Shown piece by piece: positions 1 through 64,000 of a stretch of 64,000 nucleotides of DNA. Position numbers and translations under genes: made by a program. The notes under the pieces were generated by a model. The model did not search any database, was not told the DNA's origin, and was given only the letters and a program-made list of their open reading frames with translations. Numbering within the stretch: position 1 is the stretch's first letter; every line of letters begins with the position of its first letter. This DNA is from an uncultured Erysipelotrichaceae bacterium (GTDB lineage Bacteria; Bacillota_I; Bacilli_A; Erysipelotrichales; Erysipelotrichaceae): positions 1 through 64,000 of the forward strand of contig CALUZH010000012.1 of the NCBI GenBank assembly GCA_944325255.1, given 5' to 3'.

Positions 1-571
1 GGATGCCGTACTTATTTTCAATAGCTTGGGAACCGGAAGCACCAAGTTTCAGTAAGGCTGAGAAAGCATAGATAAAGGAAACGACAATATTGCGAACTTC
101 GGGATTGGCATCAAGATCAATGATATCACCGATATATTTATTTACAGACCTGCCGGGACGGAAATCATAAAGATTTTGCGCGGTTTGCCAATTATAAGAT
201 TTATCTTCACAGGCCTTGGAATAAAGGGTCATGAAGACCTCATTATATACCGAAAACGAGAGATTGTTTTGATATTCTTCCCGCATGATGGAAGCGACCA
301 TGCTGAGTCTTTCGATGATCGTATCATTTGGGCCTTTCTTTTCAAGGATGCGTTCCATGACGGTATTTTGCGTTTCAAAAAAAATGGCCCAGAAAATATC
401 ATCCTTGCCAGAAAAGTAGCGATATATTGTCGGTCTTGTAAGTCCGCAAGCTTTGGCGATATCGCTGATGCTGATATTGTCGATGCCTTTTTGACGGGCT
501 AAATCAGTCGCTGCTTTCATGATCGTAGCCATCTGTTTATCAAAATGTTCTTTGTATATTGCCTTTTCCAT
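1..571 (-). CDS. TetR/AcrR family transcriptional regulator (C-terminus cut by window edge)
   Basis: Reading leftward from ATG at 571-569, 190 codons stay open to the window edge, close to the usual TetR length of about 190-200, so little is missing. The N-terminus has the TetR helix-turn-helix pattern: IDNISISDIAKACGLTRPTI followed by YRYFSGKDDIF. The rest should be the helical ligand and dimerisation domain, whose ligand cannot be predicted. It is divergent from the phn-type importer operon, with a palindrome between them, so it may control itself and possibly that operon. Start chosen for the complete HTH that follows. Confidence 0.85.
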   Translation of the reverse strand, partial: MEKAIYKEHFDKQMATIMKAATDLARQKGIDNISISDIAKACGLTRPTIYRYFSGKDDIFWAIFFETQNTVMERILEKKGPNDTIIERLSMVASIMREEYQNNLSFSVYNEVFMTLYSKACEDKSYNWQTAQNLYDFRPGRSVNKYIGDIIDLDANPEVRNIVVSFIYAFSALLKLGASGSQAIENKYGI

Positions 572-600
572 ATAATCACCGCTTCCCTTTGTTTAAGATG

Positions 601-632
601 ATTATAACATGTACTCTTAAATAATTTTAAGA
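601..632 (-). promoter_or_regulatory. tetR promoter (-10) with adjacent palindromic operator
   Basis: On the minus strand a TATAAT -10 box lies at 606-601. Just upstream, 615-632 is a palindrome: TCTTAAA, spacer TAAT, TTTAAGA. Its position fits an operator for TetR autoregulation. The phnD promoter is about 90 bp away, so joint control is possible but not shown. Confidence 0.45.
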
Positions 633-701
633 ATTTTATACATATAGTAAAAGAATTTACACAGTATAAAAAATTTAACAGAATGTTTACGGTTGCAGGA
701 A

Positions 702-729
702 CTTTCTTTTAATAAAGGGTGGATATAAT
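702..729 (+). promoter_or_regulatory. Promoter of the phn-type operon
   Basis: A perfect TATAAT lies at 724-729. The -35 region at about 702-707 (CTTTCT) is poor, so activation or weak basal expression is possible. The phnD start is 33 nt downstream, after a clear GGGAGG ribosome-binding site. Confidence 0.5.
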
Positions 730-761
730 ACCCGTGGATTCATTAGGGAGGTAATTGAAGA

Positions 762-1670
762 ATGAATTTCAAAAAACTTATGAGTGCCGCAATGGTATCA
801 GCATTATTGCTCAGTGCCTGCAGCAATTCCACCAACAACGAAACAGTCAATGAAGGATGGCCGGAAACATTTATCGTAACGACATCATTAGATGAAAACA
901 ATCCTGATTCCGATGCGCTTAACGATGAATTAGCGGCTGATCTTGAAGAATATTTGGGTATTCCGGTAGAAATTTACAGTGCTGCCGATTATACGACCAT
1001 TATTGAAGGTGTTGCCAGCGGCAATGTCAATGCGACCTTAGTTTCCCCGATGAGCTATTTCCAATTAAGTGAAAAAGCCGATGTGGAGATTGTCGCTTCC
1101 GCTAAGATGGCTGCCGATTATCGTTCAGCTTTTATCACTCAAGGTGATAATGATGAAATTAATTCCTTGGAAGATCTTGAAGGCAAAACTTTCGCTTTCG
1201 TTGATCAAGCCAGTTCCAGCGGTTATCTTTATCCGAAGGCCCATTTAGTAAAAACTTTAAACTTAGACCCTGATCAAATGGAAAATTCCGGTTATTTCTT
1301 TGATACGGTAGCCTTCAGCGGTAACCATCAAACTTCTTTGGTAGGGGTTATGATGGGTGACTATGATGCAGCTTGTGTAGCCGAATCAATCGTTTATATG
1401 ATGGAAGAAGCCGGTCAGCTTGAAGAAGGCGCAGTCAAGATCTTAGATGTAACGGAAAGCATTCCTAATCCATGTTATGTCATTGATGCCAACTTACCGG
1501 AAGACCTGAAGGCTAAATTTAAAGAGTTCTTATTAAATTATGACAATGATGCCTTCTTTGAAGCTGCTTTAGGCAGTGCCGATATGCGTTTTGGTGAAGG
1601 CAGTGAAGCTGATTATGCACCGACTAAGGACGTTATTGAATTATTACATTTAGATTTCGGTGAGGAATAA
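762..1670 (+). CDS. phnD: PhnD-like phosphate/phosphonate ABC transporter substrate-binding lipoprotein
   Basis: A 302-aa exported binding protein for an ABC importer. The N-terminus is a lipoprotein signal peptide with lipobox LLSAC at about residues 16-20, so it should be tethered to the outer face of the membrane. The body matches the PhnD/PtxB/HtxB fold: the early strand TFIVTTSLDE, a VSPMSYF substrate-loop segment and the hallmark FVDQASSSGYLYP. The family binds phosphonates, phosphite or hypophosphite; the ligand here cannot be read. It is first in an operon with the ATPase, two permeases and a double phosphatase. The start has GGGAGG upstream. Confidence 0.9.
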   Translation: MNFKKLMSAAMVSALLLSACSNSTNNETVNEGWPETFIVTTSLDENNPDSDALNDELAADLEEYLGIPVEIYSAADYTTIIEGVASGNVNATLVSPMSYFQLSEKADVEIVASAKMAADYRSAFITQGDNDEINSLEDLEGKTFAFVDQASSSGYLYPKAHLVKTLNLDPDQMENSGYFFDTVAFSGNHQTSLVGVMMGDYDAACVAESIVYMMEEAGQLEEGAVKILDVTESIPNPCYVIDANLPEDLKAKFKEFLLNYDNDAFFEAALGSADMRFGEGSEADYAPTKDVIELLHLDFGEE

Positions 1671-1673
1671 AAA

Positions 1674-2465
1674 ATGGCTTTGTTGACTGTTGAAAAATTG
1701 TCAAAAACCTATGACGGGACATCCTTTGCGTTAAAGGATGTCTCGCTCACTTTTGAAAAGGGTGAGTTTGTCGTAGTTATCGGACCTAGTGGAGCCGGTA
1801 AAAGTACTTTCATCCGCTGCATAAATCGGATGATTGATCCAAGTTCCGGCAGTATTGTCTTAAACGGTATAGCTTTGGAGAATTTAAAAGGCAAGGATTT
1901 GCGTAAGCAACAGGCCAAGATGGGGATGATTTTCCAAAACTATAATTTGATTGGCCGGACTTCGGTTATTAAAAATGTTTTATTTGGCCGTTTGGGACAA
2001 ATGACAGCCTTTGATTCCATATTCGGTCGTTACAGTCAAGAAGATATCAAAAAGGCGATGGATCTTTTAAAACAAGTCGGTCTTGAAGACCAAATGGATA
2101 AAAGAGCCGATGCCCTAAGCGGTGGCCAACAACAGCGGGTCGGCATTTGCCGGGCGGTTATTCAAAACCCGGATCTCTTATTGGCTGATGAACCGATTGC
2201 CTCGCTTGATCCCAAATCCGCCAAGGTCGTTATGGATACGATAGCCGAACTTACCAAACAATATGGTCTTACCTGCATCGTCAACTTACATCAGGTTGAT
2301 TTTGCCAAGAATTATGCGACCAGAATTGTCGGAGTTAAAAAGGGTCATATCGTCTTTGACGGCAAACCGGAGAATTTGAGTGATGAAACGATTGCCGATA
2401 TCTATGAGGGCAAGGAAGATCAAATGGTCTTAAAAGCTCAAAATATGGAGCATAGTTATGCCTAG
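1674..2465 (+). CDS. phnC: PhnC-like ABC transporter ATP-binding protein
   Basis: 263-aa nucleotide-binding subunit that powers the importer. Walker A is GPSGAGKST near residue 37, the Q-loop is IFQNYNLIGR, the signature is LSGGQQQR and Walker B is LLLADEP. The Q-loop sequence is the form usual in PhnC rather than in amino-acid importers. It starts 3 nt after phnD and overlaps the first permease by 8 nt, which suggests translational coupling. Confidence 0.93.
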   Translation: MALLTVEKLSKTYDGTSFALKDVSLTFEKGEFVVVIGPSGAGKSTFIRCINRMIDPSSGSIVLNGIALENLKGKDLRKQQAKMGMIFQNYNLIGRTSVIKNVLFGRLGQMTAFDSIFGRYSQEDIKKAMDLLKQVGLEDQMDKRADALSGGQQQRVGICRAVIQNPDLLLADEPIASLDPKSAKVVMDTIAELTKQYGLTCIVNLHQVDFAKNYATRIVGVKKGHIVFDGKPENLSDETIADIYEGKEDQMVLKAQNMEHSYA

Positions 2466-3234
2466 TTCATTAACGAAAACGCCTAAATTGCTTCTCGGGA
2501 TTGTTTTGGCCGTCTTGGCCTTTATGGTATGGGGATGTTATATGCTGGACATCTCTTTGATGGAACTTATTGAATCATTCCCAAGCTTTATCGGTTTTTT
2601 TGTGACCAATTTCTTTCCGCCTGATTTTTCTAAATTGGCGGAGTTTATTCCTTCTATTTTGGATACATTCTTTTTTGCCATTGTGGCTACTTATATTTCG
2701 GCGACTTTTGCGACTTTATTCGGTTTGATGATGTCGGAAATGGTCAATCCCTTTAAACCCCTGCGTTTGGTTTTTCGCGGCATAGCTTCCTTTTTTAGAA
2801 ATATCCCGGTCATGATTTGGGCTTCACTTTTAGTCTATGCCTTCGGGGTTGGTGAATTGGTCGGTCTTATTGCCTTGGTTTTGGCGACTATCGGTTTTTT
2901 GTCCCGCAGTTATGCTGATTCGGTGAATGAACTTGATCGCAACAATCTTGAAGCTTTAAAGGCTACCGGAGCCTCACCTTTACAGATTTTGTGGCATGGG
3001 ACGCTCGTTCTTTTTAAGCCGGCATGTATCAACTGGACTTTATATTGTTTTGAACTTAATGTCAGGTCCTCATCTATATTAGGTATGGTTGGTGCCGGCG
3101 GGGTCGGTGTCCTTATTCAAACCAATATTAAGCTTATGCGTTATCATACCGCCATGGGCATCATCATTATTGTCATATTGATGGTTTTGGGAAGTGAAGT
3201 TCTTACCAATAAGATTAGAGAAAGGATTCGCTAA
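2458..3234 (+). CDS. phnE: PhnE-like ABC transporter permease (first copy)
   Basis: 258-aa integral membrane permease with about six predicted helices. It contains the cytoplasmic EAA-type loop (ALKATGASPLQILWHGTL) that docks with the ATPase. The C-terminal segment RSSSILGMVGAGGVGVLIQT is typical of PhnE proteins. It overlaps the ATPase gene and is followed directly by a second permease, so the channel is probably a heterodimer. Confidence 0.9.
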   Translation: MPSSLTKTPKLLLGIVLAVLAFMVWGCYMLDISLMELIESFPSFIGFFVTNFFPPDFSKLAEFIPSILDTFFFAIVATYISATFATLFGLMMSEMVNPFKPLRLVFRGIASFFRNIPVMIWASLLVYAFGVGELVGLIALVLATIGFLSRSYADSVNELDRNNLEALKATGASPLQILWHGTLVLFKPACINWTLYCFELNVRSSSILGMVGAGGVGVLIQTNIKLMRYHTAMGIIIIVILMVLGSEVLTNKIRERIR

Positions 3235-3235
3235 G

Positions 3236-4024
3236 ATGGAAAAGTTACGCATACATCCTAAAGGTTATGGTTTGCGCTATGTCTTAGGGATTATTCTCTT
3301 TATTGGTCTATTTGTATTCAGCGTCTATTTCTTACAGCTCGACTTTGGCAAATTTGTTGAACGTTTAGCCAATGTCGGGGAAGTTGTTGGCCGGATGATG
3401 CATTTGGATATGGAAATGATGCCGGATATTCTCCAAGAGCTTTTGATATCGATTCTTTTGGCTTTGGTTTCACTGGTTATCGGCATTATCATATCTTTCT
3501 TTTTAGCGGCCTTAGCTGCCGATAATTTAGCGCCGAATAAGGCGGTATCTTCCTTTATTAAGGGTGCGGTTGCCGTTGTTCGGGCTGTGCCTTCAATGGT
3601 TTGGATCTTGATGGTAGTAGCCTCGGTAGGTTTTGGCAATACCGGTGCCCTTTTGGGCTTGGTGATAATGTCGGTCGGTTTTTTAACGAAGGCTTTTTGT
3701 TCGACATTTGAAGAAAACGGCAAAGACCGGGTTGAGGCCTTGCGTTCCGTTGGCGCCCGTTGGCTCAATATTGTCGTTCAGGGGGTTGCCAATGATTCCT
3801 TGCCGGGACTTTTAACCTGGATTGCCTTGACTATTGAAACCAATATTGCCACCTCTATTTCCTTTGGTGTCTTGGGTATTTCCGGTGTTGGTTATCTTTT
3901 GAATAAGCAAATTATGAAGTTTAATTATCCGGGTATTTCAACAATTATTTTGGTAATCTTTATCACAATGATCATTGTGGAATATATTACCCTGCGCTTG
4001 AAGGAGAAGATTCATGAAAAATAA
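3236..4024 (+). CDS. phnE: PhnE-like ABC transporter permease (second copy)
   Basis: 262-aa permease of the same family, again with an EAA-type loop (EALRSVGARWLNIVVQGV) and the C-terminal ISFGVLGISGVGYLL segment. I place the start at ATG 3236, one base after the first permease stop and after AAAGGA. A longer frame opening at 3194 would extend into the upstream gene. The two permeases form the predicted heterodimeric channel. Confidence 0.88.
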   Translation: MEKLRIHPKGYGLRYVLGIILFIGLFVFSVYFLQLDFGKFVERLANVGEVVGRMMHLDMEMMPDILQELLISILLALVSLVIGIIISFFLAALAADNLAPNKAVSSFIKGAVAVVRAVPSMVWILMVVASVGFGNTGALLGLVIMSVGFLTKAFCSTFEENGKDRVEALRSVGARWLNIVVQGVANDSLPGLLTWIALTIETNIATSISFGVLGISGVGYLLNKQIMKFNYPGISTIILVIFITMIIVEYITLRLKEKIHEK

Positions 4025-5474
4025 GTATATTCGCCTGCCTTTAAAAGGTACTTATAATACGCGGGAATTGGGTGGCTTTGTGAGTTCCGATAAACAAATA
4101 ACCGCCTTTGGACGCTTTTTACGCTCTGATCGTTTGGATGGTTTAAAGGATGAAGATATAAAGTTTTTAAAAGCTTACGGTCTTACGACAGTTATCGATC
4201 TTCGCAGTAAAAGCGAGTGCCGAATGATGGAAGATCAGCCGATTATTAAAGCGGGTCTTAATTATCGGCATTTGCCTTTAATGAGGGAAGAAGATTATCT
4301 AAAAGCGATGGAGGATCCTAAAACTTATAGTGCGGCCGCTAATGATTATATCGGCATTATCGAAAATAAAGGGGCGATATGCCAGGTATTTAAGGTCTTA
4401 AGTCAAAGTGCGGGCTGTGTTTTATTTCATTGTACGGGTGGCCAAGATCGTACCGGAGTGGTAGCGATGCTGCTTTTGGGACTTATGAATATTCCGCGAA
4501 ACGATATTATTAATGATTATATTATTACCGGAACCTATATCAGCCAAGATCATCGCTATGATGAATTTTTACCGGCTAATATGACGGCTATGCCGCGCAT
4601 CACTCAAGCTTCAACCATGATTAATACCTATGATTATCTCACTTCAAGATATGGAAGCATTGAAGATTATTTAATGGATTGCGGTATAAGTAAGGATGAA
4701 CTTTCATCAATCAAGAAATCATTTATTGATAATGAAGGCGATGAAGTTCGGCGCTTAGTTTTAGATCATAGCTATAATTGCCGCGAATTAGGCGGTCTTC
4801 CTTTAAATGAGGATATAAGTGCTTATCATCAATTTTTAAGAGCTGATGATATTGCTCATTTAAGCGATAAGGACTTAGATGAGCTTGCAGCATATGGCAT
4901 TAAGACCGTCATTGATTTGCGGATGCCTATGGAAGCTCAAAATGCTCCGGATGCCGTAGTTCATGATCAACGTTTTATTTATCGGCACTTTTCATATATG
5001 GGCGATGATTTCGCTAATACCGGTGGCGATGTAAGCCGCTTAAATCCGGAAACTTATGCGGGCTTACGTCTGGAAGATATTTATTTGGCCTTGATCGCTA
5101 ATAAAGAAAAGACCGGTCAGCTTTTAAAACTGCTATCTGACAGTGAAAAAGGCGGCATCTTATTCCATTGTTCGGCCGGCAAGGATCGTACCGGCATATT
5201 GGCGATGTTACTATTGATGATTGCCCATGCCAAGCGGGAAGATATCTTAGCCAACTATCAGCCTTCATATTACAATTTGATGGCTAACCCTAAGATTCGG
5301 GAAGCCCAAGAAAAATATAAACTCTCTTTAATGTCATCTGATGCTTCAACCATTGCCAAGGTCTATGACTATATTATTGATGAATATCATGATATCGAAA
5401 GCTATTTAAAGGCTTGTGACTTGACAGATGATGATATAAGTAAAATTTATAATCGTTTAGTAGATAAAGATTAA
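4014..5474 (+). CDS. Tandem double-domain tyrosine/phosphoinositide-type phosphatase
   Basis: 486 aa made of two homologous halves, each beginning with a TYNTRELGG or SYNCRELGG motif and ending with a CX5R phosphatase loop. The first loop is HCTGGQDRTG (Cys140, Arg146) and the second HCSAGKDRTG (Cys386, Arg392). Both look catalytically complete and match the Y_phosphatase3 (MptpB/LipA) family. The second has the Lys typical of lipid or phosphoinositide phosphatases; the first has Gln there. No signal peptide is visible, so it is cytoplasmic. It overlaps the last permease by 11 nt and is the final operon gene, so it probably dephosphorylates what the importer brings in; this link is inferred. 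Confidence 0.85.
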   Translation: MKNKYIRLPLKGTYNTRELGGFVSSDKQITAFGRFLRSDRLDGLKDEDIKFLKAYGLTTVIDLRSKSECRMMEDQPIIKAGLNYRHLPLMREEDYLKAMEDPKTYSAAANDYIGIIENKGAICQVFKVLSQSAGCVLFHCTGGQDRTGVVAMLLLGLMNIPRNDIINDYIITGTYISQDHRYDEFLPANMTAMPRITQASTMINTYDYLTSRYGSIEDYLMDCGISKDELSSIKKSFIDNEGDEVRRLVLDHSYNCRELGGLPLNEDISAYHQFLRADDIAHLSDKDLDELAAYGIKTVIDLRMPMEAQNAPDAVVHDQRFIYRHFSYMGDDFANTGGDVSRLNPETYAGLRLEDIYLALIANKEKTGQLLKLLSDSEKGGILFHCSAGKDRTGILAMLLLMIAHAKREDILANYQPSYYNLMANPKIREAQEKYKLSLMSSDASTIAKVYDYIIDEYHDIESYLKACDLTDDDISKIYNRLVDKD

Positions 5475-5502
5475 AGATTTACAAATTTTTATCTTGCTTA
5501 TT

Positions 5503-5555
5503 AAAGCTTTTCTTTTTGATTGTTTAAGTAAATCATGAAAGAAAGGCTTTTTAAT
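5503..5555 (+). terminator. Intrinsic terminator of the phn-type operon
   Basis: AAAGCTTTTCTTT at 5503-5515 pairs, with one mismatch region, with AAAGAAAGGCTTT at 5538-5550, and is followed by TT and an AT-rich tail. It lies 30 nt after the phosphatase stop. The long loop makes it only moderately convincing. Confidence 0.5.
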
Positions 5556-5561
5556 TATGAA

Positions 5562-5590
5562 AAGGTACATCCATATAATAGATGTACCTT
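5562..5590 (-). terminator. Hairpin terminator of the PadR-DUF4097 operon
   Basis: A perfect 10-bp inverted repeat (AAGGTACATC / GATGTACCTT, 9-nt loop) lies just past the stop of the minus-strand gene. Read on the minus strand it is followed by TTTCATAATT, so it probably serves that operon. It may also act on the plus strand. Confidence 0.6.
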
Positions 5591-5604
5591 AAATTTATGA
5601 TAGT

Positions 5605-6519
5605 TTAAATATCTTGGTCCTCATTGATAAAATGATAATTTATTTTGCCTGAAAGAGTATCAAGGACTAAGGATTTATCATGATGTTTAGACCAATTATA
5701 TTTTTTGTCTTTACTGAAAGAAGATACTTTGATACCGTAGTCATCTTCATTGCCGATAATTTCCAGATCCATCCGGCCACTGACACTTTGACTTTTAATA
5801 AAGGAAGAAACTAATTCCCGAACATCAATATGACCCGATACTGTATCAAATTCAATCTTTGGACTTTCGACATCAAAGACATTAATGGTACCGCTGACCG
5901 TTGAAATCTTAATATTTTCCCCATCATGATGACTGATATATACGCCTCCGCTTACGCTATCGATATCTAATTTAGCGGTCCTTATATGGGATATTTCAAG
6001 ATTGCCACTGACACTTTCGATCTCAAGTTTTCCTTGAAAGCTTTTCGGGATACAGAGTGTAGCATTTTTAATTTTGCGGGTGATTTCGATGAAGCTATGA
6101 TTTTTATATTCGATTTTAATTTTATTATTGATATGTTTAATACGAAATTCCGCATCGGGAGAATAGTCATATTCCAAATACAGAAGATTGTTGTCGGTCA
6201 ATAAAATATGGAATTCCGTATTAACATTGTCGATTTCAATATGGGATGCCCCATCAATGCTTTCTTCGGCAACAACCTTATCTTCTTCGACATGCCGATG
6301 GGTAAAGGCCTTTAATTCTTCACCGCTTTCACCTTCTTCTTTTAGACGTTTGACAATATCTTCAATCTTTCCAAGACTTTGAATTACCTCTTCTTCACTT
6401 TGCCCCTCGGCTATCTTATCTAAAATTAATTCATCGAAGTAACCCAAAACATCACCGACATCGGTATAATTATTTTCTTCAAGAGCAGTTCTTAATTGAC
6501 GCAAGAATTCATTCTTCAT
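5605..6519 (-). CDS. DUF1700/HAAS-type N-terminus plus DUF4097 beta-helix protein
   Basis: 304 aa. The first 60 residues resemble the DUF1700/HAAS signalling module found next to PadR regulators (FLRQLRTALEENN, then SEEEVIQSLGKIEDI). From about residue 90 it has repeating DUF4097 strands: IESVSGNLEISH, IDSVSGGVYISH, ISTVSGTINVFD, FDTVSGHIDVRE and SQSVSGRMDLE. These repeats build a right-handed beta-helix-like surface. No signal peptide or membrane segment is evident. PadR-HAAS pairs are generally linked to envelope-stress or transporter control, but the role here is unknown. It overlaps padR by 11 nt. Confidence 0.75.
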   Translation of the reverse strand: MKNEFLRQLRTALEENNYTDVGDVLGYFDELILDKIAEGQSEEEVIQSLGKIEDIVKRLKEEGESGEELKAFTHRHVEEDKVVAEESIDGASHIEIDNVNTEFHILLTDNNLLYLEYDYSPDAEFRIKHINNKIKIEYKNHSFIEITRKIKNATLCIPKSFQGKLEIESVSGNLEISHIRTAKLDIDSVSGGVYISHHDGENIKISTVSGTINVFDVESPKIEFDTVSGHIDVRELVSSFIKSQSVSGRMDLEIIGNEDDYGIKVSSFSKDKKYNWSKHHDKSLVLDTLSGKINYHFINEDQDI

Positions 6520-6832
6520 AATTTTTAACTTCCTTTTCTATATAATTGTAAACTTTAAGTAACATTTGAAAATCTTCAAGATATTCAAGGATCCGCGTAT
6601 AACCGCTTTTAGTTATGGCATAAAAATGCCGTAGACGGCCATTGGCTTCTTGGGCGTAGGTCTTTACCAGACCGTTTTTCTCAAGACGCTTTAATATCGG
6701 ATAGAGTGTTGATTCATTGATATCCAATACATCATTAAGATCTTTGACCAATTGATAGCCATAGGAATCACCATGGGTCAAAGCGGCCAAGACACAGACA
6801 TCAAGACTGCCGCGCTTTAATTGGGCATCCAT
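6509..6832 (-). CDS. PadR family transcriptional regulator
   Basis: 107-aa winged-helix regulator. QLKRGSLDVCVLAAL, then YGYQLVKDLND and STLYPILKRLEKNGLV, are diagnostic of PadR; the family size is about 105-110. Start is ATG 6832, preceded by AGGAGGTC; a frame opening at 6895 lacks such a site and runs through the promoter. The gene is first in an operon with the DUF4097 protein and has a palindrome between its -35 and -10, as expected for autorepression. Confidence 0.92.
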   Translation of the reverse strand: MDAQLKRGSLDVCVLAALTHGDSYGYQLVKDLNDVLDINESTLYPILKRLEKNGLVKTYAQEANGRLRHFYAITKSGYTRILEYLEDFQMLLKVYNYIEKEVKNYEE

Positions 6833-6864
6833 TAATTGACCTCCTTTATACTTCGTTACAACTA

Positions 6865-6895
6865 ATACTATATATAACATAGTATAATGTGTCAA
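6865..6895 (-). promoter_or_regulatory. padR promoter with embedded palindromic operator
   Basis: On the minus strand TTGACA (6895-6890) and TATAGT (6872-6867) are separated by exactly 17 bp. A near-palindrome with arms ATACTAT and ATAGTAT spans 6865-6885, covering the -10 and part of the spacer. The two-arm design fits a PadR dimer site. Confidence 0.75.
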
Positions 6896-6954
6896 CAGAT
6901 AATATTAAATAATTCTTGATTCTGTTAAAATGGCAACATAAAAGGGATATGACC

Positions 6955-7482
6955 ATGCAACTTAAATTAGTAAAAGCCGATATGGATAATCAAGCTTTGA
7001 TTGGGGAAATGCTGGAAGAATGGACAGATCATAATTGTCATCATGAGGCAGTAAATAAGACACCGATGGCGATATTTAAAGAGGATTATCGAAATTGGGA
7101 GAAATATCTTAAAAGCCTCGAAGGAAAGGGCGATGGTATAAAAATAGTGCCGGCAACAACTCTGTTTTGTCTTGATGAAGAAAGAAACAGGATGATTGGC
7201 GCTGTTAATATTCGTCATTATTTAAATGATAGCCTTTTAAGAAACGGCGGACATATCGGTGACGGGATAAGACCGAGCGAAAGAGGCAAGGGCTATGGTA
7301 CAGCGATGATTGCCTTGGCTTTAAAAGAATGTAAGAATTTGGGAATTGATCGCGTTTTAATGGTTTGTGATAAAAATAATATCGCTTCAGCGAAAACGAT
7401 TATTAAAAACGGCGGAATCCTCGAAAATGAGATCTTTGATGAGGGTGTAATCATTCAACGTTATTGGATAGAACTTAAATAG
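6955..7482 (+). CDS. GNAT family N-acetyltransferase
   Basis: 175 aa. The acetyl-CoA binding motif region is visible as IRPSERGKGYGTAMIALALK (R/Q-x-x-G-x-G/A pattern), followed by VLMVCDKNNIASAKTIIKNG. The family moves an acetyl group from acetyl-CoA to an amine; the substrate cannot be predicted. I choose ATG 6955 because AAAGGGA sits 8 nt upstream; the in-frame ATG at 6949 would be too close. An extended -10 (TGTTAAAAT, 6923-6931) precedes it. It is divergent from padR. Confidence 0.85.
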   Translation: MQLKLVKADMDNQALIGEMLEEWTDHNCHHEAVNKTPMAIFKEDYRNWEKYLKSLEGKGDGIKIVPATTLFCLDEERNRMIGAVNIRHYLNDSLLRNGGHIGDGIRPSERGKGYGTAMIALALKECKNLGIDRVLMVCDKNNIASAKTIIKNGGILENEIFDEGVIIQRYWIELK

Positions 7483-7538
7483 TTTTTCATGTCGCAAGAA
7501 TTTTGATAATCGTTTTATCATTTTAAATACTTAAACAC

Positions 7539-7560
7539 AAAGGACCTGAAAGGGTCCTTT
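7539..7560 (+). terminator. Hairpin terminator after the acetyltransferase
   Basis: AAAGGACC and GGTCCTTT form a perfect 8-bp stem with a 6-nt loop, about 55 nt after the stop. There is no long T tract beyond the stem, so efficiency may be modest. Confidence 0.55.
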
Positions 7561-7936
7561 AAAACAAGTTTAAGTAATTGATAGTTCTAGGCAATCGCTT
7601 AAATTTATAATATGAGGATAGTTATAATCTACATTGATATAAAGCGAAGAATAAGCAGAAGTTTTTTAACTTGCGCTTGTTGCGGGAATTTAAAAAAATA
7701 AAGGGTATATATAAATGAAAAAATAAAAAGTCCGTAATGACCTTGACCTGCCCTCACTATATACTTTGAATGATTTGCTTGAGATAAAATCACGTTTGAT
7801 CATGTAAAAACCATTTCATCTAGAATTACGGACGTATATGTCCGATATATATTGGTATTTCTTTTGGCGTTTTATTGTTTTAAAATTGACATGTGAGGAA
7901 GGCCATATGCCTAGGGCATTTTGGAAGTTATCAGCG
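7561..7936. repeat. Long intergenic stretch with a 104-bp inverted-repeat-bounded segment
   Basis: No credible gene lies between 7561 and 7936. Within it, GTCCGTAAT (7730-7738) and ATTACGGAC (7825-7833) are perfect 9-bp inverted repeats bounding 104 bp of AT-rich sequence. This is the layout of a miniature or decayed transposable element, but no target-site duplication is clear. TATAAT-like strings near 7605 and 7625 have no gene after them. Confidence 0.3.
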
Positions 7937-8866
7937 ATGAAAAAACATTATATTATTTTAATTTTGACAGGTGTTTTACTGCTTACATCTTGCGGTCAAA
8001 ACAAGCATGTAGAAACAGAAAAAGAAACGGGAAATACATACCGTTTTTTGGCCTACTATGATTGGTTTTTGGGGCAGGATGAGTATGTTGACATTTTGGA
8101 AAGTGAAAGCGGTCCGGTTTATGAACTTAATCCCCAATATGGAAACAGTATTGACTATGATGGTAAATACTTACTTATAACTGCCGATGAAAGTCAACGG
8201 CAAGCCTTGCTTAAACAAAATGAGAACTTATTGGAAGAAGCGATTTCCGTACTTGAGACAAGCGATGATCGTTTTTTAGTTAGCTATGATACAAATTATG
8301 AAAAAGTCACATTGACTATCGATAATATGCAAAATGAAATGGTAACACAGCTTTTTGCCGCTAATAATCTGGAACTTATGCGTCAATATCTTGGAGTAGT
8401 CAGTATTGCCTTGGCTAATCGGATATTGTTGACCGGTGATTGCAACAGTATTTTAGTTACTGAGATAATTAACGGTGATTCGGGACATATAGCCGCAACA
8501 GCCTTATTCCCTTTTCAAAGCCTTACTCTGACTGATGAAGATTGGCTCAAAAGCCAAAATGAAGATGTCCTTTTATCAGCGGAATATGCAGGTTATGACT
8601 GGATGGATTTTACTATTGAAGAAGCTGATGATATTCATCTTATATTGAAGCCTGCAGATGAAGAAAGAGAATTCTACTTTGATGATGAAAGATTGGAGAT
8701 ATGCTTGGATTCGGTATATGCCGAAGATCTCTTTTTGCCTTATGGTTTAAAGGCCCAAGATAAGGTTAGCTTTCTTGTCGATGGTCTTTATGCCATCCAT
8801 GATGACGGGAATAATATTCCTGATATTGCTCCTATGGCATTGATGCCGATTAAAACGGTCAATTAA
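7937..8866 (+). CDS. Uncharacterised lipoprotein
   Basis: 309 aa. The start at 7937 gives a standard lipoprotein signal, MKKHYIILILTGVLLLTSC, with lipidated Cys at residue 19. An in-frame ATG at 7907 with GAGGAAGG upstream is an alternative that adds ten residues. The mature part is acidic and rich in Asp, Glu and Tyr, with no family I recognise. It stands alone between an odd intergenic region and a convergent regulator gene. Probably a surface-attached globular protein of unknown function. Confidence 0.7.
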   Translation: MKKHYIILILTGVLLLTSCGQNKHVETEKETGNTYRFLAYYDWFLGQDEYVDILESESGPVYELNPQYGNSIDYDGKYLLITADESQRQALLKQNENLLEEAISVLETSDDRFLVSYDTNYEKVTLTIDNMQNEMVTQLFAANNLELMRQYLGVVSIALANRILLTGDCNSILVTEIINGDSGHIAATALFPFQSLTLTDEDWLKSQNEDVLLSAEYAGYDWMDFTIEEADDIHLILKPADEEREFYFDDERLEICLDSVYAEDLFLPYGLKAQDKVSFLVDGLYAIHDDGNNIPDIAPMALMPIKTVN

Positions 8867-8893
8867 TATTAAGGCTTTATTGTCTATTCAATT

Positions 8894-10120
8894 TTATGCA
8901 TCCTTATTATCTATAAGCATATTTTGATATTCGATGATTTTATTTTTGTTTTGTAAAGCTTTGTAGATGTCAACCATCAAGTCGATAACGATAATTAGTT
9001 CATCTTTTTCGTCTCTGCTCGCCGAATTGATAATCATTTGTCCTATGAACGATGCTTTTTCAAGCTGGCAATCTACAATCGCATTAAGCATCTTGACCGT
9101 ATTCGACTCAATTAGACTGCATTCGCTTGCCTCACAAACCAATTTTCTCCATTGTTTATACAAAACGAGATTATTATTTTTGTAACAAATAAGCATGGCC
9201 AGAGATATTAGTGAAAGCGGAAAATAGGTATTTTCGTTAATCATCTCAGTCAGCAGTTGGAATTGGGAGTTTGTGGAGCCGGTCTTATAATAAATCCATA
9301 GTATATTGTTATATATGTGGCCAAGCAATTTATCATCTTTTTCTTTTTTAGCTTTAATTAAGAGCTGATTATTTATTGCCAATGCCGATTCATAATCATT
9401 TACTTTCGAATGAATTATAGCCATCATCTGTAATGCTGCATCGGCACGGGCACGAATACCATACTTATTAAATAAATCATAAGCAACATTAATTGCTTTA
9501 AAAGCATCGATATATTTTGAATACATTGTCAGGGGCTTGACTTGATGAAAGCAAGCTAAGGCAAGGTAAATCTCGTTTCCCGGCGTATTAAGGGATTTGC
9601 TTGCATAACTAAGCGCAAGAGAATAATTTTCGGCGTTTTTATAATAAACACAAAGCGAATCATAATATAGTTTTATATCATCATCAGAAAGAAATTTTAA
9701 TATTGTAAAAATGGTTTTGGATTCTTTGGAAGTTATGCTCTTATGAGCATATATTTTTTGAATTAAACAATATAATTTATAGCGATAAATTAGAGTCGAA
9801 TTGCAATAGAGGCTTTCGTTGCTTTTAATTTCTTGTTGCAAAGCAAAAGCATCCTCTTTTTTATACCAAATCAACAATTTAAAATACTGAGAAATATCAT
9901 TATCCAATTTCTCATAAGCGTCTCCTTGGCAAATTAATTGACTGTTAATAGAAGAAAGAACGTGTATAAGTGTATTTATATTATTTGTTTTACCAGAAAA
10001 AATGCCATGAATTAAGGAAGGATCATAATCAGAGAGCTTGGCTATTTTTCTTATTGATAATTGATTTTTTATCTTATAATCGACGATAAACTGTTTGACG
10101 AGCAATTGTTTAAAATGCAT
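8894..10120 (-). CDS. HTH regulator with TPR-like repeats (RRNPP-like)
   Basis: 408 aa. Residues 20-60 carry a Cro/C1-like HTH (LSIRKIAKLSDYDPSLIHGI). The remaining 350 residues are helical, with TPR-like spacing such as YYKNAENYSLALSYASKSL and KVNDYESALAINNQLLIKAK. This HTH-plus-TPR plan is that of RRNPP regulators (Rgg, PlcR, NprR), which sense short imported peptides. Start ATG 10120 is preferred over an in-frame TTG at 10132. It is divergent from two small exported proteins and a transporter, the usual arrangement for peptide-controlled loci. Peptide sensing is inferred, not shown. Confidence 0.7.
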   Translation of the reverse strand: MHFKQLLVKQFIVDYKIKNQLSIRKIAKLSDYDPSLIHGIFSGKTNNINTLIHVLSSINSQLICQGDAYEKLDNDISQYFKLLIWYKKEDAFALQQEIKSNESLYCNSTLIYRYKLYCLIQKIYAHKSITSKESKTIFTILKFLSDDDIKLYYDSLCVYYKNAENYSLALSYASKSLNTPGNEIYLALACFHQVKPLTMYSKYIDAFKAINVAYDLFNKYGIRARADAALQMMAIIHSKVNDYESALAINNQLLIKAKKEKDDKLLGHIYNNILWIYYKTGSTNSQFQLLTEMINENTYFPLSLISLAMLICYKNNNLVLYKQWRKLVCEASECSLIESNTVKMLNAIVDCQLEKASFIGQMIINSASRDEKDELIIVIDLMVDIYKALQNKNKIIEYQNMLIDNKDA

Positions 10121-10123
10121 GTT

Positions 10124-10206
10124 TTTTCTCAACTTATTAAGTTTAACATATTTGAAACGATAAAGATGTTGAGAAAATAATATAAAAAGATAAAAAAATG
10201 CTCAAC
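10124..10206. promoter_or_regulatory. Repeated TCTCAAC/GTTGAGA sites in the divergent control region
   Basis: TTTTCTCAAC (10124-10133) and GTTGAGAAAA (10168-10177) form a perfect 10-bp inverted repeat with a 34-bp spacer. A third, partial copy, TGCTCAACAG, lies at 10199-10208. These sit between the regulator and the small-protein operon and are the best candidates for its binding sites. Confidence 0.5.
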
Positions 10207-10273
10207 AGACAAATCGGCGCATTAATATTAGAATGAAATCATAGAAAAGAGAGTAAAGGAACGGACACTTCAA

Positions 10274-10462
10274 ATGACTAAAGTTTTTAAGGAATTGGTT
10301 TTGGTTTTATTTCTATTAGGATACTTGTTACCTCATAATTATGAGTTATGCAAAATTTGTAATCATTATCACTACAACATGAAGTGTACAGAAAACGATT
10401 GCGATTGCAATGATTTGATGATTATTGAGCCTAAGGATAAAAACAAATGGCCAGACGATTAA
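10274..10462 (+). CDS. Small Cys-rich exported or membrane peptide
   Basis: 62 aa. A hydrophobic N-terminus (VLVLFLLGYLLPH) is followed by a Cys/His-rich segment with the cysteine pattern C-x2-C-x10-C-x4-C-x-C (LCKICNHYHY, then KCTENDCDC) and an acidic tail. It resembles no family I know. It is first after the divergent control region and 25 nt before the next small secreted protein. It could be a signalling-peptide precursor for the TPR regulator or a metal-binding peptide. The ribosome site (AAAGGAAC) is rather far from the ATG, so the start is uncertain. Confidence 0.55.
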   Translation: MTKVFKELVLVLFLLGYLLPHNYELCKICNHYHYNMKCTENDCDCNDLMIIEPKDKNKWPDD

Positions 10463-10487
10463 TAAAGATGTAAAAAGGGTGAAATCT

Positions 10488-10847
10488 ATGAAAAAAACTA
10501 TTAAAAAAATGACGATTTATGTTTTTACTGCAATCTTCTTTCTGTTAAACTTAGAGGTGCATAATCCATTAATGGCTGAAACTACTGTCGGCAAGGCTAA
10601 TTATTCCATTATGCCAAAGGGAGCTCCTTGTCCAGAGTGTGGCGGAATGAATGTTCATATCGAGCCCGGTTATACAACTGAGTGGCAAGATTATGAAGGC
10701 ATCGCTTGTATTCATGGATATCAAAACGGTTATGATATGGGCCAGCTTCGCTGGATCTATGGCGCCTATAAGTTATGCGGAGACTGCGGATGGAAATCAA
10801 ACCAAGAGGTCAGACAAGAAGGAAGACTTGTTTGTCACGGTTATTAG
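10488..10847 (+). CDS. Secreted Cys-rich small protein
   Basis: 119 aa with a clear signal peptide: basic KKTIKK, hydrophobic core MTIYVFTAIFFLLN, and probable cleavage after PLMA. The mature part of about 88 residues has six Cys in the order CPECGG, ACIHGY, LCGDCGW, CHGY. This looks like a secreted zinc-ribbon or disulfide-stabilised domain with a repeated C-x-H-G-Y / C-H-G-Y signature. Start ATG 10488 follows AAGGGTG. It lies upstream of an FtsX-ATPase-FtsX transporter, with a hairpin terminator between. It may be a bacteriocin-like or signalling product, but no function is established. Confidence 0.7.
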   Translation: MKKTIKKMTIYVFTAIFFLLNLEVHNPLMAETTVGKANYSIMPKGAPCPECGGMNVHIEPGYTTEWQDYEGIACIHGYQNGYDMGQLRWIYGAYKLCGDCGWKSNQEVRQEGRLVCHGY

Positions 10848-10854
10848 AATTTTG

Positions 10855-10885
10855 ATGGCTGGTTAAAATGACCGGCCATTTTGTT
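10855..10885 (+). terminator. Hairpin terminator/attenuator between secreted protein and transporter
   Basis: ATGGCTGGT (10855-10863) pairs with ACCGGCCAT (10871-10879) with one wobble pair, followed by TTTTGTT. The downstream permease start is only 10 nt beyond the stem. The hairpin may lower expression of the transporter relative to the secreted protein. Confidence 0.75.
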
Positions 10886-10889
10886 AATT

Positions 10890-12278
10890 ATGAAGATACG
10901 AATCAAAGCTTTTTTATTTAATCGAAAATACCGATTGCTATTGATGCTGGCGATATTTGCCTTTTCTTTTATCGCTCTTTTTTCAGCTTATATAACTAAA
11001 GAAGCAGCTAATGATTTAGAAAGACAAATGATGGCGAAGATTAATCCGGAAATAACGCTTTTTTCGCCTTATACCGTTAAAAATGATGAAGAATTTGTTC
11101 AGGGACCGGATTTTGATCATCATCAGGAATTGGCAATCTATGAAGAATTAAAGGCTATTCAAGATGGTTTTACCTTTAGGGAATTTGATACTAATGTAAT
11201 GACCGGATCATATGTTTTTTTACTGCCGATGTTTAACGGCGAATTTTTGATTCAAGAAGAAGACGCTTTTTTAAATGAAATGTCATTTGCCAGAATTAAA
11301 GCGGGAACTACACTTTTTGGTGGCGATTATAACCGTCTTACTTCAACTACATCTGAAAGTATCAATAATCGTTATTTAAATAAAGAAACGGTGATTGAGA
11401 GTAGGACATTTAATTCTGAAGAGATGAAGGATGGCGAAGATGTTATTGTATTGGGCAATCCAGCCTATATTAAACAAGGTGAAAAGAAGACACAAGTAGC
11501 CGTGGGTGATCAAATTACCTATGCTTTGTTTTTGCGAGGTGTCAATGGCCGTTATATAGCTTATGAACATGATTTTACGGTGGTAGGCATCTTAGATAAT
11601 AGAGAAAATTGCCGATTAAATTTTGTGCCGGAAAAAAGCTTTTTTCGCTTGATCGAAGATATTGAAGCTTTAGTTAAAGAGGAGATGGAAAATAACGGAA
11701 ATTATGAGGGACTCATTTCTTTTTTGCCGCAAAGAGCGCTTTTAAATTCCCTTGATGATTTTTTAGCCTTTGATGTATATATATCTGATTATCAAAATTT
11801 TAGTTATTTGAGCGATATTAGTGATTATATCGGGCTTTATGGACAAATTAAGGCTGTAGAAAAAAGTTTTGATATTTTACTTATTGTTGCCTTAGTCTTT
11901 AATTTTGGTATTGTTATTTTTTTCTTATATACCGAAATGGAAGGCCGCATCAAAGAAATCGGTATATGGCTGGCCTTGGGCTTGTCAAAAAAGACAATAT
12001 TTAAAGATTTCTTAATAGAATATAGCCTTTTATATCTAGCGGCATTAAGCATGGCCTTTTTAAGTGTCAGGGGGATTTCGGCCAATATTTTGTTAGGTAT
12101 CTCACCGCTTTTTAAGGATTTGCATATGGGAATTTTTTTGAATTATAAAGATATAGTAATATCGCTATTTCTTTTATTGATGGCGATGTTTGGGATCTTT
12201 GCCTTAATTTTTGTAAGATGCTACAAGATGAATATCAAGGAAGTGATAAATGATGAAGGAAATTTTGCAGGCTTTTAA
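10890..12278 (+). CDS. FtsX-family ABC transporter permease
   Basis: 462 aa with the MacB/LolE-type plan: one N-terminal helix (about residues 15-35), a large extracytoplasmic domain of about 280 residues, then three C-terminal helices beginning near DILLIVALVFNFGIVIFFLY. The motif GRIKEIGIWLALGLSKKTIF after that helix is the FtsX-domain coupling region. Start ATG 10890 has no visible Shine-Dalgarno because the terminator stem occupies that space. Such transporters usually extrude peptides or lipoproteins, or act in peptide resistance. It overlaps the ATPase gene. Confidence 0.82.
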   Translation: MKIRIKAFLFNRKYRLLLMLAIFAFSFIALFSAYITKEAANDLERQMMAKINPEITLFSPYTVKNDEEFVQGPDFDHHQELAIYEELKAIQDGFTFREFDTNVMTGSYVFLLPMFNGEFLIQEEDAFLNEMSFARIKAGTTLFGGDYNRLTSTTSESINNRYLNKETVIESRTFNSEEMKDGEDVIVLGNPAYIKQGEKKTQVAVGDQITYALFLRGVNGRYIAYEHDFTVVGILDNRENCRLNFVPEKSFFRLIEDIEALVKEEMENNGNYEGLISFLPQRALLNSLDDFLAFDVYISDYQNFSYLSDISDYIGLYGQIKAVEKSFDILLIVALVFNFGIVIFFLYTEMEGRIKEIGIWLALGLSKKTIFKDFLIEYSLLYLAALSMAFLSVRGISANILLGISPLFKDLHMGIFLNYKDIVISLFLLLMAMFGIFALIFVRCYKMNIKEVINDEGNFAGF

Positions 12279-12927
12279 TATCGCATATAGGGTAAATGAC
12301 GGCAAAAATGTAAAGGTACTTTTTGAAAATTGCTCCTTAAGTTTTGATGCGGGTAAATTCTATTGTCTATTGGGTGAATCAGGAAGCGGCAAAACAACTT
12401 TTTTGCACCTATTAGCCGGCCTTGATAAACCTGATAAGGGACATATTTTATATCGCGGCAAGGATATTCAAGAAATTGAAAGAAATAATTATTTGCGGGA
12501 TCATGTTTCTATTATCTTCCAGGATTATAATTTGATACCTTATATGAATGTTTATCAAAATATCGCTGCAGCTATGGCAATTAAAAAGCTTCCCTATACT
12601 AAAGAAAGTATTGCTGAAATGCTTAAAAAGGTAAAACTTGATACCGATATTATGTTTAAACGCATCAATCTGCTCTCCGGCGGGGAAAAACAAAGAGTGG
12701 CCATTGTTCGGGCCTTGGTTGGCAATAATGATATTATTTTGGCTGATGAGCCGACCGGCAATCTTGATAGCGATACGGCTAAAGAAATTATTGCTTTATT
12801 AAAAACGGCCGTTTATAAGCAGCATAAAACATTGATTGTGGTCAGTCACAGTGAGTTAGTGGCGGAAAGCGGCGATGTGGTATATATATTGGATCAAAAG
12901 ATTAAAGGATTTGTGCCCAAATCATGA
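12250..12927 (+). CDS. ABC transporter ATP-binding protein (MacB/LolD type)
   Basis: 225 aa. Walker A is LGESGSGKTT (residues 41-50), the Q-loop IFQDYNLIPYM, the signature LLSGGEKQR, Walker [13 protein letters not shown] and the H-loop SHS. The DEPTGNLDS sequence is typical of ATPases that partner FtsX-type permeases. It overlaps the upstream permease by 29 nt and the downstream one by 4 nt, so the three products are made together. AAGGAAG precedes the ATGATG start. Confidence 0.92.
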   Translation: MMKEILQAFNIAYRVNDGKNVKVLFENCSLSFDAGKFYCLLGESGSGKTTFLHLLAGLDKPDKGHILYRGKDIQEIERNNYLRDHVSIIFQDYNLIPYMNVYQNIAAAMAIKKLPYTKESIAEMLKKVKLDTDIMFKRINLLSGGEKQRVAIVRALVGNNDIILADEPTGNLDSDTAKEIIALLKTAVYKQHKTLIVVSHSELVAESGDVVYILDQKIKGFVPKS

Positions 12928-14192
12928 AAAGAAGTTTTATCGAAGCGGTGATTGCGGTCTTTAATCGGGCCAAAAACAGTTTGGCTCTTTTGGCGGTGAT
13001 GGTTTTGGCGCTTTTGACAATATCCTTGTTTTATCTTTTTATGAGCTCAAAAGATCTGATCGCTGATAATATTCGCCATGAGCTTTTAATAGAGGGTAAG
13101 ATAAATAGCTTAAGCGAAGATAATTATTTAGCGAAACTTAAAAATGAGGATATCCAAGCTTATATTGCCGATATCCAAAATATTTATAAAAGTCTTGATG
13201 AAAAATATGATACAGCTTATACCATGAGTATGGAATTAAATGCTGAAAACTCAGAAGTATTTAAGCTTTGGGCCCTGGATTCGGCAATGAATGCCTCGGG
13301 ATATTCGCTTGGGGAAAGCGATTATTCAGAAGATAATTTAAAAATATTTGTCAAAGAAGGTTTGAATATCGGCAATCAAGAACTTAAAAAAGGGGATAAA
13401 CTGAGCTTTTTCCAAAATAACGGAGAGCGTTTAGATTTCAGTATAGCGGGATTTTTTAGCTATGATGAGCGTTATTCGGCCCTTGGGGATAATTTATATC
13501 CGGATGATGTCGATCTGTTTGCCGATAAGGAAGTACTTTATGCTTATGGCACTTATGAAGACAATTTAGAAATGTCAAATCTTTATATCTATCTTAAGGG
13601 TAGCGACAATAAGGAGGCCATTATTAAAGATGTTGAAGGAAGTCTTGCTGCTTTGCAAGAATATGATATTGAGGCCTCATTTATAATTGATGAAAGCCAT
13701 GTCCGGGCCATAGAAGAAAATATTGCGGGCATCGGGAATTTATATCTTATTTTTGCCTTTATGATGCTTATTTTAATAAGTATTTTATTACTGGCCTTTA
13801 ACTTATATGACTTGCGAAAAAGATTTCGGGAAATGGGAATTTTTATCGCTCTTGGCAATACTAAAAGTGAGCTTTTCTTAAGATTAGTCATCGAAAAGAC
13901 CATCTTACTCTTATTGGCTTTTATCGTGGTCATACCGCTTTTTAATATCCTGGCCAGGCAAGCGGATATCCTGATCTTAGATAGTTTATCATCAGCCTAT
14001 TTGCAGATGCAAAAGACTCTTGATGTGTCGATTATGAATATGTCACTTGCGGGTTTGAGTTCATTAAGGTCGACAGAAATAAAAGATTTGATATTTATTT
14101 ATCTATCATTTGCGTTTATGAATTATTTTTATTTGGCACTTTCATATCTTGGCCTATGCCGCCAAAAAACTGTTTCCTTATTGAAAGATTAA
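12924..14192 (+). CDS. FtsX-family ABC transporter permease (second subunit)
   Basis: 422 aa, same topology as the first permease: helix at about 15-38, outer domain, then three helices starting near LYLIFAFMMLILISILLLAF, followed by KRFREMGIFIALGNTKSELF. It differs strongly from the first subunit, so the transporter is probably a heterodimer laid out like LolC-LolD-LolE. It ends the operon. A weak hairpin at about 14201-14222 follows. Confidence 0.82.
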   Translation: MKRSFIEAVIAVFNRAKNSLALLAVMVLALLTISLFYLFMSSKDLIADNIRHELLIEGKINSLSEDNYLAKLKNEDIQAYIADIQNIYKSLDEKYDTAYTMSMELNAENSEVFKLWALDSAMNASGYSLGESDYSEDNLKIFVKEGLNIGNQELKKGDKLSFFQNNGERLDFSIAGFFSYDERYSALGDNLYPDDVDLFADKEVLYAYGTYEDNLEMSNLYIYLKGSDNKEAIIKDVEGSLAALQEYDIEASFIIDESHVRAIEENIAGIGNLYLIFAFMMLILISILLLAFNLYDLRKRFREMGIFIALGNTKSELFLRLVIEKTILLLLAFIVVIPLFNILARQADILILDSLSSAYLQMQKTLDVSIMNMSLAGLSSLRSTEIKDLIFIYLSFAFMNYFYLALSYLGLCRQKTVSLLKD

Positions 14193-14229
14193 TTTTAAAG
14201 ACCACATCACTTAAGATGCGGTATATTTC

Positions 14230-14650
14230 TTATTGATAGCGTTCCTGGCCCCACCAGTCAGGCATGAGCTCTTTTAATTTGATAATTTGGTGTTTGGAAA
14301 AATCAATCATTATTTCCATTTCGGCATTATCCTTATTCAGCTGCAACAAAAATTCCCGGTAGGCCCCGCAAGGCATGCCGCTGCCCTTTCCGTAAGGGGC
14401 TTTATCCCGAAAAACAAGCAGTCTTTGAATGCGGGTTTCGCGACTTTGTGTTATACATATTTAAGGCAGCTACTCTTTCGGCACAAAGATCCATTACCCC
14501 GCAACAGGATTCGATACAAAAGTCAGTGAAAATCTCCCCCTTAAAGCTTTCAATAGCGCATACTACATGATGGGCATAAATAAAGGGGCTTATTTCTTCG
14601 GGATGATACTCTTTGGCAGCAATTGCATATAGCTTATCCCAAATATCCAT
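14230..14650 (-). pseudogene. Cytidine deaminase-like pseudogene (frameshift, lost zinc ligand)
   Basis: From ATG 14650 the frame encodes a cytidine/blasticidin deaminase N-terminus: FIYAHHVVCAIESFKGEIFT and the zinc motif LCAERVAALNMY. It then stops early. The rest of the enzyme (RIQRLLVFRDKAPYGKGSG, MPCGAYREFLLQL, ending WWGQERYQ at 14230) continues in another frame. Removing one A from the AAA run at 14445-14447 restores a single frame. The PCGxC zinc motif reads PCGAY, so one zinc-binding Cys is also gone. Two independent lesions make inactivity likely, although a sequencing error could explain the frameshift alone. Confidence 0.8.
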
Positions 14651-14652
14651 AA

Positions 14653-15723
14653 TCAAAATTCCGCATTGCCGATTATAGTTGCGGCAAGATTATCATAATC
14701 AGCTTTTAAGTTTTCATATTTGGCAATACCGCAGCTATTTTCTTCGCCATCGACGATGCCATAGTCAAAATCATAGATGCAGACAAGTTCATCTTCCTTG
14801 TCATATTCACTGACCTGATTAAATTCCCAATCATAAATCAGTTTATCGTCAGGATAAAATTGTTTAAATTCAATATCAATAAAATAGTTTCCGTTATAGA
14901 AGATACCATCTTCAAGTTCTTCATAGCCCAAAGCTGTCAATTGTTCACTGTGGCTATCATTTAAATCATAATCGCCATAGATATAACCGCTGATATATGC
15001 AGCATCATTGATAAATTCTTCAGGATTAAAAGCAGGTACTTCGGCAGTATCAAAGTCGCTGAAAACAAATTCACCGTCAATATTCAAGATGCCAAGGTCA
15101 GTAATATTTAAAGTATTTTCCAGTTTTATGGCCGTAATATAGTAATCTTTATTGATTGTCATTTCACTTGTAAACGGCTCGGTGAAGGTGAATAGAGCCG
15201 ATAAGTCTTCTTCTTGAAAAAGCTCGGCGATTAAGTCATTTAAAGTATCAGCATCATATTCGGCCTTAAGGATATAGTTATCACCGTCACTTTGGCCGCT
15301 CAATGTTGCATATTGATTATCGAAATTATGGAAATAGTCACCGATATCGGCATTTATGCTTGGGGTTGCGGTTTTTTCGCCGTTTAAATCGCTATAGACA
15401 AAGCCATCGGTGAGCCATTCTTCCATCTCGACACTTTGACCAAATAGATTCAAGGCGATAGATGCATAAATAGTCGGATTATCGTCTTTGATATCTTGGG
15501 CAGTAAGGCTTAGTGAAAGCGGAAATTCCAAATTGAGATTGACCTCATCTTCATTGCCGCTGCCCAAGCTAATATGCAGGTCGCCGCTTAAATGATAAGC
15601 ATCAAGTTCGGCCATTTTATTAAGGGCTTCCGTATAAACATTTTGGGGATCAAGGTTTTGTTTTTGACAGGCAGTTAATAAAAAGAAAGCAGCTGCCATG
15701 GCTATTTTGATTAATTTTGACAT
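14653..15723 (-). CDS. Uncharacterised lipoprotein, outer-leaflet beta-rich type
   Basis: 356 aa from ATG 15723, which follows AGGAGA. The signal peptide ends in the lipobox LLTAC. The mature protein has repeated amphipathic strands (YHLSGDLHISL, LNLEFPLSLSL, YITAIKLENTLNI), as in LppX/DUF6612-like lipoproteins, many of which are thought to bind lipids. A longer frame from 15786 is rejected because it would hide the signal peptide. The stop lies 2 nt before the deaminase pseudogene start. Confidence 0.72.
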   Translation of the reverse strand: MSKLIKIAMAAAFFLLTACQKQNLDPQNVYTEALNKMAELDAYHLSGDLHISLGSGNEDEVNLNLEFPLSLSLTAQDIKDDNPTIYASIALNLFGQSVEMEEWLTDGFVYSDLNGEKTATPSINADIGDYFHNFDNQYATLSGQSDGDNYILKAEYDADTLNDLIAELFQEEDLSALFTFTEPFTSEMTINKDYYITAIKLENTLNITDLGILNIDGEFVFSDFDTAEVPAFNPEEFINDAAYISGYIYGDYDLNDSHSEQLTALGYEELEDGIFYNGNYFIDIEFKQFYPDDKLIYDWEFNQVSEYDKEDELVCIYDFDYGIVDGEENSCGIAKYENLKADYDNLAATIIGNAEF

Positions 15724-15793
15724 AAAATCGGTCTCCTTATTTATATTATAATTTCTCATATTTAAAATATATATAAAATTTACCAAGGAGTAC

Positions 15794-15824
15794 TTGACCT
15801 GTACGTGACGTATACGCTTATGCT
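15794..15824 (+). promoter_or_regulatory. MerR-type promoter with 19-bp spacer
   Basis: TTGACC (15794-15799) and TATGCT (15819-15824) are separated by 19 bp, the overlong spacer that MerR-family activators untwist. The spacer contains ACGTGACGT, a small palindrome that could be the operator. It lies directly before the merR-like gene. Confidence 0.7.
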
Positions 15825-15848
15825 TTAGGTGTAAGGAGGTATTTTGGT

Positions 15849-16721
15849 ATGTTATTAAATGAAGTGATCAAAGAAGTAGGAATGACCAAACGGGCAATCA
15901 AGTATTATGAAGAAAAAGGATTATTATCGGTAAAGAAAGATGATAACGGTTATCGCAATTACACGAAAGAAGATATAGAAATATTAAAAAAGATCTCGAT
16001 ATACAGAAAATTAAACATTGGTATTGATGATATCAAAAAGCTTTTAGAATCCAATGATAAAAAAGTTCTTCTAGACATATACCATCAAAGGTTGCAAGAA
16101 AAGCAATTCCAGGAATCTCAGCTTGAAGCATTAAAAGATTTTATTGATGATGGTGATCCTGATAAAGCAAATGACTTACTTGATTATGAGACTGTTGAAA
16201 AGGCGATAGCGTCGATGCTTCCTGAGGAAGAATGGGCGGACTATTTGATCAGTCACTTTAAACCCTTTCTCAATATAAGAATTAAGACTCCGGAGCAAAA
16301 AGAAGCTTTAAAGAACATTTTAGAATATTGTGAGAACACCACCTTAAAAACACCATTTATGATGAAACTAGGCATCAAGCTTGCCGGTGGCATCACAAAA
16401 GAAACAAGGACAGCTGATGAGATGATTGCTTATTATCGTGATATGAGCCAGGAAGAATATGAAAGATTAAAAGCCGGTGTATTAAAAGGGGCTAAATTAA
16501 AATCAGGTATTTTGAAGTATCATCCCTCATATGTAGCTCAAAGAAAAATGATGAAAGAATATCAAGACAAGGGATATAACGATATATTCATTCCTAACCT
16601 TATGGTATTATCACCAAAATACGGCGAGTATAAAAGAGCCTTAGATAGCGTTAATGATAGGATCTGTAGAGAACTGGGGCTTCATTATGATTCAAACTTT
16701 AATCTTGTCATTAGAAAGTGA
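15849..16721 (+). CDS. MerR family transcriptional regulator
   Basis: 290 aa. The N-terminal winged helix is plain: KRAIKYYEEKGLLSV, then DNGYRNYTKEDIEILKKI and the wing-2 segment YRKLNIGIDDIKKLLE. A coiled-coil dimerisation helix follows near residues 75-110. The 170-residue effector domain has no metal-binding cysteines, so it is more likely to sense an organic compound than a metal. It has its own 19-bp-spacer promoter and AAGGAGGT. The regulated target is probably itself; no adjacent transporter lies on the same strand. Confidence 0.9.
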   Translation: MLLNEVIKEVGMTKRAIKYYEEKGLLSVKKDDNGYRNYTKEDIEILKKISIYRKLNIGIDDIKKLLESNDKKVLLDIYHQRLQEKQFQESQLEALKDFIDDGDPDKANDLLDYETVEKAIASMLPEEEWADYLISHFKPFLNIRIKTPEQKEALKNILEYCENTTLKTPFMMKLGIKLAGGITKETRTADEMIAYYRDMSQEEYERLKAGVLKGAKLKSGILKYHPSYVAQRKMMKEYQDKGYNDIFIPNLMVLSPKYGEYKRALDSVNDRICRELGLHYDSNFNLVIRK

Positions 16722-16734
16722 TAATCTAGAGAAA

Positions 16735-17577
16735 TTATTTTGGTAAATGCTTTTGGGAATCCCGATATAACCAAAGGCTGAAAAAGAAGATTGATGAAAT
16801 AATAATGAGATAAAAAAGGGTGTTGATAAGGGAACGATAAGGAGAATATTCAAAATTAAAGATGACGGTGGCATGTAAGATAAAATTACTGTTCAATGCT
16901 CCTACAAGCATGACCAGTCTTGCAGCCATCAAAAGGGGATCGTTTCCCTTATGGCGATAAGTGAAGAAATTGATGCCGGCGATGCTGACACAGTATAGGG
17001 TATAGATGATTTCGACAAATAAGAAAAAACCATGATAGTTTAAGTTGTTATCTAAATAAAGAGTATGGCCGGTCAAAAGGGCGGTCGGGATATTTAATAA
17101 GATCATTAAAATAGCGATACGGCGATTGCAACGATAAGCATAAAGGTCTTTAGTTTCCTTATCGTATGCTTCATATCTTTTTTCGGCCTTGGTGATATAA
17201 ATATAGATGGCTGTCAAAAAGGCATAATAAAAGGCCATCAAAAAATCAAAGCTTTGGCGATAATAAAGCCCATGGATGATTTTACTTATGACATAGTAGG
17301 CAGCGATAAAAAGATTGAATAATAAAAATAAACGGGTTTTAAAATTGATATCTTTCAATAAGGAAAGGATCAAAGATTTAAAGACGGAAGCGGAGGCCAT
17401 GTCATTTAGGTGATTGATAAGGCATAAGAAAAGATAGAGGGCTAAAAGCTGCCAAATGATAAAAAGACTTCCAGGTATGATGCGCCAAGCTAAAAGGCCA
17501 AGCCCAAGGGCGAGTATAAAAACCAGGATAAGCACAAGACTTTTGGCCGGGCTAAAGAAGGCCTTGATTTTCTTCAT
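16735..17577 (-). CDS. Integral membrane protein of unknown function
   Basis: 280 aa with about eight hydrophobic segments (for example LVLILVFILALGLGLLAW and YLIIISSIFFFSLWLYR). No catalytic or transport motif is recognised. ATG 17577 is preceded by TAAAAT at 17589-17584, with only 6 nt between, and by no Shine-Dalgarno, so the mRNA may be leaderless. It converges on the MerR gene and diverges from the antiporter. Confidence 0.68.
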   Translation of the reverse strand: MKKIKAFFSPAKSLVLILVFILALGLGLLAWRIIPGSLFIIWQLLALYLFLCLINHLNDMASASVFKSLILSLLKDINFKTRLFLLFNLFIAAYYVISKIIHGLYYRQSFDFLMAFYYAFLTAIYIYITKAEKRYEAYDKETKDLYAYRCNRRIAILMILLNIPTALLTGHTLYLDNNLNYHGFFLFVEIIYTLYCVSIAGINFFTYRHKGNDPLLMAARLVMLVGALNSNFILHATVIFNFEYSPYRSLINTLFYLIIISSIFFFSLWLYRDSQKHLPK

Positions 17578-17622
17578 AGTCAAATTTTACAACGATTTAA
17601 TCTTTGTTGCCATGAACGGTGC

Positions 17623-17654
17623 TATAATAAAAATAGACGGTATCGTCTATTTTT
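17623..17654 (+). promoter_or_regulatory. Antiporter promoter with 11-bp palindrome at the transcription start
   Basis: TATAAT at 17623-17628 is followed at once by a perfect 11-bp inverted repeat with a 4-nt loop (arms 17629-17639 and 17644-17654, core ATAGACG/CGTCTAT). This covers the expected transcription start, an ideal operator for the TetR protein encoded at the end of the operon. Because the right arm ends in TTTTT, the transcript could also form a terminator-like hairpin. Confidence 0.7.
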
Positions 17655-17666
17655 AAAGGAGTTTAT

Positions 17667-18893
17667 ATGCAGATTATTATTTTATTGATGGGCTTTTTAA
17701 TGGCTATGGTCATAGCCTTTGCCTTTGGGAAATTAGTCAGCAAGATTAAATTGCCGGCCATTTTGGGCTGGCTGATTGTAGGGATGATCTTAGGTCCCAA
17801 TGCTGTCGGGCTTATCAGTGGCGAATTGATTAATGCCCCATGGTTTAGTATTTTAATCGATCTTTTGGAATGTATTTTTGGTTTGATGATCGGTACCGAG
17901 ATGATCATGAAAGAATTGAAAAAGGCCGGTTCCCAGATTATTGTCACAACCATTACCGAATCCTTTGGGACTTTTCTGGTAGTTAGCTTGGCCTTTGCCG
18001 TGGTCTTTTATCTTGCCGATATTCCGCTTTATCTAGCGGTTGTTGTCGGTGCTATTGCCTTGGCTACCGCTCCGGCTCCTTCCTTATCGGTGGTCAAGGA
18101 ATTTAAGACTGCCGGGCCGGTAACCAAGACTTTGATTCCGATGGCCGCCTTAGATGATCTAGTGGGAGCCCTAGTCTTTTTCTCGGTCATGGCCGGGGTT
18201 TCTTCACTGGTAACAGGGGGTTCGATATCTTTTGATGCGATAATTATCATGGTCTTTATGCCGGTAATCATTGGGGCCTTAATCGGTTTTATAGCCGGCA
18301 AGCTGATGAATAGCTTTGCTGAGCGCTACGATCTTCCTATAATGCTGGGAATGATGTTTTTATCAGCTCTTTGCGGCATTGTTTTCAACAGCCTTGTTGA
18401 AGGGGCATCCTTAAATTTTATGCTGATCGGTATGAGTTATTCGACCGTTTTTGCCAATTGTATTGCAAAAGAGCGGGTCGATGCCATTATGCGGACGATG
18501 AATCCAATTATCGGGGTAGCGATGATTATTGTCATTTTGAATTTGGCTGCTCCTTTGGACTATCATTTAATCTATTCGGCCGGGGCTTATAGCTTTATCT
18601 ATATTATTTCGCGAGCCTTGGGCAAATACAGCGGAGCCTATTTTGGGGCAGTTGTTACCAAGGCTCCGGAAACTGTTAAAAAATATTTGGGATTTACGCT
18701 TTTGCCGCACTCTGGCGTTTCTTTGGTTTTTACGGGCATTGCTTCTTCAACATTGATGGCTGCTGCTCCAGAGTGTGCGGAAATATTGCAAGGAACAATT
18801 GCCGCTGCGGCCGTCATCAACGAAATCATCGCCGTCTTTATGGCTAAAAAAGGCTTTGAATGGGCTGGCGAGTTATATAAGGCTAAGTCATGA
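17667..18893 (+). CDS. Cation/proton antiporter (CPA2-type)
   Basis: 408 aa with about 11-13 membrane helices. The opening LPAILGWLIVGMILGPNAVG is the CPA2/KefB-NapA signature. A later helix contains PMAALDDLVGALVFF, with the paired acidic residues that carry ions in these antiporters. There is no C-terminal TrkA domain, so ion gating by NAD is not expected. The substrate is probably Na+ or K+ against H+. AAAGGAG precedes the start. The next gene is its probable TetR repressor, overlapping by 4 nt. Confidence 0.85.
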   Translation: MQIIILLMGFLMAMVIAFAFGKLVSKIKLPAILGWLIVGMILGPNAVGLISGELINAPWFSILIDLLECIFGLMIGTEMIMKELKKAGSQIIVTTITESFGTFLVVSLAFAVVFYLADIPLYLAVVVGAIALATAPAPSLSVVKEFKTAGPVTKTLIPMAALDDLVGALVFFSVMAGVSSLVTGGSISFDAIIIMVFMPVIIGALIGFIAGKLMNSFAERYDLPIMLGMMFLSALCGIVFNSLVEGASLNFMLIGMSYSTVFANCIAKERVDAIMRTMNPIIGVAMIIVILNLAAPLDYHLIYSAGAYSFIYIISRALGKYSGAYFGAVVTKAPETVKKYLGFTLLPHSGVSLVFTGIASSTLMAAAPECAEILQGTIAAAAVINEIIAVFMAKKGFEWAGELYKAKS

Positions 18894-19507
18894 AACAGGA
18901 AGAGCGCAAAAAAGCCAGTATCGCCAAAATAACAAGCTTTGCTTTTGAAGAGTTTGGTAGTAAAACCTATGCTGCTTCAAGCATGGAAGGAATATGTAAA
19001 AAGGGGCATATTTCCAAGGGCTTGATATATCATTATTTTGCCAATAAGGATGCTCTTTTTTTGCATTGCGTCAAAATAGTATTTGCCAATCTCTATGCTT
19101 ATTTATTGAAGCATAGAGAGCTTTATAAAAGTGGTGATATCGTAAAAGATATGCCGCAATATTTTCTATTGAGGGAAAAATATTTTGCCAAGCATCCGGA
19201 AGAAAAAAATATCTTCAATATAACGACCATGCATTGTCCCAAGCATTTACAAAAGACAGTGGAAGATTTAAGAAGACCGCTGATCGAATTAAATCATGAA
19301 GTGTTGTTTAATAATCGCAGTAACCATCCGATAAGAGCGGGTCTTAAAGAGGAAGATGTCAATCGTTATCTTGATATTTGGCAGCATTTTATGCGGGATT
19401 TTACGGAATTATATATTGGCGATGCCAAAGATGATGAATTACATGCCTTCTTTAAGGGGGCTGGAGAAATCTTAGATATGCTGCTTTTTGGGGTCTTAAA
19501 GGTTTGA
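18890..19507 (+). CDS. TetR/AcrR family regulator of the antiporter operon
   Basis: 205 aa. The HTH spans about residues 10-50 (FEEFGSKTYAASSMEGICKK, then ISKGLIYHYFANKDALF). The C-terminal helical domain is unassigned. Its ATG overlaps the antiporter stop (ATGA), so both are translated from one mRNA. The palindrome at the operon promoter is the natural target, which would give negative feedback on the antiporter. Confidence 0.88.
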   Translation: MKQEERKKASIAKITSFAFEEFGSKTYAASSMEGICKKGHISKGLIYHYFANKDALFLHCVKIVFANLYAYLLKHRELYKSGDIVKDMPQYFLLREKYFAKHPEEKNIFNITTMHCPKHLQKTVEDLRRPLIELNHEVLFNNRSNHPIRAGLKEEDVNRYLDIWQHFMRDFTELYIGDAKDDELHAFFKGAGEILDMLLFGVLKV

Positions 19508-19509
19508 AG

Positions 19510-19560
19510 TTGACAAAGGAGGGATGATTTGTCAAAATAGGAACGGTTCACATTATGAAC
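19510..19560 (+). promoter_or_regulatory. marR-degV promoter and palindromic operators
   Basis: TTGTCA (19529-19534) and CATTAT (19551-19556) are 16 bp apart. GTTCACATTATGAAC at 19546-19560 is a palindrome covering the -10. Upstream, TTGACA (19510) and TGTCAA (19530) form another inverted pair. A MarR dimer bound at the -10 palindrome would block transcription. Confidence 0.6.
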
Positions 19561-19576
19561 GAGAAAGGAGAAGCGG

Positions 19577-20005
19577 ATGGGTGATTTGGATAAAGAAGCA
19601 ATCTTGGAAGCTTGGCTGGCGATGGTTATTGCCATCGATGCCCAGAGAGTGACGACTGAATTGCCGTTTAATGAAGCAGTAGTGTGCAATTTTTTGAAAA
19701 ATCATCAAGATGAGGAAGTTACGGCCACCAAGCTTTGCCAAAAGATGAAAATGCAAAAATCATTGATGAACAGGACCTTGGATAATCTAGAAAACAAGGG
19801 CTTGATCAAACGTCAAAGTTCGGCCAAAGACAAGCGCAAGAAGATCGTGACCTTGGTTTGGGATGAAAATAATCTCTATTTCCGCCAGCATCAGGATATT
19901 TTGGCCTATGTCGATCGGATCATTGATCATCTTGAAGATATTTGCTTAAGTGATTTGCGCAAAATATTTGAATCAATCACCGCCGCTACAAACAGCTTTA
20001 AATGA
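19577..20005 (+). CDS. MarR family transcriptional regulator
   Basis: 142 aa. The winged helix is visible as EVTATKLCQKMKMQKSLMNR, then TLDNLENKGLIKRQSSAKDK and the wing RKKIVTLVWDE. This is the normal MarR length. AAGGAG precedes the start. It overlaps degV by 4 nt, so it probably controls fatty-acid binding or uptake through that partner as well as itself; this is inferred from context. Confidence 0.9.
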   Translation: MGDLDKEAILEAWLAMVIAIDAQRVTTELPFNEAVVCNFLKNHQDEEVTATKLCQKMKMQKSLMNRTLDNLENKGLIKRQSSAKDKRKKIVTLVWDENNLYFRQHQDILAYVDRIIDHLEDICLSDLRKIFESITAATNSFK

Positions 20006-20847
20006 TTAAAATTATTACGGACAGCACCGCTGATGTACCTCAAAGCATGGCCCTTGAAAACGATATAGCCATCGTTCCTTTAAAGGTCAGCTACCATGAT
20101 CATGACTATCTTGACGGCGTCACTTTGACCCGTAATGACTTCTATGAAGCTTTGACATCGGAGACGATCTTTCCTAAGACTTCGCAACCGACACCTAATG
20201 ATTTTTTAACGCCTTTTGAAAAAATCAAAGAAGCCGGCGATGAATGTATTTGCATTACCCTGTCATCAAGCTTGAGCGGAACTTATCAAAGTGCTTTGTT
20301 GGCCAAGAAACTTGTTGATTATGAAAAGATTTATATTGTTGACTCTTTAAGTGCGACGGCCGGAATGTTACTGTTGATCAATCAAGCCTGCAAAAGAGTA
20401 AAAGAAGGAATAGAAGCTCTTAAGATTGTCGATGAATTGGAAAAACTTAAGAATCGTATCCATGTTGTTGCTGCTTTAAGTACCCTGGAATACTTAAAAC
20501 GGGGCGGCAGAATTTCTTCAGCCGCTGCGGCCATCGGATCCTTAGCTCGTATTAAACCGATTATTACTGTCGATGTAAAGGGCAATGTCGATGTCTTTGC
20601 CAAAGCTGTCGGCTATCAAAAGGCCGTGAGCCAAGTTCTTGAAGAATTAAAGGGTGTCGATACTGCTTATCCGGTCTATCCGGTATATACTTATGGTACT
20701 GAAAACCTCAATAAATTATTGACTAATGTAAAGGACAGTAATTTGCCGATTGCCGAAAGCATCCAAGTCGGTCCGACTATCGGCACACATATCGGTCCTG
20801 AAGTCTTTGGCTTTGTCTTTATCGGTCCGGAAAGACCGGAAAATTAA
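20002..20847 (+). CDS. DegV family fatty-acid-binding protein
   Basis: 281 aa. DegV/FakB features are clear: N-terminal IITDSTADVP, PTSQP-type loop KTSQPTPNDF, ITLSSSLSGTYQSA, and the late GPTIGTHIGPEVFGFVFIG. FakB proteins present exogenous fatty acids to the kinase FakA for phosphorylation, feeding phospholipid synthesis; fakA is not in this window. Translation is coupled to marR by an ATGA overlap. Confidence 0.93.
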   Translation: MIKIITDSTADVPQSMALENDIAIVPLKVSYHDHDYLDGVTLTRNDFYEALTSETIFPKTSQPTPNDFLTPFEKIKEAGDECICITLSSSLSGTYQSALLAKKLVDYEKIYIVDSLSATAGMLLLINQACKRVKEGIEALKIVDELEKLKNRIHVVAALSTLEYLKRGGRISSAAAAIGSLARIKPIITVDVKGNVDVFAKAVGYQKAVSQVLEELKGVDTAYPVYPVYTYGTENLNKLLTNVKDSNLPIAESIQVGPTIGTHIGPEVFGFVFIGPERPEN

Positions 20848-20868
20848 AACCGCAATTGCGGTTTTTTT
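20846..20868 (+). terminator. Intrinsic terminator after degV
   Basis: The 20-nt perfect palindrome AAAACCGCAATTGCGGTTTT begins at the degV stop and runs into three further T residues. Strong rho-independent form. Confidence 0.9.
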
Positions 20869-20880
20869 ACATCTATTTAA

Positions 20881-20909
20881 TTGACTTTTTAAAGAAATGT
20901 TTTTATATT
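20881..20909 (+). promoter_or_regulatory. mgtE promoter
   Basis: TTGACT (20881-20886) and TATATT (20904-20909) are 17 bp apart. Transcription should start near 20916, leaving about 108 nt before mgtE. That is too short for the roughly 170-nt M-box, but it includes a short ORF. Confidence 0.7.
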
Positions 20910-20931
20910 TCTCTTGAAGGGAGGTGGTACC

Positions 20932-21006
20932 GTGGAAATACCCGATAATTTGTCAACGGTCATAAAGAAAAATCCAAGGTGCCGCCTTAAAGGCATTTTT
21001 GGTTAG
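20932..21006 (+). CDS. Candidate mgtE leader peptide
   Basis: GTG 20932 opens a 24-codon frame ending with TAG at 21004-21006. It follows a very strong ribosome site (AAGGGAGG, 20917-20924) at good spacing. The peptide begins MEIPD and ends PRCRLKGIFG. The coding part can form competing hairpins: AAGG with CCTT, or AAGGTGCC with GGCATTTT. Its place, directly before a Mg2+ transporter gene and right after the promoter, suggests translation-dependent control. The ends loosely recall enterobacterial MgtL (MEPDP...PRRRLKLFR). Function is inferred. Confidence 0.6.
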   Translation: MEIPDNLSTVIKKNPRCRLKGIFG

Positions 21007-21023
21007 AGTCGGAGGAAACAAAA

Positions 21024-22355
21024 ATGCAAGAAAAAATCATCAATTATGTTGAACACAACGATCTAATCGGCCTAAAGAATTATCTTTTAGAACTTAATGA
21101 TGCCGATATCTCGGAATGTCTTGACGATTTGCCGGAAGAGGATGCCGCCGTCGTCTTTCGTCTTTTGGATAAAGATAAGGCGGCCAATGTCTTTTCCCGT
21201 ATGGAAAGTGATACCCAGGAGAAGCTCGTCAATATTTTATCTGATCAGGAAGTTGGGGAAATCGTCAATAAATTATTTATCGATGATGCGGTTGATTTGG
21301 TAAGCGAGATGCCGGCCAATCTGGTTACCCGGATCTTACAAAATACCGACAGCTCCAAACGGAGCTATATCAATGCCATCCTGCAGTATCCGGAAGATTC
21401 GGCCGGATCATTGATGACCATTGAATATGAAGATGTCTATATGGATATGACGGTCCAGGATGCCTTTGACCGTATTCGCAAGACCGGTATGGGCAAGGAG
21501 ACGGTATATATTGTCTATGTCTTGGATAATGAAAGACATTTGGTTGGTTTGGTTTCGGTACGTAAACTCTTGTTGTCTGATCCGGAAGCGAAGATTTCCG
21601 ATATTATGGAAAGAAAAGTGGTCACTATCAATACCCATTTGGATAAGGAAGATGTGGCCAGAATGTTTGATAAGTATGACTATATCGCCATGCCGGTTGT
21701 CGATTCGGAAAACCGCATGGTCGGTATCATAACGATCGATGATGCCCTTGATGTCATGAGCGAAGAAAATGAAGAAGACTTCGAAATCATGGCCGCTATG
21801 TCGCCAAGCGAAGATTCTTACTTCAAGACTTCGGTATGGGATCATACCAAGCACCGGATTGTTTGGCTCTTGGTCTTGATGCTTTCGGCAACAATTACCG
21901 GTACTATCTTAACGCATTATGAAAATGCCTTTGCTTCGGTACCGATCTTGGTATCCTTTATTCCGATGATTATGGATACGGGCGGTAATTGCGGTTCCCA
22001 ATCATCAACCATGATTATCAGAGGCTTGGCTACCGGGGAGATTGAATTGCGGGATGTCCTTAAAGTATGGTTTAAAGAAGCCCGCATTGCCCTTTTAGTC
22101 GGGGCTATTTTAGCGGTAGTCAACGGTGTGCGGATTATGCTGATGTATGATAATCCCCTATTGGCAGCAGTGACCGGCGTAACTTTGGTATTTACGGTCA
22201 TTTTGGCTAAGTCCTTGGGTTGCTTATTGCCGATGGCGGCTAAAAAATTGAAACTTGATCCGGCCATTATGGCCGCGCCGCTCATTACGACGGTTGTTGA
22301 TACCTGTTCAATGCTGATCTATTTTAATGTCGCTGTTGCGCTAATGAATATTTAA
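21024..22355 (+). CDS. mgtE: Magnesium transporter MgtE
   Basis: 443 aa, near the usual 450. Layout: an N domain of helical repeats (residues 1-125; LEELNDADISECLDDLPEED-like MgtE_N), two CBS domains (about 130-250; VSVRKLL, then GIITIDDALDVM) and a five-helix membrane domain from about residue 280. The pore segment MDTGGNCGSQSST is the MgtE signature. The N and CBS domains close the channel when cytoplasmic Mg2+ is high. Ribosome site GGAGG. It lies downstream of the candidate leader peptide. Confidence 0.96.
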   Translation: MQEKIINYVEHNDLIGLKNYLLELNDADISECLDDLPEEDAAVVFRLLDKDKAANVFSRMESDTQEKLVNILSDQEVGEIVNKLFIDDAVDLVSEMPANLVTRILQNTDSSKRSYINAILQYPEDSAGSLMTIEYEDVYMDMTVQDAFDRIRKTGMGKETVYIVYVLDNERHLVGLVSVRKLLLSDPEAKISDIMERKVVTINTHLDKEDVARMFDKYDYIAMPVVDSENRMVGIITIDDALDVMSEENEEDFEIMAAMSPSEDSYFKTSVWDHTKHRIVWLLVLMLSATITGTILTHYENAFASVPILVSFIPMIMDTGGNCGSQSSTMIIRGLATGEIELRDVLKVWFKEARIALLVGAILAVVNGVRIMLMYDNPLLAAVTGVTLVFTVILAKSLGCLLPMAAKKLKLDPAIMAAPLITTVVDTCSMLIYFNVAVALMNI

Positions 22356-22380
22356 GGCCGTCTTTTTGGACGGCTTTTTC
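22356..22380 (+). terminator. Intrinsic terminator after mgtE
   Basis: GCCGTC and GACGGC form a stem with a 6-nt T-rich loop, followed by TTTTTCTT, directly after the mgtE stop. Classic rho-independent form. Confidence 0.9.
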
Positions 22381-22409
22381 TTGCGATGGCCAAAAATAAA
22401 ATATAAAAT
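22381..22409 (+). promoter_or_regulatory. gtrA promoter, probably giving leaderless mRNA
   Basis: TTGCGA (22381-22386) and TAAAAT (22404-22409) are 17 bp apart, and the gtrA ATG begins 9 nt past the -10. No ribosome-binding site fits in between. Confidence 0.55.
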
Positions 22410-22417
22410 GGTTCTAT

Positions 22418-22831
22418 ATGAAAAAATTATGGGATCTCTTTTTGACTTATAAAGAAATTATACTCTATGTTTTTTTCGGGGGGATGACCACTATCGTCAA
22501 TCTTGTAAGCTATGCCTTATTTACCCGTCTTTTAAACATTAATGATTATGTGGCAATCTTTTTATCCTGGGTCCTGGCGGTCTTTTTTGCCTATATTACC
22601 AATAAGATTTGGGTCTTTGAATCGCAAAGCCGGGAATTTAAGGAACTCTTTCGGGAAATTACTTCTTTTGCTGCTGCTCGGGTGGCGACCTTAGGACTTG
22701 AATATGTCGTCATGTTTATCGGGGTTGATATCTTATTTATCAATGATATGCTTGTTAAGGTCTTTGCCCAGGTATTGGTAATTGTTGCCAACTATCTTTT
22801 TTCTAAACTCTTTATCTTTAAAAAGGTCTGA
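22418..22831 (+). CDS. GtrA family membrane protein
   Basis: 137 aa with four membrane helices. YVFFGGMTTIVNLVSYALFT and the later YITNKIWVFES are characteristic of the GtrA/PF04138 family. These proteins are thought to help flip lipid-linked sugars during cell-surface glycan or teichoic-acid decoration. No glycosyltransferase neighbour is present here. It is followed 2 nt later by dtd. Confidence 0.85.
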   Translation: MKKLWDLFLTYKEIILYVFFGGMTTIVNLVSYALFTRLLNINDYVAIFLSWVLAVFFAYITNKIWVFESQSREFKELFREITSFAAARVATLGLEYVVMFIGVDILFINDMLVKVFAQVLVIVANYLFSKLFIFKKV

Positions 22832-22833
22832 TT

Positions 22834-23274
22834 ATGCGTTTATTGGTACAAACTGTCAAGAATGCTTCTTGCCTTGTGGATGGCAAAGCGACCGGAGCCA
22901 TTGATGAAGGCTATTTGGTTTTGGTGGGATTCGGTTTAGATGATAATGAAGAAGTTGTGGAAAAAATGGCTGATAAATTATATAAGTTGCGGGTTTTTGA
23001 AGATGATCAAGGGAAGATGAATCTTAGTATTGATGATATCAAGGGTGATATTTTATCAATATCGCAATTTACCCTCTATGCTGATACCAAAAAAGGCAAT
23101 CGTCCAAGCTTTATTGAGGCCCTAGGCGGCGATAAGGCTTTAAGCTTATATCTTTATTTTAATGAATGTTTAAAAGCGAAGGGCCTGAAAGTGGAAACGG
23201 GTATCTTTGGTGCCCATATGCTTATCACTTCGACTAATATCGGTCCCAAGACTTTTATCTTAGAAAGCAGGTAA
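22834..23274 (+). CDS. dtd: D-aminoacyl-tRNA deacylase
   Basis: 146 aa, the family's normal size. It removes D-amino acids wrongly attached to tRNA. SQFTLYAD is the conserved SQxTL segment. NIGPKTFILES carries the Gly-Pro loop that enforces chirality, with Ile where many bacteria have Ser or Asp. Cytoplasmic. It sits 2 nt after gtrA and 2 nt before folD. Confidence 0.93.
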   Translation: MRLLVQTVKNASCLVDGKATGAIDEGYLVLVGFGLDDNEEVVEKMADKLYKLRVFEDDQGKMNLSIDDIKGDILSISQFTLYADTKKGNRPSFIEALGGDKALSLYLYFNECLKAKGLKVETGIFGAHMLITSTNIGPKTFILESR

Positions 23275-23276
23275 TT

Positions 23277-24131
23277 ATGCAAGTAATATACGGAAGTGAA
23301 TTATCAGCCCAATATAAGGCCGAACTTAAGGAAGAATTGGCTAAATATGCAGGTTTTCGTCCGGCCCATTTGGTCGTTATCATGGTTGGCGATAATCCCG
23401 CTTCACTGTCTTATGCCTTAGGCAAGAAAAAGGCTTGTGAGGCCATCGGCATGCGTTTTACATTGCGCCATTTGCCGGAAGCGATAGCGGAAGATGAATT
23501 GCTTGAAATTATTAATGAATATAATTATAAGGAAGATGTTGACGGCATCATTGTCCAGCTTCCCCTCCCTAAGCATTTAAACGAAAGAAGGGTCTTAGAG
23601 ACGGTTTTGGCCTCTAAAGATATCGATGGCTTGACAACTTATAATATGGGTAAGCTCTTTTTACAAGAAAAGGGTTTTTATCCCTGCACACCTCTTGGGG
23701 TAATGGCTATTTTAAAAGCTGCCGGCGTTGATCTAAGGGGTAAAAGAGTGAGTGTCATCGGCCGCAGCATGCTGGTGGGGTTGCCTTTGGCCAGGCTTTT
23801 AACGGCCCAAGATGCCACAGTTACTTTATGCCATTCCAAGACCGAAAAGCTGCAGGATATATGTAAACAAAGTGATATTCTTATTGTCGCTATCGGCAAG
23901 GCCCGCTTTATAGATCATGAATATATTAAAGAAGGGGCAGTGGTCATTGATGTGGGTGTAAATCGTTTGGATGGCCATTTGTGCGGCGATGTGGACTTTG
24001 ATGATGTGAAAGACTTAGTAAGTGTTATTACCCCGGTACCTAAGGGGGTCGGGCCGATGACTATTGCCTTTTTGTTGAGTAATACAGTTGATGCCTATAA
24101 ACGCAATATGGGAGGAAATACCAATGATTGA
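23277..24131 (+). CDS. folD: Bifunctional methylene-tetrahydrofolate dehydrogenase/cyclohydrolase
   Basis: 284 aa. It oxidises 5,10-methylene-THF and hydrolyses the product to 10-formyl-THF for purine and fMet synthesis. Visible signatures are SLSYALGKKKACEAIG (catalytic Lys), DGIIVQLPLPKHL, the Rossmann segment VIGRSMLVGLPLARLL and ITPVPKGVGPMT. Complete. The 3' end overlaps the DUF951 start by 8 nt. Confidence 0.96.
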   Translation: MQVIYGSELSAQYKAELKEELAKYAGFRPAHLVVIMVGDNPASLSYALGKKKACEAIGMRFTLRHLPEAIAEDELLEIINEYNYKEDVDGIIVQLPLPKHLNERRVLETVLASKDIDGLTTYNMGKLFLQEKGFYPCTPLGVMAILKAAGVDLRGKRVSVIGRSMLVGLPLARLLTAQDATVTLCHSKTEKLQDICKQSDILIVAIGKARFIDHEYIKEGAVVIDVGVNRLDGHLCGDVDFDDVKDLVSVITPVPKGVGPMTIAFLLSNTVDAYKRNMGGNTND

Positions 24132-24327
24132 AGGTTATGGATTAAATGATATTGTACAGATGAAAAAAGATCACCCTTGCAGAAAGTCACATTATTGGCG
24201 GATTATCCGTATGGGTGCCGATATTAAGATTAAGTGCTTGGGTTGCGATGCCGTGGTGATGATGGAAAGGCGGGAATTTGAGCGCAAGTGCAAGAAATTG
24301 ATTGAAAAAGCTCCGGTTGAAGAGTGA
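24124..24327 (+). CDS. DUF951 family protein
   Basis: 67 aa from ATG 24124, preceded by GGGAGGAAA. YGLNDIVQMKKDHPC, then WRIIRMGADIKIKCLGC and the closing ERREFERKCKKLI match DUF951, an S4-region-like small protein often beside the GTPase gene ychF in Firmicutes. The Cys residues (C-x19-C-x2-C) may bind metal. Function unknown; an RNA-binding role is guessed for the family. Confidence 0.85.
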   Translation: MIEGYGLNDIVQMKKDHPCRKSHYWRIIRMGADIKIKCLGCDAVVMMERREFERKCKKLIEKAPVEE

Positions 24328-24386
24328 TCTTCTTTACCGGGCTAAAATAATTTTTAAAATAAGAAAAAGGAAAGAGGTATCATAGA

Positions 24387-25013
24387 ATGCGTTATATCTG
24401 CAGTGTTTGCGGCTACGTTTATGACGAAGAAGTTGAGGGTGTTCCCTTTGCCGATTTGCCAAGTGATTATCAATGTCCCTTATGTACAGCTCCCAAAGAT
24501 TTCTTTGAAGCTGCCGAAAAGGAAGAAAAAAAGCTGAAGGAAGTTACCATTGATGAAGATCTTCATGAGCTTTCAAATGGGGAGATTGCCGCTACTTTAT
24601 CTAATCTTGCCCGGGGTTTGGAAAAACAATATAAGTTTGAAGCTTCTAAAGATATGCAGGACTTGGCTGATTATTTTACCGGCAATCTTCCAAGTTTGGA
24701 AGACAGCAGTTTAGAAGCCTTAAGCAAATTGATTGATGAAGATTTAGAAGTCAATTATCCCAATGTGCAAAAATGTGCCCAAGATAATAATGATCGGGGT
24801 ACCCAAAGAATTGCTGTTTGGGGTACTAAGGTAAGCAATATCATTAAGGCCCTTTTGGATACTTATAAAAAAGCGGGTGAAAAAGCTCTTTTAGGCAAGA
24901 AGGTCTTTGTATGTTCGGTTTGCGGTTTTATTTATGTCGGCGAAAAAGCTCCGGAGCTTTGTCCGGTATGCAAGGTTCCGTCTTGGAAGTTTGAAGAGGT
25001 GAAAAGAAGATGA
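24387..25013 (+). CDS. Rubredoxin-helical-rubredoxin fusion (degenerate rubrerythrin-like)
   Basis: 208 aa. The N-terminus is a rubredoxin ([12 protein letters not shown], then [13 protein letters not shown]). The C-terminus is a second, rubrerythrin-type rubredoxin ([12 protein letters not shown], then [16 protein letters not shown]). Each should hold one iron on four Cys. The middle 120 residues are helical and acidic but lack the paired ExxH and Glu ligands of a rubrerythrin diiron centre. It is probably an electron carrier in oxygen or peroxide defence, working with the ferredoxin gene it overlaps by 4 nt. Confidence 0.75.
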
Positions 25014-25504
25014 AAAAAGTAGCTGTCCGTAATTTAAGACTTTGCACCAAGGATTGTATTTGTCTTTATGTTTGCCCAAGCGGTGCTACCGATACGGAAG
25101 ACAGTGTCATTGATGTGAATAAGTGTAACGGTTGCGGCATATGTGCCGAAGCCTGTCCAAGCAAGGCTATTTCCTTGGTACCTTTAAGCTATCCTTTGCA
25201 GCAGGCAAAGAAAGAAGCGGTACTTAAGACCAATCGTCTTATCTCCCTTTCTAAAGCTAAGGCAGAAAAAATGGCTCATGATTTGGCTGATAAGTGTGAA
25301 GATGACGGTCTTTATTGTCTTTTGAAGGCCATTGAGCGCTCTAGCCGCTTGATGAATGAAGATATTATGCGGGAGTCGGGATATATGTTGCCGCAAAGTG
25401 ATAATGCCAAGAAATTAATTCAGGATATCATTGATAAAAAGCCGGAAGGTTTTGATTTAAAGAAAGCTCAAAAATTAATTAATCAGGAACTGAATAACGA
25501 CTAA
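25010..25504 (+). CDS. 4Fe-4S ferredoxin-domain protein with helical tail
   Basis: 164 aa. Two Cys clusters are visible: [15 protein letters not shown] near residue 12 and [15 protein letters not shown] near residue 39. The first is a variant spacing, so the count of clusters is one sure and one probable. A C-terminal helical region of about 100 residues is unassigned. Overlap with the rubredoxin fusion gene suggests the two exchange electrons. Confidence 0.82.
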
Positions 25505-25506
25505 TC

Positions 25507-25529
25507 AAAAAGCTGCGGGAGCAGCTTTT
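25507..25529. terminator. Bidirectional terminator between ferredoxin and proC
   Basis: AAAAGCTGC, loop GGGA, GCAGCTTTT, with AT-rich flanks on both sides. It serves two convergent genes, and its end touches the proC stop codon. Confidence 0.85.
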
Positions 25530-26301
25530 ATTTTTGGGTAGCTTCAATAGCTTCAATAATACAATTGCGAAAACCGTTTTCTTCAAGCTTAATAATGCCT
25601 TTAATGGTTGTTCCCTTAGGGGAAGAAACTAAATCTTTTAAGGCTCCCGGATGATATCCTTCCTCAATCATGGTGGCCGTGCCGATAAGCATGCGGGCGA
25701 TTATATGGTAGGCCTCTTCCCGGTTAAGACCGTATTTGACAGCCGCTTCGCTCATGGCTTCAATAAACATGGCACTATAAGCCGGGGTACATCCGGCGAT
25801 GGTACTGGCAATTGACAAGGTATCAGGTGCCAAATAATAAATTTGCGCAATCGGCGATAATAAATCATTAAAACTTTGCATTTGCTCATCATCAAGATTA
25901 TTGCCGCTATCGGCTACAAAGATGCCCTTGGCTACCGCCACGCAAACATTGGGAATGGCCGTGATGATCTTGATATCCGGCAATAATGATGCGAAATCCT
26001 GACTGGTATAGCCGGCCATCAAGGATATGATAAATTGATCCTTCTTTAAATGGATCAATTGGTCTTGGATTTCCTTAAAATTATGGGGTTTAATAGCCAT
26101 AAAGATAATATCGGCATTTTCGATAATATCTTTTGTGGTGGTCGGATTGATGCCGTATTTTTGACAATTCTTTTGGAGTTTATCAAGATGCAATGCCGAT
26201 GCATAAATATTTTCTTTGGCTACAGCGGCCGTCTTTAAAAATCCTTCGGTAATAGCTTTGGCAATTTCCCCAAAGCCGATAAAAGCAATCTTTTTATCCA
26301 T
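25528..26301 (-). CDS. proC: Pyrroline-5-carboxylate reductase
   Basis: 257 aa. It makes proline from pyrroline-5-carboxylate using NAD(P)H. The N-terminal dinucleotide site is IAFIGFGEIAKAITEGF. AIPNVCVAVAKG, TIAGCTPAYSAMFIEAM and the closing DLVSSPKGTTIKGI are the ProC signatures. A TATAAT and AAAGGAG precede the start on the minus strand. Single-gene unit. Confidence 0.95.
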   Translation of the reverse strand: MDKKIAFIGFGEIAKAITEGFLKTAAVAKENIYASALHLDKLQKNCQKYGINPTTTKDIIENADIIFMAIKPHNFKEIQDQLIHLKKDQFIISLMAGYTSQDFASLLPDIKIITAIPNVCVAVAKGIFVADSGNNLDDEQMQSFNDLLSPIAQIYYLAPDTLSIASTIAGCTPAYSAMFIEAMSEAAVKYGLNREEAYHIIARMLIGTATMIEEGYHPGALKDLVSSPKGTTIKGIIKLEENGFRNCIIEAIEATQK

Positions 26302-26391
26302 AACTTGGCTCCTTTTTCCTTATTATATCATTTGGGAAGATGTTCAAAGGGAAGTATTTTCTTGGGGCTTTTATTATGCCGCGCTTAAAAG

Positions 26392-26397
26392 TATAAT
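26392..26397 (+). promoter_or_regulatory. -10 box of the ECF operon, close to the start codon
   Basis: TATAAT ends 9 nt before the ecfA1 ATG, with no ribosome-binding site in between. The -35 is weak. The expected transcript has at most a few leader bases. Confidence 0.5.
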
Positions 26398-26406
26398 GAT
26401 AAAGCT

Positions 26407-27231
26407 ATGAAGCTTATTGAAGTTAAGGATCTAAGTTTTTCCTATGATGAAAATATACCGGTTTTAAGTGATATAAGTTTTGCCCTGGAAGAGGGTACTT
26501 ATACGGTTATTGTCGGTCATAACGGTTCGGGCAAAAGCACTTTGGCCAAGCTTTTGGCCGGTCTTTTGGCTCCTAACAAAGGGGAGATCAAAATCGGCGG
26601 TACTGCCTTAAATGCCGATACAATCGAGAGCATGAGGGCACATATCGGTATCGTCTTTCAAAATCCCGACAATCAGTTTATCGGTTCGACGGTTCGTGAT
26701 GATATCGCCTTTGGCTTAGAAAATCATTTGGTTCCCAGTGTCAAGATGGATGAGATCATTAATACTTATGCCGCTTATGTAAGTATGCAGGATTATCTTG
26801 ATAAAGAACCTTCTTCCCTTTCGGGCGGCCAAAAACAACGCGTCGCTATTGCCGGAGTCTTGGCCATGCAGCCATCCATTCTTTTGTTGGATGAAGCGAC
26901 ATCGATGCTGGACCCTAAGGGGCGAAAAGAAGTGGGTGAACTAATTCATGCCTTGCATCAGAAAAAGCAATTGACTATCTTATCGATTACCCATGATATT
27001 GAAGAAACGCGTTTTGCCGATAACGTTATCGTTTTAAACAAGGGTAAGATTTATCGTTTTGCCAAGGCGGAAAAACTTTTTGAAAATCCTGATGACTTAA
27101 AAAATATCGGTTTGGATATCCCTTATATTTATGAATTAAGGGCTAAATATGCCAAATATGGCATTCATTTAAGAAGCCGTGACATAGAAGGGATGGCTGA
27201 AGAATTATGGCAATTAAATTTAAAGAAGTAA
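26407..27231 (+). CDS. ecfA1: Energy-coupling factor transporter ATPase EcfA1
   Basis: 274 aa. One of two ATPases powering group II ECF vitamin and metal importers. Walker A is VGHNGSGKST, the Q-loop IVFQNPDNQFIG (the NPDNQ form is typical of EcfA1), the signature LSGGQKQR and Walker B LLLDEATSMLDP. It overlaps ecfA2 by 25 nt. In other Firmicutes this cluster commonly follows rplQ; here it precedes the ribosomal operon. Confidence 0.95.
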   Translation: MKLIEVKDLSFSYDENIPVLSDISFALEEGTYTVIVGHNGSGKSTLAKLLAGLLAPNKGEIKIGGTALNADTIESMRAHIGIVFQNPDNQFIGSTVRDDIAFGLENHLVPSVKMDEIINTYAAYVSMQDYLDKEPSSLSGGQKQRVAIAGVLAMQPSILLLDEATSMLDPKGRKEVGELIHALHQKKQLTILSITHDIEETRFADNVIVLNKGKIYRFAKAEKLFENPDDLKNIGLDIPYIYELRAKYAKYGIHLRSRDIEGMAEELWQLNLKK

Positions 27232-28055
27232 GCTATATCTATGCTGCCGATATGCCCTATGCTTTTAAAGCCTTGGATCATATCGATTTAGAATTTGCCA
27301 TGCATAAGAAAACGGCCATCATCGGGGAAACCGGCAGCGGCAAATCAACTTTGGTTCAGCATTTAAACGCCCTGCTTATTCCGAGCTTTGGCGAAGTGGA
27401 AGTTTTAGATCATGAGCTTAAAGCCGGTCTTAAAAATAAGGGCCTTAAGGCCTTAAGAGCGAAGGTCGGTTTAGTTTTCCAATTCAGTGAATATCAGCTT
27501 TTTGAAGAGAGCATTATTAAAGATGTTGCCTTCGGCCCGAAAAATTTCGGTGATGATGAAGCTACAGCTTTAAACAAGGCCCAAAAGGCCTTGACATTGG
27601 TGGGCCTTGATGCAACCTATTATGAACGGAGTCCTTTGGAATTATCGGGCGGTCAAAAAAGAAGAGTGGCTATTGCCGGTATTTTGGCAATGGACCCAGA
27701 AGTGATTGTCTTGGATGAACCGACTGCCGGTTTGGATCCTAAGGGTACAAGAGCGATGTTATCTTTATTTGAAAGACTTAACCGCGACTTTGATAAAACG
27801 ATCATCATTGTTACGCATGATAATGAGATTGTCTATCATCATTGTGATAATGTGGTATATCTTTCTAAGGGTAAAGTTAAATATAGCGGGGCAGCCAAGA
27901 CTTTTTTTGAAGAGGGCATCTATGAGGGCGAAGACCTTTTGCTTCCCAAAGATGTTCAATTTATCAATGCCCTGAAAAAGCAAGGCTTTAAGCTTGATAC
28001 TTTTGATTTGGATCAAGCCATTAAAGAAACGGCAAAGGTACTTAAAAATGAATAG
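27207..28055 (+). CDS. ecfA2: Energy-coupling factor transporter ATPase EcfA2
   Basis: 282 aa. Walker A is IGETGSGKST, the Q-loop VFQFSEYQLFEE (typical of EcfA2), the signature LSGGQKRR and Walker B VLDEPTAGLDP. It pairs with EcfA1 and binds EcfT through its helical domain. The gene overlaps both neighbours (25 nt and 8 nt). Confidence 0.95.
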   Translation: MAIKFKEVSYIYAADMPYAFKALDHIDLEFAMHKKTAIIGETGSGKSTLVQHLNALLIPSFGEVEVLDHELKAGLKNKGLKALRAKVGLVFQFSEYQLFEESIIKDVAFGPKNFGDDEATALNKAQKALTLVGLDATYYERSPLELSGGQKRRVAIAGILAMDPEVIVLDEPTAGLDPKGTRAMLSLFERLNRDFDKTIIIVTHDNEIVYHHCDNVVYLSKGKVKYSGAAKTFFEEGIYEGEDLLLPKDVQFINALKKQGFKLDTFDLDQAIKETAKVLKNE

Positions 28056-28848
28056 ATTGGTATTTGGCAGATATTTGCCTTTAGATACACCGATTCATCG
28101 TTTAGATCCGCGAGCCAAAATCATTGCCATGCTTATTATGCTGGTGGCGATCTTTTTGCCGACGGGATATGGCGGTTATATTGTTTTGGGGCTTTTCATC
28201 TTAGGAACGCTTTTGTTGGCCAAGATGCCCTTTAAATTTGTGATCTCCGCCTTTAAACCGATGACCTTTATGATTATCTTTCTTTTGATAATCAATATCT
28301 TCAGCATTAAAGAAGGCCGCCTTTTATTGGCTTATGGTTTTTTAGAAATCTATAGCGGCGCCCTTTTACAAACTTTTTATATTGTGGTGCGCTTATTTTT
28401 GATGATTATGGTAACGACCTGTCTAACGGCGACAACTAAACCCTTAGACTTGACTTTAGGCATTGAGTACCTGCTTAAACCCTTAAAACGTTTCAAGGTT
28501 CCGGCCCATGAAATTGCCATGATGATATCTATCGCCTTGCGTTTTATACCTTTGATAATCGAAGAAACGATGCGGATCATGAATGCGCAAAAATCCCGGG
28601 GTGTCGACTATGAAGAAGGCAAACTTAAAGATAAGATCATGGCGATATTGTCGCTTATCGTTCCGCTTTTCGCCGTAGCCTTTCAAAGAGCCGATGACTT
28701 GGCCAATGCCATGGAGGCTCGCGGCTATATCCCGGGCCATGAAAGAACCCGCTACAAGGTGCTTAAATATCATTCGGGGGACTATATCCTTTTGACAATT
28801 GCTTCGCTGCTGCTGGGGTCAATGATTGTTTGGAGCATTGTTTTATGA
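28048..28848 (+). CDS. ecfT: Energy-coupling factor transporter transmembrane protein EcfT
   Basis: 266 aa from ATG 28048. N-terminal LDPRAKIIAMLIML is typical, as are the cytoplasmic coupling motif EETMRIMNAQKSRGVDYEEG (Ala-Arg-Gly type) and the later AMEARGYIPG. It holds the substrate-specific S components, none of which is encoded nearby, as expected for shared group II systems. It overlaps truA by 4 nt. Confidence 0.95.
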   Translation: MNRLVFGRYLPLDTPIHRLDPRAKIIAMLIMLVAIFLPTGYGGYIVLGLFILGTLLLAKMPFKFVISAFKPMTFMIIFLLIINIFSIKEGRLLLAYGFLEIYSGALLQTFYIVVRLFLMIMVTTCLTATTKPLDLTLGIEYLLKPLKRFKVPAHEIAMMISIALRFIPLIIEETMRIMNAQKSRGVDYEEGKLKDKIMAILSLIVPLFAVAFQRADDLANAMEARGYIPGHERTRYKVLKYHSGDYILLTIASLLLGSMIVWSIVL

Positions 28849-29579
28849 GATATAAGATAGTCATGGCTTATAAGGGCAATAACTATGTCGGCTTTCAAAG
28901 GCAGAAAAACGGTTTGGCGGTCCAAGAAGTCATTGAGGATAGACTTCAAATTATATTCAATGAAGATATTCGTATTGTCATGGCCTCAAGAACCGACAGT
29001 GGGGTTCATGCCCTATATCAAGTTGTTCATTTTGATAGTGTCAAGCTTCTTGATCCTTTTAAACTCAAGGCCTCTTTAAATGGTCTGCTTCCTAAGGATA
29101 TCCATGTCTTGGAAGTTAGTCAGGTAAGCAATGATTTTCATGCCCGCTACAGTGTTAAAACCAAGACCTATATTTATAAGATAAAAACCGGCGAATATGA
29201 TGTCTTTTTAAACGGTCTAGCTTATTATTGTCCCTATCCTTTGAATCTGGAAATAATAGCTGAGGGTATCAAACTTTTTAAGGGCCGCCATGACTTCGCT
29301 TCTTTCAATACCTCGCCATATGATCTATATCCCGATCAAGTAAGAGAGATATACAATTTTACGATGACGGAAAAAGAAGGCGGCCTTTTAGTCTTTGAAA
29401 TTAAAGGCAGCGGCTTTTTAAGACATATGGTAAGAATGATTATCGGAACACTTGTCGATCTTGGCAGGGGCAAAAAAAGTCTGGATGAGGTAAAGATGAT
29501 GTTGGAAAAGCCAAACAAGAGCAAGCATCGTTATAATATCGATCCTAACGGTCTTTATTTAAAAATGATTGAATATTAA
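28845..29579 (+). CDS. truA: tRNA pseudouridine synthase A
   Basis: 244 aa from ATG 28845. It converts uridines 38-40 of the tRNA anticodon arm to pseudouridine. The catalytic Asp lies in the segment ASRTDSGVHALYQVVHFD. KTYIYKI and GSGFLRHMVRMIIGTL are further family motifs. Translation is coupled to ecfT. rplM and rpsI, which often follow, are absent here. Confidence 0.95.
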   Translation: MRYKIVMAYKGNNYVGFQRQKNGLAVQEVIEDRLQIIFNEDIRIVMASRTDSGVHALYQVVHFDSVKLLDPFKLKASLNGLLPKDIHVLEVSQVSNDFHARYSVKTKTYIYKIKTGEYDVFLNGLAYYCPYPLNLEIIAEGIKLFKGRHDFASFNTSPYDLYPDQVREIYNFTMTEKEGGLLVFEIKGSGFLRHMVRMIIGTLVDLGRGKKSLDEVKMMLEKPNKSKHRYNIDPNGLYLKMIEY

Positions 29580-29683
29580 CTGATAAAAGAGTGACTTGAT
29601 CTTCTTTAATGAGCTTTTAAGCAAATTAAAAACAAAACATATAAATAGCAAAATAAAATCCCATACAACATTAATACTAAACA

Positions 29684-29727
29684 AAAATGAGCGTATGCCC
29701 CGATATTAAAGGTGATACGCTCATTTT
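29684..29727 (+). terminator. Terminator of the ecf-truA operon
   Basis: Perfect 13-bp inverted repeat (arms 29684-29696 and 29715-29727, core ATGAGCGTAT/ATACGCTCAT) with an 18-nt loop, ending in TTTT. From here to about 29960 I see no gene and no convincing RNA. A weak 9-bp pairing GGCGTTT/AAACGCC (about 29780 and 29890) is not enough to call one. Confidence 0.8.
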
Positions 29728-29964
29728 ATACTTTTATAACTGTCGAAGCTGGGATTATAGAGAGATAATGTATCATTGTTGGCGTTTTTTTTGTTATGTC
29801 GATGCAAAAACAGGATAATCGGAACTTATATCATTATTATTGGAAAAAGTGATTTTTTACTGAATTTTTGATAAAGATAAATGAAACGCCGATAATCGTG
29901 TAACATATAAATCATAAAAACAGGCTTAAATAAGCAATTTTTGAAATAAAAAATAAAGTTTTTA

Positions 29965-29993
29965 TTGAAGGCTCATTGGTAAAACAGTATAAT
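29965..29993 (+). promoter_or_regulatory. Promoter of the S10 ribosomal superoperon
   Basis: TTGAAG (29965-29970) and TATAAT (29988-29993) with 17-bp spacing. Transcription should begin near 30000, giving a leader of about 130 nt. Confidence 0.8.
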
Positions 29994-29999
29994 ATTAGA

Positions 30000-30132
30000 G
30001 CGCTCGCTATGATATGGGAGGTTGCCGGCACACGGAGTCCTGTGTAACTGTGTGATAACCGGGGAATTCACATGGAGTGAGTATTCAAGGCTGTTTTGAA
30101 GCCTTGATGATGAAATGAAGGAGGAAGATTTC
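30000..30132 (+). promoter_or_regulatory. Structured 5' leader of the S10 operon
   Basis: The leader folds into a closing stem (30003-30011 with 30071-30081: CTCGCT-ATG against CAT-GG-AGTGAG). This encloses a second arm (GGTT/AACC and CACAC/GTGTG, 30020-30060). A separate perfect hairpin follows, TCAAGGCT/AGCCTTGA (30085-30107), then the rpsJ ribosome site. Autogenous control by a ribosomal protein such as L4 is likely from the position, but I cannot match it to a named leader family. Confidence 0.55.
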
Positions 30133-30444
30133 ATGGCAAAAAACAACGTAAGAATTAAATTAAAGGCTTACGAACACCGTTCTTTGGACATTGCGACCGA
30201 AAAGATCGTCAAAGCAGCTGAAGACGGCGGTGTAAAAAAGGTCATCGGACCTATCCCGCTTCCGACAGAGAAGCAAATTATCACTGTTATTCGTGCTACT
30301 CACAAATATAAGTATTCACGTGAACAGTTTGAGGTTAGAACGCACAAGCGTCTAATCGAGATTATCGGCCCTAGCGCCAAGACTATCGATGCCTTATCAC
30401 GTCTTGAATTGCCTAGCGGTGTCGATATCGAAATCAAGTTATAA
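30133..30444 (+). CDS. rpsJ: 30S ribosomal protein S10
   Basis: 103 aa, full length from ATG 30133 after [22 protein letters not shown] and [20 protein letters not shown] are S10 signatures. It assembles into the 30S head and, as NusE, can join antitermination complexes. First gene of the superoperon. Confidence 0.97.
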
Positions 30445-30460
30445 ATAGAAAGGTGACATC

Positions 30461-31135
30461 ATGAAAGGAATTCTTGGAAGAAAACTTGGCATGACTCAGG
30501 TCTTTACGGAAGACGGTAAGCTTATTCCGGTTACCGTTATCGAATGTGAACCGAATGTGGTCATGCAAAAGAAAGTCGTTGAGACCGACGGCTATGAAGC
30601 TCTTCAATTAGGCTTGGAAGATGTTAAGGAAAGTCGCAGTACCAAAGCGGCTATCGGACATGCCAAAAAAGCCGGAGCTTCCGTAAAACGTTTCTTGCGC
30701 GAAGTCAGTGCGGATGAAATCCAAGCTGAAGTCGGACAGGAAGTCAAGGTTGATATCTTTTCCGCTGGTGACATCGTGGATGTTACCGGAATCTCAAAAG
30801 GTAAAGGTTACATGGGTACTATCGTGCGCAATAATGCCACACAGGGTCCACGTTCCCACGGTGGTTCAAAAAACATCCGTCATATCGGTTCATTAGCTAC
30901 TACCGGTCGTAATAACGGTCGTATCGAAAAGGGTACGGCAATGGCTGGTCACGAAGGTGTCTATAAGACAACCAACCAAAATCTCGAAGTTATCAAAGTC
31001 GATGCCGAAAAGAATTATATGCTCGTCAAAGGTAACGTTCCGGGACCAAAACGCGGACTGGTCATCGTTAAGACTACCGTTAAACGCGTTAAACATGTAG
31101 AACCTAAGGTTCTTTTAAATGATAAGGAGGCGTAA
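30461..31135 (+). CDS. rplC: 50S ribosomal protein L3
   Basis: 224 aa, slightly longer than usual (about 209). KGILGRKLGMTQVF begins the protein. The loop that reaches the peptidyl-transferase centre reads GPRSHGGSKNIRHIGSLATT, followed by AMAGHEG. L3 nucleates 50S assembly. 16 nt after rpsJ. Confidence 0.97.
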   Translation: MKGILGRKLGMTQVFTEDGKLIPVTVIECEPNVVMQKKVVETDGYEALQLGLEDVKESRSTKAAIGHAKKAGASVKRFLREVSADEIQAEVGQEVKVDIFSAGDIVDVTGISKGKGYMGTIVRNNATQGPRSHGGSKNIRHIGSLATTGRNNGRIEKGTAMAGHEGVYKTTNQNLEVIKVDAEKNYMLVKGNVPGPKRGLVIVKTTVKRVKHVEPKVLLNDKEA

Positions 31136-31138
31136 TAA

Positions 31139-31774
31139 ATGGCTAAGTTTGATGTATATGATTTAACAGCCCAAAAAGTCGGCGATATCGAATTAGCCGA
31201 GAGCGTCTTCAATATTGAAGCTAACACGCAGGCCATTTTCGATGCTGTATTAAGACAACAATCTTCTTGGCGTCAAGGAACTCACGATGTTAAAAGCCGC
31301 AGTGAGGTATCCGGCGGCGGTAAGAAGCCATACGGCCAAAAGGGTACCGGTAATGCCCGTCAAGGTTCTATCCGGGCTACTCAATTCCGGGGCGGCGGTA
31401 TTGCCTTTGGCCCGACACCGCGCAGCCACACTTTCAAATTAAACCGTAAGGTTCGCCGCTTGGCTTTACGTTCCGGTTTATCCTTGAAAGCTCAAAACGA
31501 CAACCTGATCGTTTTGGATTCAATCGTTATGGAAAACATCAAGACCAAAGAATTTAAAAAGGTTCTCGATGCCTTCAAGATTGAACGTAAAGTGTTATTT
31601 GTAGTTGATATTGAAGAAGACTTTGACAATGCATACCTGTCAATGCGCAACTTGGCAAACTGCAATATGGTTACTGCCGAAGGTCTCAATATCTATGATT
31701 TGCAAAATGCCGGCAAGCTCGTAATGACTAAGGCCGCAGCCAAGAAAGTTGAGGAGGCTTTAAGCAATGAGTAA
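31139..31774 (+). CDS. rplD: 50S ribosomal protein L4
   Basis: 211 aa. The exit-tunnel loop is visible: KPYGQKGTGNARQGSIRATQ, then FRGGGIAFGPTPR. In enterobacteria L4 also represses the S10 operon through its leader; the structured leader here makes that plausible. It overlaps rplW by 8 nt. Confidence 0.97.
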   Translation: MAKFDVYDLTAQKVGDIELAESVFNIEANTQAIFDAVLRQQSSWRQGTHDVKSRSEVSGGGKKPYGQKGTGNARQGSIRATQFRGGGIAFGPTPRSHTFKLNRKVRRLALRSGLSLKAQNDNLIVLDSIVMENIKTKEFKKVLDAFKIERKVLFVVDIEEDFDNAYLSMRNLANCNMVTAEGLNIYDLQNAGKLVMTKAAAKKVEEALSNE

Positions 31775-32057
31775 CGCAAGAGATATTATTATCAGACCGT
31801 TAGTGACCGAAAAAACTTTAAAGACGCAAGACAACAACAATACTGTCGTCTTCGAAGTTGCCAAAGGCACCAACAAAATCCAAATTAAACAAGCTATCGA
31901 AGAAATCTTCGGAGTTAAGGTGGAAAAGATCAATGTTGCCAACACCAAGTCCAAGACTAAACGGGTTGGCCGTTACAGTGGTAAGACCCACGCTTTCAAG
32001 AAAGCTTATGTCACTTTAAAAGAAGGTCATAAGATTGACATTCTCGGTGACAAATAA
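31767..32057 (+). CDS. rplW: 50S ribosomal protein L23
   Basis: 96 aa. Starts with RDIIIRPLVTEKTL and ends with the basic GRYSGKTHAFKKAYVTLKEG stretch. L23 lines the tunnel exit and docks trigger factor and SRP. Start within the end of rplD. An unusually long gap follows. Confidence 0.97.
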   Translation: MSNARDIIIRPLVTEKTLKTQDNNNTVVFEVAKGTNKIQIKQAIEEIFGVKVEKINVANTKSKTKRVGRYSGKTHAFKKAYVTLKEGHKIDILGDK

Positions 32058-32065
32058 ACATTTAA

Positions 32066-32096
32066 TTATCGGAAGATAGATGCTATTTCCGGATAA
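32066..32096 (+). promoter_or_regulatory. Intercistronic hairpin between rplW and rplB
   Basis: TTATC-GGAAGATAG (32066-32079) pairs with CTATTTCCGGATAA (32083-32096) with a bulge and one mismatch. It sits in a 62-nt gap, while most gaps in this operon are below 20 nt. No T tract follows, so an RNA-processing or protein-binding site is more likely than a terminator. Confidence 0.45.
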
Positions 32097-32119
32097 ATTG
32101 CATAAGGAGGAACATTAAA

Positions 32120-32953
32120 ATGGCGATTAAAAAATATAAGCCAACAACTCCTGGTAGACGGGGAATGACCGGATTAACGTTTGAAGAAATTACCAAACGT
32201 AAACCGGAGAAAAGCTTGACCGTAAGCTTCTCCAAATCCGGCGGCCGTAACAATACAGGACGCATTACCACCCGCCATCATGGCGGTGGCCATAAACAAC
32301 TCTACCGTATCATCGATTTCAAGCGGAATAAGGACAGTGTTCCGGCTAAAGTTGCCGCTATCGAATACGATCCAAACCGTAATGCCAATATCGCTTTATT
32401 GCACTATGTTGATGGTGAAAAACGTTATATCTTAGCTCCTAAGGGCTTAGAAGTAGGCATGCAAGTCGTTTCGGGTGATGCTTGCGATATCAAAGTGGGC
32501 AATGCCATGCAAATGCGGAATATCCCGGAAGGTACCTTCGTTCATAATATTGAACTTAAGCCGGGTAAGGGCGGACAACTGGCCAGAGCTGCCGGTGTCA
32601 GTGCCCAAATCTTAGGTATCGAAGATAAATATGTAACCCTGCGTTTAGCCAGTGGTGAAGTACGCAAGGTCTTAGCTGTATGCCGGGCAACGGTCGGTAT
32701 CGTCGGTAACGAAGATTACAGTCTTATCAACTTAGGTAAGGCCGGTCGTTCCAGATGGATGGGTATCCGTCCGACTGTCAGAGGTTCGGTAATGAACCCG
32801 GTAGATCACCCGCATGGTGGTGGTGAAGGACGTTCGCCAATCGGCCGTAAGTCACCGATGACTCCTTGGGGCAAGAAAGCTATGGGTGTCAAGACCCGCA
32901 AGACCAAGAAAGCTTCTAACGCTTTAATCGTCAGAAGAAGAAACGGTAAATAA
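32120..32953 (+). CDS. rplB: 50S ribosomal protein L2
   Basis: 277 aa. The conserved C-terminal loop with the functionally important His is present ([19 protein letters not shown]). [16 protein letters not shown] appears near the N-terminus. L2 is needed for subunit joining and sits near the peptidyl-transferase centre. AAGGAGG precedes the start. Confidence 0.97.
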
Positions 32954-32974
32954 CGAAAGAAAGGAAGTAAGAAG

Positions 32975-33244
32975 ATGAGTCGTAGTTTAAAAAAGGGTCC
33001 GTTCTGCGATGAACATTTAATGAAAAAAGTTGTCGCTTTAAATGAATCCGGCAAAAAAGAAGTAATCAAAACATGGTCACGTCGTTCAACAATTTTCCCG
33101 GATTTCGTTGAACACACCTTCGCCGTTCATAACGGTAAAGAACATGTACCGGTATATGTAACGGAAGATATGGTCGGCCATAAATTAGGAGAATTTGTAC
33201 CGACCCGGAAATTCGGTGGTCACGGCAGTGACAAGAAAGCGTAG
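32975..33244 (+). CDS. rpsS: 30S ribosomal protein S19
   Basis: 89 aa. [18 protein letters not shown] and the C-terminal [16 protein letters not shown] are diagnostic. It forms part of the 30S head with S13. Confidence 0.97.
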
Positions 33245-33255
33245 GAGAAAGAAAG

Positions 33256-33588
33256 ATGGAAGTAAAATCAACTGCTAAATCTGTCCGTATCGCTCCTCGT
33301 AAGGTTCGTTTAGTCTTAGACCTTATCCGTGGTAAGGACGCAAAAGAAGCAATGGCGATCTTAAAATTTACGCCAAACCATTCGGCAGAAGTCATCAGCA
33401 AGGTTCTCAAATCAGCGATGGCCAATGCTACTCACAATAAGCAAATGAACGAAGAAAAACTGTTCGTTAAGGCTTGTTATGCCAATGAGGGCATGACAAT
33501 GAAACGCTTCCGCGCCGTATCTAAGGGCCGCGGTCATGCCATTATGAAAAGAACCAGCCACATTACCGTGGTGGTTGATGAAAGATAA
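33256..33588 (+). CDS. rplV: 50S ribosomal protein L22
   Basis: 110 aa. [17 protein letters not shown] and the tunnel hairpin region [20 protein letters not shown] are clear. Mutations in this hairpin give macrolide resistance in many bacteria; here it has the normal length. Confidence 0.97.
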
Positions 33589-33599
33589 GGAGGGAAACT

Positions 33600-34403
33600 A
33601 TGGGTCAGAAAGTTAATCCGGTAGGCTTAAGAATCGGTGTTATCCGCGATTGGCAATCACGCTGGTATGCCGAAAAGGAATACGGTACTTTGTTGATCGA
33701 AGATGTTAAGATTCGTGAGCTTATTGAAAAAGAAAGTAAAGATTGCATGGTTTCTCGCATCGAAATCGAAAGAAGCAAAAACCGTGTCAATATCATCATT
33801 CGCACTGCTCGTCCGGGCATGTTTGTCGGTGCTGACGGTGCGCGCATTGAAGCTTTGAAAAAGAAGCTTGTCAAATTAACCGGTGGTAAACAAATCGATT
33901 TAAATATTGTCGAAATTGCTAATCCGGACTTAGATGCTCGTTTGGTAGCTATGAAAATAGCTAAGATGCTTGAAGAAAGACAATCTTTCCGGACCGCCCA
34001 AAAAAAGGCCATCCAACAAACGATGCGTTCCGGTGCCAAAGGTATTAAAACAGCTGTATCCGGTCGTTTAGGCGGCGCTGATATCGCTCGTTCGGAAGGT
34101 TATTCCGAAGGTATCGTACCTTTGCATACCTTACGTTCCGATATCGACTATGCTTGGGAAGAAGCAATGACGACATATGGTAAGCTCGGTGTTAAGGTTT
34201 GGATCTGCCGTGGCGAAGTATTGCCGGGTGAAATGGTTCAAGAACCGGAAAAACCGAAAAACCAAGGTCCGCGCAACAATGACCGTCGTCGCGGTAACCG
34301 TCGGCCAAGACGCGAAGACAAAACGCAGGTAGCAGCTAATGAAGCAGCGCCTGTGGAAAATAAGGTCGAAGCTTCAGCCGAAAGCGAAAAAGGAGGTAAT
34401 TAA
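33600..34403 (+). CDS. rpsC: 30S ribosomal protein S3 with extended C-terminus
   Basis: 267 aa, about 50 longer than the common 218. The core is normal: [20 protein letters not shown], the KH domain around [17 protein letters not shown], and [13 protein letters not shown]. The extra tail is first basic ([16 protein letters not shown]) and then Ala/Glu-rich and acidic. Such tails occur in some low-GC lineages. S3 sits at the mRNA entry channel, so a charged tail could contact mRNA. Confidence 0.96.
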
Positions 34404-34405
34404 TT

Positions 34406-34816
34406 ATGTTAATGCCTAACAGAACTAAATACCGTCGTCCACATCGTTTAAGCTATGAGGGCAATTCCAAGGCCGGTCGCGAAGTAACATTCGGTGAATT
34501 CGGCTTGGTAGCCATGAGCGGCGCTTATGTATCTAACCGCCAAATTGAGGCTGCCCGTGTAGCGATGACGCGTTATATGAATCGTGGTGGTAATGTCTGG
34601 ATCAAGATATTTCCGCACTTAGCTATTACCAAAAAACCGCTTGAAGTCCGTATGGGTTCCGGTAAAGGTGCTCCGGAAGGCTGGGTAGCCGTTGTCCAAA
34701 AAGGCCGGGTCATGTTTGAAATCGGCGGGGTCAGCGAGGAAGTTGCCAGAGAAGCTTTCCGTTTGGCATCCCACAAGCTTCCGGTCAAATGCAAGTTTAT
34801 TAAGAAAGGTGAATAG
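34406..34816 (+). CDS. rplP: 50S ribosomal protein L16
   Basis: 136 aa. Begins [14 protein letters not shown], the usual L16 start, which supports ATG 34406. [20 protein letters not shown] is the conserved loop near the A-site tRNA. Two nt after rpsC. Confidence 0.97.
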
Positions 34817-34818
34817 GG

Positions 34819-35022
34819 ATGAACGTAAAAGAGATTAGAGATAAATCGAGTGAAGAACTCTTAAAAACAATCGATGAATGCAAAACTGAACTATTCGACT
34901 TGCGCTTTCAAAAAGCGACCGGAACAGTTGAAAATCCAATGCGCATTCGTGAACTTAGAAAGACCATCGCCCGTATCAAGACCGTATTGAAGGAAAGAGC
35001 GATGGAGGTTAAGGAGGGTTAA
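34819..35022 (+). CDS. rpmC: 50S ribosomal protein L29
   Basis: 67 aa, two-helix protein. [20 protein letters not shown] followed by [14 protein letters not shown] is the L29 signature. It sits near the tunnel exit beside L23. Confidence 0.96.
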
Positions 35023-35024
35023 CG

Positions 35025-35288
35025 ATGGAAAGAAATACAAAAAGACGGGTATTGCGCGGTACGGTAGTATCGGACAAGATGGACAAGACCATCGTTGTTG
35101 AAATCAACACCCACCGTTCCCATCCGCTATATGGTAAACGGGTAAAATTCTCTCGCCGCTTCAAAGCTCATGATGAAAATAATGAAGCTAAGATCGGTGA
35201 TACCGTAGAAATTATGGAAACACGCCCACTCAGCAAGGACAAGCACTTCCGCTTGACCAGAATTGTGGAAAAGGCCGTTATTCTTTAG
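35025..35288 (+). CDS. rpsQ: 30S ribosomal protein S17
   Basis: 87 aa. [20 protein letters not shown] and the later [19 protein letters not shown] are diagnostic. OB-fold primary binder of 16S rRNA. Two nt after rpmC. Confidence 0.97.
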
Positions 35289-35298
35289 GAGGTAAGTT

Positions 35299-35667
35299 AT
35301 GATTAGTAATGAATCACGTTTAAAAGTTGCTGACAACACCGGTGCTAAAGAATTATTGGTTATCCGTTGCTTAGGCGGTTCCAGAAGAAAATTTGCCAAT
35401 ATCGGTGATATTATCGTTTGTACGGTTAAAGAAGCATCACCTAACGGTACAGTTAAAAAGGGTGATGTCGTTAAGGCAGTAATTGTACGTACCAAATATG
35501 GTATTTCCAGAGAAAACGGTTCATTCATCAAGTTTGATGACAATGCTGCCGTTATTATCAAAGATGATAAGACGCCAAGAGGAACACGTATTTTCGGTCC
35601 TGTGGCTCGGGAACTTCGGGATAAAGACTTCATGAAGATTGTTTCTTTAGCCCCGGAAGTATTATAG
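35299..35667 (+). CDS. rplN: 50S ribosomal protein L14
   Basis: 122 aa. [20 protein letters not shown], then [20 protein letters not shown], are textbook L14 segments. It lies at the subunit interface and binds silencing factor RsfS. GGAGG precedes the start. Confidence 0.97.
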
Positions 35668-35678
35668 GAGGCTGACTA

Positions 35679-35999
35679 ATGAAAATTAAAAAAGGTGATA
35701 AAGTAAAAGTCATTAGCGGACATGATAAGGGCACAATCGGTGAAGTTATCGCCGTATTGCCAAGCAAGGACAAAGTCGTTGTCGAAGGCGTCAATATTGC
35801 CAAGAAGGCATTAAAACCGACGCAAGCCAATCCGGACGGCGGCATCATTGAAAAAGAGATGCCGATTCATGTATCCAATGTTATGGCTTACGATGCCAAG
35901 GCGAAGACTGCTTCCCGCATCGGTTATAAAGAAGAAAAGGGCGTTAAAGTACGTTACTACAAGAAGTCCGGAACCGTAATTAAAGGGGGTAAAAAATAA
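35679..35999 (+). CDS. rplX: 50S ribosomal protein L24
   Basis: 106 aa. [20 protein letters not shown] is the KOW motif. An assembly-initiator protein. Its stop shares one base with the rplE start (TAATG). Confidence 0.97.
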
Positions 36000-36538
36000 T
36001 GAACCGCCTGCAAGAAAAATATTTGAATGAAGTTAAGGGCCAATTGATGGAAGAATTTAAGTATTCTTCAGTCATGGAATGCCCTAAATTAGTTAAGATT
36101 GTCATCAATTTCGGGGTTGGCGAAGCAATTGCCAATCCTAAGGCTTTGGATGAAGCGGTAAGTGAACTTACAGCTATTTCCGGTCAAAAGCCGGTCGTTA
36201 CCAAGGCTAAGAAATCAATCGCCAACTTTAAGCTGCGTGAAGGTATGTCTATCGGCTGCAAAGTTACTTTGCGTGGCGAAAAGATGTATGATTTCTTTGA
36301 CAAGCTCGTTTCTATTTCTTTACCGCGGGTAAGAGATTTCCACGGTGTATCCAAGACGGCCTTTGACGGTCGCGGCAACTACACCTTGGGTATCAAAGAA
36401 CAAATCATCTTCCCGGAAATTCAATACGATAAGGTGAGCAAGGTTCGCGGTATGGATATCGTCATCGTCACAACGGCGAAAAATAACGAAGAGGCTAAAG
36501 CTTTATTACAAGGCTTAGGTATGCCTTTTGCGAAATAG
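35999..36538 (+). CDS. rplE: 50S ribosomal protein L5
   Basis: 179 aa. [40 protein letters not shown] and the C-terminal [20 protein letters not shown] match L5. It binds 5S rRNA with L18 (and L25 elsewhere). Confidence 0.97.
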
Positions 36539-36552
36539 AGAGGAGAAATTAG

Positions 36553-36738
36553 ATGGCCAAAAAAGCAATGATCATTAAAGCACACCGTCCAAATAAGTTC
36601 TCAACTCGTAATTATACAAGATGCGAACGTTGCGGACGTCCACATGCCGTATTACAAAAATACAAATTATGCCGTATCTGTTTCCGGGAATTAGCCTATA
36701 AGGGTCAAATTCCGGGAGTTAAGAAGGCTAGCTGGTAG
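36553..36738 (+). CDS. rpsN: 30S ribosomal protein S14, zinc-binding type
   Basis: 61 aa, the short zinc-bearing form. The two Cys pairs CERC and CRIC ([20 protein letters not shown]) are intact, so this is the C+ paralogue rather than the zinc-independent one used in zinc starvation. Confidence 0.97.
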
Positions 36739-36750
36739 GAGGCGAATAAA

Positions 36751-37155
36751 ATGATGAATATGACAGATCCAATTGCCGATATGCTTACACGCATCCGTAA
36801 TGCCATCGGTGCGGGACATGAAACAGTGAATGTCCCTTCAAGCAAAATGAAACTGGAAATTGCCCGTATTCTTAAAGAAGAAGGTTATATCGCTTCTTAT
36901 AAGGTTGAAGGAGAAAAGGCTAGTGACAAGACTATCGTTATCGAGCTTAAATACGGAAACAATAACCAGCGCGTCATTTCCGGTTTAAAACGGATTTCTA
37001 AACCGGGACTTAGAGTTTATGCAAAGAGTGAAGCTGTTCCTCGCGTCTTAAACGGTTTAGGTACGGCTATCATTTCTACTTCTCACGGTTTAATGACGGA
37101 CCGTGATGCCCGTAAACAGGGTTTTGGCGGTGAAGTTATCGCCTATATTTGGTAA
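36751..37155 (+). CDS. rpsH: 30S ribosomal protein S8
   Basis: 134 aa. [14 protein letters not shown] and the closing [22 protein letters not shown] are diagnostic. In E. coli S8 represses the spc operon by binding mRNA near rplE; no such site was sought in detail here. Start ATG 36751 has GGAGG at 8 nt; ATG 36760 is possible. Confidence 0.97.
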
Positions 37156-37174
37156 TAAATAAAAGGAGAAATAA

Positions 37175-37717
37175 ATGTCACGTATCGGGAATAAAACGAT
37201 TACCATTCCAAGCGGCGTCGAATTTACGGTAGCCGATGGCAATGAGGTGACTGTAAAAGGCCCTAAGGGTACTTTGACACGTCAATTTTCACCGCTCATC
37301 ACCATTAAGAATGAAGAGGGTGTCATTACTTGCGTTCGCGCAAATGAAGAAAAACATACTAAGCAATTACATGGTACAACCCGCGCTTTGATCAACAATA
37401 TGATTGTCGGTGTCAGCGAAGGTTACACTAAGGAATTGGAAATTGAAGGTATTGGTTACCGGGCAGCCGTCAGCGGCAATAAGTTGACCTTAAATATCGG
37501 CTATTCACATCAAATTGAATATGTCGTTGAAGAAGGGGTCAGTGTTGAATGCCCAAGTGCTACTTCGATTGTCGTTAAAGGCATCGATAAACAAAGAGTC
37601 GGTGAGGTAGCAGCCAATATTCGGGCTTACCGTAAGCCGGAACCTTATAAGGGTAAGGGTATCCGTTATAAGGGTGAACATATCCGTCGTAAGGAAGGAA
37701 AGACCGCAGGTAAATAG
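37175..37717 (+). CDS. rplF: 50S ribosomal protein L6
   Basis: 180 aa. [18 protein letters not shown] begins the protein; the C-terminal [20 protein letters not shown] is the L6 signature. Lies by the sarcin-ricin loop. Confidence 0.97.
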
Positions 37718-37735
37718 TGGGAAAGGAGTTAGGAC

Positions 37736-38092
37736 ATGTTAAATAAAGGATCAAAAAATAAAGAACGTCTCAGAAGACATGCACGCATCAGAAACAAAGT
37801 TTCCGGTACGGCTACTTGCCCACGTTTGAGCGTCTTCCGCTCCAATGCGCATATCCATTGTCAAATTATTGACGATGTTGCAGGAAAAACCTTAGTTTCT
37901 TGTTCATCGGTAGAACTTAAATTAGCTAACGGCTCCAATGTGGAAGCTGCCAAGACTGTTGGTACGGAAGTTGCCAAACGTGCTTTGGCTAAAGAAATCG
38001 ACACCGTCGTCTTTGACCGCGGTGGTTATATCTATCATGGTCGGGTCAAGGCCCTTGCCGATGCTGCCAGAGAAGCTGGCCTTAAGTTCTAG
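37736..38092 (+). CDS. rplR: 50S ribosomal protein L18
   Basis: 118 aa. [20 protein letters not shown], then the conserved [20 protein letters not shown]. Binds 5S rRNA with L5. Confidence 0.97.
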
Positions 38093-38101
38093 GAGGACGT
38101 C

Positions 38102-38626
38102 ATGGAAAATACAAACAGAAAAAACAGAAGATTCGATCGGGCCCAAAAAGAATTTGAAGAACGGGTTGTCGTAATTAACCGGGTATCTAAAACGGTTAAG
38201 GGCGGTCGTCGCATGCGTTTCTCGGCTTTGGTTGTGGTCGGTGATAAGAAGGGACGCGTTGGCTATGGCTTAGGCAAGGCCAATGAAGTACCTGATGCTA
38301 TCCGCAAGGCTATTGAAGCAGCTAAGAAGAATGTTATTCGGGTACCGTTAGTCAATGGTTTAAAGACCATTCCGCATCCGGTTGTCGGTGTTTATGGCGC
38401 TGGGGAAGTTATGCTTCGTCCGGCTGCTGAAGGTACCGGTGTTATTGCCGGCGGTGCCGTACGGGCTGTCTTGGAATTGGCCGGTATCAATGACGTATTG
38501 GCCAAATGTATCGGCAGTCGTACACCGATTAATGCCGTACATGCCACAATGACGGCTTTAAGTGATTTACGCACTGTCAATATGGTGGCTAAATTGCGCG
38601 AAAAGAAAGTTGAAGAAATTCGCTAG
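38102..38626 (+). CDS. rpsE: 30S ribosomal protein S5
   Basis: 174 aa. [40 protein letters not shown] and [20 protein letters not shown] are diagnostic. It shapes the mRNA entry channel and decoding fidelity. In most Bacillota rpmD (L30) follows; here the next gene, only 12 nt away, is rplO. Confidence 0.97.
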
Positions 38627-38638
38627 GAGGGCCAAATA

Positions 38639-39079
38639 ATGAATTTACATGAAATGAAATATAACGAAGGTGCCCGCAAGGAGCGCAAACGGATTGGCCG
38701 TGGCCAAGGTTCCGGTAACGGTAAAACGGCCGGCAAGGGTCAAAAGGGTCAAAAATCCCGTAGCGGCGGCGGTGTAGCTTTAGGTTTTGAAGGTGGACAA
38801 ACACCTTTATACAAGCGGATTCCAAAGCGTGGATTTACCAATGTTAACCGTAAGGAATATGCCATTATCAATGTTGAAGATTTGAATGTCTTTGAAAACG
38901 GTGTGGAAGTTACTCCGGAATTATTGGTAAAAGCCGGCCTTGTAAAGAAAGTATTATGCGGTATTAAGGTTTTAGGTAACGGTACCTTGGAAAAATCTTT
39001 AACCGTTAAGTGTCACAAAGTATCTAAGTCGGCACAGGCAATGATTGAAAAAGCAGGCGGAAAAGTCGAGGTAATCTAA
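38639..39079 (+). CDS. rplO: 50S ribosomal protein L15
   Basis: 146 aa. [20 protein letters not shown], then the Gly/Lys-rich [20 protein letters not shown], are typical. Follows rpsE directly because rpmD is absent. One nt before secY. Confidence 0.97.
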
Positions 39080-39080
39080 G

Positions 39081-40358
39081 ATGATTAAGACTTTCTATGA
39101 TTTCTTTGCCAATAGAGATATCAGAAAGAAGATTGCTTTCACCTTAGTAATGCTGCTGATTTACCGTTTGGGCTGTGCTATTCCGGCTATCGGCATCAAT
39201 GATACGGTCATCTCTTTGTCGAGCAACTCGATTTTAGGAATGATGAGTTTGCTCGGTGGCGGGGCCATTGAACAAATGTCGATTTTCTCGCTGGGGGTCG
39301 GTCCTTATATTACGGCCAGCATCATCATCCAACTCTTGTCCATGGATATCATTCCGCCTTTGGCTGAAATGGCTAAAAGCGGTAAAAAGGGACGTCAACA
39401 AATGGATCGCATTACCCGTTATCTATCGGTAGTAATGTGTTTGGTTCAAGGTTATTTCATTGTTCAGCTTTTGGCGGGACAATATAATATCGTCGATAAT
39501 CCAAGTCCTTTACGTTATCTTTATATCGCCATTATCTTTACGGCCGGTTCGATGTTTCTTTTATGGATCGGTGACCAGATTACGGCTAAGGGCGTAGGCA
39601 ACGGGGTATCGATGATTATCTTTGCCGGTATTGTTGCCGGTATGCCAAGCCAATTTCAGACGGTATATAATGCCTTATTGGGTAGTGGTATCACAACTGC
39701 CGGAGTTCTGACTTTTATTGCCTATATTGTCATGTTTATTGCCATTATTGTCTTGGTTGTCCTCATGCAGCTGGCCGAAAGAAGAATTCCGATGCAGTAT
39801 ACTACCAGTCAAGTAGTTAATCGCAGCAAGGGTGATTTTAATCATTTGCCATTAAAGATTAACTCAGCCAGTGTTATTCCGGTAATTTTTGCTTCGACCC
39901 TAATTCAGGTTCCGCAAATTATCACTTCCTGGGTCAACCAGGATGCCTATGCCTGGCTCAGTAATTTCTTTAACTTGACTACGAGCCCAGTGGCTTTGGT
40001 CATCTATGCTATTCTCATTATTCTTTTCACGTTCTTCTATACCAATCTTACGGTTGATCCTAATAAGATTGCCGAAGATTTGGCTAAGCAGAATTCTTAT
40101 ATTCCGGGTGTTCGTCCGGGCAGTGAGACAAAAGAATATCTCTCAAATGTCTTAAATCGCATTACGGTTTTAGGTGCCATCCTTTTAACCTTTATTGCGG
40201 TACTTCCATATGCTATTGCCATGCTTACCGGTTTACCGTCACAAGCGGCAGTCGGCGGCACGGGAATTATCATCGTTGTCGGTGTGGCTATGGAAACAAC
40301 CAAGACTTTAAAGGGTCAATTGACCCAAAAACAATATCATGGTTTTGTCGGAAAGTAG
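39081..40358 (+). CDS. secY: Protein translocase subunit SecY
   Basis: 425 aa with ten membrane helices. The plug and early helices read GMMSLLGGGAIEQMSIFSLG followed by VGPYITASIIIQLL. The cytoplasmic loop NSYIPGVRPGSETKEYLSNV contacts SecA and the ribosome. Channel subunit of the general secretion pathway; secE and secG are elsewhere. Confidence 0.97.
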   Translation: MIKTFYDFFANRDIRKKIAFTLVMLLIYRLGCAIPAIGINDTVISLSSNSILGMMSLLGGGAIEQMSIFSLGVGPYITASIIIQLLSMDIIPPLAEMAKSGKKGRQQMDRITRYLSVVMCLVQGYFIVQLLAGQYNIVDNPSPLRYLYIAIIFTAGSMFLLWIGDQITAKGVGNGVSMIIFAGIVAGMPSQFQTVYNALLGSGITTAGVLTFIAYIVMFIAIIVLVVLMQLAERRIPMQYTTSQVVNRSKGDFNHLPLKINSASVIPVIFASTLIQVPQIITSWVNQDAYAWLSNFFNLTTSPVALVIYAILIILFTFFYTNLTVDPNKIAEDLAKQNSYIPGVRPGSETKEYLSNVLNRITVLGAILLTFIAVLPYAIAMLTGLPSQAAVGGTGIIIVVGVAMETTKTLKGQLTQKQYHGFVGK

Positions 40359-40367
40359 GTGTGCTTA

Positions 40368-41027
40368 ATGAATATCCTGTTGATTGGTGCCCCGGGAACC
40401 GGTAAGGGCACAATGTCGGAATTGTTGGTCAAGAATTACGGCTTAGTGCATATTGCCACCGGGGACATTCTCCGGCAAAGCATTAAAGAGGGTACTGAGG
40501 TCGGTAAAAAAGCGCAAAGCTATATTGAAAAGGGCCTCTTAGTACCGGATGAAGTAATTCATGATATCATTGTTGAACGGCTCAAGAAAGATGATGTCCA
40601 AAAAGGTTTCTTGATGGACGGTTATCCGCGCAATCTTGAGCAGGCTAAAGATTTCGATAAGATCTTAGAAGAAGTCGGTACCGATATTGACTTAGTTGTC
40701 CTTATGGAACTTGATGAAGCTATCTTGGCAGATCGGATCACCGGTCGAAGAATTTGTAAGGATTGCGGACAGATTTATCATGTCGTTAACAAACCGTCCA
40801 AAGTTGAAGGACAATGCGATAATTGCGGTGGCGAACTTTATACGCGCAAGGATGATACGCTTGCAAGCTTAAAGACAAGACTTGATGAATATCATCATGC
40901 CACCATGCCGATTATCGAATTCTATCAAAACAAAGGCCTTTTAAAGCATGTCAATGCCGCTTTAGGCAAGGATGAAGTTTATGCTGCGATCGTTAAACTC
41001 ATGGAGGAGTCTAATGATCAGCATTAA
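40368..41027 (+). CDS. adk: Adenylate kinase, zinc-LID type
   Basis: 219 aa from ATG 40368 (MNILLIGAPGTGKGTMSELL). It interconverts ATP plus AMP and two ADP. The P-loop is GAPGTGKGT and the AMP-site segment GYPRNLEQA. The LID has four Cys (CKDCGQ and CDNCGG), so it should bind structural zinc, as in many Gram-positives. An upstream GTG at 40359 is possible but less likely. Confidence 0.96.
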   Translation: MNILLIGAPGTGKGTMSELLVKNYGLVHIATGDILRQSIKEGTEVGKKAQSYIEKGLLVPDEVIHDIIVERLKKDDVQKGFLMDGYPRNLEQAKDFDKILEEVGTDIDLVVLMELDEAILADRITGRRICKDCGQIYHVVNKPSKVEGQCDNCGGELYTRKDDTLASLKTRLDEYHHATMPIIEFYQNKGLLKHVNAALGKDEVYAAIVKLMEESNDQH

Positions 41028-41766
41028 ATCCCCGCGGGAAATCGACTTGATGCGGAAAGCCGGAAGGATTGTGGCAGCTGTCCATAAGAAGATGCAAGAG
41101 GTGGTAAGACCGGGCATTTCGACTTTAGATCTTGACCGGATTGCCGAAGAGGTCATCCGCTCTTATGGGGCCACACCTTCATTTAAAGGCTACCAAGGTT
41201 TTCCTAATGCCATATGCACATCAATTAATGATACGCTGGTGCATGGCATCCCCGATCATACTGTCTTAAAAGACGGAGACATCATTTCTATTGATGTCGG
41301 GGCCTGCTATAAGGGTTATCATGGTGACAGTGCCTGGTCATATATCGTAGGTAAGGTGGAAGATCCGAAAATTATCGATCTGATGAAAGTTACGGAAGAA
41401 GCCTTATATATCGGACTTGAACAGGTAAAGCCGGGTAATCGGGTTGGCGATATCGCCTATGCCATTGAAACCTATGTCGAAAGTCACGGTTACAGTACAC
41501 CGATTGAATACACCGGACACGGTATCGGCCGTCATGTTCATGAAGATCCGGCGGTACCGAATGTCGGCAAAGCTCATACTTTGGAAGTTCTTAAAAAGGG
41601 TATGTGCATTGCCGTTGAACCGATGGTATTTATGGGCAAGCCGCATTGTTATACCTTGCCTGACGGTTGGGGCGTGAAGTCGAAAGACGGAAGTTTAGCC
41701 GCCCATTATGAACATACTGTTGCCATTACTGATGACGGTTATGAGATAATGACAAAGGAGGATTAA
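41014..41766 (+). CDS. map: Methionine aminopeptidase, type I
   Basis: 250 aa from ATG 41014, with GGAGGAG upstream and a 14-nt overlap with adk. It removes initiator Met. The metal ligands can be placed: Asp in ISIDVGACYKGYHGDSAW (two), His in GHGIGRHVHEDPAVPN, Glu in VEPM and Glu in HYEHTV. No N-terminal zinc-finger extension. Confidence 0.96.
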   Translation: MISIKSPREIDLMRKAGRIVAAVHKKMQEVVRPGISTLDLDRIAEEVIRSYGATPSFKGYQGFPNAICTSINDTLVHGIPDHTVLKDGDIISIDVGACYKGYHGDSAWSYIVGKVEDPKIIDLMKVTEEALYIGLEQVKPGNRVGDIAYAIETYVESHGYSTPIEYTGHGIGRHVHEDPAVPNVGKAHTLEVLKKGMCIAVEPMVFMGKPHCYTLPDGWGVKSKDGSLAAHYEHTVAITDDGYEIMTKED

Positions 41767-41769
41767 GCT

Positions 41770-41988
41770 TTGGGGAAACAAGATGTCATCGAAATCGAAG
41801 GTTTGGTAGTTGATACTTTGCCAAATGCACAATTTAAGGTAAAATTAGAAAACGGACACGAAATATTAGCTCACGTTTCCGGTAAAATCCGTATGCACTA
41901 CATCCGCATTTTACCGGGGGATCGCGTAACCGTTGAGATTTCACCTTACGACTTAACACGTGGGCGTATAACATTCAGACATAAGTAG
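41770..41988 (+). CDS. infA: Translation initiation factor IF-1
   Basis: 72 aa, full family length. The OB fold is evident: [55 protein letters not shown]. The start is TTG 41770, supported by GGAGG at good spacing and by the normal length. IF-1 normally helps reject non-ATG starts, so a weak start on its own gene could allow feedback. Confidence 0.95.
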
Positions 41989-42007
41989 TCTAAATAGGAG
42001 GGAAAAG

Positions 42008-42121
42008 ATGAAAGTAAGACCATCTGTAAAACCAATCTGTGACAAATGCCGCGTTATTAAACGCAAGGGTCGCGTTATGGTTATTTGTGAAAACCCTAAA
42101 CACAAACAAAGACAAGGATAG
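42008..42121 (+). CDS. rpmJ: 50S ribosomal protein L36
   Basis: 37 aa: begins [20 protein letters not shown] and ends [10 protein letters not shown]. The zinc ligands (two Cys in CDKC, one Cys in VICE, one His in PKHK) are all present, so this is the zinc form. GGAGGGAAAAG precedes the start. Confidence 0.97.
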
Positions 42122-42140
42122 TAGGAGGGAAAGCTAAAAT

Positions 42141-42506
42141 ATGGCTCGTATTGCAGGTGTAGATATTCCTCGCGATAAACGCGTAGTAGTATCTTTAACT
42201 TATATTTATGGCGTCGGATTACCGACTGCACAAAAAATCTTAAAAGAAAACGGCATCAGCGAAGACATCCGGGTCAAAGATTTGACTGATGAACAAGTTA
42301 ATGCCTTACGTAAGTCATTGGATGCTTACAAATTGGAAGGCGATTTACGTCGTGAAACCCAACTCAATATCAAACGGTTAATGGAAATTGCCTGCTACCG
42401 GGGTATGAGACACCGTAAAGGTTTACCGGTCCGCGGACAAAGAACTAAGACTAATGCCCGCACCCGTAAGGGACCGCGTCGTACCGTCGCCAACAAGAAG
42501 AAGTAG
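42141..42506 (+). CDS. rpsM: 30S ribosomal protein S13
   Basis: 121 aa. [20 protein letters not shown] at the start and the basic tail [20 protein letters not shown] are diagnostic. It bridges the 30S head to the 50S subunit. Confidence 0.97.
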
Positions 42507-42522
42507 GAGGTAAGTAAGACAA

Positions 42523-42912
42523 ATGGCTCAAGCTAAAGGAACACGTAAAAGACGTGTAAAGAAGAATGTTGCCAAGGGTGTAGCTCACATCCATTCAACA
42601 TTCAATAATACCATCGTTACTATTACCGATGAAGCCGGTAATGTCATCGCCTGGTCCAGTGCCGGTGCTCTTGGCTACAAGGGTTCCCGTAAGTCCACAC
42701 CTTATGCAGCTCAACTTGTTTCGGAAGCTGCCGGTAAGACGGCCATTGACCATGGTATGAAGACGGTCGAAGTTAATGTTAAAGGTCCGGGTCCGGGCCG
42801 TGAAGCTGCGGTCAGAGCTTTGCAAACTGCCGGTCTTGACATTACGGCAATTAACGATGTAACACCAATTCCGCATAATGGATGCCGTCCGCCAAAGAAA
42901 CCTAGAGGATAA
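42523..42912 (+). CDS. rpsK: 30S ribosomal protein S11
   Basis: 129 aa. [20 protein letters not shown] and the C-terminal [20 protein letters not shown] are diagnostic. S4, often next in other phyla, is not here, as in other Bacillota. Confidence 0.97.
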
Positions 42913-42926
42913 TAAGGAGGATACCC

Positions 42927-43886
42927 ATGCAAAAATTTGAACGACCAAAATTTACCGTTGAGCAATATGTGGAATCTGACAATTATGGAAAATTTGTCAT
43001 CTCCCCTTTAGAGAGAGGTTTTGGTACGACATTGGGTAATGCCTTAAGAAGAGTAATGCTTTCATCCTTACCGGGTGGTGCGGTATACTCAATCAAGATT
43101 GATCAGATCTTCCATGAATTCTCTTCAATCAAAGGCGTTAAAGAAGATGTCACCATGATCATCCTCAATATCAAAAACTTGATTTTAAAGGTTGATGGCG
43201 ATGAACCTTATACTTTACGCATCAGTGCTACAGGACCTTGTACCGTTACCGCTGCTGATATCCAGTTGCCAAGCGGTGTTGAGGTTTTGAATCCGGACCT
43301 TGTCATTGCTCATTTAGACAAGGGCGGAACGCTCGATATGGAGCTAAGAGCAAAAAGTGGTCGTGGATATGTAAGTGCCGATGAAAATAAACATTTATAT
43401 CAAAATTCATCACAGGGGATTGGCACTATATATACCGATGCAATTTACACCCCGGTTACTAAAGCCAACTTTGAAGTTGAAGCTACACGGGTTGGCCAAA
43501 GCGCTAAATATGACTGCCTGACGATGGAAATTTGGACTGACGGTTCGATTACCCCGGATGAAGCAATTTCTATCGCTGCCAAGATTATTATTGATCATCT
43601 TGAACTTTTACGCGCCCTTAATGCCAAGGGTATGGATGAAGAAAGTCTGATCAAAGAAAAGACTGCCGAGATTGATCAAAAGACGGCCCATATGCCGGTT
43701 GAAGACTTAGACTTGACTGTTCGCAGCTACAATTGCTTAAAGCGGGCCGGCATTTCAACCGTTGAAGAGTTAACGCTCAAAACGGAAGAAGAAATGTCTA
43801 AAGTTCGTAACTTAGGCAAGAAGTCACTTAAAGAAGTGAAAGAAAAGCTCACCCAATTAGGTCTCAGCTTCAAACAATATGAGTAG
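42927..43886 (+). CDS. rpoA: DNA-directed RNA polymerase subunit alpha
   Basis: 319 aa. The N-terminal dimerisation domain has FVISPLERGFGTTLGNALRR. A linker near residue 235 leads to the C-terminal domain (VEDLDLTVRSYNCLKRAGIS, then MSKVRNLGKKSLKEVKEKL) that contacts UP elements and activators. Complete and of normal length. Confidence 0.97.
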   Translation: MQKFERPKFTVEQYVESDNYGKFVISPLERGFGTTLGNALRRVMLSSLPGGAVYSIKIDQIFHEFSSIKGVKEDVTMIILNIKNLILKVDGDEPYTLRISATGPCTVTAADIQLPSGVEVLNPDLVIAHLDKGGTLDMELRAKSGRGYVSADENKHLYQNSSQGIGTIYTDAIYTPVTKANFEVEATRVGQSAKYDCLTMEIWTDGSITPDEAISIAAKIIIDHLELLRALNAKGMDEESLIKEKTAEIDQKTAHMPVEDLDLTVRSYNCLKRAGISTVEELTLKTEEEMSKVRNLGKKSLKEVKEKLTQLGLSFKQYE

Positions 43887-43901
43887 TAAGGAGAAAAGAG
43901 A

Positions 43902-44258
43902 ATGCATAATCGTAAATTAGGTGTTACTGCCGACCATAGAAAAGCATTACTTAGAAACTTATCGACCGATGTCATTTTAAAAGGTAAGATCGAAACTACT
44001 GAAATGCGTGCTAAAGAAGTACAATCAGTAGTTGAAAAACTTATCACTATTGCCAAGGAAGATAATCTAAGTGCCAGAAGATTGGCTGCCGCATATGTTC
44101 GCAATGTCCAAAATGCCGAAGGTAAAACTGCTTTACAAGTTCTTTTCGGTGAACTTGGACCTAAATACAAGGACCGCAAAGGCGGATATACCCGGGTTAC
44201 CAAATTAGGTTTCCGTCGTGGTGATAACGCTCCGCTGGCATCAATCGAATTAATCTAA
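43902..44258 (+). CDS. rplQ: 50S ribosomal protein L17
   Basis: 118 aa. Starts [20 protein letters not shown] and ends with [20 protein letters not shown]. Last gene of the superoperon; a terminator follows within 10 nt. Confidence 0.97.
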
Positions 44259-44262
44259 AGTG

Positions 44263-44291
44263 AAAGGAGACCTCTTTGAGGCCTCCTTTTT
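44263..44291 (+). terminator. Terminator of the ribosomal superoperon
   Basis: AAAGGAGACCTC pairs with GAGGCCTCCTTT with one mismatch and is followed by further T residues. Directly after rplQ. Confidence 0.88.
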
Positions 44292-44306
44292 AAAAGCTTA
44301 AGTTAA

Positions 44307-44327
44307 AAAGGCTCATATTGAGCCTTT
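44307..44327 (-). terminator. Terminator of darA
   Basis: AAAGGCTCA, loop TAT, TGAGCCTTT: perfect 9-bp stem. On the minus strand the stem runs into TTTTTAACTT. It ends 10 nt past the darA stop and may work in both directions. Confidence 0.75.
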
Positions 44328-44336
44328 AATGATGAA

Positions 44337-44660
44337 CTAAAGTTTATAGAATTCTTCAACGTTGAGGACAAAGATGGTCGCACCGCCAACCTGTACCTCA
44401 ACCGGGAATGAGGCAAAGCGGCCGATATCATAAGCTGCTGTTGAAGGAACAATTTCGGTTCTTCTTTTAGATTCACTGCCGATAATCTCAATGGCACGTT
44501 TTACTTTTTTATCTTCCGTACCGATGATAAGGGTAGTATTGCCGGCTCTTAAGAAACCGCCGGTTGTGGCCAAACGGGTAACTTGGTAATTTTCCTTGTT
44601 TAAAGCGGTAGATACCGAACTGCTGTCATCATTGGATACGATTGCTAGGATTAATTTCAT
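44337..44660 (-). CDS. darA: Cyclic-di-AMP receptor, PII-like (DarA/PstA)
   Basis: 107 aa. MKLILAIVSNDDSSSVSTAL and the loop RLATTGGFLRAGNTTLIIG match DarA. The trimer binds c-di-AMP between subunits. GGAAG precedes the start. In Bacillus the gene sits beside tmk and holB; here those genes lie 10 kb away and darA stands alone between rplQ and yitT. Confidence 0.92.
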   Translation of the reverse strand: MKLILAIVSNDDSSSVSTALNKENYQVTRLATTGGFLRAGNTTLIIGTEDKKVKRAIEIIGSESKRRTEIVPSTAAYDIGRFASFPVEVQVGGATIFVLNVEEFYKL

Positions 44661-44721
44661 AATATCACTTCCTTTCCTTCAGTATAGCATATTTGCCTTC
44701 TTTCAAGTAGACAATTTAGAG

Positions 44722-44727
44722 TATAAT
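44722..44727 (+). promoter_or_regulatory. -10 box of yitT, leaderless arrangement
   Basis: TATAAT ends 6 nt before the yitT ATG. Transcription would start at or next to the start codon, leaving no room for a ribosome-binding site. The -35 region is weak. Confidence 0.5.
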
Positions 44728-44733
44728 TATTTT

Positions 44734-45579
44734 ATGAGCAGATGGTTTAAAGAACTTTTAATTATTATGATTGGCAACTTTATCTTAGCTGTAAGTGTCG
44801 TTGCCTTTATTTTACCTAATGATATCTTGTCCGGCGGCGTAGCCGGTGTAGCGGTCTTACTTGGACCGTTTTTAGCGCTTGATCAAAGTCTTTTGATAAC
44901 GATTATCAATACCTGTTTATTTATTGTCGGTTTAATATTTTTGGGCAAGCATTTTGCTTTTACTACTTTGATCAGTACGATAACTTATCCTTTTTTTATT
45001 ATGATTTTGCCGCTCTTTCTTTCGGACTTTCATCTTGATCCGATATTGGCAGCGATTTATGCCGGTTTGCTTGGCGGCATCGGTATCGGTTTAGTAGTAA
45101 GACAGGGTGCTTCTACGGGCGGTATGGATATTCCCCCGCTTATTGCCCATAAATATCTGCATGCCGATCTTTCCAAATGTGTTATGATAACCGACGGCAT
45201 AACGGTTTTATTAGGACTGTGGATCTATGGTGTCGAAGCTGTATTGATCGGTTTAATATCGGTTTATGTTACCGGCAAGGCCATTTCCTTTATTATTACT
45301 TTCGGAGCTTCTAAGGCTAAAAGTATTGAAATCATTTCCGATTATAATGATGCGATATCTTCCGATATTCAAAGCGAGATGAATCGGGGCACAACCTTGC
45401 TTATGGCCGAAGGGGGATATACCCGCAAGAAACGTCCGGTTTTAATGGTTATCGTTACGGAAAAAGAATATCATACGGTAATGAATATTATTGAAAGATA
45501 TGACAAAGAAGCTTTCTTGATTGTGAAAGATGTTCAAGAGGTCCATGGAGAAGGCTTTTCTTTTGAAGCAAGAATCTAG
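44734..45579 (+). CDS. YitT family membrane protein (DUF161/DUF2179)
   Basis: 281 aa from ATG 44734. Five N-terminal helices contain the family motif LPNDILSGGVAGVAVLLG and VVRQGASTGGMDIPPLI. The C-terminal DUF2179 domain (about residues 200-281) has GGTT-like MNRGTTLLMAEGGYTRKK and resembles a small ligand-binding fold. The transported substrate is unknown. Adjacent and divergent to darA. Confidence 0.9.
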   Translation: MSRWFKELLIIMIGNFILAVSVVAFILPNDILSGGVAGVAVLLGPFLALDQSLLITIINTCLFIVGLIFLGKHFAFTTLISTITYPFFIMILPLFLSDFHLDPILAAIYAGLLGGIGIGLVVRQGASTGGMDIPPLIAHKYLHADLSKCVMITDGITVLLGLWIYGVEAVLIGLISVYVTGKAISFIITFGASKAKSIEIISDYNDAISSDIQSEMNRGTTLLMAEGGYTRKKRPVLMVIVTEKEYHTVMNIIERYDKEAFLIVKDVQEVHGEGFSFEARI

Positions 45580-45589
45580 GCTCCTATGA

Positions 45590-45595
45590 TATAAT
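45590..45595 (+). promoter_or_regulatory. -10 box of the ftsEX operon
   Basis: TATAAT, followed after a few bases by AAGGTGAT and the ftsE start at 45612. No clear -35 consensus at the expected distance. Confidence 0.45.
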
Positions 45596-45611
45596 TGTTG
45601 AAGGTGATAGA

Positions 45612-46289
45612 ATGATAAGCATTAAAAATGTTTCCAAAACATATCATAATGGTACCCATGCCTTATATGATATTAATTTAGAGATACAAGATAGTGAATT
45701 TGTATATATTGTCGGACCAACCGGCAGCGGCAAATCGACACTCATTAAGTTATTGGATGGTGAGGAGATACCTTCAAAGGGTGAAGTCATTGTCCAGGGT
45801 ATTGATGTCGGCAAGCTTAAACATTCCAAGGTTCCTTTATATCGGCGCAATATCGGCGTGGTCTTTCAGGATTATCGGCTATTGCCGCGCAAGACGGCCT
45901 TTGAAAATGTTGCCTATGCCCTTGAGGTGGTCGATGCCCCAAAAGATGAATTGCGGAAAAGAGTCAGAGAAGTACTTAAGCTTGTCGATATTTCCGATAA
46001 GTCCAATGCCTTTCCTTCTGAGCTTTCCGGTGGCCAGCAACAGCGGGTAGCTATTGCCCGGGCTATTGCCAATAGACCGAAAATCTTAATAGCCGATGAA
46101 CCTACCGGTAACCTTGATCCGAAAAAAAGTGATGAAATTATTCGCCTTTTGGAAAAAATTAACCGCGAGGAAAAGACGACCATCTTAATTGTTACCCATG
46201 ATATTGAAATTGTTCGCCACCATCCAAAACGGATGATCGCCATCGACAACGGTCATGTGGTGGCTGATTTAGCCGAGGGAGGAAATTAA
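45612..46289 (+). CDS. ftsE: Cell division ATP-binding protein FtsE
   Basis: 225 aa. Walker A is [10 protein letters not shown], the Q-loop [14 protein letters not shown], the signature LSGGQQQR and Walker [14 protein letters not shown]. FtsE with FtsX does not transport; it drives a peptidoglycan hydrolase across the membrane. One nt before ftsX. Confidence 0.95.
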
Positions 46290-46290
46290 T

Positions 46291-47190
46291 ATGTTCCATC
46301 GTTTTTTTCGCCATATCAAAGAAGGCTTTATCGGTGTCGGAAGACACTTTGGTATGGCTATATCTTCGGCCAGTGCCGTTATGATAACCTTGGTGCTTAT
46401 TGCGGTATTTGTTATCCTTACTTGGAATATTCAAACAGTTACCAGTACAATTGAATCTTCTATCAGCATCGTGGCTTCTATTGATTATGAAGCGGAAAGT
46501 GAAAGCAGCCGTTCGAATATTGAAACCGCCATTAAGGCGATACCGGGTATTGATACGGTAGAATTCCGGGATAAAGATGAGGAATTCACTTATTATGCCG
46601 AGATGCAAGGTGAAGAAGAAAGAGATTTTTATGAACAGTATCGCAGTTCCAATCCCTTCCATGATGTTTTTTTAGTAAGTGTTGAAGATGGCTTGGATAT
46701 CCAGGAAATTACTTCACAAATCGCTACCATAAATGGGGTTTATGGGGTATATGATGGCGGTACAAACACCTATACCTTGGTTTCCCTTTTTGCCAATATT
46801 CGGATATTTGGCGGGGCCTTAGTTATTGCCCTTTGCCTTTTGGCGACCTATCTTGTTTATAATACCATCAAGATTACGATTGCCTCCAGAAAAGATGAGA
46901 TTTGGATCATGCGCAATGTCGGAGCTAAAAACGGCTATATCCGGGCACCTTTTTTGGTTGAGGGCGTTATTATCGGCGGTTTGGGATCCTTGATTCCGAT
47001 AATTTTGACCATCGTTTTATATTATCTTATGTATGATAACTTGGGTGGCTCATTATTCGGAGCCTTTACCTTGGTTGAACCCTTCCCCTTTATTCTCTAT
47101 GTGGCTTTAGGCCTTTTTGTAACCGGGATTGGGGTTGGCTTTATCGGTTCATATATCAGTGTTTGTAAGTATTTGAGGTTGAGACGATGA
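46291..47190 (+). CDS. ftsX: Cell division protein FtsX
   Basis: 299 aa, four helices with one extracellular loop of about 140 residues after helix 1. The C-terminal coupling segment NTIKITIASRKDEIWIMRNV followed by GAKNGYIRAPFLVEG is characteristic. The loop should contact the coiled coil of the hydrolase encoded next, which overlaps by 4 nt. Confidence 0.95.
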   Translation: MFHRFFRHIKEGFIGVGRHFGMAISSASAVMITLVLIAVFVILTWNIQTVTSTIESSISIVASIDYEAESESSRSNIETAIKAIPGIDTVEFRDKDEEFTYYAEMQGEEERDFYEQYRSSNPFHDVFLVSVEDGLDIQEITSQIATINGVYGVYDGGTNTYTLVSLFANIRIFGGALVIALCLLATYLVYNTIKITIASRKDEIWIMRNVGAKNGYIRAPFLVEGVIIGGLGSLIPIILTIVLYYLMYDNLGGSLFGAFTLVEPFPFILYVALGLFVTGIGVGFIGSYISVCKYLRLRR

Positions 47191-48530
47191 AGAAAAAGCT
47201 TTTATTGAGCCTTTGGGCTATAAGTTTTTTACTTCTTCCTAAAACCCTCTTAGCTGAAGATTATAGCGATGAGGAATATTGGGAAGCTCATTGTGAAGGC
47301 AATCAATCTGCCGAATGTGATGCCTATAGGGCCTATCTTTTAGAAGAAAACCGCAATACTATCAATGAACTTGAAGATGCCTTGGCTAATCTTGAAGAAG
47401 AATTCGATAATGCGGTAGCTGTAGCCAATGAGGCTAAGGCGGAAATTGATATTCTGGAAGCGGAAATCGCTACCTTAAATGGTGAAATATCAAAGCTGGA
47501 AGAAAAAATCGCTGTTTTGGAAGAAGATATTGCCGAAAATGAGGTTTTGGTAGAAGAATTAAATCAACGGGTATTAACGCGAATGCGGGAAGCCCAGGCA
47601 AGCATGCACTTTAATCCTTATTTGGATTTTCTCTTGGGTTCGACCAGCTTTGATGATTTAATGCGACGCAGTTATGGCGTGGAAGCCATTGTTTCTAAAG
47701 ATGAAGAAGACCGTGATGAATTAATTGAAACCATCACTAAGCTTGATGCCGATAAAAAAGAGCTGGATGACAGTAAAGCTGAGCTTGACAGTAAAAGACA
47801 AACGCTTTTAGAAAGCCAAGCCTACTATTATGAAATGGAAGAAACTTATTTAGCCATTGCCGATGAGATCGAAGCTGAAATCATCGATAAGCAAAATGAG
47901 TTGGACAGTGTAAGACAAAACTATTCGGATATTTTGAGCCAGATCGGGGATATCTCCGGCATTCCATCATCAGCCGGTTTATTATCGCCGGCTCCGGGCG
48001 CCAGTATCAATGAGGGTACCTGGTATTATAATAGCGGTGGTGTTCACTTAGGTGTTGACTATGGCTTAGGCATGGGTGCTAGTCTCTATGCTCCGGCCAA
48101 TGGGGTGGTCATCTTGTCGGCTGACGGTTGTCCGAGCACCGGCTATTTAGGTGATGGTTGCGGCGCTAATATCGGCGGGGTTTATGCCGGCGGTAATCAG
48201 GTTATTATGATTGTTTCGGCTCAAGATCGGGTCTATGGGGTATCCTTTTTCCATTTGCAGCAGGGTTCGCCTACCGGTACCGGCACCATTGCCGAAGGTG
48301 ATTATGTCGGAAGAGTCGGAAGTAGCGGTAATTCTACGGGTCCGCATTGTCATATCGAACTTTATTATTTAGGTGAAGGCGATATGGCCGATATTCAAAA
48401 TGATTATCTTTTGCGGGACTATACCCTGGGCTTTAATTGCGGTTGGGGTTATGCCGGTCTTGACCGCTTATGTGAAAACGGGGTCGGAGCACCTTGTCGG
48501 CTTCGTCCGGAACTTTATTTCGGTACATAA
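47187..48530 (+). CDS. FtsEX-linked M23 peptidoglycan endopeptidase with coiled coil
   Basis: 447 aa. Signal peptide to about residue 23 (cleavage near LLA-ED). Residues 50-250 form a long two-part coiled coil, as in PcsB and EnvC. The C-terminal M23 domain keeps all zinc and catalytic residues: HLGVD (His287, Asp291) and GPHCH (His387, His389). It is therefore probably an active hydrolase, unlike EnvC. FtsX should relieve autoinhibition by moving the coiled coil at the division site. Two Cys pairs near both ends may form disulfides. Confidence 0.9.
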   Translation: MKKKLLLSLWAISFLLLPKTLLAEDYSDEEYWEAHCEGNQSAECDAYRAYLLEENRNTINELEDALANLEEEFDNAVAVANEAKAEIDILEAEIATLNGEISKLEEKIAVLEEDIAENEVLVEELNQRVLTRMREAQASMHFNPYLDFLLGSTSFDDLMRRSYGVEAIVSKDEEDRDELIETITKLDADKKELDDSKAELDSKRQTLLESQAYYYEMEETYLAIADEIEAEIIDKQNELDSVRQNYSDILSQIGDISGIPSSAGLLSPAPGASINEGTWYYNSGGVHLGVDYGLGMGASLYAPANGVVILSADGCPSTGYLGDGCGANIGGVYAGGNQVIMIVSAQDRVYGVSFFHLQQGSPTGTGTIAEGDYVGRVGSSGNSTGPHCHIELYYLGEGDMADIQNDYLLRDYTLGFNCGWGYAGLDRLCENGVGAPCRLRPELYFGT

Positions 48531-48544
48531 GAAAAGGAGCAGGG

Positions 48545-50032
48545 ATGGAAGAAGAAAAAGTTATATTTAAATTAAAAAAACAACCCTTATCCAGTGAAAT
48601 AAAAGAACGCCAAGAAAAAAATCGCCGTTTCATGATAATGGCGATTTTATGCCTTTGTTTTTTGGTTTTGGGCTTACTTGTAGGTATAGCTATAAGCAAT
48701 AGTCAAGATGTTGAAGAAAGTGTTGATGTTGATTATGCCAAATGGAAAAGTATCCGTAATTTAATGGATAATTATTGGCTATATGGTAATGAATATGAGG
48801 ATCTTGACGGGGAATTAAGTGATCGGGCATATTATGGGATGACAACTTTCCTTGAAGATCCTTATACTTCCTATATGTCGGAAGAAGACTATATGGCCTT
48901 TGCCGATGATATTAATATGAGTTTTGTCGGTTTGGGCATCAATTATGAGCAACATGATGGGGTATCCACGGTAGTGAGAGTCTTTAAGGATTCTCCGGCT
49001 GAATTGGCCGGAATGCTTCCGGGCGATATCATCAGAAAGATTGATGGCGTGGATATCTATGGTTTTACGACCGATGAAGTTGAAGATTTAGCCCTAGGCG
49101 AAGAGGGCAGTATGGTCGATGTGGAAGTTGAAAGAAATGGCGAACTTATTAACTTAAGAGTCATCAGATCCAGTATTGATAATACGGTTTATGCCTATGC
49201 CGAAAATGATTATGTCGTTTTGGAAATCAACAGTTTTGGCGATAATACTTATAATGAATGTATTCATTATCTAGATGAATATCAAGATTATTCATCCCTG
49301 ATTATTGATTTGCGAAGTAATGGCGGCGGTTATCAAAATGCGGTTCAGGATGTAGCGACCTTATTTTTGGGACGGGATGTTTTGGTCATGTTGCAGGAAT
49401 TCAAGGACGGTCATCAGGAGGAATATTATACTACCGGTTCGGTATATTATGATAATTTTGAAGAAATTGTCATTTTGGTTGACGGCAATACAGCTTCGGC
49501 TGCGGAAGTATTGACTATCGCCCTTAAGGAGCAGCATCCCAATACAACTATCATCGGTACCCCGACATATGGCAAGGGGGTTGTTCAGTCAACTTATTTC
49601 TTGGCTGATATGTCGGCCCTAAAGATTACTTCTTCCAAATGGCTTTCACCAAGCGGCCAGTGGATTGATGGAGAAGGCATCGCTCCGGATATAGAAGTTT
49701 ACTTGGATGATGTCCTTTATGACAGTTATGGAATGATGGAAGAAGATGAAGTTTATGCCTATGATTCTGTATCGGCATATACTAAATTTGCCCAAGATGC
49801 CTTACGCTTTTTAGATTATGACGTTAAACGCAACGACGGCTATTTCGATAGTACGATGCAAGAAGCACTTGCTTTATATCAAAGCACCAAGGGCCTTGAG
49901 GTAAGTGGCGAGCTTGATTATCATACATATAATAGTTTGGTATCATCGGTGATTTATGAATGGGCCAATAATCCGGAAAAAGATGTACAAATGCTGGCGG
50001 CGATAGCCCATATTGAGGATGAAAATGTTTAA
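48545..50032 (+). CDS. C-terminal processing peptidase (S41)
   Basis: 495 aa from ATG 48545 (AAAAGGAGC upstream). One N-terminal membrane anchor (about residues 28-52), a PDZ domain (about 125-205; [20 protein letters not shown]) and an S41 catalytic domain with nucleophile Ser318 in [11 protein letters not shown] and Lys344 in [12 protein letters not shown]-terminal peptidoglycan-binding domain covers about 410-480. It is an extracytoplasmic serine protease for envelope proteins, and its position after the M23 hydrolase suggests that protein as a possible substrate. Confidence 0.93.
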
Positions 50033-51989
50033 ATTGCATTCTGCTTTTAAGCCCAGCGGCGACCAAGGTCAGGCTATCAACAAGCTGGTAGCCGGCTTAA
50101 ATGCCCATAAACAACATCAGGTATTATTGGGAGCTACCGGAACCGGTAAGACTTTTACGGTAGCCAATGTCATTGCCAAGGTTAACAAACCAACCTTGGT
50201 TTTTGCTCATAATAAGACTTTGGCCGGACAATTATATTCGGAGCTTAAAGAATTTTTTCCGGAAAACCGGGTGGAATACTTTGTCTCGAATTTCGATTAT
50301 TATCAGCCGGAAGCCTATATGCCTAAAACTGATACTTATATTGAAAAAAATGCCGTAACCAATGATGAAATTGATATGCTGCGCATGGCTGCTTACAATT
50401 CGCTTTTGGAAAGAAGAGATACGATTGTCGTAGCTTCGGTGGCTTGTATCTATGCTTCGAGCAATCCCGAAAGTTACCGTAATATGTTTTTTACGCTTAA
50501 GGTCGGCGATCATATTGATCGTAATGAACTTATTCAAAAGTTGGTTGCCCGCCAATATACGCGTAATGATATCGATCGCGTCAGAGGCAGTTTTAAGGTT
50601 AATGGTGATGTCTTGGAACTTTGCCCGGGCTATACCGATCAATATCTTATTCGTATTGAACTATTTGATGATGAGATTGAAAGAATTACCGAAGTTGATC
50701 CGATAACGATGAATGTCTTAAACGGTTATCTTGTCTATAACTTCTTTCCGGCATCCGGTTATGCCCGCGATAAAGAAGATCTTTTAAGAGCTTGTGACGA
50801 TATTGAAAAAGAGTTAGAAGAACGTCTTGATTATTTTAAAAAGGCCGAAAAGCCTTTGGAATATGAACGTCTTGAACAACGTTGCCGTTATGATCTAGAG
50901 GCCTTAAGAGAATTTGGGATGTGCAGTGGTATTGAGAATTATTCCATGCATATTGACCATCGTGTGCCGGGGCAAAGACCCTATAATCTTTTTGATTATT
51001 TTCCGGATGACTTTTTAATCGTCATTGATGAATCACATGTGTCCTTGCCGCAAATAAAGGGCATGTACAATGGTGATCATGCCCGTAAACAAACCCTTGT
51101 GGACTATGGCTTTCGTTTGCCCAGTGCCCTGGAAAATCGGCCTATGACCTTTGATGAGTTTGAAGAATTGAGGGCTCCGCGTATTTATGTATCGGCAACT
51201 CCGGGTGACTATGAACTTGATCTTGTCCATCATGAAGTGGTGGAACAGATTATTCGACCGACCGGCCTTTTAGACCCGCAAGTAGAAGTACGGCCAAGTT
51301 TAGGTCAAATCGATGATATCATGAATGAGATTGCCCAAAATATTAAGCGCAACGAGCGGACTTTAATTACTACTTTGACCGTTAAAATGGCTGAAGATTT
51401 AACTGCTTATTTAAAAAAACAAGATCTGCATGTTGCCTATCTTCATCATGAAACCAAGACCTTGGAGCGGATTGAAACCATCAGAGAATTACGTAAAGGC
51501 ACCTATGATGTCTTAGTCGGCATCAATCTTTTAAGAGAGGGTTTAGATATTCCGGAAGTATCTTTGATATTAATTTTAGATGCCGATTCCGAAGGTTTTT
51601 TGCGCAGTGAAAGATCACTTATCCAGACTATCGGTCGGGCTGCCCGCAACGCTGAAGGCCGGGTTATCATGTATGCCGATAATATAACCGATTCAATGCA
51701 GAAGGCTATTGACGAAACTAATCGTCGGCGTAAGATTCAAATGGCTTATAACGCCGAACATCATATTGTCCCTAAGACCATTATTAAACCGATTGCTGAA
51801 GCTATCCATGGTAAAGAAACTAAGCAAATGGCCGGCAAATACTTAAAGAAAAAGACGACCTCGAAGAAGGAAAGAGAAAAGCTTATCGCTTCTTTAGAAA
51901 AAGAAATGAAAGAAGCGGCAAGAGTTATGAACTTTGAAAGAGCGGCGGAACTTCGGGATATTATCTTTGAACTTAAGGCGGAGGATTAA
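50025..51989 (+). CDS. uvrB: Excinuclease ABC subunit B
   Basis: 654 aa from ATG 50025, overlapping the protease stop by 8 nt. Walker A is [14 protein letters not shown]. The beta-hairpin that inserts into damaged DNA is near [19 protein letters not shown]. Helicase motifs include [11 protein letters not shown] and the late [12 protein letters not shown], and a C-terminal UVR motif ([19 protein letters not shown]) binds UvrC. It does nucleotide-excision repair with UvrA and UvrC; uvrA is not adjacent, unlike in many Bacillota. Confidence 0.97.
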
Positions 51990-51992
51990 CTT

Positions 51993-53234
51993 ATGAACAG
52001 ACAAAAAATCAATGCCCTCAACCGCCTTTTGGCATCACTTGGCATTATTGCCTTGGGCATCATTATGATCTTTGAGGCTCGGGATATCATCCCGTTTTTG
52101 CGGATCTTATCTCTGGGGGCTTTGATTTTCCTTTTCGCTTCCCGGATTTTTGGCATCTTTTTGGATTTTGATGCCTGGAAAGAAAATCTTTTTTATGCCT
52201 TACTCTATGCCTTATTGATTGCGGTTATTATTAATTTGCCGGACTTTTATACTCGCTTTATCGCCTTTATTGTCGGTATTTATGCTTTGGCAAATGCCTT
52301 AATCCAATTTATCAATTATTATATCTTCCGTAAAAATCATGTTCAGGGTGTCCTTTTTGCCTTATTCAGGGCGATATTGAGTCTTATTTCTTTTATTGTC
52401 CTTATGACGGCTCCTTTTTATGCTTCACCCTTTATTTTTGTGATCAGCGGGATTTATCTTATTCTTTTCGGTACCTTTAATAGTCTCAGCTGGCTCAATA
52501 TCATCTTTCATGAGCGTTTTTCTCTCACCCTTTCCCTGCCGGCTTTTATTACTGCTCTTTTACCCCCGGCCTTATATATGCGCATTAAAAACAATCCCGA
52601 TTTAAAACCCTATCTTAAGTCTGAACCAATGAGTTCCAAATATCCTTTGCAGGTATCGGTTCATACCCATGACGGCGGTTTTGAAGCTATCGGTCATATT
52701 GATGTCACCCTAAAGGGTATAACTTATAATTATGGTTTACATGATCCCAAGGCTCGTCGCTTATTCGGCAGTGCCGGGGATGGAGTATTGGTGGTCGTCA
52801 ATCATGAAGCCTTTATTAAAAATAGTTTAAAAGACCATAAGACGATGATTTTTGATTTCCAGATAGATCTTGATGAAAAGGAAATCAACGAAATCGAAAA
52901 ACGCATAGCTCTCTTAATGCAAGATGCCTATCCCTTTTCTTGCGCTGCCAAGCTTGAAGAAGAGGCCGGTCTAACACCTATAGCTGATGATTATATTTCC
53001 CGGGTATATCGTGATACGGCTTGCAAGTTATATAAATTTAAGTCCGGTCCTTTTAAGACATACTTTGTCTTTTCCCAAAATTGTATTCAATTAACCGACT
53101 TTTTGATTCGCAACCAGGAAATTGATTTATTAAAAATGAGCGGGGTTATTACTCCGGGCGCTTACTTGTCATTTCTTTTCTCGCTTTATGAAAAAAATGA
53201 CAGCCTGGTAAAAGATTTAATAATATATAAGTAG
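51993..53234 (+). CDS. DUF308 membrane domain fused to a possible permuted papain-like domain
   Basis: 413 aa. The first 195 residues form six hydrophobic helices, as in DUF308/HdeD proteins. The last 200 form a soluble domain with GHIDVTLKGITYNYGLHD (His235), GSAGDGVLVVVN and, near the end, VFSQNCIQLTDF (Cys364) and GVITPGAYL. A His-first, Cys-last order with these spacings resembles permuted NlpC/P60 or YiiX-like amidases; this assignment is inference. Four nt after uvrB, so in the same operon. Confidence 0.6.
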   Translation: MNRQKINALNRLLASLGIIALGIIMIFEARDIIPFLRILSLGALIFLFASRIFGIFLDFDAWKENLFYALLYALLIAVIINLPDFYTRFIAFIVGIYALANALIQFINYYIFRKNHVQGVLFALFRAILSLISFIVLMTAPFYASPFIFVISGIYLILFGTFNSLSWLNIIFHERFSLTLSLPAFITALLPPALYMRIKNNPDLKPYLKSEPMSSKYPLQVSVHTHDGGFEAIGHIDVTLKGITYNYGLHDPKARRLFGSAGDGVLVVVNHEAFIKNSLKDHKTMIFDFQIDLDEKEINEIEKRIALLMQDAYPFSCAAKLEEEAGLTPIADDYISRVYRDTACKLYKFKSGPFKTYFVFSQNCIQLTDFLIRNQEIDLLKMSGVITPGAYLSFLFSLYEKNDSLVKDLIIYK

Positions 53235-53245
53235 AGGAAAACAAG

Positions 53246-53779
53246 ATGGAAAGAAAAATTAAAAGACAGGAAATTTATGATGGCAAAGTTATTCATGTGG
53301 TAGTAGATGATGTAATGCTGGATGATGGAAGTTTAAGTAAAAGAGAAGTGGTTTTGCACAATGGCGGTGCCTGTATCGCCTTGGAAGATACGGATGGCAA
53401 GTTTTTCATGGTTTCGCAATATCGTTATGCCTTAAATGAGGAAATGCTGGAATTCTGTGCCGGCAAACTTGAAAAGGGAGAAGATCCCCAGGATGCCGTT
53501 ATTCGGGAATGCCATGAAGAACTCGGCTATGAGTGCAAGAATCTTCAAGCCTTGGGCTATATTGTTCCGACATGCGGTTATTGCAGCGAAAAGATATATC
53601 TATTTTATGGCCAAAAAGGCGAATATGTCGGCACTCATTTTGATGAAGACGAAAGAATCCAAAGTACAAAATATACACTATCGGAAATCATCGAAATGAT
53701 TGAAGAGAATCATATTCATGACGCCAAAACTATCGCTTTGGTAAATCGCTTAATTCTATTAAAAAATAAAGATCAATAA
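53246..53779 (+). CDS. NUDIX hydrolase, ADP-ribose pyrophosphatase type
   Basis: 177 aa. The Nudix box is complete: G-KLEKG-E-DPQDAVI-RE-C-HEE-L-G-Y (about residues 73-95). N-terminal KRQEIYDGKVIHVVVDDVML is typical of ADP-ribose pyrophosphatases (NudF). It hydrolyses ADP-ribose or similar dinucleotides with Mg2+. Last gene of this operon. Confidence 0.9.
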   Translation: MERKIKRQEIYDGKVIHVVVDDVMLDDGSLSKREVVLHNGGACIALEDTDGKFFMVSQYRYALNEEMLEFCAGKLEKGEDPQDAVIRECHEELGYECKNLQALGYIVPTCGYCSEKIYLFYGQKGEYVGTHFDEDERIQSTKYTLSEIIEMIEENHIHDAKTIALVNRLILLKNKDQ

Positions 53780-53806
53780 ATAATTTCATAAAGTATATGA
53801 TTAATG

Positions 53807-53842
53807 ACGACCTTAATAAAGAGAGTTAAAAGGTCGTTTTTT
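53807..53842 (+). terminator. Terminator after the NUDIX gene
   Basis: ACGACCTT (53807-53814) pairs with AAGGTCGT (53830-53837), followed by TTTTTT. The 220 nt beyond it, up to 54052, are AT-rich and hold no gene that I can support. Confidence 0.85.
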
Positions 53843-54052
53843 AAAAAAAAGAAATGCAAGATTGTTCGTCTTTTTTATGTGAATTATACTAACATCAATT
53901 TTATATTCTAGATGAATGGACATAATTTATAAGTGTTTAAGCTTATTGGAGACATTTTGGAAAAATACTAATAGACAATCACTAAATTTTAGGATTAAAA
54001 ATAAAGTTAATTAATGCTAATATGCATTTCCTATTTGCCTTTAAGACTGTGC

Positions 54053-54058
54053 TATAAT
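54053..54058 (+). promoter_or_regulatory. -10 box of the tmk operon, leaderless arrangement
   Basis: TATAAT ends 6 nt before the ATG at 54065. The expected transcription start is at the start codon and there is no normal ribosome-binding site. Confidence 0.5.
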
Positions 54059-54064
54059 TAGGGC

Positions 54065-54379
54065 ATGGAAAAGATGGATATTAAAGAAATAAAAGATTTC
54101 AAGGAATGCTTAGAACTTGTCGAAGATGACAAGGCTTTAGTATTGGCTGACGGCAAAGAAGAAAAATATGCCGTTATTACGATGAATGATTATAGTATTT
54201 ATCAAGACCTATTGGCATTGGACCGACAAATCCATCCTTTTAAGTACGGAAGTCCGGAAATTCGTTTAATGGCCGACGAGGATTTTGAGATTACCTATGA
54301 AGAATATGAAAATATTAAAAAACAGATTCTTGAGGCCTTAGACAAAACATTTAAACCGAAATTGGAAAAATTGAATTAA
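54065..54379 (+). CDS. Small protein with weak Phd/YefM-like resemblance
   Basis: 104 aa, acidic. The segment LVEDDKALVLADGKEEKYAV followed by ITMNDYSIYQDLLAL recalls the N-terminal fold of Phd/YefM antitoxins (a value loop, then a short helix at Tyr), but no toxin gene is next to it. It may be a stand-alone regulator or unrelated. It is one nt before tmk and probably co-transcribed. Confidence 0.5.
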   Translation: MEKMDIKEIKDFKECLELVEDDKALVLADGKEEKYAVITMNDYSIYQDLLALDRQIHPFKYGSPEIRLMADEDFEITYEEYENIKKQILEALDKTFKPKLEKLN

Positions 54380-54380
54380 G

Positions 54381-55004
54381 ATGATTCAAGGGAAGTTTAT
54401 TACTTTTGAAGGACCGGATGGAGCCGGCAAGACAACGGTAGCCAAGGGCGTCCTTGAAAGATTAAAAAAAGCGGGTATTGATTGCCTTTATACTCGGGAA
54501 CCGGGAGGAATTGAAATTGCCGAACAGATTCGTTCGGTTATTTTAAATCCTGCCAATACAGCTATGGATGCCCGTACCGAAGCCTTACTTTATGCTGCCA
54601 GTCGTCGCCAGCATTTGGTGGAAAAAGTTATTCCGGCTTTAAATAAAGGTCAGCTTGTCTTATGTGACCGCTTTGTTGATTCATCATTGGCTTATCAGGG
54701 TTATGGCCGTAATTTAGGCTTTGATGCCGTATATGACTTAAATAAATTCGCTATTGAAAACTATTTTCCCGATTTGACCTTATTTTTGGACATTGATGAA
54801 CAAAAAGGGCTTGAACGGATTTCTTCAAGAGAAAATAAGGATCGTTTGGATATGGAATCTTTAGCTTTTCACCATCGGGTAAATCAAGGATATAAGGAAG
54901 TTTTAAGACGTTTTGCATACCGTATTAAAGTGGTTGATGCCTCGCTTAGTATTGATGAGGTAATTGAAAACTGTCTTGCATATATTTTAAAGGTTATCGC
55001 ATGA
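54381..55004 (+). CDS. tmk: Thymidylate kinase
   Basis: 207 aa. P-loop FEGPDGAGKTT, the DR motif YTREPGG, and LCDRFVDSSLAYQGYGR are diagnostic. It phosphorylates dTMP to dTDP. Overlaps holB by 4 nt, keeping the usual tmk-holB-ricT-rsmI order. Confidence 0.96.
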   Translation: MIQGKFITFEGPDGAGKTTVAKGVLERLKKAGIDCLYTREPGGIEIAEQIRSVILNPANTAMDARTEALLYAASRRQHLVEKVIPALNKGQLVLCDRFVDSSLAYQGYGRNLGFDAVYDLNKFAIENYFPDLTLFLDIDEQKGLERISSRENKDRLDMESLAFHHRVNQGYKEVLRRFAYRIKVVDASLSIDEVIENCLAYILKVIA

Positions 55005-55972
55005 TCAAAGAGCTGCTTGAAGAAAATGAAAAGATCATTTATCAAAGTATGGTCAATGTCTTTAAAAGCGGCAATATCCCGCAAACGCTTTTATTGGCCG
55101 GGCCGTCTAATCCTTTAAAAAAGGAGGCAGCGGTTTTTTTGGCTCAAAGTATTATTGAAGACCATAATGATTTGGCTTGTGAAGAATGTGAACGTTGTCA
55201 AAGAATTAAGGCCGGTAATTATTATGATGTATATTTGATCGCAGGTGAAGGCAAAATCCTCAAAGATGATATTGAAAGATTGCTGGAAGAATTTCATCAA
55301 ACAGCTTTAGAGCGTGATGGTAAAAAAGTATTTGTCATATATGATATTGATACAGCCAATCCTAAGGCGGCAAATATGATTCTTAAGTCAATTGAGGAAC
55401 CGATGCCGGGCAACTACTGGATTTTTACCAGTGATCGGGAAGATGCTGTTTTGCCGACTATTGCCTCGCGTTGTTTAATATGGCGTTTTCATCGGCCCAA
55501 TATCGCTTTTTTACAAAAAAAATATGCCGAAAATTCATATAATATGAATGATGCTTACATATTAGCCAGACTTTTTCATGAATATCGGCCCTTTGATATT
55601 CATGATAAGGCCTATGTTTTGGCTAAGGAGATGCTTGAAAGGACTGTTGATTCTATGTCCCGTAAAGGGAGTCTTGAAATGTTTTTTATTAATGAATGGT
55701 ATCCTTTAGCTAAAAAGGAGGCCGATGTCTTTAATAAGAGCCAGGACTATTATTTGGATATGATGATTATCTTATTGCATGATGCCATAAAGGATAATCA
55801 AGATTATGATGAATGGTATGCAGATTTGTTAAAACAAATAAAAGCTTATGATCTTTATAAAATGACAAATATTTTTTATGAAATTAAGGATTTAGCCAAT
55901 ACTAATGCTGAGCGGCGACTTTTATTTGATCGCTTGGCCTATAGCTTGGATAAAATGGAGGAAAGGAAGTAG
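55001..55972 (+). CDS. holB: DNA polymerase III delta' subunit
   Basis: 323 aa, AAA+ clamp-loader subunit. The P-loop is degenerate (LLLAGPSNPLKKEA), as expected for delta'. The zinc-module cysteines are visible (CEECERCQRIK). VIYDIDTANPKAANMILKSI, then EEPMPGNYWIFTSD, matches the conserved core and SRC-like motif (ASRCLIWRF). Works in loading the beta clamp. Confidence 0.9.
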   Translation: MIKELLEENEKIIYQSMVNVFKSGNIPQTLLLAGPSNPLKKEAAVFLAQSIIEDHNDLACEECERCQRIKAGNYYDVYLIAGEGKILKDDIERLLEEFHQTALERDGKKVFVIYDIDTANPKAANMILKSIEEPMPGNYWIFTSDREDAVLPTIASRCLIWRFHRPNIAFLQKKYAENSYNMNDAYILARLFHEYRPFDIHDKAYVLAKEMLERTVDSMSRKGSLEMFFINEWYPLAKKEADVFNKSQDYYLDMMIILLHDAIKDNQDYDEWYADLLKQIKAYDLYKMTNIFYEIKDLANTNAERRLLFDRLAYSLDKMEERK

Positions 55973-55975
55973 CTT

Positions 55976-56833
55976 ATGGAAGATAAACCAATATATTATG
56001 TTTCGATTCGTTTTGAGTTGACCAATAAATCTTATACCTTCCAAACCGAAGATGCTGATTTAAAGCCTGGTGATTTGGTGGTAGTTGAAACCCAAAGGGG
56101 TTTGGAATTGGGAAGAGTCAATAACGAGCTTAAAAGAGATTCGGGCCTAAGTGATGAAATAACCATTAAACCGGTACTTCATCGGGCTGATGAAAAAGAG
56201 ATTGCCATTTATGAACAAAATAAGCTTGATGCCAAAGAGGCTATGGCGGTATGTCAAAAAGAGGCTGATGATCTTAATTTGGATATGCATGTGATATCGG
56301 CGGAATATACCTTGGATCGCATGAAGATTACTTTTACATATTTGGCTGACGGCAGGGTCGATTTTCGCGAGCTTTTAAAAGTTTTGGCGGCTATTTTTCA
56401 TTGTCGTATTGATTTAAGACAGGTTGGAGCCCGTGATAAGTCAAAGATGGTCAGCGGTATCGGCGTTTGCGGAAGGGAACTTTGCTGTGCCCGATTTATT
56501 TCGGAATTTGATCGGGTATCCATCAATATGGCCAAAAACCAGCTTTTGGCTTTGAATGTATCTAAACTTTCGGGCCATTGCGGCAGTTTGATGTGCTGCT
56601 TAAAATATGAAGATGAAGCTTATAAAGAATTGCGTAAAGGTTTGCCTAAACTTAATGCCCAGGTAGAATATGAAGGGGTTAAATATCGAGTTACCGGCAT
56701 GAATGTCATTGCCCGAACCTGTAAATTAGAGAATAAGGAAAGTGCTCTTTATTTAAGCCTTGAAGATTTAATGAACAAGGGCAAATTTAAAGTTAACGAC
56801 AAGAGTAAAAAAGAAGATGAAAAGGCAGAGTAG
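55976..56833 (+). CDS. ricT: PSP1 domain protein RicT (YaaT)
   Basis: 285 aa. The PSP1 core is clear: KPGDLVVVETQRGLELGRVN, RVDFRELLKVLAAIFHCRID, and the Cys-rich VCGRELCCARF and GHCGSLMCCLKYEDE that bind Fe-S clusters in the RicAFT complex. In Bacillus that complex aids RNase Y mRNA processing and phosphorelay control. Three nt after holB. Confidence 0.94.
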   Translation: MEDKPIYYVSIRFELTNKSYTFQTEDADLKPGDLVVVETQRGLELGRVNNELKRDSGLSDEITIKPVLHRADEKEIAIYEQNKLDAKEAMAVCQKEADDLNLDMHVISAEYTLDRMKITFTYLADGRVDFRELLKVLAAIFHCRIDLRQVGARDKSKMVSGIGVCGRELCCARFISEFDRVSINMAKNQLLALNVSKLSGHCGSLMCCLKYEDEAYKELRKGLPKLNAQVEYEGVKYRVTGMNVIARTCKLENKESALYLSLEDLMNKGKFKVNDKSKKEDEKAE

Positions 56834-57668
56834 TTTTCTGGCAAATGGCCCTACCTTATATTTGGTAGCTACCCCGATAGGTAATCTCCAAGAGTTATCG
56901 CCTCGGGCAATCGAAGTTTTAAATAGTGTCGAATATATCGCTTGCGAAGATACGCGCAACAGTAAAAAATTATTGACTCATTTTAATATCCATAAAAATC
57001 TTTTGGCTTATCATAATTTTAATGAGGATGTAAGTACCAAGGGTTTGATGGAACTCTTATTGGCAGGAAAGAGTATTGCCTTAATTTCCGATGCCGGTTA
57101 TCCCTTGGTTTCCGATCCCGGCTATAATATTGTAAAGGCAGCTATTAATGCTGATATTCCGGTTGTCGCTATAAGCGGACCTAATGCTGCCCTTGATGCC
57201 TTAGTTGTCTCAGGCCTTGATAGCCGACATTATCTTTTTTATGGCTTCTTGAGTCCCAAAACAAGCGCTGTGGTCAAAGAATTGACAAGTCTTAGAGAAT
57301 TACCTTACACTCTCATCTTTTATGAAGCACCGCATCGTATTCAAAAAACCCTAAAGACCGCTCTTACGGTCTTAGGCAATCGTCAGGCCGTTGTTGCCCG
57401 TGAACTTACCAAGCTCCATGAGGAGATTATTCGTGGCGATCTTTTATCACTCAGCTTATTGGATGATTTAAAGGGTGAAATTGTCTTATTGATCGAAGGC
57501 TATAAAGCTGATGATGTCATTATCGACTATTCAAAGATTATGGCCCATATTGATGCCGATGTCAAAACCGGCATCAAGGCTAAAGATGCCATCAATGAGG
57601 CAGCCAAGAAGTGGAATATTTCTAAAAACGAATTATATAATTACTATCATCAAAATAAGAATCAATGA
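56817..57668 (+). CDS. rsmI: 16S rRNA 2'-O-methyltransferase RsmI
   Basis: 283 aa. LYLVATPIGNLQELSPRAIE, CEDTRNSKKLL, the SAM loop SDAGYPLVSDPG and FYEAPHRIQKTL define the family. It methylates C1402 of 16S rRNA at the 2' oxygen. Start overlaps ricT by 17 nt. Last gene before the integrated element. Confidence 0.95.
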   Translation: MKRQSSFLANGPTLYLVATPIGNLQELSPRAIEVLNSVEYIACEDTRNSKKLLTHFNIHKNLLAYHNFNEDVSTKGLMELLLAGKSIALISDAGYPLVSDPGYNIVKAAINADIPVVAISGPNAALDALVVSGLDSRHYLFYGFLSPKTSAVVKELTSLRELPYTLIFYEAPHRIQKTLKTALTVLGNRQAVVARELTKLHEEIIRGDLLSLSLLDDLKGEIVLLIEGYKADDVIIDYSKIMAHIDADVKTGIKAKDAINEAAKKWNISKNELYNYYHQNKNQ

Positions 57669-57670
57669 TT

Positions 57671-57694
57671 GACCGTTTATCTAACGGTCTTTTT
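57671..57694 (+). terminator. Terminator of the tmk-rsmI operon
   Basis: GACCGTT, 5-nt loop, AACGGTC followed by TTTTT. Immediately past the rsmI stop and just outside the left attachment repeat. Confidence 0.9.
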
Positions 57695-57729
57695 AAATAT
57701 GACAAATAATAATATATTTATTAAAGGGC

Positions 57730-57782
57730 ATAAAAAAAGCCCTACTTTAAGGACTGAAATTAAAATGGTGGAGCATAGCGGG
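57730..57782. repeat. Left attachment site (direct repeat copy 1)
   Basis: 53 bp identical to 60886-60938 except T/C at 57747. It carries a second copy of the final 17 nt of tRNA-Ala (TGGTGGAGCATAGCGGG) and of the tRNA terminator, but no complete tRNA, as expected at the far end of a tRNA-site insertion. Confidence 0.9.
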
Positions 57783-57931
57783 TTTTATTTGGTTAATTTT
57801 TGATTGATTTATGTTATCAGATTTGCCTTATTTTAAGACGTTTTATATATGCCTATCTTTTTGTAAATTATATGCTTTTTTCTAAAATCTTCTCAATTTC
57901 TTCTCACTTTTTTGCGTTTATGCCGAGAAAA

Positions 57932-58042
57932 CTTTTTGAGCTAGGCTTGCTAGAAGTAGGCTTAAAGACGAGAGCGCCAAAGCTTTAGCTTTGGAGGTCT
58001 ACGGCTTGCCGTGACTTTGGCAAGGGTTCCTAGCTCAAAAAG
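57932..58042 (+). other. Candidate single-strand origin: large branched stem-loop
   Basis: CTTTTTGAGCTAGG (57932-57945) and its exact complement (58029-58042) close a 111-nt structure. Inside are CTTGC/GCAAG, a hairpin CCAAAGC-TTTA-GCTTTGG (57977-57994) and ACGGC-TT-GCCGT (58001-58012). A long, imperfectly paired noncoding stem-loop is what rolling-circle plasmids use as lagging-strand origin. I do not see the TAGCG box of ssoA types, so the class is open. It could instead be a structured RNA. A 62-codon frame across 57800-57988 is not credible as a gene. Confidence 0.55.
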
Positions 58043-58071
58043 GAAATTGGAATAAATGCATAAAACATATG

Positions 58072-58100
58072 TTGCAATATATACAAAAATATTGTACTAT
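58072..58100 (+). promoter_or_regulatory. copG-rep promoter with operator palindrome
   Basis: TTGCAA (58072-58077) and TACTAT (58095-58100) with 17-bp spacing. The spacer carries CAATAT (58075-58080) and ATATTG (58089-58094) as an inverted repeat. In pMV158 CopG binds a similar symmetric site inside its own promoter. Confidence 0.7.
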
Positions 58101-58125
58101 TAGCATATAGAAAAGGGGTGTTAAA

Positions 58126-58473
58126 ATGGATGATACCAAAAAGTCAGATTATAAGAAATCTACTAGAAGACGATTATCTGTCCCATTGTCTATCAAGCTT
58201 TATGACAAGATATTAAGGGATGCAGATGCCATGGGTGTATCTCCTGCCACATATGCCGGTATACTCATAGGTCAACACTATCAACAGCTCGAACAAACTA
58301 ATGAGAATGCTAAAAATGCTTTTGGTGATATGTTGTCTAATTTGCTTACTTCTCAATTAGGCATTTCGAAAGATGTTGCCGATAATATCGTCGAAGAGAG
58401 TTCTAAAAATTCCTATCAAGAAGGCTTAGATTTCTTTAAGTCATTAAGTGAACACAATAAAGCTAACAAGTAA
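58126..58473 (+). CDS. CopG-like ribbon-helix-helix copy-control protein
   Basis: 115 aa. The basic segment RRRLSVPLSIKLYDKILRDA, then DAMGVSPATYAGILIG, fits a ribbon-helix-helix protein: a beta-strand that reads DNA, followed by two helices. The remaining 60 residues are extra compared with pMV158 CopG (45 aa). Likely represses its own and the rep promoter. AAGGGG precedes the start. Confidence 0.75.
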   Translation: MDDTKKSDYKKSTRRRLSVPLSIKLYDKILRDADAMGVSPATYAGILIGQHYQQLEQTNENAKNAFGDMLSNLLTSQLGISKDVADNIVEESSKNSYQEGLDFFKSLSEHNKANK

Positions 58474-58482
58474 TCTAAGCAT

Positions 58483-58572
58483 AAAAAAACAACTAGTTAG
58501 ACCGCTAAATCCTTACTAGTTGTTACAATATTCACAATAAGCCTTAAACGCTTAATTTAAGGGCTCTATTGC
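58483..58572 (-). ncRNA. Candidate counter-transcribed RNA controlling rep
   Basis: On the minus strand an extended -10 (TGCTAAAAT, 58587-58579) predicts a start near 58572. The RNA would hold a hairpin (58539-58565, AGCCCTTAAA/TTTAAGGCTT with a bulge). It would end in a perfect terminator: AACAACTAGT/ACTAGTTGTT (58524-58488) followed by seven Us, which exist only on this strand. About 90 nt long, it is antisense to the leader between copG and rep, exactly where pMV158 encodes RNA II. Confidence 0.6.
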
Positions 58573-58635
58573 TATTTGATTTTAGCATAAATTCCTTGAA
58601 AAATATAGGCTTATTCTCTTAGTTTACTATATTCT

Positions 58636-58661
58636 CCGCGCGGTCAATGTAATCCGCGCGG
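58636..58661. repeat. Paired CCGCGCGG palindromes
   Basis: The 8-bp palindrome CCGCGCGG occurs at 58636-58643 and 58654-58661, with starts 18 bp apart (about two helical turns less three bases). It is striking in an AT-rich stretch. It lies between the antisense RNA promoter and the nick site. A protein-binding site in the rep leader or origin is possible. Confidence 0.5.
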
Positions 58662-58710
58662 AAGCCTAAGCTTAAAGAGGAAAATACCTACTTTTTGGGG
58701 CTAAGAATTC

Positions 58711-58743
58711 CAATTGCTTATTACTACGACATATAAGCAATTG
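58711..58743 (+). other. Double-strand origin (dso) nick-site hairpin
   Basis: Perfect 11-bp inverted repeat CAATTGCTTAT / ATAAGCAATTG with an 11-nt loop TACTACGACAT. TACTACGAC is the pMV158-family nick sequence, cleaved between G and A (58728/58729). Presence of both hairpin and nick sequence upstream of rep is strong evidence for a working leading-strand origin. Confidence 0.88.
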
Positions 58744-58744
58744 G

Positions 58745-58836
58745 TGTTCCATGTGTCAAACAGTTAAAAAACCCTTTATTTAAGCCTTATATGATTGGCA
58801 CACATCTCTTAAAAAAACATGTTCCATTGTGCCAAA
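58745..58836 (+). repeat. Rep-binding direct repeats (iterons)
   Basis: TGTTCCATGTGTCAAA (58745-58760) recurs as TGTTCCATTGTGCCAAA (58820-58836). An inverted partial copy, TTGGCACACAT, lies at 58795-58805. In pMV158 direct repeats beside the nick hairpin bind RepB. The second copy reaches the rep ribosome site, so Rep could also repress its own synthesis. Confidence 0.6.
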
Positions 58837-58852
58837 AAGAAAGGATTTATTT

Positions 58853-59536
58853 ATGACTATAAATTTATTTAAAAATAACATTAAATCTCGCAATTATTGT
58901 GCGGTTTTATATCCTCAAGAAGATAATACTCACGCTAATGCACTTGAGTATATCTCATCCCATTTTCAATCATGCTATATCACTCACGATAGAGACACAG
59001 ATGAAGATGGCGAAATTAAAAAAGCTCATGTGCATGCGGTGATGACATTTAAAAATGCAAGGTATCAAAAATCAGTTGCTTCTGAGCTTGGCATTGAAGC
59101 TAATTACTTAGAAAAAGTAAGCAACTTAGATAGCTATTTGCTATATCTTGTTCATTATGATGAGCCTGATAAGTTCCAATACTCCATTGATGATGTAAAA
59201 GGCGCACTGAAAGGCAAGCTTGATAGGCTTCTTAAAAGTGAAAGTATTCCCGATGAAGAAGAAGCGGTCTTGTTTCTAAAAAATTATATTTCTAATTCAC
59301 ATACGTTAATCTCGGTAAGCGACTTTGTTACTTATTCTTGTCAAAATGGCTTGTATAAGTATTATCGGCGAAGTCCTAATATATTCAATAAAATGCTTGA
59401 TGAGCATAATAACTATATCAGAAGTAAAGCCGATTCAGATGATCTATACGATGATGCATACAATCTGGATCTAGATACAGGCGAGCTCACTGAGCTCAAG
59501 GAAAGAGGTGGATACATTGAAAACAATAAGCTATAA
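58853..59536 (+). CDS. Rolling-circle replication initiator (Rep_2/RepB family, HUH)
   Basis: 227 aa from ATG 58853, after AAAGGA. CAVLYPQ begins the OB/HUH core; THDRDTDEDGEIKKAHVHAV contains the metal-binding HVH (His59, His61). LDSYLLYLVHYDEPDKFQY carries the catalytic Tyr (probably Tyr98, in the YLxH motif) and the conserved Lys-x-Gln-Tyr. It nicks the origin and joins the ends after one round of replication. The C-terminal part may be an oligomerisation domain, as in pMV158 RepB. Confidence 0.9.
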   Translation: MTINLFKNNIKSRNYCAVLYPQEDNTHANALEYISSHFQSCYITHDRDTDEDGEIKKAHVHAVMTFKNARYQKSVASELGIEANYLEKVSNLDSYLLYLVHYDEPDKFQYSIDDVKGALKGKLDRLLKSESIPDEEEAVLFLKNYISNSHTLISVSDFVTYSCQNGLYKYYRRSPNIFNKMLDEHNNYIRSKADSDDLYDDAYNLDLDTGELTELKERGGYIENNKL

Positions 59537-59783
59537 AGAGCGTTATTTGCTTGCCATAAGCGAAAACCTTTCCATTAAGCAAATATCTTTGCTTTTAGGC
59601 ATTGGCTCTTCTATGGCTTCTAAAATCCGCTCTAAGGCACTTGATTACTGTATCTTGAATGATATTCCCCTTTATTCGCAACAAGTTCCCACAGAAGCGG
59701 TTTTAGCGGTCACAGGCAAAACGGTAGACTATTACTACACTAAATTTCTTCAAGAGCAAAAAGTATTGCTCCAAGGTGCTTGA
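59517..59783 (+). CDS. Small HTH protein, possible excisionase or regulator
   Basis: 88 aa from TTG 59517; GAGGTGG lies at proper distance, whereas a GTG at 59508 would be inside it. The segment LAISENLSIKQISLLLGIGSSMASKI looks like a helix-turn-helix. Placed between rep and integrase, it might direct excision (Xis-like) or regulate int. No family recognised. It overlaps rep by 20 nt. Confidence 0.6.
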   Translation: MKTISYKERYLLAISENLSIKQISLLLGIGSSMASKIRSKALDYCILNDIPLYSQQVPTEAVLAVTGKTVDYYYTKFLQEQKVLLQGA

Positions 59784-59785
59784 GT

Positions 59786-60883
59786 ATGCCTGTATACAAG
59801 AATAATAAAGCTAAATCAAAAAAGTATTATGTCAAGCATAAAAACATCACAAAGCGTGGCTTTGAAACATATCAAGAAGCCAAGATGTGGGAAAGTAAGC
59901 TAATTTTGGAAAATAGCCAAGTAAATTGTAATAAATACTTTTATGATGTGGCAACATTGTACTTTGATGATTTAAAGCCTAACGTCACTTATGCTACATA
60001 TGGCAAGGCTATACAAACCTATAACGCTTATATAAAGCCTAATCTTGCCAATAAGCGTTTATCTTCAATTACCGCTCTAGATTGTAAGAAGTTTAAAGAT
60101 TTTATTGATGCGTTACCTCTACACACATCCTCAAAAAATTATATTATAGGGGTTTATAAGCGTATATTTACCTTTGCGGTTAAATATCTTTCACTAAGCA
60201 ATAATCCTTGTATAAACCTTGATAACTTTAAAAGGACTAGCGAGGAAATTATTAGGAAGCATTCAAAAGAGCTTAATGTTTGGTCTGTTGATGAGTTTAA
60301 TAAGTTTATTGAATGTGTAAAGATACCTAAATATAAAACGCTATTCTATGTGTTATTTTATACAGGCATAAGACTTGGAGAAGCTCAAGCTTTACAATGG
60401 AAAGACTATTATAATGGCTTAATTGATGTTTATAAAAGCTATACAGTCAAAACCGATAAAGGCATATATGAAATTAAAACCACCAAAACTCTTTCTAGTA
60501 TTCGCAAGGTGTCTTTACCAAGCAAGCTAATAGACGTTCTTGATGATTATAAAGCTAGCATTTCATCGACTCCTGGTTTTAGTAATGACTGGTATATCTT
60601 CGGCAATATAAATCCTTTGCCTAGAACCAACATTGAAAGAGTAAAGAGTAAAGCCATTAAAGAAAGTGGTGTTAAGAGAATCAAGATACATGATTTTAGA
60701 CATTCTCACGCTAGCAATCTTATTGCAAGTGGTGTTAATATAGTTGCGGTATCTAAAAGGTTAGGGCATAGCGATATTAACATGACGCTTAAAACCTATA
60801 CACACTTGATGAAAAAAAGTGAAGATGAACTTTTAATGAGTTTAGATAAAATCTTCTCAAAATCTTCTCAAGATGATTTTTAG
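59786..60883 (+). CDS. int: Tyrosine recombinase (integrase)
   Basis: 365 aa from ATG 59786 with AAGGTG upstream. An N-terminal arm-binding domain (KYYVKHKNITKRGFETYQEA) precedes a core-binding domain (about 55-150). The catalytic set is complete: Arg196 (YTGIRLGEAQAL), a Lys near 231, His302 and Arg305 (HDFRHSHASN), His328 (LGHSDI) and nucleophile Tyr338 (TYTHL). The stop lies 2 nt before the right repeat. It should recombine the 53-bp repeats to integrate or excise the element. Confidence 0.95.
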   Translation: MPVYKNNKAKSKKYYVKHKNITKRGFETYQEAKMWESKLILENSQVNCNKYFYDVATLYFDDLKPNVTYATYGKAIQTYNAYIKPNLANKRLSSITALDCKKFKDFIDALPLHTSSKNYIIGVYKRIFTFAVKYLSLSNNPCINLDNFKRTSEEIIRKHSKELNVWSVDEFNKFIECVKIPKYKTLFYVLFYTGIRLGEAQALQWKDYYNGLIDVYKSYTVKTDKGIYEIKTTKTLSSIRKVSLPSKLIDVLDDYKASISSTPGFSNDWYIFGNINPLPRTNIERVKSKAIKESGVKRIKIHDFRHSHASNLIASGVNIVAVSKRLGHSDINMTLKTYTHLMKKSEDELLMSLDKIFSKSSQDDF

Positions 60884-60885
60884 GT

Positions 60886-60938
60886 ATAAAAAAAGCCCTA
60901 CTCTAAGGACTGAAATTAAAATGGTGGAGCATAGCGGG
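60886..60938. repeat. Right attachment site (direct repeat copy 2), overlapping tRNA-Ala 3' end
   Basis: Contains the last 17 nt of tRNA-Ala and the tRNA operon terminator read on the minus strand: AGTCC/GGGCT stem then seven T (60910-60888). Because the repeat keeps both, the tRNA stays functional after insertion. Confidence 0.9.
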
Positions 60939-60997
60939 ATCGAACCGCTGACCTCCTGCGTGCAAAGCAGGCGCTCTCCCAGCTGAGCTAATGCCCC
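60922..60997 (-). tRNA. tRNA-Ala (UGC)
   Basis: 76 nt on the minus strand including encoded CCA. Starts GGGGCAT; D arm AGCTCAGCTGGGAGAGC; anticodon loop in CTGCTTTGCACGCAG gives TGC; T arm GCGGTTCGATCCCGC. Acceptor stem pairs fully with ATGCTCC. Confidence 0.96.
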
Positions 60998-61025
60998 TTA
61001 TATATTCAACTTGGGATAATTCAAA

Positions 61026-61102
<77 letters not shown>

Positions 61103-61133
61103 AAATCACTATTGAATTACCAAGTGCTCATTA

Positions 61134-61162
61134 ATGATACTAAAATATGACTAATGAGTCAA
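61134..61162 (-). promoter_or_regulatory. Promoter of the tRNA-Ile/tRNA-Ala operon
   Basis: On the minus strand TTGACT (61162-61157) and TATCAT (61139-61134) with 17-bp spacing, about 32 nt before tRNA-Ile. Good stable-RNA promoter position. Confidence 0.75.
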
Positions 61163-61199
61163 TAGTTTTTTTGATATTTTATGATATTTCGGTATAAAA

Positions 61200-61222
61200 A
61201 AGCCCTAAATTGCTTAGGGCTT
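61200..61222 (-). terminator. Terminator of the DUF349 gene
   Basis: AAGCCCTAA and TTAGGGCTT form a 9-bp stem with a 5-nt loop; on the minus strand it runs into TTTTTTAT. Lies 5 nt past the stop codon. Confidence 0.88.
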
Positions 61223-61227
61223 GATGA

Positions 61228-62355
61228 TTATTGGAGTTTAGCCTCAATATCGGCGATTTCTTTTTCGAGTTGTTTGATATAGTCTTCCTTATCGGCAATG
61301 ATTTCTTCAATTTCCCGAACCCGACTTTCAGCTAAAGTTTCTTCTTTTTCCCGTTCTAATCTTTCGATCTGGCGTTTTTGATTTTGGATCAGTTCGTTTT
61401 TATAGTCTTTGCTGGAAGCCATCCGTTCTTGCCATTGACTTTGGCGAGCCTGTCTTTCTTCTTTCAAACCATCAAAGTAATCATCCATGATGCCGCGGAA
61501 TTCTTTCCAGACCTTGTCGTCTTTTTCTCTTCCGGCTGAACCGGCTTTCTTCCATTCAACAGAAAGTTCCTTCATTCTGTCGATGGTTTCGCGGTTAAAG
61601 CGTTTATTTTCAAGATTTTCCAAAGCTTCAGCAACCAAGGCTTTCTTAGCCTGGTAGGCTTGACTTTGTTTTTCCCGAAGTTCATGGAAATAAGCGTTGC
61701 GGCGAGTATTGAACTGTTGACGCAAAGTACGGAATTTTTCCCAAAGCTCATCATTGCTTTCGGTGTCGGTACGACCGGCAGCACGCCATTTTTCAAAAAG
61801 TTCCTTGAATTTTTCGTTGGTGGCAATGATATTTTCATTATCAACTAAGCTTTCGGCTTCTTTAATAATGGCCTCTTTAATTTCTTTAGCTTGGGCAAAG
61901 CGCTCTTTTTGATTTTCAAAATCTTCTTTGCGTTTAGCATAGAATTCCTGTCTTAAGGCATTGAATTCTTGCCATAATTCTTCATCTTTTTCTCTTCCGC
62001 AACTTGGAACATCCTTCCATCTTTCCATGAGTTCCTTCATATTGACATGCGGATTTTTAGCTTCGGCAATAATTTGTTCCTTAGCTTGGGCATTTAAGGC
62101 ATAAAGCTCTTTCCGTTTTTCGTAGCAGGCGTTTAGGCATGCATCGAATTCTTCAGCCAATTCATCTTCATATGCCGATTCCCAATAAGGGATACGCCGC
62201 CAGCGACGGCTTAAGTCGTTAATTTTATTAATGGCCTCCTTGCTGTCTTCAAGGCTTGCCAATTCCTTGGCCTTGGCAATTAAATCTTTTCTTTCGGCAA
62301 TCGCTTCATCAAGATCAGCGACACCTTCATAAATTTCGTCTAGATTATTTTTCAT
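61228..62355 (-). CDS. DUF349 repeat protein
   Basis: 375 aa, highly charged and helical. At least four DUF349 units follow each other, each with the pattern W-(R/K)-x-(A/I/V)-(G/P) then ELWxxF: WRRIPYWESAYEDEL, WKDVPSCGREKDEELWQEF, WRAAGRTDTESNDELWEKF, WKKAGSAGREKDDKVWKEF. The last 80 residues form a coiled coil. No catalytic motif; a scaffold role is likely. GGGAGAAG precedes the start; TTGAGA-N16-TAAAAT (62404-62377, minus) is its promoter. Confidence 0.88.
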   Translation of the reverse strand: MKNNLDEIYEGVADLDEAIAERKDLIAKAKELASLEDSKEAINKINDLSRRWRRIPYWESAYEDELAEEFDACLNACYEKRKELYALNAQAKEQIIAEAKNPHVNMKELMERWKDVPSCGREKDEELWQEFNALRQEFYAKRKEDFENQKERFAQAKEIKEAIIKEAESLVDNENIIATNEKFKELFEKWRAAGRTDTESNDELWEKFRTLRQQFNTRRNAYFHELREKQSQAYQAKKALVAEALENLENKRFNRETIDRMKELSVEWKKAGSAGREKDDKVWKEFRGIMDDYFDGLKEERQARQSQWQERMASSKDYKNELIQNQKRQIERLEREKEETLAESRVREIEEIIADKEDYIKQLEKEIADIEAKLQ

Positions 62356-62474
62356 ATTCTTCTCCCGTCCACATCTATTTTACCATTTTATCATCATTTC
62401 TCAAGCTTTTGAGCTTTAAAAAAGACAATGGCCGGCTCTTCGTTATAAAATATTGACATTAGAAGGATGGGAAA

Positions 62475-63392
62475 ATGATGGAAAAATATGAATTGATAAT
62501 TATCGGTGCCGGACCTTCGGGAATGACGGCCGGTATCTATGCTAAAAGGGCAGGAATTAACACCTTGCTTATTGAAGCAGGGGCTCCGGGCGGGAAGCTT
62601 GTAAAGACTGATAAAATTGAAAATTATCCCGGTGTCGGTCCAATGTCGGGAGCTGATTTGGCCATACAAATGTATGAACAGACCCAAAGCTTTGATTTGC
62701 CGACGGTTTTTGCGGATGTAAAAGCATTAACTGTAGAAGGCGATAAAAAAATAATCAAAACTGATAACGGTGACTATGAATGTCAGGCCTTAATTATTGC
62801 CACCGGTACTAAAGAACGTTTGATGAATATTCCGGGGGAAGAAGAATTTACCGGTAAAGGGGTATCATATTGTGCTGTCTGTGACGGTTTTTTCTTCCGC
62901 AATAAGAAAGTTGCGGTAATCGGCGGCGGTAATTCAGCTTTGCAGGAAGCCCTTTATCTGACACAGTTTGTTTCTTCGCTCTATCTTATTATTCGCCGTG
63001 ATGTCTTTAGGGCCGATCGTTTACTTGTAGAAAAAGTATTAAAAGAGCCTAAGATCAACATTATTAAAAAAGAGCTTCCGTTAGCGGTTGAAGGCCAGGA
63101 CAAGGTAGAAAGATTAATTTTGGAAAATGTTGATAGTCATGAACATATGACTTTGGAAGTTGACGGTATCTTCCCATATATCGGTTCTTTGCCATGTACG
63201 GAATTTGTCGGTGACTTGCCGATCCTTGATGAAAGAGGCTATATTGTGGTCAATGCCGATATGGAAACCGCTGTTTCAGGCATTTATGCAGCCGGCGATT
63301 GCACGGCTAAATATCTGCGTCAGGTTATTACGGCTTGCGGGGATGGGGCAATAGCTGCGCAAAAAGCCGCTTCTTATCTGCGCCAAAATTAA
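62475..63392 (+). CDS. trxB: Thioredoxin reductase
   Basis: 305 aa. FAD site GAGPSGMTAGIYAKRAG, redox pair CAVC (Cys133, Cys136), NADPH site GGGNSALQEALYL with IIRRDVFRA, and the second FAD motif GIYAAGDCTAKYLRQV. It reduces thioredoxin with NADPH. AAGGATGGG precedes the start; ATG 62478 is an equal alternative. Confidence 0.93.
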   Translation: MMEKYELIIIGAGPSGMTAGIYAKRAGINTLLIEAGAPGGKLVKTDKIENYPGVGPMSGADLAIQMYEQTQSFDLPTVFADVKALTVEGDKKIIKTDNGDYECQALIIATGTKERLMNIPGEEEFTGKGVSYCAVCDGFFFRNKKVAVIGGGNSALQEALYLTQFVSSLYLIIRRDVFRADRLLVEKVLKEPKINIIKKELPLAVEGQDKVERLILENVDSHEHMTLEVDGIFPYIGSLPCTEFVGDLPILDERGYIVVNADMETAVSGIYAAGDCTAKYLRQVITACGDGAIAAQKAASYLRQN

Positions 63393-63396
63393 GACT

Positions 63397-63424
63397 AAAA
63401 AAAGAACGCTAACGTTCTTTTTTT
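63397..63424. terminator. Bidirectional terminator between trxB and the convergent small gene
   Basis: AAAAAGAACG, loop CTAA, CGTTCTTTTT: 12-bp stem with A and T runs on both sides. The final codons of the minus-strand gene (KKER and its TAG stop) lie inside the stem and loop. Confidence 0.88.
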
Positions 63425-63666
63425 AAATTTGCAATGAGTTCTTCTTCGACTTCCCGGAGATTGTCGGCATAGATATAGAGTTCTTTTTCTTCATCATGAT
63501 AGCGGACGATTTGTCGGTTTTCCCAAGGGATTATCTCCAGATATCCGGTTTTGATAAAGCTTTCGACAATATCGTTCATTAATTCATCATCCATACCTTC
63601 GATATCGCCGGACAGATTCAAGCGACTCAAGGCTTCCATACAGGCTTCATTTAAATATTTTTCCAT
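63409..63666 (-). CDS. Small hypothetical protein
   Basis: 85 aa, acidic, no signal peptide, no recognised family. MDDELMNDIVESFIKTGYLE, then VRYHDEEKELYIYADNLREV, suggest a small alpha/beta domain. It has no visible ribosome site and starts 6 nt after the PhoU-domain gene, so it is probably translated by coupling. Confidence 0.6.
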   Translation of the reverse strand: MEKYLNEACMEALSRLNLSGDIEGMDDELMNDIVESFIKTGYLEIIPWENRQIVRYHDEEKELYIYADNLREVEEELIANLKKER

Positions 63667-63672
63667 AATTAA

Positions 63673-64000
63673 TTAATTGGCTTCAAAAGCATCACGGGCG
63701 ATGTTGCAGCAATGGTCGCCGATTCTTTCGATATTACTTAAAATATCGGCATAGATACTGGAAGCGACAGCACTGCTGCATTCTTTGGTAACTAAGCGGG
63801 CAAAGTGATTGCGCCGAGCCAGATATTCCTGGTTGTCCAATTTAGCCTCCATCGACATCAAGAGTTCATATTGGCGAATATCTCGGCTTTCGACATAGTT
63901 GAAAGAACACGTCAACATCATTTTAGCATTTTCAAACATTTCATCCAATTCTTTATGGGCTGAAACAGAGAATGTTCCCTTATCTTCCTGAACCATCTTG
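63673..64000 (-). CDS. PhoU-domain protein, probable C-terminus of Na/Pi cotransporter (N-terminus outside window)
   Basis: The frame is open to the window edge; 108 codons are visible. The helical segments KELDEMFENAKMMLTCSFNY and SSIYADILSNIERIGDHCCN, ending NIARDAFEAN, match a PhoU-like three-helix domain. Such domains form the cytoplasmic tail of NptA-type Na/phosphate cotransporters; a stand-alone PhoU is the alternative. The in-frame ATG at 63996 is probably internal. Confidence 0.7.
   Translation of the reverse strand, partial: KMVQEDKGTFSVSAHKELDEMFENAKMMLTCSFNYVESRDIRQYELLMSMEAKLDNQEYLARRNHFARLVTKECSSAVASSIYADILSNIERIGDHCCNIARDAFEAN

Follow-up and report, generated by a model that had tools for sequence, protein, structure and literature searches.

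A probable minimal integrative rolling-circle replicon with a chimeric replication module at a tRNA-Ala gene

The window, the whole 64-kb stretch of DNA that was analysed, most probably carries a 3156-bp minimal integrative rolling-circle replicon, which is lodged in a tRNA-Ala gene at its 3' end. Its replication module appears to be chimeric, and its spread probably needs a helper. The Rep protein and double-strand origin (dso) fall in the inovirus branch, the single-strand origin (sso) is of a plasmid type, and the integrase targets a tRNA gene, which together would make the replicon a chimera. The original prediction described a rolling-circle replicon that integrates through a tRNA-targeting integrase and carries neither transfer nor cargo genes; this was well supported, and the plasmid-type sso strengthened it.

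Boundaries and genes of the element

The att repeats, the int and rep genes, the predicted dso and sso, the gene order and the Rep phylogeny were all read from the sequence. The features are as follows.

57727 to 57782, unstranded: left att repeat, holding the displaced 3' end and terminator of the original tRNA-Ala, 54/56 identity to 60883-60938
57755 to 57738, minus strand: terminator-like hairpin in the left repeat
57917 to 58057, plus strand: predicted sso as in Gram-positive RCR plasmids, a large hairpin between the conserved flanks TTTATGCCGAGAAAACTT and AAAAGGAAATTGGAATAAAT (flank matches, folding)
58075 to 58094, plus strand: inverted repeat CAATATATACAAAAATATTG, a candidate operator that precedes the RHH-like gene (sequence inspection, pattern position; putative function)
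58126 to 58473, plus strand: ORF for a putative ribbon-helix-helix (RHH) regulator (copy control or repressor), 115 aa, RHH-like by eye only
58636 to 58661, plus strand: GC-rich hairpin, CCGCGCGG...CCGCGCGG, shortly before the dso (fold, pattern)
58710 to 58744, plus strand: dso nick hairpin with a stem of 12 bp and TACTACGAC in the loop, at 58722-58730 (fold, pattern)
58745 to 58758, plus strand: putative Rep bind repeat pair TGTTCCATGTGTCA, with a similar second copy at 58820-58834 before rep
58853 to 59536, plus strand: Rep, HUH Y1 initiator (H59-x-H61, Y98 of YLxH), PF01719 E 9e-20
59517 to 59783 (alternative start 59508), plus strand: HTH-like protein, 88-91 aa, putative excisionase or regulator by its position between rep and int, overlapping rep
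59786 to 60883, plus strand: tyrosine integrase, stop codon touching the right att repeat (PF00589 E 1.4e-21; SAM_3, PF14659, E 7e-9; phrog_1 integrase 1e-63)
60883 to 60938, unstranded: right att repeat, containing the tRNA-Ala 3' end and terminator that the element carries (repeat match, tRNA overlap, terminator)
60922 to 60997, minus strand: tRNA-Ala(TGC), intact, the integration target (ARAGORN; Rfam 2e-13)

The two direct repeats are 56 nt long with 2 mismatches and are spaced 3156 nt apart. They form the sole exact repeat of at least 20 nt within the window, and by chance about 1e-10 pairs of a 33-mer would be expected. Flanking repeats of 53 bp, one overlapping tRNA-Ala, had been proposed; the pair was confirmed at 56 nt, with the right copy lying over the tRNA 3' end. 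Both this end and the tRNA terminator are inside the right repeat, and the terminator is copied in the left one. The four ORFs enclosed by the repeats are all open. An empty site beside rsmI was absent in the one same-genus genome, and the rsmI neighbourhoods of relatives carried no tRNA. The tRNA-Ala/Ile loci of relatives had other contexts, and one genome (G014) had the same tRNA-terminator arrangement, uninterrupted. At the DNA level, the search for relatives of the whole element matched integrase fragments and the sso only.

The tyrosine integrase was confirmed, with PF00589 and SAM_3 matches. The roles of the two small proteins are putative. The HTH-like ORF (91 aa) between rep and int was overlooked in the original prediction. 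Its product gave weak sigma-region-4 matches (E 0.009) and a low-confidence helical model, and an assignment as a DUF3173-type excisionase found no Pfam support. The 115-aa protein had been called CopG-like, and this description could not be confirmed: Pfam, PHROG and NCBIfam gave no match and the PDB no relevant one, the alignment with Cop-6 was not significant (47 of 300 shuffles were equally good), and the low-confidence model (pLDDT 62) contained no strand, leaving an RHH fit by eye. The fold searches and models of both proteins were too weak for use. The inverted repeat proposed as the operator of this gene is present, but it is imperfect.

Origins and initiator of the replication module

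The Rep protein has 227 residues, is nuclease-only and retains the HUH and YLxH motifs. A profile built from its close relatives retrieved pMV158 RepB from the PDB in an alignment that matched up the HxH and YLxH motifs; together with the PF01719 match, this bore out the assignment as an HUH Rep. In the Rep tree, the inovirus side, including the window Rep, was split from plasmid Reps with 100/100 support, and the window Rep fell within a 7-row clade supported at 97/94. The nearest Rep was that of bajarodino virus 43, an inovirus, at 40-41% identity; the best plasmid match reached 31%, against 42% for inoviruses. Rep relatives were rare (8/316 genomes of the order, 9/395 of the class and 5/392 of the phylum, own genome counted), and those found were mostly inoviruses, IMEs or plasmids.

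The predicted nick-site hairpin was also recovered, with the nick motif in its loop. An equivalent bind pair lies 3' of the nick hairpin in loci L004, L005, L012, L013 and L031. The dso region aligned with that of the inovirus L012 at a score of 45 (shuffle maximum 30) and with that of the minimal element L013 at 47 (shuffle maximum 28). L013, from a Lachnospiraceae MAG, is an independent element of about 3 kb with the same minimal plan at tRNA-Lys. Its repeats of 137 bp, 98% identical and 3015 bp apart, overlap the tRNA gene, and it encodes a Rep (PF01719 1.9e-16), a recombinase (1.4e-33) and an RHH-like ORF. No plasmid match was found in its non-coding DNA.

The flanks of the large hairpin (18 and 20 nt) had zero mismatches against pE194, pSC262, and Macrococcus and Lactococcus plasmids, and DNA folding of 57900-58130 gave a z of -6.9. 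The sso is on the same strand as rep and the nick site, and its strand and side are those a functional sso needs (PMC5703833, PMC4595007). Its exact flanks suggest the RSB type; the class (ssoU or other) is tentative. The original prediction had overlooked this feature. A phage packaging signal was considered for the large hairpin and ruled out, since the flanks identify a plasmid sso. Neither the inovirus relatives nor L013 yielded this sso, and the combination is therefore known from a single element, a point against the preferred reading; a scan of IMG/VR with the sso pattern also gave no match. The "pMV158-like plasmid backbone" of the original prediction therefore stood in part: the sso is of the pE194 type and the Rep belongs to the pMV158 RepB superfamily, but Rep and dso lie in the filamentous-phage branch. 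Rep genes are known to pass freely between plasmids and inoviruses (PMC6668415).

Proposed cycle and alternative explanations

An element of this kind may fairly be expected to alternate between a chromosomal form and a circular multicopy form. Excision would begin with recombination of the two 56-bp repeats by Int, freeing the circle and leaving an intact tRNA gene, with the small HTH protein probably acting as the directionality factor. Rep would then nick TACTACG^AC, exposed in the loop of the hairpin, and start rolling-circle copying, where the exact cut is taken from pMV158. Host RNA polymerase and DNA polymerase could convert the displaced strand to duplex DNA, starting at the plasmid-type sso, and the double-stranded circle could reintegrate. 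Expression of rep is probably limited by the RHH-like protein, which would provide copy control. Because rep, the HTH gene and int overlap or abut, they probably form one operon, and copying and integration would switch together. None of the element ORFs encodes a coat, export, relaxase-only or coupling protein, so intercellular spread would have to borrow a helper.

One alternative is a non-canonical IME, in which Rep would double as a relaxase that acts at its own nick site, while a co-resident conjugative element would move the circle. This reading, possible but on balance unlikely, concerns the mode of spread and is compatible with our preferred explanation. The streptococcal Rel_PF01719 IMEs are built in this way, with PF01719 and a tRNA-located integrase (PMC5357655, PMC5704250), plasmid Reps serve as relaxases with ICEBs1 and provide a precedent for such movement (PMC5714925), and the family to which the window belongs contains two loci (L143, L146) that are IMEs carrying PF01719, FtsK-like and Int genes. 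However, the Reps of these two loci are distant from the window Rep, no coupling protein (TcpA/FtsK-like) is present among the element ORFs, and no VirB4-type ATPase in the host genome exceeded the cut-off; known members are also 5-18 kb, most with TcpA.

Alternatively, the element could be a filamentous-phage satellite: it would replicate through an inovirus-type Rep and dso, and a helper inovirus would package and export it through an unrecognised packaging signal, as CTXphi does for RS1. The nesting of Rep among inovirus Reps, the dso alignment with an inovirus and the missing morphogenesis genes of two minimal elements are consistent with this, as is an inovirus prophage in the same bacterial class (L142) that sits at a tRNA with a related tyrosine integrase. 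Nonetheless, a search of the host genome with the PF05707 model, of limited sensitivity, gave no Zot gene, and there was no packaging signal in common beyond the dso region; the large hairpin represents a plasmid-type sso rather than a phage feature, and the free swapping of rep genes (PMC6668415) weakens the argument from Rep. We regard a satellite as improbable. A broader version, somewhat more doubtful still, is that Gram-positive filamentous phages have a class of integrative satellites of ~3 kb that kept the phage initiator and origin, dropped the particle genes, added a tRNA integrase (and in the window also a host-read plasmid sso) and travel in helper virions. If true, such a class would have at least two origins, the window element and L013.

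An ordinary integrated pMV158/pE194-type plasmid with an acquired integrase would account for the pE194-type sso, the PF01719 Rep and the sso, cop-like, rep order as in pE194. However, Rep lies outside the plasmid clade (100/100), its best plasmid match (31%) falls below that to inoviruses (42%), there are two bind repeats against three in pE194, and the dso is 3' of the cop-like gene rather than before it. This reading, already disfavoured on the Rep trees, is quite unlikely. A filamentous prophage in decay, stripped of its structural genes and passively maintained, deserves very little weight: the inovirus-type Rep, an integrase related to those of prophage L142 and the int-rep locus L149, and the missing structural genes agree with it, but the four open ORFs, the 54/56 repeats, the intact dso and sso, the tight operon, the same size and plan in L013, and a plasmid-type sso that is an addition and no remnant argue against decay.

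Comparison with known systems

The integrative rolling-circle replicon proposed here, with int, rep, dso, sso, att sites and two small putative regulators, would be near the smallest plausible autonomous one, and its small size eases tests of excision, copying and helper use. It also raises the question of whether Gram-positive filamentous phages have satellites. In concept it resembles RS1 of CTXphi (PMC11389934), a small replicating filamentous-phage companion; the association of RS1 with its helper has been shown, whereas the window element has no known helper.

The novelty argued in the original prediction is weaker than claimed, because a PF01719 Rep with a tyrosine integrase is known in streptococcal IMEs (PMC5357655, PMC5704250) and site-specifically integrated HUH-Rep elements are also known (PMC6668415). 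Those non-canonical IMEs combine a PF01719 (Rep_2) RCR initiator/putative relaxase with a tyrosine integrase, in 5-18 kb and mostly with TcpA (PMC5357655, PMC5704250); they sit in the 3' ends of tRNA or other genes, and their excised form is thought to undergo rolling-circle replication. The window element shares the int and PF01719 pair and differs in its 3.1-kb size, the missing coupling protein, the plasmid-type sso and the inovirus-branch Rep. Integrated pCRESS plasmids (PMC6668415) are likewise small, with an HUH Rep, site-specific integration and no virus structural genes. However, their Reps have a helicase domain, while the window Rep is nuclease-only.

With pMV158/pE194 plasmids, the element shares the PF01719 Rep (HUH, YLxH), the TACTACGAC nick hairpin, a same-strand RSB-type sso and possibly a cop-like gene upstream. 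Unlike them, it resides at a tRNA with its own integrase, lacks mobV and resistance genes, and differs in Rep clade, bind repeats and dso position. Gut Firmicutes Inoviridae (bajarodino viruses 43 and 66; prophage L142) have the closest Reps, the same nick hairpin and a two-repeat bind site, and some integrate at tRNAs by a tyrosine integrase, as the window element appears to do. In contrast to them, it has no Zot, coat or adsorption genes, and its plasmid-type sso was not found in the Inoviridae relatives. The joining of a filamentous-phage replication module to a plasmid lagging-strand origin thus illustrates the trading of parts among plasmids, IMEs and filamentous phages.

Boundaries and gene content of the element

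Two direct repeats of 56 nt, 54/56 identical with a longest identical run of 35 nt and a spacing of 3156, bound the element, and no other exact repeats of at least 20 nt occur within the whole 64-kb window. The right copy takes in the 3' end of tRNA-Ala(TGC) together with the intrinsic terminator that serves the tRNA genes; both are duplicated in the left copy. This arrangement is a tyrosine-integrase footprint at a tRNA 3' end, in which the tRNA and its terminator were restored. The original prediction of a bounded element with flanking repeats, one overlapping tRNA-Ala, was borne out, as were the complete integrase and HUH Rep. The element lies between rsmI on the left and tRNA-Ile and a DUF349 gene on the right. 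The displaced tRNA terminator of the left repeat (57738-57755, minus strand) now sits close behind rsmI, which has a terminator-like hairpin of its own at 57671-57689.

Features of the element (forward-strand coordinates)
57727-57782, left direct repeat
57755-57738, terminator hairpin, left repeat
57917-58057, second non-coding structure, single-strand origin (sso) of plasmid type
58126-58473, 115-aa ORF, ribbon-helix-helix by eye only
58710-58744, nick hairpin, CCAATTGCTTAT-TACTACGACAT-ATAAGCAATTGG
58853-59536, Rep, PF01719 (E 9e-20)
59508/59517-59783, small HTH-like ORF, overlapping rep
59786-60883, tyrosine integrase
60883-60938, right direct repeat
60911-60894, terminator hairpin, right repeat
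60922-60997, minus strand, tRNA-Ala(TGC)

The HUH motif of Rep (H59-x-H61) and Y98 in YLxH were kept in all aligned relatives. Family searches with the 115-aa protein matched nothing. Since rep, the HTH-like ORF and int overlap or abut, they likely form one operon. Genes for Zot, coat or coupling proteins, relaxase-only genes and cargo are all absent from the element.

Rep and replication origins

In tblastn searches with Rep, the filamentous phages bajarodino virus 66 (42% identity, E 2e-39) and 43 (39%) stood far ahead of plasmids (best 31%, E 6e-17). The genome-contig search yielded L012, the minimal element L013, and L014. L012, from a Bacillales MAG, is a filamentous prophage (43% Rep match; coat-like, adsorption-like and Zot-like genes). 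L014 gave no Zot match and was counted as an inovirus because its ORFs include coat-like and adsorption-like ones. In two Rep trees (46 and 42 rows), the element's Rep fell in a 7-row clade with five inovirus Reps and L013 (support 95/80, then 97/94), in which the two minimal elements are the only non-viral members. This clade is nested in a larger group that separates with 100/100 support from every plasmid sampled. That group is not exclusively viral, since three long-branched Reps of integrative mobilizable elements (IMEs; L143, L145, L146) join it in the second tree. Sampling was biased towards inovirus Reps, because later searches were seeded partly with them; inoviruses ranked top already in the first, unseeded searches.

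The nick-site hairpin had also been predicted, and it recurs, with the repeat pair TGTTCCA-TGTGTCA directly 3' of it, in bajarodino viruses 66 and 43, L012, L013 and L031 (a Rep relative with Zot from IMG/VR). Alignment of the nick region scored 45 against L012 (best of 60 shuffles, 30) and 47 against L013 (shuffles, 28). A similar repeat pair lies ahead of rep at 58820-58834, and a 17-mer ahead of rep is common to the element and bajarodino virus 66.

The structure at 57917-58057 (folding z -6.9, far beyond shuffles) is a plasmid sso: TTTATGCCGAGAAAACTT and AAAAGGAAATTGGAATAAAT recur with zero mismatches in pE194 (L188:641-795) and pSC262 and in plasmids of Macrococcus and Lactococcus, flanking a large variable hairpin in each. 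The review literature on staphylococci describes sso classes of this sort, RSB-bearing and RNA-polymerase-primed, as well as ssoU for pE194-family plasmids (PMC5703833). The element's sso lies on the nick-site strand upstream of the double-strand origin (dso), the usual plasmid arrangement (PMC4595007). The pattern was absent from all inovirus loci examined and from L013, allowing 4-5 mismatches, and a search of IMG/VR for the spaced pattern gave zero exact matches.

The predicted pMV158-like backbone stood in part: the Rep-clade profile retrieves pMV158 RepB structures (3dkx, E 6e-5) and the sso is of plasmid type, but Rep lies on the other side of the 100/100 split. We rejected an inovirus because structural genes are absent, and a pMV158 plasmid because Rep is outside the plasmid clade.

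Related elements in other genomes

L013, in a Lachnospiraceae MAG (JAFQIE010000035.1), is bounded by 137-bp repeats, 98% identical and 3015 bp apart, with no Zot between them.

Features of L013
7537-7610, tRNA-Lys(CTT), overlapped by the right repeat
between repeats, 87-aa ORF, RHH-like by eye
between repeats, nick hairpin, ACTACGAC
between repeats, Rep, PF01719 (1.9e-16)
8 bp after Rep, tyrosine recombinase, PF00589 (1.4e-33)

Because its recombinase and regulator differ from those of our element and the Rep tree sets it apart, the minimal int-rep plan seems to have been put together more than once.

An apparently complete inovirus prophage of about 9 kb (L142; G593:C46, 1800-10870; same class as the window) is inserted at tRNA-Gly with 33-bp imperfect repeats; its Zot is above cut-off and its tyrosine integrase is related to the element's (E 2e-34). 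Another locus (L017; CAMWVP010000067.1, 1-3300), adjoining a guaA-like gene, is a mobilisable pMV158-type plasmid in integrated form: it encodes an integrase, a PF01719-type Rep and a MobV relaxase, along with an excisionase-like protein. In the window's own family, L143 (G251) and L146 (G268) combine a PF01719-type Rep, with an RNA_helicase domain in L146, with FtsK-like and Int genes, and from this plan we class them as IMEs of the streptococcal non-canonical kind.

Tandem arrangements were also seen: L151 (G575:C1:168000-179500) holds one filamentous prophage in two copies spaced about 4.5 kb, each repeating Rep, Zot-like, adsorption and coat genes, and L029 has a tandem Rep/Zot pair. The 5.1-kb erm(T) plasmid pSC262 of Streptococcus suis (L183), with an sso of the same kind as the element's, an integrase-domain gene and a toxin-antitoxin pair, is another plasmid-IME intermediate.

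Proposed life cycle and comparison with known systems

The components visible in the sequence suggest a life cycle. Int would excise a 3156-bp circle, and the HTH protein is a candidate for its directionality factor; Rep would nick the circle and displace the plus strand, which would be converted at the sso, and the circle would re-integrate. Transfer would have to be borrowed, either with Rep as relaxase beside a conjugative helper, which has precedents (PMC5714925, PMC5704250), or through packaging by a filamentous phage, of which the element may be a satellite. Neither a conjugative nor a filamentous-phage helper was found in the host genome, with two caveats: the PF05707 model barely detects some of the Zots of the related loci, and the genome is split over 32 contigs.

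The pairing of Int with PF01719 is already known from elements inserted in tRNAs and other genes (PMC5357655, PMC5704250), and integrated HUH-Rep plasmids are known too (PMC6668415). Like the streptococcal IMEs (35 with PF01719, 15 with PF01719-helicase; 5-18 kb; PMC5357655, PMC5704250), the element pairs int with a PF01719 protein at a tRNA, but its predicted circle is only 3156 bp and has no mobilisation partner gene. Its sso flanks are identical to those of pE194, whereas its Rep lies outside the plasmid clade; unlike inoviruses, it joins a Rep and dso of their branch to a plasmid sso and has no structural genes. Its size, the missing mobilisation partner gene and this mixture of inovirus-branch Rep/dso with plasmid sso are what is new in the element.
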